64,000 nucleotides of DNA from NCBI RefSeq assembly GCF_019649055.1, contig NW_026570350.1, positions 186,001-250,000 on the forward strand. The letters are read 5' to 3'. Both the position numbers and the translations under genes were made by a program. This DNA comes from Paramacrobiotus metropolitanus (lineage: Eukaryota; Tardigrada; Eutardigrada; Parachela; Macrobiotidae). Positions 1 to 64,000 of the stretch are shown piece by piece; the stretch's first letter is position 1; the number at the start of each line of letters is the position of its first letter. Under the pieces are notes generated by a model. The model saw only the letters and a list, made by a program, of their open reading frames with translations. It ran no database searches and was not told the DNA's origin.

Positions 1-202
1 CTTATAGGATAGGGTTATTCTTATCTGTTATATTCTTGTCGTTTCCAAATGACCAAACATTAAAGCCAAAGTATGTTAGGACAAATTCTCGCATTTTTCG
101 GTATCTCGTAACATCTCCAATGTTCCGCGCAAACGAAAACGTATGAAGATAAGAAAGAGTACCATAAAAACGAGCGCTAAGTAAATCTCTTCAGATTCGC
201 CG
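1..202. other. short flank before the first gene
   Basis: AT-rich DNA. It would be the 3' flank of the minus-strand gene that ends at 203. I see nothing else that can be supported here. Confidence 0.5.
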
Positions 203-679
203 CTACACCTCATATTCTGTACTGTCAAGCTGCGTGTGATTTACGTGACAGTCCGCATCGCCGTCATCCGGCCGCTCAGTCACATAACCATCAACGCTCT
301 CGCATTCATCCGGCATTCGCTCCGCTGTTACATCAGGCTCTGGTGGTGCCGGTACCCACGCTGCCGACGGAGGATACACGTGCACGAAAATGACGTAGCG
401 TGGCGCCGCGGGCGATTCAAAGTGCAGATGCAGGTAGCCCTTCGCGATGGCCTCGGCCAGGGTGTCATTGTCATCCGGCACCAGGGTCCCGTTGGACAGG
501 ACGATGGGCGTATCCGCCGGCAGACAGAGCTCGCGTAGCGTGGCGTAGTGCAGCTCGGCCATGGTGATGGCTGGGTCAGCGTCCGTGTCGCCAAATAGGA
601 ACATGGGCGGCGTCTCGTCACGTTTAAACTCGCCCGCCGGGTGGATGTACACCAGCTTGAGGGGGATGTCCGCCACCAT
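203..679 (-). CDS. orphan protein with a ubiquitin-like (beta-grasp-like) N-terminal domain, 158 aa
   Basis: Starts at the ATG at 679..677 (MVADIPLKLVYIHPAG) and ends with TAG at 205..203. The open frame runs further upstream but holds no ATG there. A possible acceptor (gccggcag) lies about 20 nt upstream, so an earlier exon cannot be excluded. Residues about 4-105 align by eye with the N-terminus of the 571-aa protein at 4288..6003: PLKLVYIHPAG against PLEIRVIYMNADG, ELCLPADTPIVL against ELHLPADAHVEL, and YVIFVHVYPP against YVLYAYVYPP. The strand/helix/strand spacing and the LPAD...L...L pattern recall ubiquitin-like folds (inference). The last 45 residues are acidic and probably disordered. 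Function unknown. It differs from its relative in lacking the repeat region and the C-terminal V-x-V segment. Confidence 0.7.
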   Translation of the reverse strand: MVADIPLKLVYIHPAGEFKRDETPPMFLFGDTDADPAITMAELHYATLRELCLPADTPIVLSNGTLVPDDNDTLAEAIAKGYLHLHFESPAAPRYVIFVHVYPPSAAWVPAPPEPDVTAERMPDECESVDGYVTERPDDGDADCHVNHTQLDSTEYEV

Positions 680-2832
680 GTTGCGAGAAAATTTTCTGCC
701 GGCAATCGAAAATAAATAACTGGTCAATACGGATTCGATGACGCGCACGTATAGACCGTCAAAATTCTCAAATTTTATATTTTTCCAATAGCTTATTAAT
801 TAACGAAGCTGCTTAAAGAAATCAAAACCCGCCAACCATTTTTACGATTTTCATCCAAAACTGCAGTTTGTAAAACTAAGATCGGCAGGAATTAGGAAGG
901 AATAACCATGCCAAACCTTACCTTACGTGTTCAATATATATTCGTTTAAAAATCAGTACGTAAGCGTACGACGAATATAGAAAAAAATAATTGAACTCTT
1001 CACTGGATGCTATGCAGGCTACTTCACAAGCACTAGTGGTAAAATCTACGGGAGTGAAAGAGCGGTTCGATTTCTTTTACAGGAGCATGCAGAAGTGGCC
1101 GGTGCAAAGTTCAAGCTAGTGTTATATAACCGCGGCGCTGTTGCGGCACAGGTCATGCTGTACAGATACACAGGTGTTTCGAATTTGTTCGTTAATGCGT
1201 AATCTGGCCTATGAGCCAGTGGTCAACCGGTCAATGCCCTAGCCAAAGTGCATACCATGGAAACTGTGTTGTGCAATGGGTCGGTCTTCATGATAACGCG
1301 GGATTGTTCAATCGTAGATGCAATCGTCTAAAGAGTGTATGATTACATGCCGGATACCGACAACGCTGCCGGGATTAGCAGCCCCGGAAGCCTCATGTCG
1401 CCGACGCCGTAAACTGTCGGCGTGACGGATGCAGGTCACATTCGCCTTGACGAAAACGTCAGAAGGATTTTTTGATTAAATGTCTTAAAATTTCTCAATT
1501 ATATTAACGGCTTTACCATATTCATTAAATAAAATTTTGCACATAAAATGGTGAGAAATTTCGGCGTGGATTTCGTTTTGGAGCTAGCAAAACGATCGGA
1601 TCCATTTCGTCGCAAATCCCGACTGAACGCTGGTGCAACGTGCCAAAGCATGTCCGGTGCCGGGACTAACTGGAAAATGATTTCCCAACTGCTTCGGATG
1701 GCGTTCTTTACCACCAAGGGCAGATACTGGTCATGCACCGCGGTATTTTAAAAAAATTACTTAACCGGATTGTCGCACTGTTGTGTACGCACTTGCTGGC
1801 GGTCTGTTGTTTTTGGTCCCTCAAGTATGGAACATATGTAAAACAGAATTCAACAAGCCGCATCCAGATACCAAACGTATACGACGAAAATTAACGAAAA
1901 TGTAAAAACATAAGAACCTACTTGCATAATTTTGCATTAATACAATACTGCATTGCGAAAACTTCAACTTTTAAAGTTTGTATACCTTTTGCCGATAAAT
2001 ATGGATAACTGAATTTTAGACTGGGAAGATTCAAAGTCATCGTTGCATTTCGTCCAGTGTCGCCATTTCGCTACTACATAAATAGTGGCTTGGTATTAAG
2101 CAGTCAATTGTATAACATTGAGGAACAGCAGAATGAAGGCCCTGTTAAAGATTAATTTTCCGTTGTTACGTTCTACTTTTAGTAATAACATTGAACGCTT
2201 TGAGTATGAACACCGGAAAAACTGCACAAGCACTGGCTGGTTGCTTTTGCGATGGTTTTTGTGGCACTGCGAGTAGCTCTGTGCGACGCCGGCATAGTCA
2301 GTAAAGGTTGAAAACTTGAAATTAATGTACAAGCCAGAATCATAATTAGTTGCGTAAAGGTACAGCGAAAAATACGAATTCATGGGTTAAGCTTAGGTAG
2401 TGTAGTGGCTATTGCTACTTTGTATAAGCGCCAATGTTGCAATATCTGTATTTTTACGCAACTACTCTGTATGTAATTATGAATGTGGCTTGTACAGCTT
2501 TTCTGAGTTAGAAGCAAAATTCTATGAATCTTGTTGCATTTCCTTAAGTTTAACAATAATTATTAAACATCCTGTTGCGCGTGCACGGACGGCTGTTTAA
2601 TTCGTGTATCCGCACTGCCGATCCGAAATTCACAGAGTCAGAATTTTTCACACCGCACGCTTTTATTTAATTATTGTGCTCGGAACCTGAACACAGCTGC
2701 ACGACAACTACTGTAAATCCGCAGCATCCGCTACACCGTATTACATAAACAATATCTCTTTAGCAGCAACTTATCGACACCACAACGGCTGCAGTCGGCA
2801 AATACAGACAAAATACAAATTCAACGTTAACG
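680..2832. other. intergenic, no gene supported
   Basis: Unique-looking AT-rich DNA between two minus-strand small genes. Short open frames at 1499-1751 and 2096-2600 have no family resemblance and no consistent splice context. A minus-strand AATAAA at about 2667..2662 lies about 165 nt past the stop of the 73-aa gene and may be its polyA signal. Confidence 0.5.
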
Positions 2833-3054
2833 TTAGAACTGTTTCTGGATGGTATACACCTGTCCATCTTCCAGCTCCGCGGTAACTGTGCACGCCACGA
2901 CCTTCTTACTGGAGACGGACTGCAGGTCGGTCTGCAGAGAACCAACGGTGGACGGGGGCTTCACAGGGCTGCTATCGTTTCCGGGAACGGAAGGCGGTGA
3001 GGGTGGTGGCTTCGATGCCCCGGCATTATACGGGGCAGGGACTACTGGTTCCAT
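2833..3054 (-). CDS. small orphan protein with the cluster's C-terminal V-x-V/DGQ segment, 73 aa
   Basis: ATG at 3054 (MEPVVPAPYNAG), stop at 2833. The first 40 residues are rich in Pro, Ser and Ala and look disordered. The last 34 residues align with the C-termini of the 571-aa protein at 4288..6003 and the 65-aa protein at 8953..8756. The shared pattern is a helix-like L..xL.., then V-x-x-x-V/A, then DGQ or a variant, then a terminal hydrophobic strand ending in Phe or Phe-Met. The end here is ELEDGQVYTIQKQF. Three separate open frames ending in the same segment argue that this short frame is real. It may be the last exon of a longer gene: acceptor-like ttttacag lies just upstream, and a degenerate copy of the N-terminal domain sits at 3453..3265 on the same strand. 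Function unknown. Confidence 0.6.
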   Translation of the reverse strand: MEPVVPAPYNAGASKPPPSPPSVPGNDSSPVKPPSTVGSLQTDLQSVSSKKVVACTVTAELEDGQVYTIQKQF

Positions 3055-3264
3055 GATCGTCTACTGTAAAAGCGCCGGAAACGCAAGAAATACCGTATAA
3101 TCAAGAGGAACGATACACGGAATAGCTAAGCTAAAAGTACCGTACTAGATCGCTGGAATTAAACACAAAAGTAAGATTTGTACAATGGCACGTATAAACT
3201 CGAAAGGCATCGAATAATTTTCGAAATGAAACAAGCATCAGCTATTTATACTCGGCCGTACATA

Positions 3265-3453
3265 TTAGCAGTTATGTGCCTGAAATAATTCTCTCAGTAT
3301 TTGATTGGCCGGCGATGAAAGCAGCTTAATCGGCCTAAATATTTCCAATACGGATGTGTCGTCAGCAACTGTGTGTTGGCCAAGAATGTATTTCTGACGG
3401 CCGTCAGACCAATAGAAAAATTTTATCGCTAACGGTGATTCCTCATTGGTCAC
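3265..3453 (-). pseudogene. degenerate or partial third copy of the ubiquitin-like domain
   Basis: The open frame has no ATG at its start (GTG at 3453). Its residues SPLAIKFFYWSDGRQKYILG resemble PLEIRVIYMNADG of the 571-aa protein and PLKLVYIHPAG of the 158-aa protein. A following LLSSPANQILREL may match the LPAD...EL helix and loop. The YVYPP end of the domain is missing, and the frame stops at 3265. It could be a 5' exon of the 73-aa gene at 3054..2833, which would then carry both halves seen in the 571-aa protein, or a decayed duplicate. I could not find a clean donor to join them. Weak but consistent resemblance. Confidence 0.35.
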
Positions 3454-4287
3454 GCGATAACGCTGTTTTTTCAGTTTTCACTCAAAAAATCAGTTTTTAT
3501 GCCGCATGCGTCGAACTGGCTCTCAAATGCTCACGTTGTTTACGAATGCAGCAGCTCGTGGAGTTTTCGCTGCCAATTTTGAATGTATTTTGTGACTACG
3601 ACCTTTGAAAACAACTCTTGATTCTTTCGGATCTTTTTGAACTGGAAGCCTGTGTTCTGAAAGGTGAGTAAATGAGAGTTTTGTATTATTGCTGCGTGAT
3701 TTTCGTGAAGCTTTACATCTATACATTCGTACTATTCGTGAGTGATATTCTGTTCCCCAGACCTCTATCTGTTTTTAGTGTACTACGTATAAAAATCAAC
3801 TGAAAGTTGTTTAACTTTAAATAATGTTATTCGAATGTTTGCGTTTTAATTACCGCTTCGCATACGAAGTATAACTATATTATAATGTACTGATAGTCGC
3901 ATTATATGGCGGTGACACTTTCCCGGCCTGCTGCAGAATATGCGCGCCGGGTGCAAACGCTTAAGCCTTCCAGGCTATCTGGTACCTATGATATGTATGT
4001 TTTTTATTATCAAACCGGTTTTAGGTATACAGAATGTGTAAAGAACTGGAAAACAAATTATTAAGTAACGAAATGAAGTTTAGTGATTTTTCCGCGGAAA
4101 AATTACAACGAGAGCGTTTTTTATGCGAAAAGCATCGAAGTAGTACAGATACAGTACATCATAATGAATACTTGTACAATACATTTTATGCTTTCTGTTT
4201 GATATTTACGCCCATGTTGTAAGTGTGCGGCTTATGGTAAATATTCGTTGCAGATTACTCATTCCGCCCTTTTTCTCTGGACGCAGC
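3454..4287. other. intergenic spacer between divergent orphan genes
   Basis: Separates the minus-strand partial copy from the plus-strand 571-aa gene and so probably holds their promoters. A TATAAAA-like stretch is at about 3789. No gene is supported; the 62-aa open frame at 4034 has no recognisable features. Confidence 0.4.
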
Positions 4288-6003
4288 ATGGCCATTCCGC
4301 TCGAGATCCGCGTGATCTACATGAACGCCGACGGCAGCGCCCCCCTGCCCGGGACGAACCCGCAGCCACACGCGGACGGGAGGCCGGACATGCTGTGGTG
4401 CGGCAACAAACCGACGGCGACCCTGGGGAAGGTGCGGCAATGGGCGATGGGGGAGCTGCATCTTCCGGCCGACGCCCATGTTGAGCTGTTCGGGGAGGTC
4501 AACAAATTGCAGAACGAGGAGCTGGTGGTGGACGCCATCAAGAAGCAACTTCTGCTCCTGGGCGACCGCGATGTGGAGGATCCCTGCTACGTACTGTACG
4601 CTTACGTATATCCACCAAAGATCCCCGGGGAAAACCCGGATGCATTGAACAGTGCGGCAGGGAAAGCCGCGAGCAATGTGGGACCTTTAGGGATGCACAA
4701 CGGTCCGCTGTTGCAGGCAGCAGCGGCCGCCGACGAGCGCAGTATGTCTCCAGAGAGAAAGAAAGCTTGCCGTGGGATTCCGGTAACGAAGCCGCCGTCA
4801 CCAAAGAAAGCTGCACCGCTGGCGTCATCGGCTGTTGGTAATATGCAACCTGAGAAACCGACCGCGTTATCATCGGCTACTGGTAGCGTTTCATCTGGTA
4901 ACGTGGCTGCTGCTAGTTTCCCGTTGAAGAACCCACTTCCATCGCTTGGGAATAGCGATCCACCGGGCAAAGTGGCTGGTACCGTGCAACCCGCAAAACC
5001 TACTCTGCCTATAGCAGCTCTTGGCACCGCCGCTTCTGGCAGCGTGGCAGTTAGTTTGCCGTCAAAGAACCCGCTACCACCGCTTGGGCATACCGTTTCA
5101 TCTGGTAAGGTGGCTGCTGGTACCGTGCAGCTGGGGAAACCTGCTCTGCCGCCTATAGCAGCTCTTGGAACTGCCGCAAGTGGTAACGTGGCAGCCGGTT
5201 TGCCGAAGAAACCACCACCACCGTCTGCTAACAGCGTTTCATCCGGTAAAGTGGCCGCTGTTAACTTGCAACCCGCGAAACCTACTCTGCCTGTAGCAGC
5301 TCTTGGAACCACCGCATCTGGCAACGTGGCTGGTGGTTTGCTGTCGAAGAAACCGCCACCACCGCTTGTTAATAGCGTTTCATCTGCTAAAGTGGCTGCT
5401 AGCGCCGTGCAACCTGGGAAACCTACTCTGCCGCCTGTAGCAGCTCCTGGTACCACCGCAACTGGTAAAGGGACTGTCGCTGGTTTGCCGTCGAAGAAAT
5501 CGCTACCACCGCATGGGAATAGCGCTTCAACTGGGGAAGTTGCTGCTGGTACCGTGCAACTGGAGAAGCCAGCGCTGCCACCGATAGCAGCTCCTGGTAC
5601 CGCCGCATCGGGTAACGCGGCTACTGGTAACTTGCCACCGAAGAAGCGCACTCTACCGCCACCAGTGATTATTGATGCCGTTCCATTTGGTAACGTAGCT
5701 GGTGCTGGCACGCAACCAAAGAAATCTTCAGCATCCGTGCATGCGGCCGCTAGTATCTCGACAGCGGGTAACGTTCCTGCACGTGCTGAGGAGCCGACGC
5801 TGGAGGTGCCACCTATACCGTCGTCCAGGGGTGTTGCCTGGGGACCGACGACTATCGGGAACCCGCCACCGGCGTCCAATGCGGCGGATTTCTTAAAGAA
5901 CGTCCTGCGCTCGATCGGCAGCGACACGACCAGCATCCAGTCCGTCGAGGTGACCATCACGGTAGCCGACGGGCGCAAAGTGAAGGTGTCCGGATTTATG
6001 TAA
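4288..6003 (+). CDS. orphan protein: ubiquitin-like domain, Pro/Ala repeat array, C-terminal V-x-V segment (571 aa)
   Basis: I chose the ATG at 4288 (MAIPLEIRVIYMNADG) because homology with the 158-aa protein at 679..203 begins there; the frame is open back to 4225. Residues about 1-110 form the ubiquitin-like segment (TLGKVRQWAMGELHLPAD, ending YVLYAYVYPP). Residues about 195-490 are a low-complexity array of about six units of roughly 47 residues (pattern SSGKVAAGTVQ..KPALPP, then GTAASGNVAAGLP, then KKPPPP). The last 35 residues match the ends of two nearby small proteins (SVEVTITVADGRKVKVSGFM here). No signal peptide or membrane segment. A single long exon, with AATAAA at 6254-6259. The architecture joins both halves of the local family. 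Function unknown; scaffold or structural roles are only guesses. Confidence 0.75.
   Translation: MAIPLEIRVIYMNADGSAPLPGTNPQPHADGRPDMLWCGNKPTATLGKVRQWAMGELHLPADAHVELFGEVNKLQNEELVVDAIKKQLLLLGDRDVEDPCYVLYAYVYPPKIPGENPDALNSAAGKAASNVGPLGMHNGPLLQAAAAADERSMSPERKKACRGIPVTKPPSPKKAAPLASSAVGNMQPEKPTALSSATGSVSSGNVAAASFPLKNPLPSLGNSDPPGKVAGTVQPAKPTLPIAALGTAASGSVAVSLPSKNPLPPLGHTVSSGKVAAGTVQLGKPALPPIAALGTAASGNVAAGLPKKPPPPSANSVSSGKVAAVNLQPAKPTLPVAALGTTASGNVAGGLLSKKPPPPLVNSVSSAKVAASAVQPGKPTLPPVAAPGTTATGKGTVAGLPSKKSLPPHGNSASTGEVAAGTVQLEKPALPPIAAPGTAASGNAATGNLPPKKRTLPPPVIIDAVPFGNVAGAGTQPKKSSASVHAAASISTAGNVPARAEEPTLEVPPIPSSRGVAWGPTTIGNPPPASNAADFLKNVLRSIGSDTTSIQSVEVTITVADGRKVKVSGFM
4900..5740 (+). repeat. in-frame coding repeat, about 141 bp (47 aa), about 6 copies
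   Basis: Tandem units inside the 571-aa gene. Each carries a KVAAGTVQ-like part, a KPxLPPIAALGTAASGN part and a KKPPPP part. Copies differ by substitutions and small in-frame indels, consistent with selection to keep the frame or with recent slippage. Edges are approximate. Confidence 0.75.
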
Positions 6004-6955
6004 GTTTCACACGTACACGGATACGTCTGTCTTCAGTTGTTTCTTGTTCTTTGTGATATGGCTGATGATTTCTCTTGTTTTGTTGATGTTGTTGATCTTG
6101 TTTTAAGCATTTTAACAAGTGTTTATACAGATGGTGAGGCTGAATCTTGTTGCGAAACTGATGTAATTTCCTATAAACCTTCGCTTCGCAAGAAGCTACA
6201 ATAATGTTTTTATTGCTCTCTATGAGACGTGTAGTCGTAGAGATTTTTGTTAGAATAAAAAACGAATGTGCGACTTAGTAAGCGAATATACGAAATTCGT
6301 AATTATGCGAACAAGGAACAAAATTTATTTGGCTTGTACATACTCGTACTGTACATCTGTGTCGATTCCTGGCAGCAGTAGTTTCAATAATACGGGACAG
6401 TAAAGCTCTCCTAAACAAAATTTTGACCTTACCGTATTGCCTGTATTAATACTGATTACAACACAAGCTCTTGGTACAATAACCTGTCAAAATAATGAGG
6501 GCGCGCCCAAGTCATTGTGTTCTGGAAATTCCGGTAAAGCGCCGCATCTCGGAGCCTGCAGCATAAAATTATCGAGCGGCGAACCAATTACCGGCAGCAA
6601 ATCTGTTGTCTTGCCGTAAGTTGCAGGGCAGAATGAAGTCTGATGCAGTCGCCAGAATCAGTGTACTGCCGTGACCTATATGAATATGGCCCGGTGCCGG
6701 AAATTTGCAGGATCAACCTTCTCCAGAATAATCCCGATCAAATGAAACACGGCTCACAAGGAAGTAGCTGTATGGGTGAGACTTACTAACGCTTCCGGGA
6801 TAGGAAATCTGATGCGTAATACGTTGAGCACAGATAACACGTAACGATGGCGGATATGCCACCATTCAGTTAAAGGCTTAAGAAAAAACAAGTACTGTAG
6901 AAGATACAAGATACGGATGCAAATGGATTTCGGAACTGCCGGGTCGATTAAATTG

Positions 6956-6988
6956 GCCGATCAAGGACAAATCTTGTCCTTGATCGGC
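6956..6988. repeat. perfect hairpin, 15-bp stem, 3-nt loop
   Basis: gccgatcaaggacaa, then atc, then its exact reverse complement. No U-tract or gene context that would make it a terminator. Lies just before other repetitive DNA. Confidence 0.8.
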
Positions 6989-7199
6989 ATCATGATTGGC
7001 TTCCCGTTGTTGTTAGTGGAGACGTTGCTGGGACCGAAGACATCGGAGCTGGAACTACCGATGTGTACCGCTTGTGACTGATGGCCACAAGGCCCTGCGC
7101 GGCCGCCACGGTGACCCTCCCTCCTTTTCGGCGACCGTCACTTCGTCGAACGGACACTATGCCGACCCGCCACAATGTCGCGGGACTAGCGTTTAGCTA

Positions 7200-7335
7200 A
7201 ACCAATCCCACTTTTCTTAGTTCTTTGAGGTTTCTCGGGTTATCCTAGGTTTCTTAGGTTTTTCTAGTTTTTTAGCTTTGTCGGCTTCTCCGTTTTCTTA
7301 GGTTTTCTTAGATTTCTTAGGTTTTCTAGCCGTCG
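7200..7335. repeat. degenerate array of TTTCTTAGG-like motifs
   Basis: Many imperfect copies of ttcttaggttt. The same motif in the opposite orientation (cctaagaaa) forms an array at 15222-15335, with shorter traces at 18228-18275 and about 59795-59820. Probably the same repeat family inserted several times. Confidence 0.65.
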
Positions 7336-7412
7336 CTCTCGTAAAGGTCGACGTAGTGCCATCGACGTTATGTCAGTCGACGAAGTGTTAGTCGACGAAA
7401 TGTCGGTGAGCC

Positions 7413-7566
7413 GACCTTTACGAATCTTTACTGCTGGTTAACATATGATGGCGGTTCAAGCGAATATTCCCTGAGGTCAGACCTCTGCCAGCACTAAGAT
7501 GACCTGCCACTGCGAGGCAAAAAACCGCCATCATATGTTAACCAGCAGTAAAGATTCGTAAAGGTC
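7413..7566. mobile_element. fold-back inverted repeat, 44-bp perfect arms, 66-bp loop
   Basis: Left arm 7413-7456 (begins gacctttacgaatctttact) is matched exactly by the reverse complement at 7523-7566. The loop (7457-7522) is non-coding. Perfect arms imply a young insertion or gene conversion. May be a MITE or the core of a larger repeat that starts in the 7200 array. No transposase is visible. Confidence 0.7.
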
Positions 7567-8755
7567 ACCAGCTAACAAAGCGATATAGATGATGTAGAGG
7601 CTAGTTACCAGAACGTACACCATAACCACAGCGAGAAATGCACCCCGCGGTTTGTCGACGTTTGAAGTTGGTGTTACATATTTACATAACTCCCGCGAAT
7701 ACATAGACCGCTGATTGCTTGCTGAGTTGAATTCATTTAATTCAGTACAGTTGTGCTTCCCTTTCCAAAGGGCTGCAGTTCGCTAATGTCACAAAATAAA
7801 TTTTAAGAGTTTTAAAATTCATACTAAAGTTTGAAAATACTGTCAACGTATTTAAAAAAACGCAGGATGTAGAACCATTCTCATACCTGAGCGCATCTAA
7901 GTGCAAGATTCAGAGAAGATCGGTCCTGAATCCGACTTTTGGTGCACCTGTTTGCATTTTAAAGTGTGAGGACCACATATTACCCAGAATTCCCCATCCG
8001 GATGTTATGCACACGTACGGTTTCTGCACCCATGTACAGTAGCTGAATGGATATAACTGCAAGTGTATTAGCTACAGAATGCTTAGAAACGATGGAAGGA
8101 ACTGTTTGGTGGAAGTGTTTGAGCTTGCGGAAGCGCGAGATTTTATGTTTGTATGCAAGAAATTTGTGCTAGGTACTGGAATGCACTGCCGTTAAGCGTT
8201 AGCTCCTGCTTCGAAAATTAGATTCCGGACTGCTTTTGCATTCCCGCTGTCTGCTCCATTTGTAAAATGATATTTTACTGGTGTTCTTGCTTCCATGGTT
8301 GTTTGAATAAAACTTAAAACCGTCGTCTTGCAGCTGAAGGTGTGCCCATGGATTTAAAGAAATCGGTGAGCGCCGCCGTTTTACTCATCACAGTTATAAT
8401 GGACAATCGGCTTAATATTTTCTATGAAATTTTTGCGCATTTCTAAATCGGCTACGGTGGCGGCCGACGAAATTCAGCTTTCAAACATGTTAGCCACAAT
8501 TAGTGGACGAAAATATCAACTGGTAATGAGACTGGATATACAGTACTCAAAAGACATTCAGAACGCTTACCAAATTTAATTCAATAGACAAATTCAACCA
8601 AAAAAAATACAAAATGATAATAATCTATACAACAATTTACTGCAAAATAAGAACGCTATTCTGATAACTGTTTTTACTAAAAACTGCATAAGCTTACTTA
8701 AGCTGCTCGGAACAAACAACATAAACGCAATAAAATAAAACTGAACAGACAACAA

Positions 8756-8953
8756 TCAAAATTTACGGAATACGGTGATGGTCTGGCCATTAGGCAGATC
8801 TGCCTTCACTTCCACGGACTTCACCGGGTTTCCAGCATGTTGCTGGAGGACTTCCTGTAGCGCGGGAGCAGGATTGGCTGGTTGCGCGTCCGCTTGTCCG
8901 GCTGCGGCTGCTTCATCCGCCTGTCCCGGGACGATGGGCTGATTAGCATTCAT
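8756..8953 (-). CDS. small orphan protein with the cluster's C-terminal V-x-V/NGQ segment, 65 aa
   Basis: Starts at ATG 8953..8951 in a good context (gctgaccATGAATG); the frame extends upstream only through non-ATG codons. The first about 33 residues are rich in Ala, Gln and Pro (MNANQPIVPGQADEAAAAGQ). The last about 33 carry the family segment, VKSVEVKADLPNGQTITV, ending FRKF, aligned with SVEVTITVADGRKVKV of the 571-aa protein and with the end of the 73-aa protein at 3054..2833. No signal peptide or membrane segment. An acceptor-like tttcag lies just upstream, so a 5' untranslated exon is possible. Function unknown. Confidence 0.6.
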   Translation of the reverse strand: MNANQPIVPGQADEAAAAGQADAQPANPAPALQEVLQQHAGNPVKSVEVKADLPNGQTITVFRKF

Positions 8954-10315
8954 GGTCAGCAAGCTGAAAGCACAATAAAACGCTGACTTAAACTTCCACT
9001 AAAGTATACCACAGAAATCGTACACAATTCGGTATTTGAAACCGTTCTGTACAGTAAACACTCACTCCGTAAGATTACTAGAGACAAAAAATAGTTACTA
9101 ACTTACTGTATGCAGTAGTCAAATCCGAAACTGTGACTGCTGGTGGTGATTACCAAAATAAAAGTGTGAAGCTTAAATTGTGAAATCCCAACACAAAGCA
9201 AATCTAATTCAGCACGCTGAAGCTCACAGTCAGCTTTGCAAGCTGCCTTCCTGTAGTACTCGTATTCCGCTGTTGACTTAACGCAGAGCGAGAGAGCCGC
9301 TAAAGCCGATTGCGCAGCTGGTCCGATCGGACGTTTACGTCACTTTTGCAGCCTGATGTGCTTTGCATGTACATATACATACTCGTACTGTACTCACGTC
9401 TACAGTACGTCGTACGGTACATACAGTGTCATACAGAGCGCAGAGTTGACGTTAAAGCCGACTATTTCGTGAATGCTTTATTTGACAGTTTTAACTATCT
9501 TCCGCTCCACAGTAACCTTGCAAGTTAAAAACCTGGAAGATAAGCGTCAGAAATCTGATTTGATGCGAAAATGATCTTTATTTTGGCTTTTAATACACTA
9601 ATTTTCATGTGCCGTTTTGTGCAAAGTTGGAAAACTATTTGTATAATATAAGACTATAACGAGACTTTTTTAAAGCAAAAAATACACCTTCCTCTACAAG
9701 TTCTCAACGATGTTATTATTGTAATGTTATTACAGAAATGTTTCGAGAATGGAAACCGAGTTTTCATGTTGTATTGCTTACTGGGAGTGTGTACGCATAC
9801 TCCAAGTTTACGATAAATGGTTTTGCTCATACGTATGGAGAATAAAAAATGGAGTTTTCTATTAAATAATCATACACAAATAACAATATAAATACACGGT
9901 AATTCTTTAACACCGCGTTACACAGCTGTGGCATTACGGTTGCTTATAGCTAATAAGGTAAATGAAAATATCATAAATATACGGCCGCATAAAATTTGGA
10001 TGAAAATAAATTATCATTCAGTTTAGTATTTCTTTATGATTATACAAATAGTCAGAGACTTTTATTTCTACTAAATGACTAAAGGTTTGATTCGCTTTAA
10101 TTCTTTAAAATATCACAAATCCACAGCCTATCGCTCCAAAGAAAATCATAGTGTTTCATTAAAAAAGGCCGAATGCGTGAAAAAACCCGGTAATCAACCA
10201 TTTTCGCGTCACATTCTCATCACCGACAAAACAAATCGCAAACGGAAAACAATTTGGCTTGCTGCAAAAACACTTATCAAATTATCACAACAACATAAAA
10301 CCGTAGAACGCCAGT
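8954..10315. other. intergenic, 3' flank of Klhdc3
   Basis: No gene supported. A minus-strand AATAAA at 10066..10061 lies 250 nt beyond the Klhdc3 stop and could be its polyA signal. Short open frames at 9310 and 10075 show no features. Confidence 0.45.
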
Positions 10316-13300
10316 CTATCCCGAGTGATTGCCCGCGCGGAGGCGCTGCTGCGGCGACAGACTGTTAGGCGTGGTCAGGACGAGGAGGTCGAGGCGGACG
10401 GTGAAAGGAAGCCGGGTGGTGGGCAGCTGGTGCCGGATCACGGCCACCATGGCCAGCGTGTCCAGCCGCGGCAGGAATTCCATCATGCAGAGATCTTCGT
10501 GGTCCACCAGGCCGTTGTCGGCCAGGAGGTTGGCGGCCTCCGGGATCTGGTTCGCCGGGGAGGTGCCGCCGAAGAGGAAGAGGCGATCCTCCACCACGCA
10601 GCAGCACATGCGCCGGCGGGGACACGGCACCACGGGACTACTGCCGAATTCTACGAAACAAATTGTGTTACGATTTTTTAAGGGACGAAACCCATTTTAT
10701 CACCGTCGACCAGTTTTAATTCGGTCAAATAGTACGAGTACTTTTAAAAAATCAGGCTAGTATTAACGGCCGTTAATGCCAGTATTAATAATAAAAGCCA
10801 CTAAATAATTTTATTCATTATAATAATTAATCTATGAAAATTTATTTACTATTCTGCACATTTAAAATAATACATTTATTTTCGGTTAACAATTTTATTA
10901 AGTAATAAAGTACTCAAACAATGTGCAATGCACACATTAATCCACAAGTATTCGTTTTTTATTCTAGACAACTAAAGTAAAACCTTTATTTTCGGTCAAC
11001 AATTTCGTTAAATACTCAAATACAAGCCTGTCGACAAATTGAGCATTAATAATACAGCAAACATTAGAAATTTATGGGCAACACGTAAATCTTTACTAAC
11101 GTAGACTACGTAGTAAACGTAGTGCAGTGACCATCATTTAAGCTGTAACTTCGCGCCAATATCGCTCTACCTGTTCCTTTACATGCTGAATTTGTCAACA
11201 GGCATGTGCATGTACTACAATCAATAAACTAGTTTTTAAAATTGAATAAGTAAAAGTAAACGCAAATTTCATTTTTCCCTTACTGATCTCGTTCCAGCGC
11301 ATCAGCCGCTGATCGAACACCCACAGATCGTTGAAATGATCGCGCCCATTGAACCCGCCGAAGATGTGCATGCGGCCCTGGTGGAGGAACGAGGCGTGGG
11401 AGCGGCGGGCGGGCGGGGCATACCGCAGGACATGGTGCAGCCAGGCGTTGTGCTCCACGTCGTATTCGTGCAGGAAGTTCTCGTACTTCTCCGTCCCGGT
11501 GTGCAGGCCCTCTTCGTCCAGATCGCCGCGGCCGCCCCACAGAAGGAGGTGCCCGTCCACCACCTGCATGGTGGCGAAGTCGCGCGGCATCGGGCGCAGG
11601 CCGGCGGGGACGACGTGATGCCAGGTCATGGTGGGGATGTGCAACCGGTACAGCTCCGACGAGAACCGGTCGCCTTGCTCTTCGAACCCACCTGGGAATA
11701 AAACATAAAATAGTTGCGCACATAAAGGTCAGTAACGCATTTTATTTTCCTTTCTTTTCTTATTCATTTTATTTTCTTATTCATTTTGTTTTGATTTTAT
11801 TTTCTTATTTAATTTATTTTCTTATTCATTTCATTGTATTCTAAACTCATTAATTTAGTTTTCCTTCTACTAATTATTTAGTTAACTCACACTTATTTTT
11901 ATATTAATAATATTATCTGTATTTTACGCCTAATGTTGTACCGTATTTTATATTATTTTAGCAAACGAAAAAAGTTCTGAGGAACCTTTATTTTTAAAAA
12001 AAATTGTATCGTTTTTTTTATATTGTTAGTATTAAAGGAAAAAATGTTAGCCTGCGTAGGCATCATCAGTTGTTTTCATCGCTTAAAATCATTAATTATA
12101 AATACTCTCGGGAGTCGGTACAGCTTCCACGAAATAAATACTTACTCTCGGTACATCAGTGTGTCAAGTAAAAATAAATAAACAATTCCAATGAAATTAT
12201 TATGAAATGTTTTTAGTAAAAATGAATGATATCGGTAATAAAAGTAATTAAAGAGCATTACGTAGGGTATTAGAAAATATAAAATAAATAATAGATTAGA
12301 ACTAAAACCGAAGAAACCTAAAGAAAAACAGCAAAACAAAAACAAATTGCTGCGTACCGAAAATGTACATATCATCGCCGAGGATGGTGGCCGCATGCCC
12401 GTCGCGCTTCTCCGGGACGATGCCCTGGACCGCCGGTCGCCACCAGACCGCCCGCTGCGTATCGTACACGTACAGGGTGTTGCAGGCGCCGTCCAGGTCG
12501 TTGCGGCCGCCCCAGATCAGCACGCACTGCTGCCAGACGACGGCCGAGTGGCCGTAGCGGTGGAAGGGGACCTGCGATTGCCGGCAGTCCTCGTCAAAGC
12601 CGCCGGTGGGCGGCGGCAGGGCTTTCCAGCGCAGGGTGGCCGTCTGCAGGACGTAGATCTCCATCGGCCGATTGGACTCGAAATCCTCACCCGAACAATA
12701 CCCGCCTATCGACAAAATTAGACTGGTTCAATAATTTTTAAATTAAATATTGTCACTTAAAACAAATGCTAACTTTCCTAGATATTGTATGTCTACTTTT
12801 TATATGAGCGCCAGATAATACTGAATTTGTAAAACTGTTAATCATTTTTTAATCAGATGAATTATTTTTAAATATATTAATTATTTTTAATAATTATTAA
12901 TTATTTTAATTACTATTTTACTTTGAAATTATTTATACTTATTTTTCTTACATTGTTATTACAGTATTAATCATAGTAGTCTAGTAGCATGCCAGCAGGC
13001 TGCAAAAATGGAAATAAATACTAGTACATTGCGTTTCTATTTTTCCATATCCTTTGTTTTCTGCCAGATTTTATTCATTTGTACATCGTAAATTAACTGC
13101 AATGATTTTCACATCACAAAGTCTAGGAAAATTTTCCTTTTTTCGGTGTATAAAATTGTATTTAGATGAAATACAAATATTTCTAATAATTAATAAGTGA
13201 CTGATTTTAATGGATCTTAACAGAAATCGTTGTAAAATGGCTACATGCGGCGGAGAATTTCGGAACATCGGTAGCAAACAACACCACTTAAAAATTAAAA

Positions 13301-13741
13301 TGCCAAATTTCCTATTTATATAATTAAGAACCAATTCTTTTTTTAAATTTTAATCATTCAATGTATTTACTACTGAAAAATCAGCGTCTCCCACAATTTT
13401 CCATTGCGACAGTACAGTCGAACATCGTTCAAACAGTTTCCTGGAAAGCAAAAACGGTACTTACCAAACGAGTAGATCTTATCGTCAATCGCCTGCAAGA
13501 AATCAGGGTCACCCGTTAGGAAACGGATCGTATCAACGGAGAACTTTGCCGCGGACGCATAACGCAGACAAAAATATTTACGCATAACGGCGATAACGCA
13601 GACAAAAACTGCCATTTTACGCGCTGTCCTGAAGTACGGTACACAGATATTCGTAACTGCATATTTTTAATAAATACTTCCACTTACCACCGCCGCATGA
13701 TTGACTTTCTTAGGGCCTCCATCTAGACGCGTTATCCACAT
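10316..13741 (-). CDS. Klhdc3: Kelch domain-containing protein 3 (complete, five exons, 390 aa)
   Basis: Exons: 13741-13688, 13492-13465, 12705-12358, 11691-11284, 10650-10316. All have GT/AG borders, and the phases add up to 391 codons. The protein starts MWITRLDGGPKKVNHAAV and runs through kelch repeats: YSFGGYCSGEDFE, VLIWGGRNDLDGACN, MYIFGG, LLLWGGRGD, MHIFGGFNGRDHFNDLWVF and CPRRRMCCCVVEDRLFLFGG. These match the KLHDC3/Peas family, and the length is close to the 382 aa of human KLHDC3. The family forms a six-bladed beta-propeller. The human protein is a CUL2 E3-ligase substrate receptor that recognises C-terminal glycine degrons (established knowledge). The second exon is only 28 nt. The donor of exon 3 is gtacgc and that of exon 4 is gtaagg. 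The least certain junction is exon 4 to 5 (acceptor tttcgtag). Confidence 0.93.
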
Positions 13742-15221
13742 GGTGAATTACACGTCCAGGAAAACTTGCGGAAGATCAAGACAGCAACTGCAAAATAATC
13801 AACTTCTCCAAAAACGCAAACGAACGAAAATTCAGTCAAAATAAAACAGCGCACTCGATAACATTCCTGTCGATACAGACCACAAAATGCATAGAAGTAA
13901 CGGGAAATATTAGAACGCGCAGCTACTACAGATAAATGCAACGGGCGTTAGTGCTTCCCAGTATTGTGCCAGCTGTGCCGCTTATGCACTACGGAGAATG
14001 CATTACGGCCGCACCACGATATTACATCAGTCATCGGTGATGGTTTTGCTTACTGTTTCCTGTCTTTCTGAGGTTTCGCGAATCTTTCGCAAGGATAGGA
14101 CTGGCAAATTAACAAACAATGAAAACAGTTACAAATCACAACCTCAGGAAAATCAGTGCAGAAATAGAAATCGGGCTGTCTTGCACAACGACGGTCGACG
14201 GATAACTTCACACTTCACAGTCGCTGTACCGAAAACACAATACCGAAAACAGCGTGTCAAAGATTCACCGCTGTGACACGGTCAACTTCACAATCACACA
14301 ATGAAAATGTTTCAAAATAAAATCGATACTGATTCTAAAAGAATATGAAATTAGAAAATAAGAAAGAATTGCTTTACTTGCAAGTTTGATTTGTTACGTT
14401 CGCAAAAAATCAAAACTATTGCAACCGGAAACAAGATGTTGCACATTCCATTCCAGTTCTTCCACATTCCAAACAAGGCCACATTCCATTCCAGTTCCAC
14501 TACTCCAAGCATTGGGACTGCCACTTCCAAAGCGATAAAAGAGCGGAAGCTAATAATTGACATTTGACAATATAATTGGTTAAAGTGATGTGAGGAATTT
14601 TTTATATTAGTGATAATCACACATTTGTTTAATTTTTTAACAATTTTTAGTACGGGAATATCACAAGCGCTAACGAGTAGTAGTTAGTATCTGTAAACTG
14701 TAAAGACTAACGGTTGTAATTAAGTACTAATTACAAACGGTCCCGTCTCGTGCGGTCGTGTTTATTAAGACAAATTTTCCTTCGATCGATAACTTCTTTT
14801 TCCGACGAAATTCAGTTTCTGTTTTATTGTATTGGGAACTCATGCTATTGTTGAAAACCACAACATGCAATTTTGAGCTAGTTTCTTTAGATTTTTACAA
14901 TTTCCCCATCAGATATTTAAAAAATTTAAATTCTGGCTCACCGGTGTACGTACGTATAATATTTATTATATTCGAGGTGATTGCGTACAGTTCAGTGCTG
15001 AGGCCGTTAGGCGGTATACAGAGAACAGCTGTACGTGTACGCATCGTAGAGGTACGTAACGTAGAGGGTTCCCATTGTACTGTAGTCTACGGAGAGTTTC
15101 GGTGCAGAATTTTTTGTAGAGGTGTACGAACGAGGAGGTTTTACTGTGCACACTACGTCGGTGCGCTACATTATGGCGACTTACACTTTGCCGACCACAC
15201 GCACGACGCCGATCGTCACGA

Positions 15222-15335
15222 GGGTGAAACCTAAGAAACCTACGAAAAAAAACCTAAGAATCGGAAGAAACTTAAGAAAATCTAAGAGGTCCAAGAAAAC
15301 TAAGAAGTTTAAGTAACCTAAGAAAGTCTAAAATT
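15222..15335. repeat. array of cctaagaaa-like motifs
   Basis: About ten imperfect copies of (c)ctaagaaa, reverse-oriented to the 7200-7335 array. Translates as a Lys/Arg-rich stretch, which explains a spurious open frame. Upstream DNA (gccgaccacacgcacgacg) loosely recalls sequence beside the 7.2-kb array. Confidence 0.6.
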
Positions 15336-16567
15336 ACTCTATGACGACTTCGTGTTTTACGTAGTACTAGTGACGGTTGACCAATTTCGTGGACGAAATG
15401 CATGACGGGTCACCGTACCAAACACGGCAGCATCAAGAACACACCGTCAACGATAACAGTGCTTCTCTGTCAGCTGAGTTTCTACCGGTTTGACTATCGA
15501 GTATCGACTCCGGCTGATCAGGGCAGAACGCTGGAGAGTGTCGGAACTGCGGCTATGCCGCGCCCTACTCCGGCGTCGGTGAGTCTTCAAGAAGACCTTC
15601 CGTGCAACATGAAGCAAGCTTTTCACCAGTCCATTCCGTTTTCGGGTACACTGATTTCGGACTACTCACTACCCATTACCCAGTATAGTGAAAGTAGACA
15701 TGACTCATGAGTGTTCCTGCCCGAATCCATACCAGAAACCTGTGAAACCACCACCACGAAAAGTCCTCATCCCGTAAAGGTCAACTTCTGTAAACAAATT
15801 AAAAGTGGTAGGATACCAACAAGGGAAGTGCACCGCTTCAGGCTAGCACTATATGCCATTCAAGAGACAACATAAATGCCATTTTGTAATATTCTGTACT
15901 TCCCATGGCACGGTTAGTACACGTTACGTTTTTCCGGAAATGAGGTTTGACTTGTAGTTGTTTGATGTACATTCCTTATCGTTAGTATCACACCGTATCC
16001 CGCACTGTATGTATCTCTCATGTATCTTACAAATTTGCTACTTTTCTTTAATCACTGCCGTATCCCACTGTATTTGTGCAGTATCCTTTACGCATTTCGA
16101 AAGTATTCCACTAGGAAAATTATCCGGATACTTGACAGATGCTCGACGGATACACTAAGGTACATTGGGATGCTGCAGTAAGGGATAACATGTTTTTGTT
16201 TACCGCCAATTAATAATAATATTATATAGATACTAGTAGACCCCGCGCAAACTGCGCGGAACAAATCAGCTACAAATAATTTACGTTATATACAGGCTGC
16301 TCTAAGACTCAAATTATGATTGAGATACTGTACTAATAGGAAGAATACGGATCATAATTACAAATTCTATATTTTAAATTCGATTATGTGTTGCAACTTG
16401 CAAGTGTACTGGTAAAATTACCTATACTTCTACGGTAGTATGGCTGACACCGCGCAAAGTGCGCAGAGGAAATCGACTGCTGCCTGATGATAAATGCAGT
16501 TAAAATAAAAATTAGCGCATTTGCTAATACAGTTAACTTCGCTGACAAAAACTAAGTTATTACCGAA

Positions 16568-17034
16568 TTACCGTAATTATCGAATTTGCACCTCCCCGCA
16601 TAATAAGGCACTATCCGTAATAAGTAAGCCCCCTCCCATAACCCGTTTGAAAAATAGCTCCTCCCCGAATCTGCCTCCCATGGGGGTGTTATTAAATGTT
16701 AAGCGCCACGAAATGATAGATATAAGGCCAATTGCTTCATAATAACTGCTATGATGTAATTAATAAACAGTAAACGGTCACAAAAATAATTCGGTGCTAT
16801 GCTTCAGAATGCTGCTCGTAAGGTTCTGAAACTGCAAACACCGGTATCTACTGCGTTCATTTTCAATGGAACAGAATGCGCAGTTGTTTGAAAATAAACG
16901 TCCACTTCTGAAAAATACCGTTTGAAAAATAGTACCACCCCCAGAAATAACGCCTCCTCCCCGAAATAAGATCCCCTACTCCAGGACGTTTGAACTTTTG
17001 CACCCCAGGGGTGCAAATTCGATAATTACGGTAA
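16568..17034. mobile_element. MITE-like element with 25-bp terminal inverted repeats
   Basis: Left end ttaccgtaattatcgaattt (16568 on, continuing gcacc to 16592) is the exact reverse complement of 17010-17034. The interior has C-rich motifs (cctcccc, gcctcctccccgaaataa) and gtttgaaaaatag twice, at about 16647 and 16920. No transposase frame. The size (467 bp), the TIRs and the lack of coding potential fit a non-autonomous DNA transposon. Family not recognised. Confidence 0.65.
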
Positions 17035-20000
17035 GTGATTTTTTTCCAGCGGCAAGTGGCAATCCCACACCAACTAACTACTTAATACTTAACTAACTAT
17101 AAAAGGTTCAATTGTTGCAGTCTTGCAGAGCTGGCTGATAAACTGTAAGAAAAAAACTGCCAAACGATGTCTCACTTGATTGCTGCTCCTCCTGCTTAGC
17201 GAGCTCCGCTCGCGCAGCAGCTCCGTTTCGCCTTCTGTAAATATCCGTTTTTCATTACTAATTTTAAAAATACCGTCTTTCATCGGTATAATACGAAACT
17301 AAAGAAACAGTGTCAACAGAGAAATGATTAGGTTAAAACTACCGCAAAACACTGCCTTTTACCTAAGTATCAAGCAGCCACCGTCATCCCGCAGCTACTT
17401 GATAATTGGTACTGCCAGGCTGCCAGCAAGATTCGCGACGCATGCAGCTCTCACTTGGGACACTTCCCTAAGTTCCCTGGGTCGTTTGTGCGTTCGGTTG
17501 TCAAAATAACTTAAATCTTTCTTGTGCCTAAATTTTTATTATCCTTAAACCCACCGCTGTTAATATAATGTTTCTTAAAGCCATTGCAGACCAAATACAT
17601 CAAAACAAACAAAATTTTTCGAATTTTGTTTCACGATATAACCCGCGCAAGCTCTGCAGCAAGGCAGTTACTTTAAGTCTTCGCTGATTGGTTGTGTTGG
17701 GGTTCCGTAGACTTTGTATGATAGGGTTTTTTACAGTTTTCTCTCAAACGATGTTTGTTTTTTGAAATCCGAAAGTTGCGGGCTCATCTACGAAATCAGC
17801 GCTATCGAATGATCCGTAAATGTTGAATATTGATCCACTCTGCGATTCTGGGGGATTTGACAGACACACTGATCACGCCCCCTCTTAATCTTTTATTATA
17901 AAGGATTATATACGAGTACATGCCTGTACATCGGGACAGCTGGTGTATACTTACGAAAAAAAAATTATAACACCCAAAGTTGTTTTCCCCGGGATACACG
18001 AAGGATACTAGTACCTACTCGGGTAGAAGATAAGATACGGTGGGATACTGTGGCTTTCGAAGTTGGTACTCATGGAAACATCAGTTACGATTAGTATCCT
18101 GCACGTTACTGCGTATAGCGAATACTGTTAATATAGTCATATGACTCATATCATTCTGTATTTTAAACTAGGGTATCCCGCAGTACCCTCGTAGTATATT
18201 TTGTAGATCGTCCATGTATCCCGTTAATTTTCTTAGGTTTTTCGGCTTCCTTATGTTTCTCAGGTTTTCTTACAGTAGTCAGGTGTTGTGGTGGTATACT
18301 TATATGTTTTAATACGTAAAGGATATAGCAGAGAAACTTTAGGATGCGAAAATGAACAAAAAGGTACGAAAATTGTGAGGATACATGAGGGATACGCAGA
18401 GGAAACTGCGCGATACTATCGCCCGTTTTCTAGAGAAGTGAAGACGGGAAAACCGGTTTTATCGTGTGACCAATGTGGGCAAAACTCGCATGACGGGCTG
18501 ACGGCATACAAATGATACTGATGGCACCATCGGCATACTGACGGCACCATCGGCCAGGCGGTCCGACGAAAACCGAAGTGTACCGTATGTACTCGTTGCC
18601 TGAGAGTAAATTTCGAAAGATGACGAGTGACGACACATTCGAATTTCAGACTGACGGTTGTGCAGACTGACGGAGGCGTAATACGAGTACTAAGCGCATC
18701 GGCCAATCACAACTCGTATAATATCCGCATACGCCACAATTTTTCGGCGGGCGTACGCTGTATGAGGCTGAGTCTATAAAAAGCTTCTGCTGGTATCACT
18801 TGCAAAATTAGTCGGTCTCTGCAGACTTTGAAAGGAAAGCTCCGAGCTGCCCGTGATTTCCCTGTAAGTTGGGGAATTTTCGCTTTTGTTGGCTGACCAA
18901 AAGTGCATTCGTGTGATACTACTTAAAATTACCGATTTACTTGTTTGTGTTATTTGTGGCATACGGGAAACGTTTTTGCGTTAATAATATTGTTTATGTG
19001 TTAATACTGTGGAGCGAGTTTAACGGTCGCACGCGCGCCGTGGTGAATTTCCTGGTGCAACGAATTTTAATAAAAGCGCGCGGTGTGGAATGACAGGAAT
19101 GTGATCCTTTGTATTACGATTACGTCAATGCGGATGTTGTGGTTTTTCAATAATATCTGCCGTCTGTTAGCGCGTACTGCAGTGCAGTTATCAGATCTAC
19201 CAAGAGATATAAACAAAAGACTGTAAATCCATTGCACAAAAGAAGCCAGAACTGGGTGCGCCCGTCTGCATTCTGCTAAAGTTGCCTTTTCCGCTTTAAA
19301 GCCTACCGTACGAGCTAATTTATTTAGCTGCATATGCCAAATAATTTTCTTCCTTAAATGGTACATATTCTGTATTATTATTTTATTTTGAATTTTTTTA
19401 TTATTTTATTCTATATTTGTTACCATGTTGTTCTTAATTTATTATTATACTTTTGGAAATTATTTTATCCTGAATTTACCATTTATTCTGTAATTTATTT
19501 TCCATTATGATTATCAAGCAAACGATTATTTTCTTTTCATTTTATTGATCATTCATCGCTGCATCGTTCGCTTTACACGTGAATTAAACCACCTCAAAAA
19601 CCGCCACGAAATCATCCCTACACATTTTCCCACCGCGTCATCGCGCGGCCGCCGCGTTGCCCAACCGAAAGAGGTGAAGAAGAAGAAAAAACAAATAAAT
19701 CGAGGAGAGAGAGTAGAGAAGAAAAAACCACGAATCAACTGGTTGTGTTGTGGAAATCTTCCGCGAAAATCTCCTCTCCCGCCGCGCGCGAATGTTCTGC
19801 ATGAGGTAGTCGCCGCCCGCACAAAAACACATCCGTCATCTTTTTCTCGCATCAAAATGACCATTACAATTCAATGCGCGCGCGCCAGACAACAGAGAGA
19901 AGAACGCGAGAGAGAGAAGAAAAAGAACGCAATTTTAGTCAAAAATAAAGAAAACGTCGTCGTCGCCCCGCCCCCCATCGTCGCCACTGTTTTGACTGGA

Positions 20001-20151
20001 TTCCCGATGCACACATGACACGAATATAAATTCCCGACAATATAATCAACACGCTGCGCTGGATTTATTTGTCCCGAATTTTTCAGCCCATCGAATTATT
20101 TTCCGAATTTTTCCATCAATTATTTGTCCCAATAGTTGTCGATTTTCGCGT

Positions 20152-23100
20152 TCAGTGCAGCGCGTTGGCCGGGGTGGCCGCGCTGGCGCCCGTCATTTGC
20201 GGGATGCTGCTGCTGTTGACGGAGGCGGCCTTCTGCTTCAGCAGCGTCCAGTCGAACACGTAGTCGTACTGGTGGTTGAGGGTGCGGAAGAGGATACGGA
20301 ATAACTGCCGCAGATACATGTAGTCGGGCGCTTCTTCGAAGCGCAATCCGCGACAGTAGTTCAGATACATGGCGAATTCAGCCGGATAGCCCTGTAATCA
20401 TTTATCCAATTTATACCGATTATTTACTGTGAAAAATCCTCTTCAACGTTCAGTGAATAATTTACCGATAAAAATAAAATTTAAAAATAAAATTTGCAAC
20501 CACATAGATTTGTCATTTGCACATAGTAATAATAATATCATTATCTGTTAACGAAATTTTAAAAAAATTATATACTACAGAAAGAGCCTCTTTAATGCTG
20601 AAATAATAGAGCAACAATTATTATAAATCAGTAAAAATTAAAAATCACAGCTCTGATAACTTTGCACGAATATTAAACACAACAACAAATAAATATAATT
20701 ACCCACTGAAATTTGAATAACTGTTTACAAAAGCTGCAACATAAAAAGATCATTTAACACCCAATTGAAACAGAAATCACTAAATAAAATTTAAACAATC
20801 TATTAATAAAGCACGCGAAATCAAAACAAAATTAATTCTTATACTTACTTATACCACAAAACATGTTGATTTTTAAAATGTTTTAGCAATCACGTAAATT
20901 ATTAATAAAAAATAAATGTCAGCTGATGTACGATGGCTACAAGCACCGCTGACGCCATTATGAAAATTTTGACAACACGGCCGGATGCATTCCGACCCAT
21001 CCACCATGAATTTAAAAGAAGCCCCAATTCTTCAAATGGAGAGAAAAGGGGGAAATTTTGTAAACCTACGATTCTTAAATATTACCCATACCAGCTGATA
21101 AATTTAACAACAATTTTTAAACGAGCATTAACTGAATATAACGAACAATAACGACATCATCAACAAACAAAATTATTCGAAAAAATTTAAAACAAATTGC
21201 TGAAAATTCAATAACCCAGAAAATGCATGGTCCGTACCTTGCAGAGCGTTTCCACTACAGTGGTCATCTTGCGCTCGCTAATCTTCTCGTACTTCTGCTT
21301 CTTATTGGCGGCCTTGAGGCCCTGCCAGGGCAGACTGCCGCGGTTGAAGTACATCATCACGTAGCCCAGAGATTCCATATCGTCACGACGACTGCAACAA
21401 CCAGCATCTTTACTTTTCATGCCGCATTGGCTATTGATTCGCCGGCTCTGACATCATCGCCGCCTTCCAGCTGTTCCACAAAATATTATCCAAATTCGAA
21501 AGAACTCACCTTTGTTCAATGCCGAGGTGAGCGTTTATGGAGGCATACCGGGCCGTCCCGGTCAAATTCTTATCTTCCCGATAGGCAATATGCTGGCGCG
21601 TGCGACTATCGCGGTACTTCTTGGCCAGACCGAAGTCAATTAGAAAAAGCTGCAATGAACATCAGGCAACTCAAATTAATTCAGAATTTAATTCCCAACT
21701 GTTCCGAATTAATTTCGATTTTTTTCGACTGGTTCTCAGGTCACTGGAATTTCAAATATGATAAATTCCTGATTATTAAGTATGCTATGAACATTCCGAA
21801 TTAATTTTTCAGAACCCTTTCTTCATTAATGAATTTTAAATTGAATTAATTCCTATTAAATAAGCACATTATAATTATTCCGAATAATTAAGCTTTTTTC
21901 GACTGTTTCTTCCATCACTTAAATTTTAAAAATAATTTATTCCTAATTATTAAGTACACTGTAATCAGTTCGAATTAAGTCAGATTTTTTTTCCGACTAC
22001 TTCTTCCGTTACTTCAAGTTGAACTTCAATTAATTCCTAATTATCAAAATATTAACACACTGTACAGTGTACAGATACTCGTACCATAGTATCGAATTAA
22101 TTCAGATTTTCCAGAAAAACTTCTTCCACGATCTCAATTTTAAATTGAATTAATTCCTACTTAATCAACTTAAGTATTATATTTCCCGAATTAATCACAG
22201 TTACTGGAATTGATAATGATATCGAAAAATGCGATTATCATATCAACAATTTCAAACCAAAAACGCGACAATATTCCGCACGTAACATTCATAAAAACTA
22301 TAAGAAAACGTGACGAATTAATTTACGCAGTAATATGCTAAAATGTCAATAATCCGGAAACGAACAGCCAACACACGTGACCGCAATCCAACGAAACACG
22401 GCTGCATCATTATCACGAAAAGTCATCTCCATCTTCCAGCAATTACCAAAATTAAATTAGTCAATTTTTAAATCGATCAAATTCCCAGACCCAACTGATT
22501 TTCCGCGCAAAATCATTACACGTCTAAAATAAAATCACCGAGAAATTCCACCCGTGACCGAGAAAAAAAATCTCAAAAATCCCCTTTTTCCCTATATACA
22601 AAATCCCCATAATCCTCCAATTAGCTAATGACCAAATTCCCCTTCAAATCTGCGTGATGGGATTATCCATTATGCAGGAGCTTGCACCAGCACGTACACG
22701 CGGCGAAAACAGACCCGATAACGCACAACAGCGCCTCCATGCACACCGGGAAATGCCGGTGCATTCCGGGAAAATCAATCACACCAGCTGATCCCATTCT
22801 GAGCGCTTTCTCCCTTTCTCCCGCACCGCCTGATCTCTGACGGCGGAAAGCCGAAACCTCTCCCCGACCCCGGCACCGGGAACTGTTTTTCCCCCTGCTT
22901 CCCCGTCAAACGGAAGTGCCGAGCGAAACAGTCATCCCTTGTTGCGGCTGATCCAACTCCATCATGATTTTTCCCCAGAAAAATGCCCCTTTGACAAATT
23001 AATTAACTTCTCGCAGAAGCGAGCTATTCTGCCCTTTTTCTCGCAATTATAAAATCAAACGATAACGCAGTTTTCCAAAATACGTGATACGTAATGTGAG

Positions 23101-26100
23101 AAAATGACATCGCAAATCGTTTATAATTTTTCAGCGAATTATGAAGCTCCCATTTGAGTTAATTTTATTATAATGCATGTATTAAAGAATGTTTGGTATA
23201 TCAGCAGTTATTTATGCGGTTTAACAACACGGAATTTCCACAGCATTTCTTATCATTATCTGCATTTCCTTCAAACAGTAAGTACCCTGTAATTCAGGAG
23301 ATATTCGTAAATTTAAAAAGTAATTTTCAAAAAGAATGACATCTTTATTATCAGCATTTTTTCAAAAACAACGATCAGTAATTTAACAATTATTTAAGCA
23401 ATTCATCCCATTTTATTTCCCGAAAGATTTTTCAAAATGTTTTTCTTCCTTATCCCGTCTTTCTTCCAACAGTGCCTGGTCAGCTGCGAGCGATTTCTTA
23501 ATTTAATAATTAATATGACAACAAGAATCAAATTTTTAAAAGGAAACACAACGTGGTTCTTTCTGGAAATTTATTTTTAATTTAATTTTCTCCAGTTAAT
23601 TAGCCCAATCTCATCCTGTAACGCATCGTTTCCCTTTCAATTAGCCCGTTTACATTGGAGACGGCAACCATTCTGCCACGATCCGTCAACAGTCAGCCGC
23701 TCATTAATCACCCGACGAAGACCAGACCACAAAAAAACAGTCCCACAATTGATAATTAAACGACCCGCTACATGTATAACACGCAGCCAGCGGAAGTGCC
23801 CATCAGGAGCTGTACATTCTCCCGCTTGGCAACCGTCGTACAGATCAACAGCCGGCCTGACATTTATGCTCATGACATCTATTTCTCCCCCTGTGTCGGT
23901 CATTTACCCAGGCCGCGCAAAAGAGGAAACGGTGTTTTTCTTCGGCTGCATGTACAGTACATGCGAAAAGTCATTACCGAAAATCCGACAACATCGCGTC
24001 GAAGCGATTAAATCAACAGTCATTAAAATCGGTGGATTTTCCGAGAAAATCTTCACGTGAAATCACTGACACCACAAACTGATACAAGGGCGTCGCAAAT
24101 TATCAGAAAAATATTAAAAATCACAAGCGTCAACAATTATTAGAAAAATATTAAAAAATTACAAGCGTCGAAAATTATTAGAAAATATTAAAAAATTACA
24201 AGCGTCGAAAATTATTAGAAAAATATTAAAAATTATAAGGCGTCGATAATTATTAGAAAAATATTAAAAATTATAAGCGTCGAAAATTATTAGAAAAATA
24301 TTGAAAATTACAAGCGTCTAAAATTATTAAATCATCTTTGTGAATAAAAATTTAAATAATGAAACGATTCAACCGGAATAAAAATGTAAAAATAATTCGC
24401 CAAGTAATTTTCGGAAATTTCCCCATGTTATTATCAAATAAAAAAATCACAGATTGATTGATTCTAAAATTACGACAATAATAAAAAATAATAAAAATGA
24501 TTTGAAAATTGATCTAATCGAATTGCAGCAGTGAAAGGGAAAAAAGGAAAACACAATCCCGTAAACAAAAAAGGAGCGATAGCTATACAAAGCGTACAAG
24601 AAAAATTCAAATAATAAAAAAATAAGTACCTTAAATATTCATTAATAAATTCTAAAAAGCAAACAAATTCCAAGAAATCCGCGACTACGTCGAAAAATCA
24701 CAAAACCAAACACCAACTGACAAGAATCACAAGCACAACAAAACGAAACAAAACAAACTCCCCGGGGGCGTTTTCTCGGCTGACAACAGCGATCAGCAGT
24801 TCGGACGAAGGAAAATCACCACACCACAACAAAAATTCCCCGTTTTCTTTACCTTATTACAATGCCGTCCAATGCCCATGAGAAAGTTATCGGGTTTAAT
24901 GTCGCGATGGATGAAATTGCGATTGTGGACATACTCCACACGAGCAATCATCTGCAACGGAGAAAAACAACATACAGCACACATTACAGCGTCATTTTTA
25001 AACCGGTATTTACGTATTAAAAAACCCGTTGCGCCGCCAGCCACCCACCGGGCCGCATACAGATACCAACGGACCCGTTTTGCCTCTTACGTAAGCCGCT
25101 TAACGATGCTGACTGATCGCACGCGCGCGCGAGGGGGAGGGAGAAGCCAACAAGAGGGAAGGATAACGAGTTTGTTAATAAATAAAAAAAAAACGCCGAG
25201 TCAGCAGAAAATTCCTGCTTCACTTTTGTACGCTTCAGTCAATTTTTCCTCATAGCTATTAATTATCCTATCAGCCTGCGGGTAAAATTCAATTAAAAAC
25301 CAGTTAATTTTTATACAAGGAAATTAAGCCCTTAATTTTGAGCGGTTTAATTGAGGAAAAATTCACAGAAAATCGACGCTGTTAGGATTAATGTCTGTCA
25401 CGTTAAAATTTGCCGGCAGAATTGGATTATTCAAACTTTCAGCCAAAGTTAATTAGTTTTATAAGGAAATTAATCGCATTAATTTTGTGCAGTTTAATTT
25501 CACAAATATTCCCAGAAAATCGACATTCGTAGAATTAATGTCTGACAAATGCAACTTCACCGGTAGATCAGGCAAATTATAAAAAAACCAATTAATTTTT
25601 ATCCGGGAATTAAACAGCTAATTTTCAGCGATTTAATTTTTAAAACAAATTTCCAGAAAATCGACGCTGTTAGGATTAATGTCTGTCCCGCTAAAATTCG
25701 CCGACAAAAGAGGATTACACAAACTTTCAGCCAAATTTAATTACTTTTTAAGGAAATTAATCGCATTAATTTCATGCATTTTATTCGAACAAAACTTCCC
25801 AGAAATTCGATACATTATTGGAATTAATGTCTGTCAAAGGCGAATTCGCCTGCGGAAACTGCAATTCGAATCTCAAGTTAACAGCAAATCGGTTAACGAA
25901 TCAAGTGAAAATCCACATATAAATAAATTAAATCATTTTAAGATCGATCGCATAATGTTTGTATGAGATAATTCCTAACGCGGGTTATTTATTTACAAAA
26001 AATTACAATAAATTTCGTAATAAACGGCTCTCCACCACATTTTCCGCAATTATATAACAGGTGCTTTTCAGCCAATTCAAAAACACCATCTGTCAACGTG

Positions 26101-29100
26101 TGCTGTATGTGATGCGTAAATAATTTCCGAAATACTGACACGTATCAGCCGCATAACACGTACGCGGTCAGCAGCACCGACGGTCCTTCCGGTGCAAAAC
26201 ATCCTTACATAAATAGGTAAATACTTGATGACATTATTGACCAAATCCCTGACTGATCCGTGAATAATGTACGTTTTAATTAAAATAAAAATCCCTGTTG
26301 ACGACGGAATGACGGGAAAATATATTAAAAATCATTATTCGAGGAAAAACAGGTTCTTTAATCATTTAAATAAATATTAAAATTCAGAATGGCAGCGGTA
26401 CCTGATCAGCCAGCATGAGCACGGTTTTGATCGTGAAACGGCGCCCGCAAAAATTGAAGAGATCCTCCAAGGATGGGCCCAGCAAATCCATAACCAGGAC
26501 ATTGTATTCGCGTTCCGTGCCGAACCACCTACGAGGAACAAATCACGATTAAATTCAACAACAACACACGCACATGTTAGATATTCATATTAATAACGGA
26601 ATATTTTTATTCAAAAAAAGAAATAATTCCCAACAAAAACGGGTATTTATTCAGTTTTATGATTCTTATCCTTCAAAATATTATTATAATCATTAATCAC
26701 CATTACTTAAAAAAAAGGTTTTTCTTATTTATTTTCACTGTTTATTTTATTTTTTAGCTTCTGTTTATTTCCAAGAAAATTTCTGAGAAATTATACACAC
26801 TAATAATTCGCAAAAATCAATCATTTCCAACAAACAATGTGTTCTTAGTCCGTTTTATCTTCCAAAATATTAATATTATCATTATTATTTTTTAGACGTT
26901 TTTATGTTTCTTATTTTATTCTTTATTCTTTATCCTTATTAATTGTTTTATCCTTATTCTTTATCCTTTATCCTTATTAGTCTTGTTCTCTATCCTTATT
27001 TATTTTCGTTTTTTCTTGCTTCTGTTTTATTTCAAATAAAATTCCTGAAAATCATGGACCGATGACAAAAAACCCATTTCTTCATTTAACGACCGGTTGT
27101 TGTCGTGTTGACAGAAAAATGTCCGCCACAAGGAGAGTGCTTTCTCTCTTGCAACCTCCGGAATCACGGAGGGCCGCGCGCGCAGTGCCGCTTGAGCTGC
27201 GCAGCGCCATTTGACGAGTAATTATCGCGACCCATCTCAACCGTCAGACGGGGTGTACTCAAGCTACATGCAATTTGCGACTAAATACACTTTCAAGGTC
27301 TTATGACTCTACAGCAACAGCAGCATCATAAACCCTTCGTGTGCGCTCTCGTACCTTTTAACGACCCACCGACATCCACACCGGTGGAAACCAGAACAAC
27401 AGCCCATTAAAAACCGTCGCAAGGGAGACGCAGAGAAAAATACCGCTCAATAACAAGGCTAATCGGCACATCCGCACATAACAAGGCTAATTGCTCCTAA
27501 TTCCTATCGATTGCGGGGGTTTTTATTCCTTTTTGCTTGTGGGATTACGTAAATAAATCGTCTCGCTAATTCTCGTAAAAATGTTCTAAATATTCCTATA
27601 AAATCACGTCAAATATTCCAGTAAAATGTTCCTACCAATTAAATTCGTAAAACTCTTAAATAAAACATTCCTATAAGTCACATTAAATATTCAACTTAAT
27701 TAAGAAGTTATTAACAATTTTATGTGAGTTATCTGCGGCAATATTCAATTTTTTACCACTTTTTAAAGGTTATATTCTTCCCAAAAACTTGCCTAACTGC
27801 AAAAATAATTTTTTTCCGATGAAATTTATTTCCTGCATTTCAGATTCATTTGTAATTCTTTAAATAATGTTTGCTAATTATTTTTCTAATCCATCAATGA
27901 AATATTATTAATTCCAAAAAAATTGTTTAACGTCGAAGAAAGTACCTATTTTCCATTAGAATTTATTTTCTACGTTTTAAATTCAGATTTAATTCTGTAA
28001 TAATTTTTTTTAGTTAGATCCCCAATTAATTAATGCACTATTAATCAATCCATAATTTTATTCGAAGCGCGACGTTGCGATATTCATCGGAGAAGACAAA
28101 GAACGCTTAACCGTTGCTGTCTAGCACAGCACTCAATTAATTATTCAACCATTCAACCTGATTTTCTTCCGATTCAATAAACAGCCACCTTAGCATCGCG
28201 AGAATGAAGCCCCGCTTCACCCTAATCACTGCTGCGCATGAAAAACCTCCCCAAGCTAACATCAGCGTGTGCTGCAGAAGGCAAAAAGCGACTGCAGACG
28301 ATGATTATTAAATCATCTGATTTGATAATACCCAGAAAATTACGACTGCCAAACAGATGACGCAACCCTACCCTCCTGACAAAACGTGTGCTGTAAACAA
28401 ATCGACAGTCCCCCTGTGGAGTGTCTGTATACTAATTAGTATGGAAATTAACTGATTAAGAAAGGATGCGTCGCGGTTGTCAACAAGGACAGCGAGAAAA
28501 TAAAATATTTATAAAAAATCGAAGAAAATGTGCGTTAGGTTCGTTAACACTGCCTGCAACTGTTCGTTCGCAAATCCAGCTGGCAAATATTTTTTCCTAC
28601 ACTCCTAGATTAATCTGGATAAAGTAAACATCAACTGACCAGAAAATTTGAAATAAATGAGGGAGAAACAGCTGAACACACGCAGAGAAGCTAATTTTAG
28701 TTTCGAACTGTACGCGCTGTATTGTTTCCTTGTACTAGATCTACATTAAACAGGTGACACACACAGCGAAATCTCGAGCGCCGCTCTAATTTCCCATACC
28801 GTAGTTCCCTGATTCGACAGAAACGGGGTCGCTGATATCATAGAAACTAATAAAATAACTCATCAAGAAAAATAAATTTTTTTTAACTATTTCAAGGAGG
28901 AAAAGTAAAAAAAGGATGCAAAAACAGCAGCGCGACGGCGTCTGCAGCCGATTTACGTAAGACTTCCTCTGTAGCGTAAATAAACCCCCCGCACACACTG
29001 CCTTCCCTGTACCCGCATTGTTCACGGCCCGGTTAGTAGCGTGTGCACTACAGGGACGGCGCGGTGCCGCGCAGCACTTACCGAATATGAGGAATCCCCA

Positions 29101-29314
29101 CACCACCTTGCAGGATTTTGTACAGTTTAGACTCGTAGAGCAGCTGCGGATGGGCTGCCGTTTTGGGCTCCAATTTCACGGCCACCTCCTCCCCGCTGGT
29201 GATACTGATCCCGAGGTATATATCCCCAAAGGATCCCCCGCCGATCTTCCGGACCAGACGGTAGCGTCCAGCGACGATGAATTCACCGCGGGCCACAATT
29301 CCCAGATTGTTCAT
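20152..29314 (-). CDS. CSNK1A1: casein kinase I alpha (complete, six exons, 330 aa)
   Basis: Exons: 29314-29082, 26528-26402, 24951-24853, 21649-21510, 21391-21238, 20391-20152. All introns are GT/AG, and the phases give 331 codons with stop. Visible kinase parts: glycine loop [17 protein letters not shown] with the ATP-binding Lys; catalytic [13 protein letters not shown] in [12 protein letters not shown]; the CK1-type SIN motif in [18 protein letters not shown] in place of APE; and [20 protein letters not shown] near the end. These are near-identical to animal CK1 alpha (human about 337 aa). It is a constitutive Ser/Thr kinase that primes beta-catenin and acts on Hedgehog, p53 and clock proteins (established knowledge). 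The C-terminal tail (residues about 305-330) is divergent and short. Introns 1-3 are long, 1.4-3.2 kb. Minus-strand AATAAA lies about 80 nt past the stop. Confidence 0.96.
24088..24330. repeat. 37-38 bp minisatellite, about 6.5 copies
   Basis: Unit of the form aagcgtcgaaaattattaga followed by aaaatattaaaaattac. The gcgtc core recurs at about 24090, 24127, 24165, 24202, 24240, 24277 and 24314. Lies in intron 3 of the CK1 alpha gene. Confidence 0.85.
25262..25860. repeat. diverged tandem repeat of about 145 bp, four copies
   Basis: The core cagaaaatcga...attaatgtctg recurs at about 25365, 25513, 25654 and 25800 (spacing 141-148). Each copy has an upstream ttaa...aaggaaattaa...cttaattt part. 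Copies 1 and 3 are closest to each other, which suggests a dimeric (about 290 bp) ancestor. In intron 2 of CK1 alpha. Confidence 0.75.
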
Positions 29315-30789
29315 TTCCCCGGCCAGCTTTCCTTCGGTTCTGCGGAATTAACCAACGGACGGTTAGTACATAGGCGTTGGAGTGGTCGTCCTCCTCCGTT
29401 CACGCGGATCCTGGCCGAGGTGGTGGTGGAATAGGAGAGAGGAGAAACGGGGAAAGGGTCATATCATAGCACATGGATTTTTATTTTTTCGCTCGTTAAC
29501 ACACACAGTATACACAGCACAGTATAGGCAACAACAGCAGCGTTCGACGCACACATAAGCGAGAGGAGCCTAGAGACGAAGCACTGCGCAGCACACTGCC
29601 ACACGCGTTGCCTTGCACCAGTGCACACGCTGCCGTGCTGCCAGCCCATTGGACTGCACCGGCTCTGCGGCGCCTTGGTGATGTCAGAACACACAGTGTG
29701 CGTGGCTGTTCGGTATCGCTATCGGTGATTGAACTTTCCAGCCGCGTGTCGACGTCACAAAGAAAAGGGGATTGATAATCTGCATTTATCCGATATCGGC
29801 TGCAGGATGTGAACAACATAACATTCTCTTCCCCCCTAATCTTTAACAGGAAAATTACATTTTATCTCCACACAATTTACTGACAGAATAAATTTATCAG
29901 TGATACGCCAGGTGAAATTATAAATATTTCCGGTAATTAAAAAGAATTAACGTCTTTGACCGGGGAAAAATTAAAAACAGATTATCAGAGTGTAATCATT
30001 AATGTGACAAATGACATGCCAGAGAGAAAAAAGGATAACAGGAAATTGTGGGACAACAAACGTGACCCGCATGGTCCAGTGCAAACACGATTCTGTTTGA
30101 TTAATGGCGGGTGGCGCAACGAAGGTCTTCTCAGTGTGCCCTCATGGCACAACACTCAGTCAACAGCATGCTCGCGACGTGACGCCCGCGTTAAAGTATG
30201 TGTGAAACGCTACACATGGTCACGTACACACTACTCTGGCGTGACGTCACGCCAAGTCTGCATCGGTCCTTGCGAACTTGCGCTGCAAAAGCAGGCCTAC
30301 GAAATTTTGCTACGGTATCCTGCGGAAAATTTTATTTGTGAGATCTTCATCTCGCAGTGAAAAAACAACTCTTTACCACGTGTACTTGATTTCGCAATTC
30401 TTGTTCATTTACGGCAAAAACATTTGTCTTTTTATCCGTGAGGGAAATCTTCTTCCAGTCCGAGACACAACCGTGACACTGTGAGTACAGGTTTGAATAT
30501 TGCTTTCGCACATTTACCCTGTGGCAGAAACGCTATGTTGCAATGAGGAACCTGGGTGTCATAATTTATGCCTGCTTTCCTCTGATTCATGTAAAATAGG
30601 CCCGATTTTACCTTGATTCGTATCAACACAGCATGTAAATGTAGTACACATTCCGCTGAATGTTTTCTCTGCCTGTTTCACACGGTAAAATTGAGGCGGA
30701 TGTTGTGAATTTCTTGTACAGAACGGATTGGCTCTTCGTTCGAAGCAGCGCGGTGCTAGTTTCTCATCTTCACTTTCACGGTCGCCAAC
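29315..30789. other. shared 5' region of divergent CK1 alpha and eIF4B
   Basis: The 1.5-kb head-to-head spacer must hold both promoters and 5' UTRs. Relatively GC-rich next to CK1 alpha. No gene is supported: short open frames at 29464-29819 and 29956-30484 show no homology. No clear TATA box was identified. Confidence 0.5.
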
Positions 30790-33700
30790 ATGGCTGAAGC
30801 CAAGGGAAAGAAGGGGAAAAAAGGCGGGAAGAAGACGGTCATGTCGCTGGATGTGTTCCTGGGGGATTCCAGTCCGACCGCGGCGACAGGACTGGATTTG
30901 GATTGGGCCAGCGAACTGGAGAACAATCTGCCATCAGGTACCTGGTACCCTTATAAAAATCTCTTAACCTCGCTATTTTCCTTATCTGAATTTTATCCAA
31001 CCCTTCTAACATTTTTATAATATTTCCTTACCTTTTTATAAATTTTTTTTCAGGGAAAATTATAAAAAATTGTCGGTGAAATGCGATTTTCTGTAATAAT
31101 TCGCTAATTAAGCGAGCAAAGCGATTGTAAATTCGTTTTAATTCGGTATAAAATACTGTGCGTATTCGTTGATGGTTTATTGTTGATGTAAATTAAGAGG
31201 AATATGTTGGTGAGATTTTGTGGTGGTTGACAGAACCGTACTCCGCCGGGCGTCCGCGGGGCTCCATGGACAAGGGCGCCCTGCCCTCGGCGCCGCGGTC
31301 CATGCTGGGCGGCGAGCTGGATCTGTCGCGCATCCCCGAGCACCCGCCCTTCTCCCTGTACCTGAACAATGCCCCCTTTGAAGTCAGCGCCGAGCAGATT
31401 GTCAAGTTCTTCGTGCCGCTGGTCCCGAGTAGTGTGCAGGTCAACGAGGACCGCCGCAAACCACCCATGGTGGAGTTCGACACGCGCGATCTCCTCATCC
31501 GGGCTCTCAAGGAGAAATCCGATTCGGTAATGCCATCGCCACGGAGGCGATGATACTGAGAATAACAATTGACATAAGAATAATTACAAATTAAATTAGA
31601 GAATAAATTCAAGTGAAGGAGCTCAGGAATTCTCGAGTAACTGAAATAAGTATAGTTAAAAACTGGAATAAATTGAAAAGTAAAATAAAGAAGAGTTACT
31701 GAAGAGTCAGATTAAATAAAATTGAATCGGATAAATTGAAGAGGAAATTACGGAATTAAAAATATACCTTTGAAAGCATGGAGATTGATGAAAATTGAAC
31801 TGATGAATGAATTTATGAATATGTGGTAAAAAGAAAATCAGAATAAAGCTCGTGAAAATTCAGGAATAATTTTGTGAAAAATTCAGTTGCTGCATGAAAC
31901 TGAAGCATCAAGTGTATAAAATAAGTGCAAATTAAAACAGACAGTGAAATTGATGATGTTAAGTATCGATCACTGAACAATAGATCCGAATAAATTTTGA
32001 AAATAATTGCAGGGATGCTAATTATAACTTAAGATAAATTTGATAATTAAATGAGAAGTTAATAATTGTGCGGTTGTATGGCGGTGTAGGCGATCACCGG
32101 GCGGAAGATCTATCTGAAGCTGCCGTCGGAGATGGAGCAGCAGCGCGGCGAGCGGGGCGGACGGGACTATAATCGCGGCGGGATGGACCGGCGGGGCAGC
32201 GGTCCGGATCTGACGCTGGGCAACTGGCGCACGGCGCAGCCGGATGTGCCGCGTGATCAGCCGTCGCCGGGATTCACCCGGCCCCTCATGCCCAACGATA
32301 ATGCGCGCCCCTTCACACGCGACGGTACGAATATGTCGGTTTTTTAACAACTGTAATTCGCCGGTGAAGGATTAATGATCGGCATCCGAACGGCTTTACG
32401 CTGAAGATCGCAGTAGAAAATTTTATTCTTGTGCAGATTTTTGTGGAATTTTTCCATCGTTCCAAAAATCAATCAACAGTTTCTTAGTTGTTACTATATT
32501 TTTTTTAAAATTCTGTATCTTTAAAAAATTCAGTAATGCGCCTTCCGATTGTACTTTCAACGCATCATATTAGAATGAATGTTATTGTTCACTAAAATTG
32601 TTGTTAAGCGATAGTAGTAATTATTAATTATTTGTGGATTATTTGTTAATTATTTAATTTATTTTCTTATAATAATGACGACAAGACAAAGTGAAAAGTT
32701 GGTAGGTCTACGAAAAATAATAAATAAAATAGTATGATGTAAACAGTTTATTTTAGTACTGTATTTCTAATTTTTATTCACGAAGGGCAGCCGTAATATT
32801 TCGATTGATCGATTTTAGGTTTTCTTTTATCGTACTATGTGGTATTTTTTACTGGTAGTAATAACATGATTTAATTTATTTCCCGGTAGATATGCGACCG
32901 CCGACACGCGACGACGACTTCCGCGGCGGCGGCGGTGGTTTCGAGCGCTCCTTCGTCCCCGCCCTTCCTCCGCAGGGCGACCGGCGCCCGCCGGGCGGCA
33001 GCGGTTTCGGTGGCATGGACTCCCGCTTCGACACGCGCCCCTTTGAGCGCCCCCCGCCGGCGGCCGTGCCGTCGCACGTGCAGCCCTTCAACCAGGAGCG
33101 CGGACCGCGTTTCGACGTGGGCGGCGGCAGTGGAGGCGGTCTGGAGCGGGCGGACTCGCGGGACGACACCATGTCGCGCGGATCGTATGGCTCGCATCCC
33201 TCGTCCCGCCCCATGAGCCGGGACACTTCCTACGGGGATCTGCCGCCGCCGGATTATGATACCGGGATGGGACGACGCGGGGATCGCTACGGAGGGGTTG
33301 GGGGTGGCGCCCCCGCGGGCGGGCGCGGTGGGGACCGCGGCGGACCGGGACGACGCGGGTTCGATGCGCCAGCGGTAAGGCGGAGTAAATTTTAGCCGGT
33401 TTTGGACGTTTTAGGATTTTTATTAATTTTCTTTATTAAACCATTCTTTTTTTAATTAATAAAAATAATTTTCTTTTGTTTTATTAATTTCCTTTGTTAA
33501 ACCATTCTTTTTTAATTTATAAAATAATTTTTTTTATTGTTATTAATTTTGTTTGCTAAACCATGATGTGCGTATCCAGGAAATATTTCCATGGTAATAA
33601 TTAACAATTAACAACGTTGAAAAATGGAGAAAAGAAAAGGTAAAAAAATTGGAAAAAATTAAAAATAATGAAGGCATGATGTGTAAAAAATTAAATTAAT

Positions 33701-36355
33701 ATTCGCAAGTAGTACGATTCTTTTGCCGATAGAATATTTACAGTACGTTCAGTGATGAATATTTACGTTTAGTGACACCAATTATGTAAGATTTCCATTT
33801 GACGTTGTTGGGCAAAAATATCAAAACAGTGGGTTATCAACAAAAATTCTGCGCCGTCTTTATCGACTGCTGATAAGATTTCTATTGAACGATATATCGA
33901 AATTAACTCATCGGGTCTTCATTGGGTATCGGTGTGCCCTGGCGGTGGCGTTTAAATAAACGATTATACTGCCCGCAATTGGTGCCTGGATGGGACTGGT
34001 GTTTTTCATGTTTTTGGTAATATTAATGGAAAGTTGCGTGTAAAGTGTTAGCGTTTTCTCACGGTGATTTTTTGTAACGAAAAATTAAACAGAAAACTTA
34101 AATAATCCTTTAATCCCTTAATCGTTTTAAAATAATAATAAAATGTTTTATTTTGTTGAAAAAATTAAATGGTATCAATAAAATTGGCTGCGTTTTTTTC
34201 CGTCGATTTGTTCGGGAATGTCGATGTATGTATTTATCATAAAATTTGAATCAGTTCTGCTTTATTTCACTGAGTTGAAATTTTTTATGACTGATTGTCG
34301 TACTATTGGCAGAATCGCGACCGGGATCCGGTTATCCGTCGCAATGACTCCTTTCAGCGCACGGACTCGTACAGCGGGGAGGCCGCCGGCGCCTCGGGCG
34401 GCGACCAGGGCCTGCAGATGCGCCGCAGTAATTTCACGCCGCAGATATCCCGCGAGCCGCTCAGCCGGCAGGATTCCCGCGATTCACAGGGCGCCGCGCC
34501 CCCGCCGGCGCATAACGCGCCGCCGCAGCGTCCCAAGTACGTACATACGACATTCAAAACAGTTCATGGTTGCTTGATCGAAATGTACCAGAATTTATTC
34601 GTAATTGTGTCGGAAGATTAGTCTGCTAATTTCATTATAATAATTTTGACCGATTTAATTCACTGAAATCATTTCGTTGTTGATTTGGCCACTCAAAGGT
34701 GACAGCTGTGATTGTGTGCCACGTTTATTATGACTGAATAATTAAAGAAATAAGTTTTTTATGGTTTAGCAATTAATTCTATTTTTTTGTAATTAATCTA
34801 CTCAATTAATCAATTTTTTTTCAGCTGCCATATTTATTTCTATATTTATTGGCGTATTTATTATCTTCGATGTGATTAATTATTGTGTATTGATTTACGT
34901 CGATTTGACAGTGTAAGGACGGAATGATTGATGATGACAAGACAGTTAACAGTAAAATGATCCACTATTCAATAATACATTGATAAAATAATAAGCAAGA
35001 TGTCCTTGATTTGGTTCGTTAATCGTTGGTCGCCAGTTGCCATCAGTATAAAACATCGTTGCCATCAGTATAAAGAAATAATATACATGCTTCGATTAGG
35101 CTGAATCTGGTACCGCGCACAAAACCGGTGGAGGAGCCGGCCGCCTCCGGGGCCGCCGGCGCCGGCACGCCGACCCCGACGGCCAGCAGCTCGGCCATCT
35201 TCGGCGGAGCGAAGCCGGTGGACACCACCGCCCGCGAGCGGGAGGTGGAGGAGAAGCGCCGCCGCGAGGAGGAGGAAGCGCGCGCCAAGGCCCGTGCCGA
35301 CGCCGAAGCGCGGGCGGCTGCCGAGCGCGACAAGAAGCTGGCCGGCCCGCCGCCCACCCAGCTGCAGTCCGCAGGTAAATATTGTACTACGAATTACCGA
35401 ATTAATCCTTCATTCAAATAAGACTGAGATATCGGTAATAGTCTTGTAAAAAATCATGATTTTTAGTAATAATAATATTAAATTGACGGAATGATTTTAA
35501 TTAACTATTATGAGCAGTAATAGTTATTATAAATGATTAATAAATAGACTAAGACTATTTTAATTAAGGAGCATTAGTGCTCGCAATTAGAACTGATTAA
35601 TGAGTTGACTAAATGATTTTAATTAACGAGCATTGATAATCGTTAATTGGTAACAAACTGGCTTAATCGATGAGCATTTAAAAGCCTGGTAAAATTATTA
35701 AATTGTGTATAATTCAGTTACTGTATGCTGTTAGTTTCCTGTTACTTAACTTTTTTTCTCGTATAAATACTAAAAATTTCGAGCAAGTAAAAAACAGTAA
35801 AAAAATGCGATGATTTATTCCTGGTGTTTTTCCGCAGCTTCCAACGGTGCTTTTGTACCGCGCCGCGACATGGATCACCACCGCGGCGGCGGACGCGGCG
35901 GCCCCCCACGGGCCTCCGCCCCGCCCCCACCGGAACTGTTCAACCCGCATCTGCAGGAGAAGCATCGCATCCTGCGCCAGACCAGCAGCAACGCCAGCGA
36001 GAGCAGCAGCGTCAATGAACCGCATCCCGAGGGCGGTGGCGACGATCACAACGGCGATGAAGCCGCCCACCCATCGGGCGGCGGTCATTCGGCCCAGCAC
36101 AGCGACGACGGCGAATTCACCACGGTCAGCCACGGACGCAAGCACAGCGGTCGCCCCTCGGGGGGCCCCATAGGGGGCGGGGGCGTGGCCACCGCCTACG
36201 GGACGCGGACGTTCACCAATAGTTCGGGGCGGGGCGGCGGCGCCCCTCGGAATAATCGGGGGGCGACGGGGGCGGGGGCGGCCCCCCGAAACGGGAGTGG
36301 AAGTGGTGGGGGGCGGGGCCCCCGACGGGGTGGGCGTGACGAGGGGAAGGAGTGA
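30790..36355 (+). CDS. EIF4B: eukaryotic translation initiation factor 4B (complete, seven exons, 725 aa)
   Basis: Exons: 30790-30937, 31234-31526, 32090-32324, 32890-33374, 34313-34536, 35100-35374, 35838-36355. All GT/AG; phases give 726 codons with stop. Starts MAEAKGKKGKKGGKKTVMSL, like the Lys-rich eIF4B start. The RRM occupies about residues 85-165 (FSLYLNNAPFEVSAEQIVKFF, split across exons 2 and 3). Long Arg/Gly/Asp-rich central regions follow, then the eIF4B signature: LNLVPRTKPVEEP, SSAIFGGAKPVDT and AREREVEEKRRREEEE. The protein helps the eIF4A helicase unwind mRNA 5' UTRs in the cytoplasm (established knowledge). It is longer than human eIF4B (611 aa), owing to Gly/Arg-rich stretches in exons 4 and 7; the end of exon 7 is almost pure Gly/Arg/Ala. 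AATAAA at 36627-36632. Confidence 0.93.
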
Positions 36356-37143
36356 ATTTTTTTTTGTCGGGCGGTTGAATTAATTTTTGTTTTCGGTTTA
36401 ATTATTGGTAGTCGCGGAAAAATTACAAATTAATAGGAAAAATGTGGGTTGTGTGTGCACGCTGCTTTTTTGGCTTAATGTGGAGGTTGATTTTTTGGTT
36501 TTGTTTGGTTTCCTTTTTTTTGTCGGCGTAGGAATTTGTGGTTAGAATTCTCTGTCTGTGTGTGCTGTAGGTTTATTAATCGCTTTTGTTGGTCAGTGTT
36601 CTTGAGTAATTTCTGGCGGGAAAATTAATAAACAGTATTTATCATTAATGGGAAATTTAATACAACGTATTTATTGGTAAAAAAAGAATTATTTAGAAAA
36701 TCTTAGTTTCAACAAACCAAATATTTTACCGTTATTGATTGGAAATTATTAACGAGAACTCATCGGTAACTGGAAAACTGATGAGCGGAATTTATCGTTA
36801 ATGATAAAATAAATAAACAGCATTAAAAAACCGTATTTACCGGTAACTGGAGAAATATTCAAATTAGCGGAAAATTAAATTAAAAACCAGTATTTATTGT
36901 CAAAATTCACCCGCAAAAACATAGAATTAAATACAGAGAAATCCAGCAGGGAATAAATCACACGAATGGCACTAGAGAATGACACACTTCAGTAATAAAA
37001 ACAGGAATTAGAAACGGGCATAGAAAAATAAATTAATAGAAAATCTGTAAAAAAATTAATCGGCGAATTGTTATTAAATTAATAATAATTATTCGTCGCA
37101 CGCTGCATCCCGATGTCTGCCGAAACGGGAATGATGAATTTGG
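36356..37143. other. convergent 3' regions of eIF4B and RPS6KC1
   Basis: AT-rich 0.8-kb spacer holding both 3' UTRs. Plus-strand AATAAA at 36627. No gene seen. Confidence 0.55.
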
Positions 37144-40100
37144 TCAGGGCTGGAGACGTCGCCATTCCAGGGAGCGGAAGAAGGGATGCTCTTTGGTCTC
37201 CATTAACGTCAGCCGTTCACGCGGACTGTACTTTAACAACTGCAATTAACAATTAAAATAATCAAAAAATTAGATCATTAAAAATACTACAAAAAATAAA
37301 ATATATTATTTTTTATCACCTTTCGCAATAAATCTTGAGCTTCCGCGGAAAGGTCAGCCGGGATGCGGAATGAGCGGTGAGCATTGGGCGTCGGGACGTT
37401 GATTTCGGAAAATCTCTGGAATTTTCAAGGACAAATAAAATTATTTAAAATCGAGAAAAATTCCCATTATAAAAGGCAAAAAAAATTTTTATTAATAATT
37501 AAATTGAAATTTAATTAATTATGAAATAATCTCACCTGGCCCGTCAGTAATTCAAATAACAGTACGCCGATACTCCAGGAATCGGCCACCGGATCCATCA
37601 CGTCCCGCCGACCGCGCCGCAATTCTATTTTCAATAACAACGCCGGATATTAAATACAGAATTAAATGGGAATTTTCGGAATTAAATTCCCGTTAAAATT
37701 AACAATGTAAAAATTAATACCCGTAAATTATGGAAATAAATTTCCATGCAAATTTTACTGAACCTGACAGCACACAATACTGGGAAAAAAACAAAATCCC
37801 AGTCGCGTTAAGCATTTAAAAACAAATACAAAAAATTATCCGAAAAATACAAATGTCATTTTTTCTATTAATTCCATAAAATAATTTTTAAAAAAATGTA
37901 AAACCAATTTTTTTTCTTCACAGGAAACTTACCAGGCGGAATGTGAGCGTTATCCGTTAAACACGCATAATCATCCTCTTTAATCACAGAACTCCATTGA
38001 CTAAAGTACGTCAACTTGATGCGCCCTATAAAAAAAAATCAGAAATTAATACGAAACTTGCTGCAAATTGTTATTTTATGGAAAAATGAGTTTTTGACCT
38101 TTATCACCCAGGAGAATATTATCCCAGTGCAGATCCCCGCACACAATCCCCAGCTCGTGCAGCGCCTCCACGCCCAGGACAATCTCCGCCATCCACCGGC
38201 GGACCAGGGCCTCGGGGACCTTCCGGAGGTCCCCGGACATCGTGGGAGCCTCTTCTTCGATCACGGTGTCTTCCAGAAGGGTCTCGTCCGTCCCGGGAAC
38301 GCTGTCAGCTCCTTCCGGCTCCGGGAGGGTCACCGGTGCCACCGGGGTCACGGCGCGCTGGACCTCCGGGATGCTGATGACCTTGTCCACCGACAACAAC
38401 AATCTACAAAGGAAAATTGCTGAAAATTAGAATACAAGCCTAATATAACGAGAAAATAATTATTAAAAATAAATAAACAGGCACTTACGTACACGTTTAG
38501 ACTAATAAACAGATACACCACTGGTTAAATAAATCGATAAATAATCTAATAAACAAATAGATATATGTATAATTAAACATGTAATCAAATAAATAAAAAG
38601 GAAATAAAATTAGACAAATCAACAGACAAATTAAACAACATACAAAATTGGTAACGGTATAAATAAGCAGACAAATTAATCCATAAATAAACTGGTACTA
38701 CATAAATAGCCACGTAATTAAATAGCTAGTTAAATGAATAAATGGATAACTAATGTATAAATCAATTGAATTAAATAAATAAGTAGCGTTGACAAATTTT
38801 GTTATACAATAAATAAAACTGAAAAACTTATCAAACAAATTTATAATAAACAAGTAAATAACCAGATAAATCAATAGCAAAATAATTACACATCTAAATA
38901 AACAGCCAAATAGGCTTTTAAACAGATAATCAAATAAACAGCAAAAAAAGGGCAGAAATTAATGAAAATACTGGTAAAAATCGTCCTACTCTTTGGATTT
39001 GGCGATTAGCTGCTGCGAATCAATCTCCCCGACATCCCGCCAGTTCTCCAGGCCCCGCAAGGTGGGTGACGCCAGCGGCTCCATGTCCTGGAGGTACAAC
39101 GCATCCGGGTGGACGCGATTTATCGGTTCCGACGTGTCCGCCCAATCCGGGAGCATGTCGCCGCTGTCCAGCGTCTCCGGGGCGTCCGCCGAGGTGGAGC
39201 GCTCCAGAAAGGCCAGGGAGGAGGTGCGGGAGCGCTGCTGGGCGTCGGCGTCGGGGACGAACTTGTAGAAGAGGGCGGCGTACTCGGAGGAGGAGCCGCC
39301 GGCGGGGGGCGGGGCCGCGGCGTCGATGGAGTGCATCAGTTTGGCGAAGGAGGTCGAGCCGTCGCTGCTGGTGGTAGAAAGGTTGGACGACACCGAGTCG
39401 GAGGTGGGCAGGCGGGGTTTAGGCGAATCCTGTGAAAGGAACAGGTGGGGGAATTTTCCAAAGTCTTCCCAATTTTACTTGAATTTTATTCGATTTTATT
39501 CAACTCAAAACCGACCTCAGACATATATTTCACGAAAGTTTAAAAAATATTTATTAACAAATTTTAATACTTTCTAATTAATATTTCAAATATCTATTAA
39601 TTTATTCACTAATGCAGTTAATAATAATTATGTACTTTATTAGTTTTGTTTTTTAAAAACTGATTTACTACGTAAATCAGGCTCTACGAAATAAATTCTA
39701 AAATAATTGTATCAAAATTATGTACAGGAAAATGTCAACACATCTACCGTATTAAATAATTCTACCAAAACAATGGAATACAAAATCACAAAAAAGCATA
39801 TTATTTATTTATGACTCAATAAATCTTGCAAGCCGAAAACGGTGGATTTAATTCAATCAAACTGAAACAGCAGCGCAAATCAATTCAGAAGAAACTCACA
39901 ATTAAACAAAAATATGCAATATTTCTTAATTTTTTGCAAAAACACTCTACTACCAATGGAAAATATTTTACGTTTTTAATTCAGATTTTTTTAAGTAAAA
40001 CCGCAGTTTAATTTTGCGTTAATCGTAAATTTTCCGGTAAACCTACTTCGGCGACGGACATCCGATGGGCAATGTAGTTCCACAATTTCCCGCCGGGAGC

Positions 40101-43100
40101 GCGTTCCAGGACGAGATGGACGGCGTCATCCGTCTCGACGAAGTAGTGCAGCTGCACCATGTGCTTGTGGCCGCCCAGGGGAATGATCGTGCGCTGATCA
40201 CGCTTCCGCGCCAACACACCGGGGGATTTGCGCAGTGTCTATGCGAATGATTCACAGGATTATTCTGGCATCGTCTTCCATGCAACACGCGCGTGGGACA
40301 GGACAAAAAGGGCATTTTTTTATAATTAACTGCCACGAGCCAGTACCCCAGAATCACTCGTCTCATAGACAATTCAACAAAGCTTTTCAAGAAAAAAAGT
40401 ACAGCAAAACAGAAACAACTCCGACAAAACGGAACATATATATTCATTTAAAAACTGAATTAATTATTAAAAAAAATCAGCAGATGTCAAGAAACAGTTA
40501 ACGGGATTTAATTTCACCCTACACAAACGCTCAAGGATTTCAAGCTATCTTGCTATGTGCCATTACACTACGACAATCACAGAATATCGCCTTGTGCTGA
40601 ATGTTTAAAGTTTAAACGGACCACATGTGTTGTGCAGCTCAGTAAGTTTCGCTAGGCACCGACTTCCCAATTTTATTTGCAGCACTTGTAATTCGATTAA
40701 TACTTGAGATTAAGATAACAATAATAATATATTCTAATTATATATACTAACATTATATATAATAATATAAACTTACACTAAGGAATGCACGAAACTACCA
40801 TTAATTTTTAGTTCCGGACGTTTAGAAACATCCCTCCCTCTAAATTTCTGTCCCTATTTTTGAACCTAACTAATACGTGGGTAATCCGTGGCCTGAAGCG
40901 TATACAACAAAAAGATCTGATACAGATATCTGACAGTGAGGATAGATAACTAACCTCTCCAATTGCTTCAACACTGTAGTGCTAAAGAACTAAATTCACC
41001 TAAAAAATCTTGTATATATAAATCCTCTAGCTTAACCTTTATTATGCCCAAGAAACTTGTACCTGTGAATTCTGAAGTCTTTTGGCTACCGACAACATGG
41101 CTAAAATTTTTTTGAATGCCATGTTACGGTACTTCGGCATTAAAATTTTTAACTGCTTCGGCATTAAATTTTTTTTAATCTGGGGATGTGTAATAAAATT
41201 AAGCAATATTCTTTCGGAAAATTTTTCGGATTGGATCGGAGTGGGTTCCGGATTGGCCAAAAAATATTTTCGGATCGGATTGGTCGGAGTACGATTTTTA
41301 GAATTCGGAGTCGGACTGGGTTCGGATAAAATTTTTTAAGTTCGGATCGGACTGGACGCAATTTTGTACTCCGTTGCAGGGCACTAGTTTAAACCGCATT
41401 AAAGAAACACTGATTATTTGCCGTCTGTTTCTAATACGATCGCGAGTGTTCAGTTAATCTGCTTTGTAATTTGATTCCATAAATTAATTTAATTTTTTAA
41501 TTTTATAAAATTTTTTTTCAATTTTATAAAGTAGTAACAATATCATTTGATTTCATCGCATCAGCATTCAGTGTGCTGATTTTTCTTTACGAATAAATCG
41601 ATCAGGAATTATTACAAATTTTCAGCCTAGAAAATATCGAAAGAAAGTTACTCAAGGTCAGTAACAAACAGAAAACATTCGGATTCTTGACGAATATCTT
41701 TTTGAGAAAAACTTATAAATTTTACGTGTAACAAATTACAGTTTTTTCTGGTTGAGACTAAAAAATTACTGCCATAGACCGTTACTAATACAGAGAAATC
41801 ACTGAAAACACTACGACCACGGTAAAAATGTCAACAGAAATATCCCTGCATACTTTAATGACGAAGTTGTCGCGTGTGGTGCGATGCATGACGAGGACGA
41901 CGCCGGCATCCACGACACCAATCACCTGCAACGCGATATACAACGGGATCAGCAGGGAGAAAGTTAATTTCCGCGGTGTAATCATGTCTCAACTGTAAAC
42001 TGAGCCAGCTGGGCGCGTGATGCCGCCGCCGAGGAATACTCGGAATGGATCTGTCGGGGAGACAAGAAAAGCGCTATTTTCAAGATTAATAACATCCCTT
42101 CTTCCTAGAAACGTCTGTCACGGCTTTTTATGCAAAGCGGAAAAATACGACAACCTAATCAAATCAAAAACCGTCAACAATTACGTACTCAAGAAATAGA
42201 CAATTTTAAAAAGTTCAAAAAGAATTCATAAAACAAAAAATATACAATTATCAGCATACGCCAAAGTCACAGATTATTTTTAAAATATAAGCGAAATAAC
42301 GGTAGAACTTATCAAACAACTTATCATGATTTTTCTTATTATTACTAGTTTACTGTAGTCTGTAATTATTCTAAAACACTTCAAAAATATCACAAAAAAT
42401 AAAAACATAACATTACTAGCGTACGCCATAAAAAAGAGGTTAATCTTTACAGCACAAACGTAATAATTGTAGAATTTGCCATACTAATTCCTCAGTATTT
42501 TCCATTATTACTGCATTACAATTACTAATGCTAATCACTATTATTACATGCTAATTATAATGTTATTCCCGAAATTCGCACCAGTGGTTCGACGTTATGG
42601 CTGACCTCCGTAGAAATATACTCGTTATACAGCTGCTCCGCCTTGCTCAGATATTTCCCGGCTTTCCGTCGCACGGCATCCCGCCGCACCGGATCTTCGT
42701 CGGCTGCGCGACCAAACAACACACCAATTATTTCATAGAAATATTTCCCGTCTACTTGTTCCAGCCTTCAGGGATTTTAATTTTAACAGATCCATAACTT
42801 TACGCGACAAGAATTGATGATCAGCTACTCAATGGCGGCCGACAAATTTAATTCCCATTTATCTCATAGGTAAAAATAGCTGTCAATGCTACTACTTCAT
42901 GAAAATTATTCAAGTTCAACAGCGCCATTTCAACGCAGTCGTCAACGCGCCACTACACTACGATAAGCACCACAAGCACACGGTCGTGTACTGCGCCCGC
43001 GATATTTTTGTTTTTATCTCAGGCGGTCAGACCTGAACAAGATCTTTTTTCGTAGCAGAAAAAGTAAAAATATTTTTACCGGTTCTCCTTCGTATTTATC

Positions 43101-46100
43101 TTAATGCGAGTTCTGCTGCAGGCATTTTATTTTTTATTCCTCAAATTCTTATAAATCTCTGTTTTACTATGCATCCCTGTTTTATTAATAACGAAATAAT
43201 CGCAGAACTATTCCCATAATTCGTTATACAGAAACTTTAATTTATAACAAACATAACGAATTCAGTAATTACAGATTGACTAAAATAAACAAAATAAATC
43301 CATTCATCCTAATTTTCCTTGTAAAGGTAATCAATTTGACTTATCTGAGCAAAACCAGAGGAAGTTAAAAATTCTCAAAAATAAAGAAGACAAATCAATT
43401 CCTTATCATTTCATATAAATTCATTTATAATAAAATCAGAATAAAATACAACAATCTGAATAGAATAGCAAATAAATTAAAAATTCACAAAAATACAGAA
43501 CATATGTAAATCAAAATTATTACTCCTGATTTCTAAAATCCATTTATTAGTATCGTTACAAAAAATTCAAACAAAATCGCAAAAAACATTTAAGATTCCC
43601 GAAAATAAAAAAAAAAATTAATCAACAAAAAATCCCGCACCACCTACTCTGCACGCCGCGCAGCAGAATATCAATCCCCAGTTTATACAGTCCAAACGCC
43701 ACTTCAAAATCCCCGGCCAACTCCTTATCATTGGCCCGTGCCAGATGATGCCCGGCGATAAACAGATAATCCTCCGCCTCGCCGGGCGGTGTCGCCGTCT
43801 CCCGCCCACCCTCCGCCTGCAGCAGCGTGGCCACGTACGCCGCCGGGGTGGGGCGCAGCGGGGGCATGGTGGGCGTGGTCTCCTCGTCGGTGGGGGTGCT
43901 GCTCAGCAGATCGGAGGAGGACGTCGGCGACAGCAGGTCATCGAGGGGCCGGGAGGGCAGGAGGAGGAGGGCGGGCAGGGGTTCGGGGGTGGTGAGGGGG
44001 GAGTCCAGCAGGGACGCCGGGGAGGCATGGTCCGGGGGGGAACTGGAGGGGCGGCGGCGGTTGGGTCGTCTTCGGCGTCGGAGCAGCGGTGCCGCCAGAT
44101 GCCGCTGATGGGTGAGAGGAGGCGTGGGCTTAGATTGCTGTCGAGACTGCCGAGCGAAACGATTACATGCAGAATTTGTAAAATAATATTAATATCGTTT
44201 AAAATATTATTAAACAATTTTCACCAGGAACATTTCCCAAAAAAATTGAAAACAGTAAAACGAACCAATTAAATAAACAAATAATCCAAACAAAGTAACA
44301 CCAGCAATAATAAAACAAACATAACAACAAGTCAACTATAATATTTACTACCAACAAGTACAATAATTAATACAAACGATACAAACAACAATTACTGTAA
44401 TACAGCAACAATAATTAATTTAAACAATATCAACAAATTGGAAAAAGAATTTTCTAAAAAACTAAATCAAAATGAGCACAGAAAAAATGAAATCTGGAAT
44501 AAAAATTATTTTTTTCTCTAAAAATAATTCGGCAAAAAAAATTATCACATAATTCACATTAGTGTTCCAATAGAAAACTTGCACAATGAAACCTTCAAAG
44601 AACAGATTAATTTTTGATACCAACGAGACAGCGCAAACGGCAATTGTCCAGTATTAACATTACCATTCGTTGTTAAGAATTTCCCTTATGATTAACCATT
44701 CGGGTAAAAAAAGCATGGATATAAAATCGCAAAGACAGTAACTTTTGAACGACCATTTAACGTTTTCACGGTGAAACGTTTTCAATGTCAAAAGCATAAA
44801 GTCGAGTATAACTGGATAAATAATTTATAATGAAATATCGTAGTATGATGGCAATGCCGGTACTTCGATTTTATCGTTGATAAAACGTGCATTGAAAATT
44901 GCGTTGACAATATTTAGCGCGGCCAATTATTTTTGCTGATTTTACGGTGAATATTCACTATTATTTCCTTGTAATTTCCAGTCAAACTAGTTTCATTCGA
45001 GGAACACTTTATTCTGTTTAATTTGATTTTCAAAATAAAAAAATTCGAATAAAATAATAAGAAATTAAATCCAGTATTCGCCGAACAAAATTTATTTTAT
45101 TCGGTGTTTGTTTACCTGATATCATCAGACAAGGACTCATCATCCACACTTCCACTGGGTCCTGGAGTGAGGGCGTACAGGCGCTGTGGACGGAGCGGCT
45201 CGGTGGTGTCGAAATCGCCAATCGCGTGTGTTATCTCTTCGCCGTCCTGTAAAAATTAAATCACAAAAAATTAACGACGAAACAAATAAAATGCACAAAA
45301 CATAAGTGGGAAGATACGTGTGTTATAAGCCGTGTATTAAATAAAATACAAGAAAATGTTCCAAAAAATATAAGAAAATATTCCACAAAAATTGAACGAC
45401 GAAACAAATAAAACGCAAAAATAAGTAGGTACTGGGTAGATACGTGCGTTATAAGCAAAGTATAAAATATAAGAAAATGTTCCAAAAAAAATATAAGAAA
45501 ATATTCCACAAAAATTTAACGACGAAACAAATAAAATACACAAAAAATAAGTGGATACTGATAGATACAGTACGTACGTTATAAGCCGTTGATAAAATAT
45601 AAAATGTTTGCTTACCTTTAGAAAATCGCGGAAGGCATCGTGACGGCAGAGAATGGGGAAGCCGGCGATGAAGTTGAGCAGCTTCTCCGCCGCTTGCCGA
45701 CGGGCTTCGATTACCGGCTCTTCCAGACGATCTGACCAGGATGACAACAAGATCATAATCGGCGGGATACATAATCCACACAGGCAATTTATTCACGTCA
45801 TGCGCATGTTATTGTCCCGAGAAAATAAACAATTAAATAAAACACAATAATTCACAACACGTAATTACAGTATAATGCCATGGAATATATTTCAGGACGA
45901 TCAGCAAACTAAATTGATTAATAAAAAAATTAAAGAAATCAAAACAAAAAAATGGAAAATTAACGGCAGCTCATTTTCCGGCCGTACAAAAAGAAGAAAG
46001 AAATTGTAAGAAATACGGCAGTATTTTTGTAGACCAAGTCAGAAAAAAATTACCACGAAAAATTGTTAAAAATAGCAAAACGCACGAAATCAATTTTTCC

Positions 46101-48231
46101 AGTGTACTTCTACTGAAATTTAATTTACAGGCAACTTAACAATGGTAAAAATCGGTAATCCATTATTTTTACCATAAATATATATCATTATATACGAAAA
46201 AATTATTGATAATAATGTCGCGCTCGCGAAGAAACCCCGAATAACCGGAAGCCAGGCTCATATCGAGCCAGTTTGATATTTCACGGGAAAATACGTGATA
46301 AGTGGGAAATTAATTAACTTAAACGGTAAAACTTCGCGGAACACCGAACGGATATTGAAAACATAAATGACGGCCGCGTCTTACGGAAGACCGTGGGTTT
46401 GGGGAAGACCGGAAATGTTCCCTTGAGGAAGAGCGCCGTGTGCAGCTGCGAGAGGACTTTGTGGACGGTGTGGAATTCCGTGTAACGCTTCCACCAGATG
46501 ATCTGCCCCGGGATAAACACATCGACGTCATTTAGAATCCGAGGAAATCATTTTTCTAATTACAATCAAAGGAAAACCCACCTCCTGCACCGCTGCTGAA
46601 ATATCCACGGGAATAATCTGTATAAGACAAAAAACGGTACAAAACTTTAATTTCCTTCTGCAGAGTTATTTGATATTGTAGATAAACGAAACGAGAAACA
46701 TAAATATATATTATTAAAAAATAATAAAAATATTACACCAATAGAAATATAAAATCAAACCACCAAAATACGGAATTTTGATAATTAATGCAATTTATGT
46801 AATCAATTAATAATCAATTAATGTAAATTGTAAAGTATTAATCATTCTACTAGGCTAACGATCCTTATTATGCAAAAAATGATTATTTTCACGAAAAACA
46901 AAACTAACAGGAAAACAGCAATAAATAATCAAATTGCAAATATTGACAAAAACTTCAAAAATTAAATTATTTTATTTAAAATCTAGATTTCGGCAAACAG
47001 ATAATATGGCTTCCTATTATTTCGTCCACCATTCATTTTGTCCACCATTCATTTTGTCCACCATTCATTTTGTCCACCACTCATTTTGTCCACCACTCAT
47101 TTTGTCCCCACTCGTGTGGTGGACAAATTTTAATAGTTCAGCACTCTTCCGATTAGTCAGAAAACGTCACCTCAGCCATTATTATCATATATAAATAATC
47201 ACAATCTAATTGCGCAGGATATCGTGCTCAATGTATTTTTTATTCTTCGACTTTCAGATAATAATATCATTCTTAACACTCAACTGACAAAGGAGTTCGA
47301 TTTACATAGAAGTATACGTACTTGCAGATGCAAGGAATTAGATGCGCGCTACATCATGTGCATAAATCGAACTCATCTGTATTCTTGCCTCAATGCCTAC
47401 TGTCTGTATTACTTAACCCGCTCAGTTTCGAGACGCATAAACAGCTGCGCAGTACTGGGTACGTTATCAGTATTACGTGCAAATATGCCAAAATTTTAAT
47501 AACCAGCATTATATTATTGTTGTAATGGCATGCGAACTGAAATCACAGTAACGAATACTAATGATATACAATTGCGTGTGTATACAATCTCATACAAAGT
47601 ATTATGTTTTAGATTGCTGCGCGCATCTCAGTTTATTAAATTCATTTCACACTAGCTTTGTCTTATAGAAAATAAAAATACCGTACTCTATGAATTGTAT
47701 AGTGGACAAAATAAATGGTGGACAAAATGAATGGTGGACAAAACGATGGGTGGACAAAACGATGGGTGGACAAAATGAATGGTGGACAAAACGATGGGTG
47801 GACAAAACGATGGGTGGACAAAATGAATGGTGGACAAAATGAATAGACACGGATAATATGCAGTCCACTGTAAGCTGCCCAAAAAAAAATTTAAAAAGAC
47901 ACACTAAAATTATAAATAATCCCAACAAGTCGTAGAAAAAGAAAATTACTTTGGAAAAAAATAAAAAAACTAAAACAAGCACAAAATCATGAAAAATGCA
48001 AAAAAAATGGAAATTCTTGTTTTTCCCGAAACGATCTTCTTTTTACTGTTACACTCGTCGCCATGTTCCTGCCGTTGTCAGCAACAGCACAAACTGGAGA
48101 AAACTGCGTACCTGGAGTGTGACTTTGTAGAGTGTGTGGCCGCGCACGTGACGCTGCGTCTCGGAGACGAGAAAGTGCCAGGAACTGCGATTGGCGCTGC
48201 GCTCATCCACACGCGGATTGCTACCGATCAT
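37144..48231 (-). CDS. RPS6KC1: ribosomal protein S6 kinase delta-1 (RPS6KC1/RPK118): PX-MIT-pseudokinase, 16 exons, about 817 aa
   Basis: Exons: 48231-48112, 46617-46582, 46502-46385, 45731-45616, 45246-45116, 44042-43648, 42703-42606, 42050-41994, 41925-41854, 40238-40047, 39429-38990, 38403-38099, 38025-37933, 37624-37536, 37415-37320, 37239-37144. PX domain residues about 20-130 (SETQRHVRGHTLYKVT, WWKRYTEFHTVHK, PVIEARRQAAEKLLNF). MIT residues about 250-335 (EDYLFIAGHHLARA, FEVAFGLYKLGIDILLRGVQ, VRRDAVRRKAGKYLSKAEQL). Kinase-like region from VIGVVDAGVVLVMH, with Lys kept in NFVIK and GIVCGDLHWDNILL, but DFG replaced by YFS in IKLTYFSQW, so a pseudokinase, as in the family. The human protein binds PI3P, sphingosine kinase 1 and peroxiredoxin 3 at endosomes. 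Shorter than human (1066 aa), mainly in the linker. Exon 6 start and exon 8 donor (gttgag) are the least certain. Confidence 0.92.
41216..41352. repeat. degenerate TTCGGATTGGATCGGA-type array
   Basis: Imperfect repeats of cggatcggattgg and ttcggagt motifs in the intron between RPS6KC1 exons 9 and 10. Non-coding. Confidence 0.6.
45260..45612. repeat. tandem repeat of about 122 bp, three copies, filling an intron
   Basis: The marker gacgaaacaaataaaa recurs at about 45277, 45398 and 45521. Each copy also has agatacgtgcgttataagc-like and aaaatgttccaaaaaatata-like parts. Spans nearly the whole intron between RPS6KC1 exons 4 and 5. Confidence 0.8.
47020..47115. repeat. 16-bp tandem array (TTTTGTCCACCATTCA), six copies
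   Basis: Six units of 16 bp. The last is altered (ttttgtccccactcgt) and is followed at once by gtggtggacaaa, an inverted half unit. In RPS6KC1 intron 1. Paired with the inverted array at 47701-47846. Confidence 0.9.
47116..47846. mobile_element. fold-back-like element: inner segment plus inverted 16-bp array
   Basis: 47701-47846 holds about nine units of (tgaat/cgatg)ggtggacaaaa, the reverse complement of the 47020-47115 array. The variants follow a three-unit order (one tgaat, two cgatg) that repeats. The 585 bp between the arrays has no recognisable protein; the 91-aa frame at 47224 has no features. Terminal arrays of short repeats in inverted orientation are typical of fold-back transposons (family knowledge), so the element would span 47020-47846. 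Lies in RPS6KC1 intron 1. Confidence 0.6.
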
Positions 48232-49039
48232 ATCCGTGCACGGTAACGCACCCACATGGCCCCTCAACGTCCCGACAACGACGCCACTGGTTCACGCGTT
48301 ACAACGGTCAAACATCAGCGCATCCTCAACATAATCGCACAGGAAGGAAAGCAACCAGAAAAAAACACTGACGAAAATGAAAAACCAGTACACGATGAGT
48401 GTTTCCTGACTAATCAGCGTCCGTATTCTTGCTAACCGTTCAGAAGGAATTTCTGCGGTGCAAAGAAAAAATTATCCAATATAAGAAACACAAGCTGATA
48501 GATGCAAATGAATCGGATGGGAGAATTTGAAGAGGAGTTAGGAAACGCTGGAAAAATCTGAAAATCAGACTGAAAATTCAGTTCAGGTGCAGTGAAACAT
48601 GATTAATCACGAATTCACCACCGACTGCGCAACGAATGCGGTCAAGCGTGCTGCGGCTGGCCAGCGCCGTCGCGGTGCGGTCGCGGCTTTCGCAGAAGTA
48701 AAAATGAATATTTAAATATTGGATATGGAAAATTAATGGTGAACATATTTCGTTGCCTTGTTCATTCGATCTGCAATGATTTTAAGTTCCAGACTAAAAG
48801 TTTTCCTGACGTATGAGGTATTTGTTGGTGAAATGTTTAGTGGTTTTTCGAGAACTCTCGGTGTGCTGAATGATGAAGCATGCACGATACAGAAATAAGC
48901 GGAATATTATGGAAATGCCGGTTTAGAATTACCGTCTGAAAAAATTAAATAAAATTAATCGAATGTCTACGGTGTCGGTTCCGCGTTCACCTTTCGCACT
49001 AAAGAAAATCAAATTGTAATTTATAAAAAAAAATTTATG

Positions 49040-49235
49040 CAACTTATAATTTAAAGAAAAATTATAAAAAAATAAATTTATCTTAATTATAATTATAATA
49101 ATTTTATCTTAATTATAATTTTATCTTAATTATAATTATTATAATTATAAAAAATACTTTTATCTTAATTATGATTTTATCTTAATTATAATTATTATTA
49201 TAAGAAAAATTAATTATAATTGTATTTTTTATTAA
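49040..49235. repeat. AT simple repeat (ttatcttaattataatt)n
   Basis: Imperfect repeats of about 17-30 bp made only of ttatctt and aattataatt parts. Can form extensive hairpins because aattataatt is palindromic. Confidence 0.7.
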
Positions 49236-50502
49236 ATCCATAAATAAATGTTATTAATCAAGATCTGCGCGATTTTTCTCCCGAAAAATTCCAATGTTTT
49301 TCCTGTTACAAGAATCAACAAATCGCTGGATTAAATCGTTACCATAATAAACAAACCGTAATAAATTTTACCATTATTGGAAGGTGCCGACAACAATAAT
49401 AATTTATAATTCATTGTAATTTTTATTTCTCTTCCAGATCATCGCCGATCAGGCACAAAACTAAAGAAAGTTTGTGGTCATTTCTGACTGGCGCATAATA
49501 AAAAAAGGCACAAAAATCCAACGGATACGACGCCACAAAGACGACCAAAAGTTCATCACAAGCGATCAATCCATCAGCAGAAAATCACGTTCCAACCGTT
49601 TACTCGATAATCAACAACAACCGACAAATACTATTCATAATAACTGTACAGTATAATCATAAAAAAGTCATAAAAATTCCCTTCATAATCAACGTAATAA
49701 TCAAACCCGGCTCTGGCCGCAGACGCTTTCCAGTCCAACACAATCCATCACGATTTTCCCGTATCCCCGTTCTCCCGTGAAACTGTCTGGAATAAGCAAA
49801 TTTACAAAAAAACGACTAAAAAAATGTAATCGGCAAGTCAGCAGAATTTTTAGAAAATTTATACTTAAACTAAGCTACAAAATTAATTAAAAAATTGAAA
49901 TCATAAATAAAATTTCGCAAAATCAGATTAATTATCGTATTTAAAAAAAACTACTCAATCCATAAAAAATGCCAAGCGAGACACATTCGCTGCCATTTTT
50001 TCGGGTCTTGCGAACAACAAGGGAACCGGTTTACCGCAATGCGGACAACTTCAACAATTAAATCTGAAAAAAAACAATTTATAAAAAATAAATTTCAAAA
50101 CAATTCCCAAAAATTAAGAAATTTTCCTAATAAAAAATACAGTAATTTGTAACTGTAATCAATAAGAAAAAGGGTGCAACAAGCCACATCCGATGCGCAT
50201 AAATCACCGGCGCTGGGTCCGAATGAGCAGAATTTGCTTGCGCAATATGCCTCAAAATGAAGCGTTTACCGTTTCCCGTCTTACAAAAAATGGAAACCGG
50301 CTGCAATTAAATAATTAAATTAAACTGCAGAAAATTCATACAAACATCAAAATAAAAAATCAAACTGACCAGAACAAAACAGCGACTTTTTTCGGCTTCA
50401 CAAAAAGCGCAAATGGGCTAGTCGGCCGAATTGATCAATAACGTATGAAAAAATCATTTACCTGTTCAAATAATGAAGTCAAATAAAAATCAAACAGAAA
50501 AA

Positions 50503-50690
50503 TTAAATACGCACAAAATTATCTAAATTAAATTAAAATTAAATTAAATATTATTAAATTAAATACGCACAAAATTATCTAAATTAAATTAAAATTAAAT
50601 TAAATATTATTAAATTAAATACGCACAAAATTATCTAAATTAAATTAAAATTAAATTAAATATCATTAAATTAAATACGCATCTAAGTAC
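50503..50690. repeat. 56-bp tandem repeat, about 3.3 copies
   Basis: Units begin aaatacgcacaaaattatct and continue with a run of aaattaaattaaa. The acgca marker recurs at about 50509, 50565, 50621 and 50677. Copies are nearly identical, so the array is young. It lies just past the stop of the PB1 gene model. Confidence 0.9.
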
Positions 50691-50730
50691 CTGTTTTTAC
50701 GTCCAATATCCATGGCTCTCTGACAACGCA

Positions 50731-53700
50731 TCAGTGCGCCACGGAGGCACTGCGCCAGCCACGTCGGAGGGCCGTGGACGCCGCCGGCCAGGACGGGCGC
50801 ATCTCCCGGTGCTCGGCGGCCGGTTGGCAGGGTCCCCTGAGCTCCAGCGAGTAGACCTCCACCATCTCCTGGAAGCGCACCCGCGTCGGCTGGTGCGGGG
50901 CCGGCGGGGGCTCCCGGCTGGGCGGCGGCGGCGGTCGGCGTACCCCGCTACGCCACGGCATGGGGACGACCTCCTCCTCGTCGCTGTCCGCGGCGTGGGG
51001 GCGTTTGGGGGCGCGCCCCGTGGTGGGGGCTGCCGGGGAGCGCTGGCGTTGACCCGCCCGCGCCGCGCTGGTCGGCATCGAGTTGCAGCGCTGCAGACGG
51101 GCTGGAAACTGGAAGACAGCCGGTACCGGCGTCGGTGCGCGGCTGGACGGTCCGACTACAATTAGAAATTAAAATTTTATTTGTTTCGTAATTTTTAATA
51201 GCATTCTTTTATTTTGTAAATTTTCGTAAGTGTTTCATCCGTCTAACGGCATTGTTATTTTTATGTAATCTAGAATTTATATTGGTACGTTTACTGCATT
51301 TTTTAAAAATTTTATTCGGTCTAATGGCCTGAATATTTTTATTTAGGAAACCGTTATAGGCACCCCCTAAAACCCCCGTTTATTAAAGGCACCCCTTTTC
51401 ACACCCTGTTTATTACAGACACCCATTTTGAATTAATATGGTATATAAAATAAAAAAAACGAAAGTGCTATGCGCCCCAAAATTTTAGGGCGCATAGTCA
51501 ATTATATCCGTAAATATCAGTCTTTACCGTTATACGAATCCAATTTTTATCCAATTTATTCCGTTAAATAATTTTTAAATAAGTACGTAAATGCTCGGTT
51601 TTGGTTACATTAAATAGTTCTTTTTTACGCATTTTTAATAATTTTTCTGTTGCTGGATAGAATTGTTTAGATTTCATACTTTGCACTGACTTGTGAATCC
51701 CTAAATTTATTAGTAAAATAATGCGACTGTAATGGATGTCATCAAAAATACGAAATCCCGGAAAATACGACCGGTACTATACAATGTGAACATTATCACG
51801 GAAATTACCGTTTTCATTGGATACACTGCTGGTTGCCGCGGCAAATGGTGGTGGTGACCTTTTGCCACCCCGCCCGGCTTTAAAGGTCCCGGGTGATTCT
51901 TTCCACCGCTTTCCGGTGCCGGTGCATTCAATGCCACTGCAAATGACAACACACATAAACACCCATTTTTATCGATTTGTTTTTGTGTCCAACGTACTTA
52001 ATTTTTAGTAGATTTGCACTTCTTAATCAACTTTACGCTCCGCTTTTCGTACACAATAATTAAAAAAATTCTGTTATAAAAAATTATTAAAAATAAATTG
52101 TATAAAAAGTAAGTAAAAATAGACTGTAAAAAAATAGTATAAAAATAAACAGCATAAAAATACATAGTATAAAGAATCAATAAAGATAAATATAATGAAA
52201 AAATTAAATAAAAATTACCGTTATAAAAATTACCGTTATAAAAATTACCGTTATAAAAAATTAAATAAAAATTACCGTTATAAAAATTACCGTTATAAAA
52301 AATTAAATAAAAATTACCGTTATAAAAATTACCGTTATAAAAAATTAAATAAAAATTACCGTTATAAAAATTACCGTTATAAAAAATTAAATAAAAATTA
52401 CCGTTATAAAAATTACCGTCATTACCGTTATAATAACCGTTATAAATTACCGTTACCGTAATAAAAATTACCGTTATAAAAATTACCGTTATAAAAATAC
52501 TGTAACAAATAAGAAATATGATACACATTGCTTATTAAAAAATCATCAGAATACAGAAGCATATAAACGAACAGAATACCATTCGAATCGGATACGCCGG
52601 TGATCGTCGCGGCCACGTGTGATCCTTCATCAGTGCGCAGGCTGTTTCCACGTGGGAGCGGTTGGATCCCGTCACGGAAATCCAGTCGTCCTACATCCAG
52701 GGACACTGGAATGTTAACGCACACATGCAATTTTTCTTCCTCAAAAATTTATCAGCGTAAAATTACGAGGATAAATAAAAAAATTTTATGCAAACATAAT
52801 TTGACACTCTGATGTCCACCGAGAATTTTTATACGATTTTTTTCCAGTTTTTACACAATATTCTTGCCGCAGCTATTTGTTAATTTAATAAATACTTAAA
52901 TTAGTTTACTATATCCTGAATATACACATTAAATCGCTTCCTTAAAATTTCACAAAAAATTTGTATAATTTAACTACTTAGCTGGTGACTGTATCAAAGT
53001 GAACTTACGCTAGACGGTTAGTCTACATGAAATTCGGTAAACAGAATGTTCATTAACTGCACAATATTTTCGCCATGGCTTTTAGGTTGAAATTACATAT
53101 TATTACATAAAAACGTTACAAAATTTGGAAACACGCATAATTATAAATGATTAATCGTGCTTCCGCAAAGCTTAAAAGTAATATATTTTACCAATGTATC
53201 AAAAATATAAAAACGTAAAAAATAAAAAGCTAATAAAATAAATTCAAAAATCGTAAAAATTTTGAAACTGTTCAAAGAACGTACCAAAATGGGAATTTCG
53301 CAAAGGTAAAAAGATGCAAATTAAAATTTACAGAAATTAAATGCAAAATAAGATTACTGAGAATGGACGATGAATTACGCGATGCGCTGGTCAAACCGCA
53401 GGCCAGTCGGCAGTAAAATGTCGATCCCTGTCTCGCATTATAAGAGCATGCACGATGCTAATTTTGACTGTCTAAATTTACACCAGAATTTTATATGTAA
53501 ATTTTAATTTGCATTTCTTTGAATTTTATTTTGCAAATTTTAATTGTTATTCCGCCAACTTTATACCGTATGCTTCTACATATTCCATTTTTATATTTTT
53601 TTTACCGGTTGTACAGGTAAATAAAGATCTATTAAGCAATTAACAATCAAAAATTAGTACGGAATTAAAATCTTCTTTTAAGGAATTGGGTTTTATTCTG

Positions 53701-56700
53701 ATTATTAACGATTTATTATTATTTCTGCGAAATTATAAAACAAAATCCGGAACGCTAAATTTTCACGTACGATTCTCACGGGACACGTCGGGAGCTGCCG
53801 CGGTCGGCTGTGACCCGGCAACGGCCAAGTCTGCCCGACTCAGACTGTCATGCAACGGGACCGAATGGATCATTCCCCTGTGCGAACCCGCACCATTCGC
53901 TGATGCAATCGGCGAAACTGCAAATCCGTGCGGAAACATATGTTATAAGTAATACACAGTATTGTTATCGAGCTGCAACAGCCACACCGTATAAAGATAA
54001 ACATGACGTATTATTGTTTGCTTAATTATTGTTCTGATTATTCATTTAATTACTTATGTACTGAATATAAACTTACTATTTTTTTTATTATTATTTATTT
54101 ATAATCTTGGATTATTAAATACCAACGCGTGCTGCAGTTCTTATTCTAAATTTTATTCTGCATTATCTCTTAATGTTATATTATTATTTTTCCAGCTATT
54201 ATAATGTTTTTAATTGTTCATAATTTTCTATAATTTATTATGAATTTTTATGTTCATTTTGTAGAATATTACAGCAGAGGTTTAAGATATCACCAGAATT
54301 ATCCAGCGGAAACGAACCACATATTTCGGAATCGGTTTCCGATGCCGTAAAGCTACTGTTCAGGCTGGTGTCACTGGAGTCGCTGCTGCTGATGGAGAGC
54401 GACAACGACACATCCGCCAACTGATCCACACTGCTGGCCGACGGCAGGACTTCCATTTCTGTCAATAAAACCACCAAAAAATGGGAGTTAAAGAGTAAGG
54501 TGAAAATTAAGGGAAAAAATTAAACGCACCGTGTTGATCCGTCGCCAGTGCAACCGCCCCACGGGATCCATCCGCACCAGCACCACCGACAGCAGCCACT
54601 TCCGGCACCGTTTCCTCCGCACTCTCCACGCTGGACACTGCAGTCGACGCGTCACCGTTTACCACAACAAATTTCCACAATTTTGCGAAAATAAATTATG
54701 AAAAAAATAAATTTAACAAATAAATAAATAATTCTATTTTACCGATGTTAATATCAACCCAGAGTTAAGCAAATGGACAGATAAACGCCCGAAGTGATAT
54801 TTTTGGTAAACGAACCAATCAGAGATAAATACCAAATTCCGCCAATAAATCGGTAAATTATTCTTGATTTATTGTATCGAGCTTATGCATCCAGCAGCTA
54901 ATTCAAAACGAACCAAGCGCGTCGGGAATATTGGAAGAAACCCCATTGGCGTCTTCCCGCGCGGTTTCCGGGATCGTCACGTCCCCGGCATCCGGCGCAG
55001 CCGCACGATGCGGACTAGCCCCGTCCGACACCGCCTAAACCAGAAATTTTTTGTCGAAATTCACGACGAACGCGGCGGAGATGGATGCACGGATACGCAC
55101 CGCGATGATGGAAACACCGGCTGCCACACCCGCGCCCGGTGTGGTCCGGCGACGACGGCTGGACGGCGGGCCCCGCAGGGTGTCGACGGGGGCGGCGGGC
55201 AGCACGGCAGCCGGGTCATTGGCCCATATGTTGCTCACCACGCACAACCTACACCATCCAACCCAAACAGACGGTGAAGGTCGTTGTACACCGCATCAGC
55301 TTTCTAAAATTCTTCTCCAAGTTCCAAATGACTCCACAATTTTTTTTTTGGAAATTTGTGAAACATGTAATGGCACACTTCCACACATACGCGGCAAACA
55401 AGTATTTTTCTGTTCGAACGCAGTGCCGGCGATTTATTCACACGCATGATCCCGTTGTACATTTAACAAGGGCCGACAAAATTTACTTAACGGGGATCGT
55501 TAGATGCTGTCGGCTTACAGCGCATACGATGAATGAGCGTCGCATATTCATCGCTATATCCGCTTACTGAGCAGTTACGTAAGCGCGGCAACCGTGTTCT
55601 CTCTGCTTCTCTGTCATTCAGTTGCGCATAAGGCTAAAGCCGCAAAACCGGTTCCGACGTTAAGTAAATTTTGTCGTCCACTGTACTTACTGATTTCATT
55701 GTTAAACTGTCTTACAGCGGACCAACTTTTTTTCGTCTACATGGAACCACGGTGGGTTCCACGCACTTACGGGGAATCGACATCCAGGGGAGGTTCCGCT
55801 TCGTACACCACCGCGCTGCTGGTCTCCACGGGCGGACTCGGCGACGGTGAGGGTGGCACCGCGGAAACCATCTTTTTCCGGTGCTTCACTGCAGGTCGCG
55901 GCTTCTTCGTCACTCGCACGGTATGAGTGATGGGCAGCTGGGGCTGGTGGCTGCGTCGGGCGGTGATGGAGTTCTTACTCTGAACGACTGGATAAGGAAA
56001 TGCCACCGCGATGGCACTCGCCGTACCCATCATGCCTGCAACCATACGGATACCCGTTCACTCGCATAGTCACACCGGAAAAACGTGCTCAATTTGACAA
56101 GGAAAATGCCAAGTCACAAGCGCATACGATCACACTGCGGCACAAAAATAGAACCAATGGCTGGGCTGTCGTTTTGAAGCTAGGTAGCTAGGTAGCAGTT
56201 CTAAAATCTCTTCTCTAAAAATTCTAAAATGGATGGAAGTTCAGATACGGGAGATCTGGGAACTCCCAAGGGTAGTTCTTGTAGCGCTCCACATGGGGCT
56301 GGTGTAAGACTGTAAGTGACCGGCGACCAGAATATGAAACCGTTTAAAAGTTAAACTCTACTTACTTTACGGGGTTATTCAAATTAACAGTTGTCAAAAA
56401 CAAAAAATCACGCGTTACATCAGCACATAATACTGTACACTTCGTCTAGTCTCTTACCGATACAAAACCTTCCTGAACACAAGCAGCATAACCCCGCATT
56501 AAAGCGACACTGATTCTCTGCTTCAGAAACGGAATAGACCGCTTCTCTTGTACCCTCTCAAAGAGCATCTTACCGAGTCTATTGATCTGAAACTCAGCTT
56601 TTTTTACTCCAGACACCCGGTGTTTCAAAAACCACAGCGAAAGAAAAATAAATTGACAAGTAAACGCGCTTTTGATTTTTCTTGGCCTTAAAAGTGACCG

Positions 56701-57477
56701 AAATCATCGTTGTGTCTGTCAGATAAGCCTCTCCATGACATTGTGAGCTTAGTGCTGTAAGCGTAGTACACAGTTAAAAACTACCGGAGTTTGGGGTTTA
56801 CCTGAGAATACCGGAGCCGTTGATGAAACAACGGGAGGCAGACGGCTGGGAGACGGAGTCGCGCTGGACGGTGCGGATGACGCCAAGTGGCGGACCCACA
56901 GCGTCAGCAGGCCGTCGGCGGGACGGGACACCACGGCCATCTCCAGTTCATCGTCACAGCCGCACACGGGCTCTTCACCATTGCTATCTAAAACAGCCAT
57001 ACCGATAATCCATTGAAGTGCATGTGCAGGACGTAGCTTTTTCACCGCCTATGTGCCAGTATTATGATTAGCCTATAGCAACATCGTGACGTGTTGCTTC
57101 TCTAGCGTCCCCATAAGTGGTGTTTAACGAGTTGGTGATTTGACTAGCCTAGCATATCTGATGTTCTTCTACGGATAAGGATCTGTTAGAGTGGCTTGGC
57201 TCCTCGAAAATAAAACAAATCAGGTAGTACCATCTCCGACAGATAAACGTTATCGTGACATAGTTTGAAGAAGGTAGGTATAGTTTACAGGTTGCTGTGC
57301 TTTGTGCCGTTTACCTTTCCAGAACATTCGGAACTGGTCGTGTCCCACCAAATCCCGGACACGCTGCTGGAGCACAGCGTAGTTAGCGCTGGCATCCAGT
57401 TTCATGTAGCGGATGTTGGGGGCCTGCATGGTGCTGCTGCTGGTGACGGAATCGCACAGCTTGACGCGTACAGACAT
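50731..57477 (-). CDS. PB1-domain protein, p62-like N-terminus, with possible PP1-docking C-terminus (up to 10 exons, 595 aa)
   Basis: Exons: 57477-57315, 56987-56802, 56035-55771, 55248-55101, 55034-54914, 54637-54530, 54458-54294, 52705-52580, 51936-51809, 51108-50731. Phases agree throughout. Residues about 1-100 form a PB1 domain: MSVRVKLCDS, then LQQRVRDLVG, and the acidic OPCA stretch FWKDSNGEEPVCGCDDELEM, similar to p62/SQSTM1. The rest is Pro/Ser/Ala-rich and unknown. I see no ZZ finger or UBA, so it is not a full p62. The last exon has DSDEEEVV and RVRFQEMVEVYSLE; RVRF fits the PP1-docking RVxF consensus. PB1 domains mediate head-to-tail dimers (family knowledge). Weak point: the donor at 54914 (gttcgt). 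If not used, the protein ends at 54903 (297 aa), 30 nt before AATAAA at 54873..54868, and exons from 54637 on need another start (candidate ATG 54456). Confidence 0.6.
51355..51497. repeat. CACCCC-rich repeats ending in a 30-bp palindrome
   Basis: About 2.5 units of ggcacccc...gtttatta (51357-51430). They are followed at 51468-51497 by ctatgcgcccc-aaaatttt-agggcgcatag, palindromic with one mismatched pair. Lies in the last intron of the PB1 gene model. C-rich motifs and palindromic ends suggest a transposon remnant, in style like the 16568-17034 element. Confidence 0.55.
52195..52505. repeat. ttaccgttataaaaa tandem array with 52-bp higher-order unit
   Basis: Short units attaccgttataaaa of 15 bp occur in pairs, separated by aaattaaataaaa to give a repeat of about 52 bp, about five times. 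Both strands are open across it, giving spurious proteins. In an intron of the PB1 gene model. Confidence 0.9.
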
Positions 57478-57999
57478 CGCTGCCTGGATTTTGGCTGCAG
57501 CTGCGTCACGCGTGGAAACCTACGAAACCACGTTTAGCTGATCGCTGGTTTCTACTAGAGTCTAGAGAGAGGAGGTTGTTTACCAAGGACAGGAAAAGTC
57601 ACAAGTAAAATTTGGAAACTGAAAAAGTAAAAACAACAAACAGAATATCAGTAAAGCGAATGGATCGATTATCGAATGGTGCACGGCAAGAACTGTCAGG
57701 ATAAAAAGAGAAGCACTGAAAATGCGATGCGTGGCTGTAGAATCGGGCTGGTACAGTACAGAGTACAGCCGATTGTGTAATCGGCTTGCCTGAATGGTCC
57801 ACTGCACAGGTGCACGGTTCAGCCAAACAAAATCGCTCTGCTATCAGCCTGCGCCTTCAGATCTGCGCTGTCTCTCAGGCCACTGCAAGTCGGTCCGTGG
57901 TCTGTGCCTCAGGCTCAGTGGTCATCCGTTGTGATAGATTGATCGGTCATCAGACAATTCAAAGACCTTACATATGTACTTACAATTCAAAGTAATTTA
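57478..57999. other. 5' flank of the PB1 gene
   Basis: Upstream region expected to hold the promoter. No recognisable gene; short open frames on both strands lack features. Confidence 0.45.
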
Positions 58000-58409
58000 T
58001 TAATTTTGCCGTCAAATTGCCGGAAATTTCTGTTCAGCTTATCCAGTCCTTCCATCGTGCCCAGCACTGACGCCGCATTTCCCGTTGAATTTATGGACAA
58101 TCGCTGTGCAGAAATTCGTGCGAGCGTGCTTCTCCGGTGTGCTGCAGGTCTTTTTCCCAGTTCTTGATGATGGCGATCGCCGACGGTCCCCACGGGCCCA
58201 GTGTTTCGAAGGCGATCGGACGAATAGGTAGCGGCCAACCAGATAGGAATATAGTCCTGATTTCCGTAACTCTGCTTGCATGGCGGCCGCTCCGGTTGTG
58301 GTGGAAGTGGCCTTTGACATGTGAAAGCGCAACAGTGTCTACAGGTCACGTCCCAAGCGAGTGATAATCCGCGTAATCTTGAATATTGTTCAAGATTATG
58401 CCGAGGCAT
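58000..58409 (-). pseudogene. frame-broken fragment of a non-LTR retrotransposon ORF2 (3' end of the reverse transcriptase protein)
   Basis: Pieces of the conserved end of LINE ORF2 proteins lie in order in three different minus frames: AAAMQAELRKSGLYSYLVG (about 58290-58232), FETLGPWGPSAIAIIKNWEK (about 58215-58155), and SAQRLSINSTGNAASVLGTM (about 58110-58050). The family pattern is ..AA..AE..K..KY..L......FVPVAVETLG.WG..A.......QRLS.AI.RGNA.S.LG (family knowledge). At least two frameshifts and the loss of everything upstream show a dead, 5'-truncated copy. Confidence 0.75.
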
Positions 58410-60491
58410 AATCTTGAATATTAAAAAAAATTAGAGTTCTAATTATTAATTAAATTTATGCTCAAAAGCAGCCATTAACTTAAATCTTTGCTGTCAGCTC
58501 GAATTCAAACACTGATTTGTTGTGGTTTTGGGGTGCCCCTGCAGAGTGAGGGTACGTTCAGCAATCAGCGTCAACATTCTACAGCTACAGAACAATTCGG
58601 AGTTCTCAGGATACAGAGCTTCTTTTCTAAGGTGAATTACAATTTTAAAGAAAATGTTTGATTCTGGACAGATTCAGAAGGAGAGTTCATCTTGAAGTCA
58701 AATCAAGCATTATTTCGTAGGCGTGCATTTTGCCCGGTTAGAGTGTGTATATTGGATGCACATTTTTCCCGTACACCAACTCTGTGGTACAAGATGTGCG
58801 AGCCACTACAGTACACATTTTTTTATTTGGTTTGTTTGCATGTTAGAAAGATACTAAAAGCCTTGTTGTTATAGCCTAAACACAAGACTTGACACTAAAT
58901 CGGCGTACCCCGTTACTGATCTCTAAAAGGGTCATTAAAAACAAAATTGCGGAGCTATTAAAGAGCTACATAGTACGCTTATTATGACATTATTGTAATA
59001 TGACAGTTTCTTTGGTTGTCCGCATGGGCGTTGCCCGCGTGGATAATACACAAAGCATGCATTACTTCAGTTACAGTACTGTATCTGCTGTTATGCCGCG
59101 TAAAGCCGCTGCCGGTCGTGGTGCTCAACAACCGTGTATGCGGTATGTAGCCAGCATTGTTATTCTCCTTTTAATATGTAAATTTTATATGTTAAAAGGA
59201 GAATAACAATGCTGGCTTGATTCGCTTGAAATGTTCGTCATGGAGAGAGATGGCAATACACTAATACCCGATCCAAAAGACCGAACGACAAGGTCGAACA
59301 TTTAAAATTAATTCCAGCAACCATTGTTTTTGATATTCTCCTTTAATACATAATGCAACGGTAACTCAGTATTAAGATTCAACTAGGGTTACACACCCGT
59401 ACCACGATAAAACGGAGTTGGATGGCTCGTCGCCTCTGACCTATCGTTCGGTACGAGTATATGTTTATTGGTGTTCAATAAAACAACAGAATTTACGAGA
59501 TTATTGGCCCTGTATGCCGGAATCCGAAAAAGAGCGCTGCACAAGTATTCTTATCCGTATTTATAATTTCTACCGTAAGGTACAGAGAAGAATTTAGCGC
59601 GAAGTTTGCGGTATGAGCGGCTGCCCTTACAATACGAAGTATAAATATATTGTACATGTTCCACGAATACGATGACAAATTCACTCCTCTCAAAATGTAA
59701 GATAATCAGTATACGGAAATCTACATTCTTATACAATTTATCGGCGAACATTGTTTTTTGGCATTTAATAGGAATTTTCGAAGACCCCAAAAATCTTAAG
59801 GGAAACCTAAGAAACCTAATTCCGCTGTTCGTACTTATGTTGCGTGAGTTTTACTGGTTTAATGCTTGTTTAACATTAATTTAATTTAGCATTCACGTTT
59901 GAGATGCAATTAGAGCTAGGCCGCACGTCTCGGCTTGGTTCGTATGCCTGTATACTCGCTCTTGTACGTAGTTATATGGAGGCGCTTTGGCGCGTCAAAA
60001 TCTGCCCATCCGTTCGCCCAAACATCGCGGTAGATAGCTTACCGGCATCACCCTGTCATAACTATTACGAATGTGCGAGTAAATAATGTGATAAAGAAGA
60101 CAAGGTAATAAATTTTTTTGTAATTTGTGTCGACCGTTTCTAATTTAGACGGATAGTTGGCAAGCAACCACCGTGTCGAAATGCATTTAAAGCAAAAGTA
60201 GTGTGGTGACGTGGCGCGCCCCTTATGGAGTGGTGTAACCCGTGAATTTGCATTTGCCGCTGTGTTGATGCGATAGGAATTACGGGACAGGCTTGTACAT
60301 GTACGAGTATCCGTAATTTCGTGTCTTAGTACGGCAGAAATGCATCATGCGATGCGCTTCTACACGTTTCTGTATATGACGTATCCCCTGGTTAGGATTA
60401 CAGAGGAGTTCTGCTCTTCGTTCCCTTCGGTGAACGTTTGATGCTTTAGCCTTTATGGACGATCTTACTTGCTTTAGGGATGGCTTAAGCT
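58410..60491. other. intergenic with a 26-bp inverted repeat
   Basis: No gene supported. Contains the perfect inverted repeat at 59149-59217 and a related single copy of gatattctcctttaatacat at about 59331, plus a short aaacctaagaaacc motif near 59800. Otherwise unique-looking DNA. Confidence 0.45.
59149..59217. repeat. perfect inverted repeat, 26-bp arms, 17-nt loop
   Basis: Arm agccagcattgttattctcc plus ttttaa (59149-59174) is repeated as its exact reverse complement at 59192-59217. The loop is AT-rich. Confidence 0.85.
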
Positions 60492-61205
60492 TTATGGACG
60501 CGAGTACCTACTTATAAATTTATAATAAAGTCTTTGGTGGCCGTTTTCCAGATAAATGATTTTTATTTGCAGCACATGCGCATTTTTCAGCCGTTCAATC
60601 TCCTCCGTGTGATTGTTACTTATATCCGTGATTTCTTTCAAATGGGAGATTTCCAGTTTTTTAACCACTTCAGCTTGATTATCAGTCGATTCCAGACGGG
60701 GATTGTCGATTTCACGTTCATGACCTTTTCTTAAATCTTCTATTCGTTTAATATATCGCTTTTCCAGTGCGATGTTCTCCTGGTTATTTTTTTGCTCCAA
60801 GCTGGACATTTTTTTTGGAAATTATCGTTCTGCTCTTTTTCTAACCGTTCTTTTAATTTCCCATGATTCTCCATCAAACGCTGTAGTCCTCTCTCCTGTT
60901 TGTTCAACAGCTCATCCAAAAGCTGGCGTATCTTGGAAATATTTTCCTCGTGTAAGCGTTGTATCTGCGCCTCTGTTTCATCTTGATACTTTTTCAGATC
61001 GGCGGTGTAAATGGCATCTGATTTCTTCCACTGACCTTTGTGACGTTCCTCTAGTTTCGGCCAACCGGGTTTGCAGTTCTTTATCAAAGCGGTTCTTAGC
61101 TTGGTTAATAGAATCATCGCGCTGGTGATATAATAATACTCTATTTACTAGTACTCTTACTTCTGCTCTACCTAACCGCATTGTCAGGTCTGCGGATTTC
61201 AACAT
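60492..61205 (-). pseudogene. broken coiled-coil protein gene (frame-shifted, intronless)
   Basis: Three overlapping minus frames each carry charged heptad-rich sequence that continues from one to the next: DDSINQAKNRFDKELQTRLA (about 61125-61060), then HKGQWKKSDAIYTADLKKYQ...AQIQRLHEENISKIRQLLDE (about 61065-60815), then MSSLEQKNNQENIALEKRYI...KKLEISHLKEI (about 60810-60540). Single-base shifts near 61060 and 60812 would reconnect them, so the locus is a decayed gene or contains assembly errors. No introns are visible, which hints at a retrocopy. The repeated L..xHxxEI pattern is typical of long cytoskeletal or centrosomal coiled coils; the family was not recognised. Confidence 0.55.
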
Positions 61206-62328
61206 TGGCCAACACCTGTAAACACCTCTTAGTCAGCTTCCGGCCAACATGGCAGCCGACATTACCGGCTGTAATTGTTGTTAGTCAAAAAATATATGAA
61301 ACTTGAAAGTTGAATAAATGTGTCCCAGTTCAGTATCTCTGTGTACTGTATACAGCGCTTATTGCTGGGCAACGAGTGCCGCTCTATAGAATACACCGGT
61401 AGTTTGTCTATTCGTTGCTTTATGAAGACTGATTGATTGTGGTGCAAATTATCACGATTGCTACGAAAGCTTGAACTTTTTGTCAGCATTCGCAGGTCGA
61501 AGCGCAGCTATTAAGCAATTTTTTTTCTTGTGCTTCCCAAAACTCCGCACGTTGTCATGTCCATACTAATTTATGTACGAGTAGCGGAGTAGGTAAGCAC
61601 TGTCATTCAACGTATTGTATGTATGATGATAATTATATGTTTAGTTTATCTCTTTTGTTAAATTTTATTAAAAAGTGCCGTATCCAGGTTACGGTTCTTC
61701 TGCTTCGTGATTTCCCACTTTCGTAACAAGGGCTTTCTGATTTTGTCTGAATTAGGAGATCCTGGCTGCGCTGCGGCGGATAAGGGTACCAAGCCTTACA
61801 ACTACGTAATGGGTAACTACGAGTACTGTAGTTTTCAACTTGTATGCTTTTAAAGCCTAATATGGCATCTGTAATTGTAAGTACCAATAAAAATAGGTAT
61901 TTACATACTCACTATTTTATTTTCCGTACAGTACCTACAAACTTACAGTACGTCCTCAAGTACTGTCAAAAACTACCGTACCCGGGCTTTGCTAATACTG
62001 TATTTACCGCTTTTATGTTAATAATTGTAAGATTGCTCACAGAGTCACATGTGCGTAATTACATTTAGTCGTGCACTACGATTTTATTTACAGATCTACC
62101 ACACCCATCATCCGCGCGTACCACCATGCTTCTGTACTGCTGTGTACCTCAGTCAGATGACTGCAACATGATCCCACCCTGCTCGCATAAACAATTTCCC
62201 CACAGTTTCTCCCATTTCTGCAATAGCGAGTATTATACTTCCAAATCCCCGGAACTCTTATTAAACCAGTTGATCTCTCGATCTGCACTATTCCCCACTG
62301 TTCTACGCCCTCCCAATGCAGCATCAGC
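61206..62328. other. intergenic, 5' flank of the receptor gene
   Basis: No gene supported. Expected to contain the promoter of the plus-strand receptor gene. Confidence 0.45.
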
Positions 62329-63759
62329 ATGCCGGCGGAGGACACCGAGGAACCGCCAGCTCCCCAGCCGCTCATCCCGCACTACTACTACCGCTGGATG
62401 CAGGTATGTGGATTTCACCCGTATTCTCTCTCCCACACCCCCGGGCTCTCGCGGTCCGACCTCCTGTGGATGCTGTGGAGCGGCGGGCTCTTCATCCTGC
62501 AGGCCATCCTCCTGCAAATCGCCGGCGCTGTCATGTGGGACGTCAAAGGCGACGAGGTCAGCAAGCTGGACCACTACGCGCTGATCCAGTACACGTATAT
62601 CAACATGTTCCTGGCGCAGTACCTCATCATCGCCATCCTCTGCGCCGTGCAGATGAAGAACCTCTATACTCAGGTGAAGCTAGGGGTCAAACCACAATTC
62701 TTAGGTTTTAAATTTCAAACATCAAATCAAATTAATTTTTCTCATTTCAAAATCAACGAGACCCTCGCGTGCTCTACTCTGTAAATGGGAAAATCAAGTT
62801 TTTTTAAGTTGTGAGAAAGGTCACTTTGATGCAGCCAAAATCGGTCGCTGCGTATAGTTAATTTGCTACGGCCCCGAATACTTTGGAGCGCTCAACATTT
62901 TCGTACAATATTTTATGGAACCATTTTTAAGGGAAGAAAAGACTGCATTTAACAAAGATTTGACGAAAGGCCGTCGATAAAATGATAAACATAGACGGGT
63001 TATCATTATTTTAATCAGTCAGTGGCTTAAAGCGAAAAATTTCCGAAAACACTGTTTAAAAAATCGCTTCTTATTTTTCAAATTTCGATTAGTTTTTCAA
63101 AGTTCGTTTCATTCTCAGGTCATTTCAAAAATGATTCCGAAGTGTTTGAGTTTCACCCTTAGGTAGAGCTAGAGGTCCGCTCCTATCTCTGCTTCCCCAA
63201 AACCTTACGGAAACTAGACCGCCGGTGGAGGGCGACCGCGGTATACAACGTGACCTTTGCCATATCCGGCGCCATGACCGAACTGATCTACAAAAGCGCC
63301 ACGGAGCCTTCAGACTACTGGTACCGCGACCCTCTATCCGTGTGGGGCTACCCCGTCCGCAATTACGTCGCCCAAATCTTGCGTTTCATCCACAAATCCT
63401 CCGTGTACTGTGCCATCACGGTACCCTACGGGATCCTCATTACGCTGGCCCTGCATCTGCGCACCGAGTTCCAAGTGATTGTGCGGATACTTGGCGAGTT
63501 CCCGGAGCGGGAAATTGCGTTTGAGGCGTTGCGGTTGCGGTATCAGCGGTTGTTGTTCGCCAAGGATTTGTTGAGTGACACGTTCGGGGTGTTCATTGCC
63601 GTTGACTGCTTCTGTGCGCTGCTGACGTGGTGTGCGTTGGCCAGTGAGACGTTACATTTTGATGCGGATCATACGGATCGCACGCTGCTGATCTCCTCGT
63701 CGTTTATGATGATCAACAGTATTGTGCTGCTGCTGGCGCTGACGCTGTTCTTCGATACA
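62329..63759 (+). CDS. gustatory-receptor-like seven-transmembrane protein (3' end outside the window)
   Basis: Exon 1 62329-62673 (ATG, MPAEDTEEPPAPQPLIPHYY), exon 2 63163-63759. Both junctions are phase 0 with GT/AG borders, and a donor (gtaagt) at 63760 shows that the gene continues. The 314 codons seen contain about six hydrophobic segments: WMLWSGGLFILQAILLQIAG, YINMFLAQYLIIAILCAV, VTFAISGAMTEL (weak), VYCAITVPYGILITLALHL, VFIAVDCFCALLTWCALA and MMINSIVLLLALTLFF. A charged loop, VRILGEFPEREIAFEALRLR, sits before the fifth. The short N-terminus with Y-R-W-M-Q-V-C-G-F-H-P recalls the arthropod/tardigrade Gr superfamily start. Such proteins are ligand-gated channels with an intracellular N-terminus (family knowledge). 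The conserved TYhhhhhQF motif, expected in the last helix, would lie beyond the window, so the family call is provisional. Confidence 0.6.
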
Positions 63760-64000
63760 GTAAGTGACGTGACCTTTATGACCTTAAGGGTGTTTCCTAT
63801 ATTGGGTCAACAACTGTAGTTATTTGGAATTTTTTGTTTATTTCGGTAACGTTACGTTGTTATATAAATATTTTTATAAAGGTCACCCAGAGACTGTAAC
63901 GAGGTTTTAAAACGATTGATTATAGTAGTAAAGTTTCGCTCAAATTTTGGAAGTATAACCTTTGCCGAATATATAGTATCTAAAGATTGCTGACCGAAAA
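63760..64000. other. intron of the receptor gene
   Basis: Begins with gtaagtgacg. No acceptor and following receptor exon could be recognised before the window ends. Confidence 0.6.

What the first reader, a model, noticed from the sequence alone, without database searches (positions are those of the whole stretch)
203..8953. Cluster of orphan genes built from two shared modules
Within 9 kb, five open frames share parts. A ubiquitin-like N-terminal module occurs at 679..203, 4288 on, and (degenerate) 3453..3265. A C-terminal module of about 30 residues (V-x-V ... DG/NGQ ... F) occurs at the end of the 571-aa protein and of two small proteins (3054..2833, 8953..8756). The modules occur together in one gene and separately in others, on both strands. 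This looks like a lineage-specific family expanding by partial duplication. I recognise no known family. Alignments were made by eye.
Basis: partly seen in the sequence, partly recalled or inferred. Interest (0 to 1): 0.75.

Follow-up and report, generated by a model that had tools for sequence, protein, structure and literature searches.

The report
Mix-and-match ubiquitin-fold gene cluster
In what is probably a water-bear (tardigrade) genome, a small family of genes without a clear match in the protein-family library searched is built from a ubiquitin-like head and a tiny tail module that occur together in some genes and alone in others, which suggests, but does not prove, short proteins that regulate their longer relatives.

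Summary
The observation largely holds. The window is contig C130:186001-250000 of a 169.8 Mb assembly, probably the tardigrade Paramacrobiotus (inferred from size). U1 (679..203) and G1 (4288..6003) share a homologous N-module, predicted as a ubiquitin-like fold. The C-module of G1 is homologous, by profile-profile comparison, to the ends of S1 (3054..2833) and S4 (8953..8756); it is predicted as helix plus beta hairpin, with no significant PDB match. The 'degenerate' copy at 3453..3265 is not supported. The order long/tail/head recurs (two sets, one with the long gene inverted, plus one long/tail pair), which points to segmental duplication. Five copies carry lesions or lack the homologous start. 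Nine of 11 members tested have an acceptor-like site just before the ATG; the two misses have stops in the head. Tail-only genes look older than long ones, so fusion fits better than partial duplication. Most likely mechanism (inferred): the tail is an interaction module and tail-only proteins act like microProteins. BMI1-PHC2-like pairing of head with hairpin, and neutral birth-and-death, remain open.

The parts
203..679 (-). U1: head-only gene, 158 aa (UBL module 368-679, then an acidic 54-residue tail with 15 D/E and 2 K/R); acceptor-like site 16 nt before the ATG
   Evidence: ORF; paralogues; homology; acceptor; composition
2833..3054 (-). S1: tail-only gene, 73 aa; helix-hairpin module 2836-2952; two overlapping acceptor-like sites 9 and 6 nt before the ATG
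   Evidence: ORF; paralogues; homology; acceptor
4288..6003 (+). G1: long gene, 571 aa from the ATG that is shared with G2 and G3 (the frame is also open to an upstream ATG at 4234, 589 aa)
   Evidence: G2 and G3 have an in-frame stop directly before the homologous 'RSM'
4288..4617 (+). UBL module of G1 (predicted beta-beta-alpha-beta-alpha-beta)
   Evidence: AF2 pLDDT 73.5, pTM 0.66; Foldseek and VIA
4618..5859 (+). Ala/Pro/Gly/Ser-rich, basic linker (36 K/R, 13 D/E over about 415 aa), containing tandem repeats of about 141 bp at 4895-5622; disorder inferred from composition only
5860..6000 (+). C-terminal helix plus beta-hairpin module of G1
   Evidence: AF2 pLDDT 74.5, pTM 0.42; hhalign to the tail-only genes
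8756..8953 (-). S4: tail-only gene, 65 aa; module 8759-8878; acceptor-like site 10 nt before the ATG
   Evidence: ORF; profile without it finds it at 5.6e-5
3265..3453 (-).

Best explanation
Shown by sequence comparison: a small family made of two modules, an N-terminal module predicted as ubiquitin-like (UBL) and a C-terminal module of about 40 residues predicted as helix plus beta hairpin. Four long genes (G) carry both, joined by a basic, repeat-built linker of low-complexity composition; three head-only genes (U) carry the UBL; six tail-only genes (S) carry the hairpin module behind a short Pro/Ala-rich arm. Nine members share an acceptor-like site just before the ATG. Inferred: the long gene arose by fusion of a head-type and a tail-type gene, and groups of long, tail-only and head-only genes were then copied along the contig. 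Inferred mechanism: the tail module is a self-association interface that assembles long proteins and displays several UBL heads on flexible arms for a partner; the tail-only proteins act like microProteins, joining or capping these assemblies through the same module, and the head-only protein competes for the head's partner.
For: Homology of both modules across gene types. Predicted UBL fold with the alternating hydrophobic pattern kept in the 5 copies compared. Predicted helix-hairpin. Acceptor-like site within 20 nt of the ATG in 9 of 11 members tested, against 157 of 927 ATGs in the cluster stretches and 236 of 1839 in the window; the 2 misses, G4 and U2, have stops in the head. dN/dS of the tail module 0.14-0.64 over the 6 long-gene pairs and 0.18-0.40 over 5 of the 6 pairs among S1, S2, S3, S5, the sixth being saturated. 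Tail-only genes more diverged than long genes, one of them on C39. Five of seven G1-G2 gaps are multiples of three. Recurring gene order from the coordinates. The microProtein definition (single-domain relatives of multidomain proteins that act through a shared interaction domain) is from the starts of the abstracts of PMC6003976 and PMC7534434 in the listing.
Against: No binding, expression or RNA evidence exists here; that the tail module self-associates is not shown. dN/dS of the tail module is 0.30-1.13 in the finite pairs with S6 and up to 1.31 between long and small genes, and dN/dS of the long-gene UBL is 0.74-0.93. Codon-position tests, made on 6 of 21 head pairs and 9 of 45 tail pairs, are weak: p below 0.05 in 1 of 6 and 3 of 9; for the long-gene UBL 0.3-0.46 in 3 of 3. 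The G1-G2 contrast between head and tail is not significant (Fisher p 0.20). Secondary-structure positions are not more conserved in identity than loops (10 pairs, smallest p 0.27). Both models are of moderate confidence from shallow alignments. The tail link between long and small genes rests on profile-profile comparison. The non-coding first exon is clear only for S5. Five of 13 members carry a lesion or lack the homologous start.
Confidence: 0.4

Rival explanations
1. The two modules are each other's partners: the C-terminal hairpin docks on the UBL head of the same or another family protein, as the PHC2 hairpin forms an antiparallel sheet with strand beta2 of the BMI1 UBL. Head-only and tail-only proteins would then be the two halves of one interaction, and long proteins could chain head to tail into polymers.
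For: Best VIA match of the head is the BMI1 UBL, 5fr6 (Z 10.1, 80 aligned, rmsd 2.2), with PCGF1 RAWUL also high (4hpm_B Z 9.5); the tail is predicted as a hairpin with an added helix. BMI1 binds a 24-residue PHC2 fragment as a beta hairpin (abstract and passages of PMC5105191). Both modules are kept on one contig.
Against: Archaeal ubiquitin, Parkin, Atg8 and Atg12 (Z 9.6-9.7) differ by under 1, so the polycomb match is tied. The RAWUL profile lists no match on C130 (weak matches may be missed there). No complex was modelled.
Confidence: 0.25
2. Birth-and-death of weakly constrained genes: the cluster is mostly duplication debris, with few or no functional products.
For: Long-gene UBL dN/dS 0.74-0.93 and no third-position excess in the 3 pairs tested. 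G4 and U2 carry stops, U3 and S2 lack the homologous ATG, G2 carries two single-base gaps relative to G1.
Against: G1 and G3 are open over 571 and 403 codons; tail-module dN/dS is 0.14-0.64 over the 6 long-gene pairs; 9 members have acceptor-like sites and the two with stops in the head do not; the head's hydrophobic pattern is kept in 5 copies.
Confidence: 0.2
3. A fast-evolving recognition family (immune, reproductive or anti-parasite): the UBL head diversifies to track a changing partner while the tail keeps assembling the protein.
For: G1-G2: head dN 0.29 with dS 0.32, tail dN 0.06 with dS 0.45; clustered copies with turnover and broken members.
Against: The head/tail contrast is not significant by codon position (p 0.20); no head pair among long genes exceeds 0.93; no expression data.
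Confidence: 0.12

Closest known systems
Ubiquitin-like (beta-grasp) domains: ubiquitin, ISG15, Atg8, Parkin UBL, RAWUL of BMI1/PCGF1
   Same: Predicted order of strands and helices; Foldseek E 5.4e-4 to 5.9e-3 over the 50 rows shown, VIA Z 8.9-10.1 over the 50 rows shown
   Different: 8-21% identity in the rows shown; no significant Pfam match; about 20 residues between strands 1 and 2; no Gly-Gly directly behind the module in U1, U3, G1 and G2
BMI1 UBL - PHC2 HD1 hairpin pair (PMC5105191, abstract and passages)
   Same: UBL plus a beta-hairpin partner occurring on separate proteins
   Different: Here the hairpin carries a predicted helix and is also fused to a UBL protein; pairing was not tested
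microProteins (PMC6003976, PMC7534434; abstract starts in a listing only)
   Same: Small single-module relatives of a larger multi-module protein
   Different: Here single-module relatives exist for both modules of the parent, in one cluster, and the small genes look older than the parent; regulation untested
BON domain (Pfam PF04972)
   Same: One of ten tail modules scores 0.0015 against it
   Different: The other nine are not listed for it at E up to 10 (HMMER filters drop weak matches); only about 40 residues

Membership tests
Ubiquitin-like fold | beta-grasp topology with structural match to known members | tested here: met
   On a predicted model only:
Conjugated ubiquitin-like modifier | C-terminal Gly-Gly exposed for conjugation | tested here: not met
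   No GG in the roughly 30 residues behind the module in U1, U3, G1 and G2, and none in the whole tails of U1 and U3; U1 ends in STEYEV. A GG occurs far downstream in the G1 linker
RAWUL (PF16207) | Match to the Pfam profile over its cut-off | tested here: not met
   Seven heads scanned against Pfam at E up to 10 list only UNC80_C, 0.23 in one. The genome search lists C2, C155 and C386 only, none over the cut-off and none on C130 (weak matches may be missed)
RAWUL-type hairpin pairing | UBL binds a beta hairpin beside strand 2 | not tested
microProtein | Small protein with a single module homologous to a module of a larger protein | tested here: met
   S1, S3, S4, S5, S6 of 65-74 aa; hhalign score 36 vs at most 21.9 in 200 controls
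microProtein | Shared module mediates protein-protein binding and the small protein regulates the large one | not testable with these tools
   Needs binding and expression experiments
BON domain | Pfam profile match across members | tested here: inconclusive
   1 of 10 members, E 0.0015

The most novel reading that the evidence does not exclude
A self-contained assembly circuit in one cluster: a fusion protein with a ubiquitin-fold head and a new helix-hairpin assembly tail sits beside stand-alone versions of both of its modules, so that the ratio of head-only, tail-only and fused proteins sets the size of a polymer or the valency of its UBL heads. It would have arisen by fusion and been copied as a head/tail/fusion group.
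Probability: 0.18. Interest if true: 0.7.

Novelty: new variant of a known kind. Interest (0 to 1): 0.4.

Why it matters
If true, it is an animal gene cluster in which a multi-module protein and single-module relatives of both its parts are still linked and can be dated against each other. That would make the origin of microProtein-like regulation (fusion first or loss first) directly testable. It also adds a UBL subfamily without a significant Pfam match and a small tail module without a significant PDB match.

Tried and rejected
Pfam on single proteins and on the 7 head and 10 tail rows: nothing convincing. PDB profile search: best E 0.24 for the head (partial match) and 0.047 for the tail (a 16-residue strand match); not used. 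Fold search of the tail module: best Foldseek E 0.86, best VIA Z 3.8; taken as no match, not as proof of a new fold. RAWUL by profile: no match on C130. Degenerate UBL at 3453..3265: rejected. Relatives of the head in viral contigs: 5 pattern matches, none confirmed. Elongin B was considered from memory because of its loop before the last strand; it is not named in the 50 rows shown or, and was not pursued. Conjugated modifier: rejected for lack of Gly-Gly. Literature searches for 'tardigrade' with 'ubiquitin-like domain' and 'gene cluster' and 'Paramacrobiotus metropolitanus' with 'orphan gene' found 0 papers; this covers only those words in that library. Two microProtein searches with other terms found 0 papers.

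Species: inferred only. 169.8 Mb in 533 contigs here against 170.48 Mb, 684 scaffolds and GC 43.46% for Paramacrobiotus sp. TYO (passages of PMC8277472). Matches to the trehalose-synthase family PF00982 on three contigs fit that paper's subject but do not prove the species.

Only S5 is clear, because in the others the stop may lie inside the intron, depending on which acceptor is used.
Full report
Setting. The window is G000:C130:186001-250000 (+) of an assembly of 169,799,020 bases in 533 contigs. Its size is close to the 170.48 Mb reported for the tardigrade Paramacrobiotus sp. TYO (passages of PMC8277472), so I take it to be that animal or a close relative; this is an inference. Gene names below (G long, U head-only, S tail-only) are mine.

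Observation. Four frames in the finding's 9 kb are real and share parts: U1 679..203, S1 3054..2833, G1 4288..6003 and S4 8953..8756. The fifth item, 3453..3265, is not supported.

Family census. Seven protein queries against the whole assembly (G1, U1, S4, S1, S5, S6, G3) find 13 members. On C130: G1 190288-192003 (+), G2 about 180036-181112 (-), G3 177586-178794 (-), G4 about 170996-172227 (-); U1 186206-186679 (-), U2 167526-167912 (-), U3 2085-2576 (+); S1 188836-189054 (-), S2 175940-176128 (-), S3 169763-169975 (-), S4 194759-194953 (-), S5 259356-259577 (-). On C39: S6 130004-130198 (-), E 7e-4 and 1.3e-3 with S5 in the two directions. Further places at E above 0.5 on other contigs (C410, C395, C40, C109) are not counted. 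The tool warns that weak matches may be missed.

Are the modules really shared? Head: profiles built from one gene type find the other (U3 5.6e-8 and U1 2.7e-7 with the long-gene profile; G copies at 2.5e-5 to 0.023 with the head-only profile), and the profile-profile score is 68 against at most 21.9 in 200 column shuffles. Tail: single profiles across long and small genes reach only E 0.9-2.6, in the right register, but profile-profile comparison gives probability 95 and score 36 against at most 21.9 in 200 shuffles and 11.5 reversed. So the head is firm and the tail is good but rests on the more sensitive test.

Folds. AlphaFold2 on the head of G1 with 5 rows gives pLDDT 73.5, pTM 0.66, order strand-strand-helix-strand-helix-strand; two of five models were that good (73.5, 72.6) and three poorer (42.7-53.8). 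Foldseek: 2 PDB chains at E up to 0.001, both of an archaeal ubiquitin complex, and, as far as titles tell, ubiquitin-like chains or proteins containing them through the 50 rows shown. VIA: Z 10.1 for the BMI1 UBL 5fr6 and 8.9-9.7 for the other 49 rows shown; the top rows are ties. Hydrophobic residues (A and C counted) sit at alternate positions of strand 1 and at i, i+3, i+6 of helix 1 in 4 or 5 of the 5 copies, though identity is no higher in predicted strands and helices than in loops (10 pairs). The tail of G1 with 9 rows gives pLDDT 74.5, pTM 0.42, helix 5-19, strands 28-34 and 40-46, and no significant PDB match.

Gene layout. Of 11 members with an ATG at the homologous place, 9 have an acceptor-like site within 20 nt upstream: G1, G2, G3, U1, S1, S3, S4, S5, S6. 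Background is 157 of 927 ATGs in the cluster stretches and 236 of 1839 in the window. The 2 misses, G4 and U2, have stops inside the head. U3 and S2 lack the homologous ATG and were not in this count. The members are related, so these are not 9 independent trials. G1, G2 and G3 also share a second candidate, TTGCAG, 29-34 nt upstream. Whether the first exon is coding is mostly open: S5 has an in-frame stop between its acceptor and the ATG, which marks the ATG as the start; in S1, G2 and G3 the in-frame stop may lie in the intron depending on the acceptor used, and in S3 it is part of the acceptor itself. No transcript data were available.

Selection. dN/dS: tail module 0.14 (G1-G2) to 0.64 over the 6 long-gene pairs; among S1, S2, S3, S5 0.18-0.40 in 5 of 6 pairs, the sixth saturated; with S6 0.30-1.13 in the finite small-gene pairs; between long and small genes up to 1.31, with several saturated. 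Head: 0.43-0.60 over the 3 U pairs, 0.74-0.93 over the 6 long-gene pairs, 0.63-1.04 between the types. Codon-position tests on selected pairs are weak: p below 0.05 in 1 of 6 head pairs and 3 of 9 tail pairs. Broken copies among these sequences raise the ratios. I read this as constraint on the tail, modest constraint on the head-only genes, and an open question for the head of the long genes (relaxed or diversifying).

History. Order along the minus strand recurs: G4-S3-U2, G3-S2, and S1-U1 with G1 beside them in the opposite direction. G2 and G1 share 82% DNA identity over about 490 bases through the 3' end in opposite orientation, so an inverted copy is fairly recent. The head tree puts U1, U2, U3 together with support 100 and G3 with G4 at 72 (output before the time limit). 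Two tail trees separate long from small genes (support 0.999 and 90); the branching among small genes is poorly supported. Small genes are more diverged from one another than long genes, and one lies on C39. This favours fusion of a head gene with a tail gene, then copying of groups. It is an inference without an outgroup.

Linker and charge. The G1 linker of about 415 aa is rich in A, P, G and S with 36 K/R and 13 D/E; the tail behind the UBL of U1 has 15 D/E and 2 K/R in 54 residues. Linker repeats of about 141 bp run from 4895 to 5622, 5.1 copies. In one alignment G2 lacks 651 bases relative to G1, a multiple of three; five of the seven G1-G2 gaps are multiples of three and two are single bases, so as assembled G2 stops before its tail module.

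Mechanism. Most likely, in my judgement, the tail is a self-association module and S proteins act like microProteins on G proteins. The rival with direct structural precedent is head-hairpin pairing as in BMI1-PHC2 (PMC5105191, abstract and passages). Neither was tested. Neutral turnover is the null and is not excluded for several copies.

Verdict. It does not reach the RAWUL profile and lacks the sequence mark of a conjugated modifier. Moderate interest, rising if the stand-alone modules are shown to regulate the fusion.

Noticed in passing
window 7413-7566: Perfect 44-nt inverted repeat with 66 nt between the arms, like a small hairpin or MITE-type element inside the cluster.
   Followed up: no
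window 6956-6988: Perfect 15-nt inverted repeat with a 3-nt loop.
   Followed up: no
window 7213-7404: Short tandem arrays: units near TTTCTTAGG and near GTCGACGAAATGTCA.
   Followed up: no
C130:164001-166049 (L002 and start of L003): Long array of tandem copies spaced by roughly 136 bp, seen as self-matches at 84-97%; satellite-like, next to the cluster.
   Followed up: no
L004:6772-7962 (+): F-box protein, 396-codon frame, between long gene G2 and U1 (PF12937, 1.1e-5).
   Followed up: no
L002:160-3945 (-): Two large open frames in one reading frame (591 and 669 codons, one stop between) with coiled-coil-like and GN-rich sequence; no Pfam match for the 669-codon frame, the other not scanned; gag-like by eye only.
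   Followed up: no
window 63163-63819: Frame with a sub-threshold match to the 7tm odorant receptor family (PF02949, 18.9 bits, cut-off 25.8).
   Followed up: no
window about 11195-12727 (-): Kelch-repeat (LZTR1/KLHDC2-like) beta-propeller gene in more than one exon.
   Followed up: no
window 2833-4288: S1 and G1 are head to head, with 1.2 kb between their ATGs; G4/S3 and G3/S2 lie in one direction. A shared promoter is possible.
   Followed up: no
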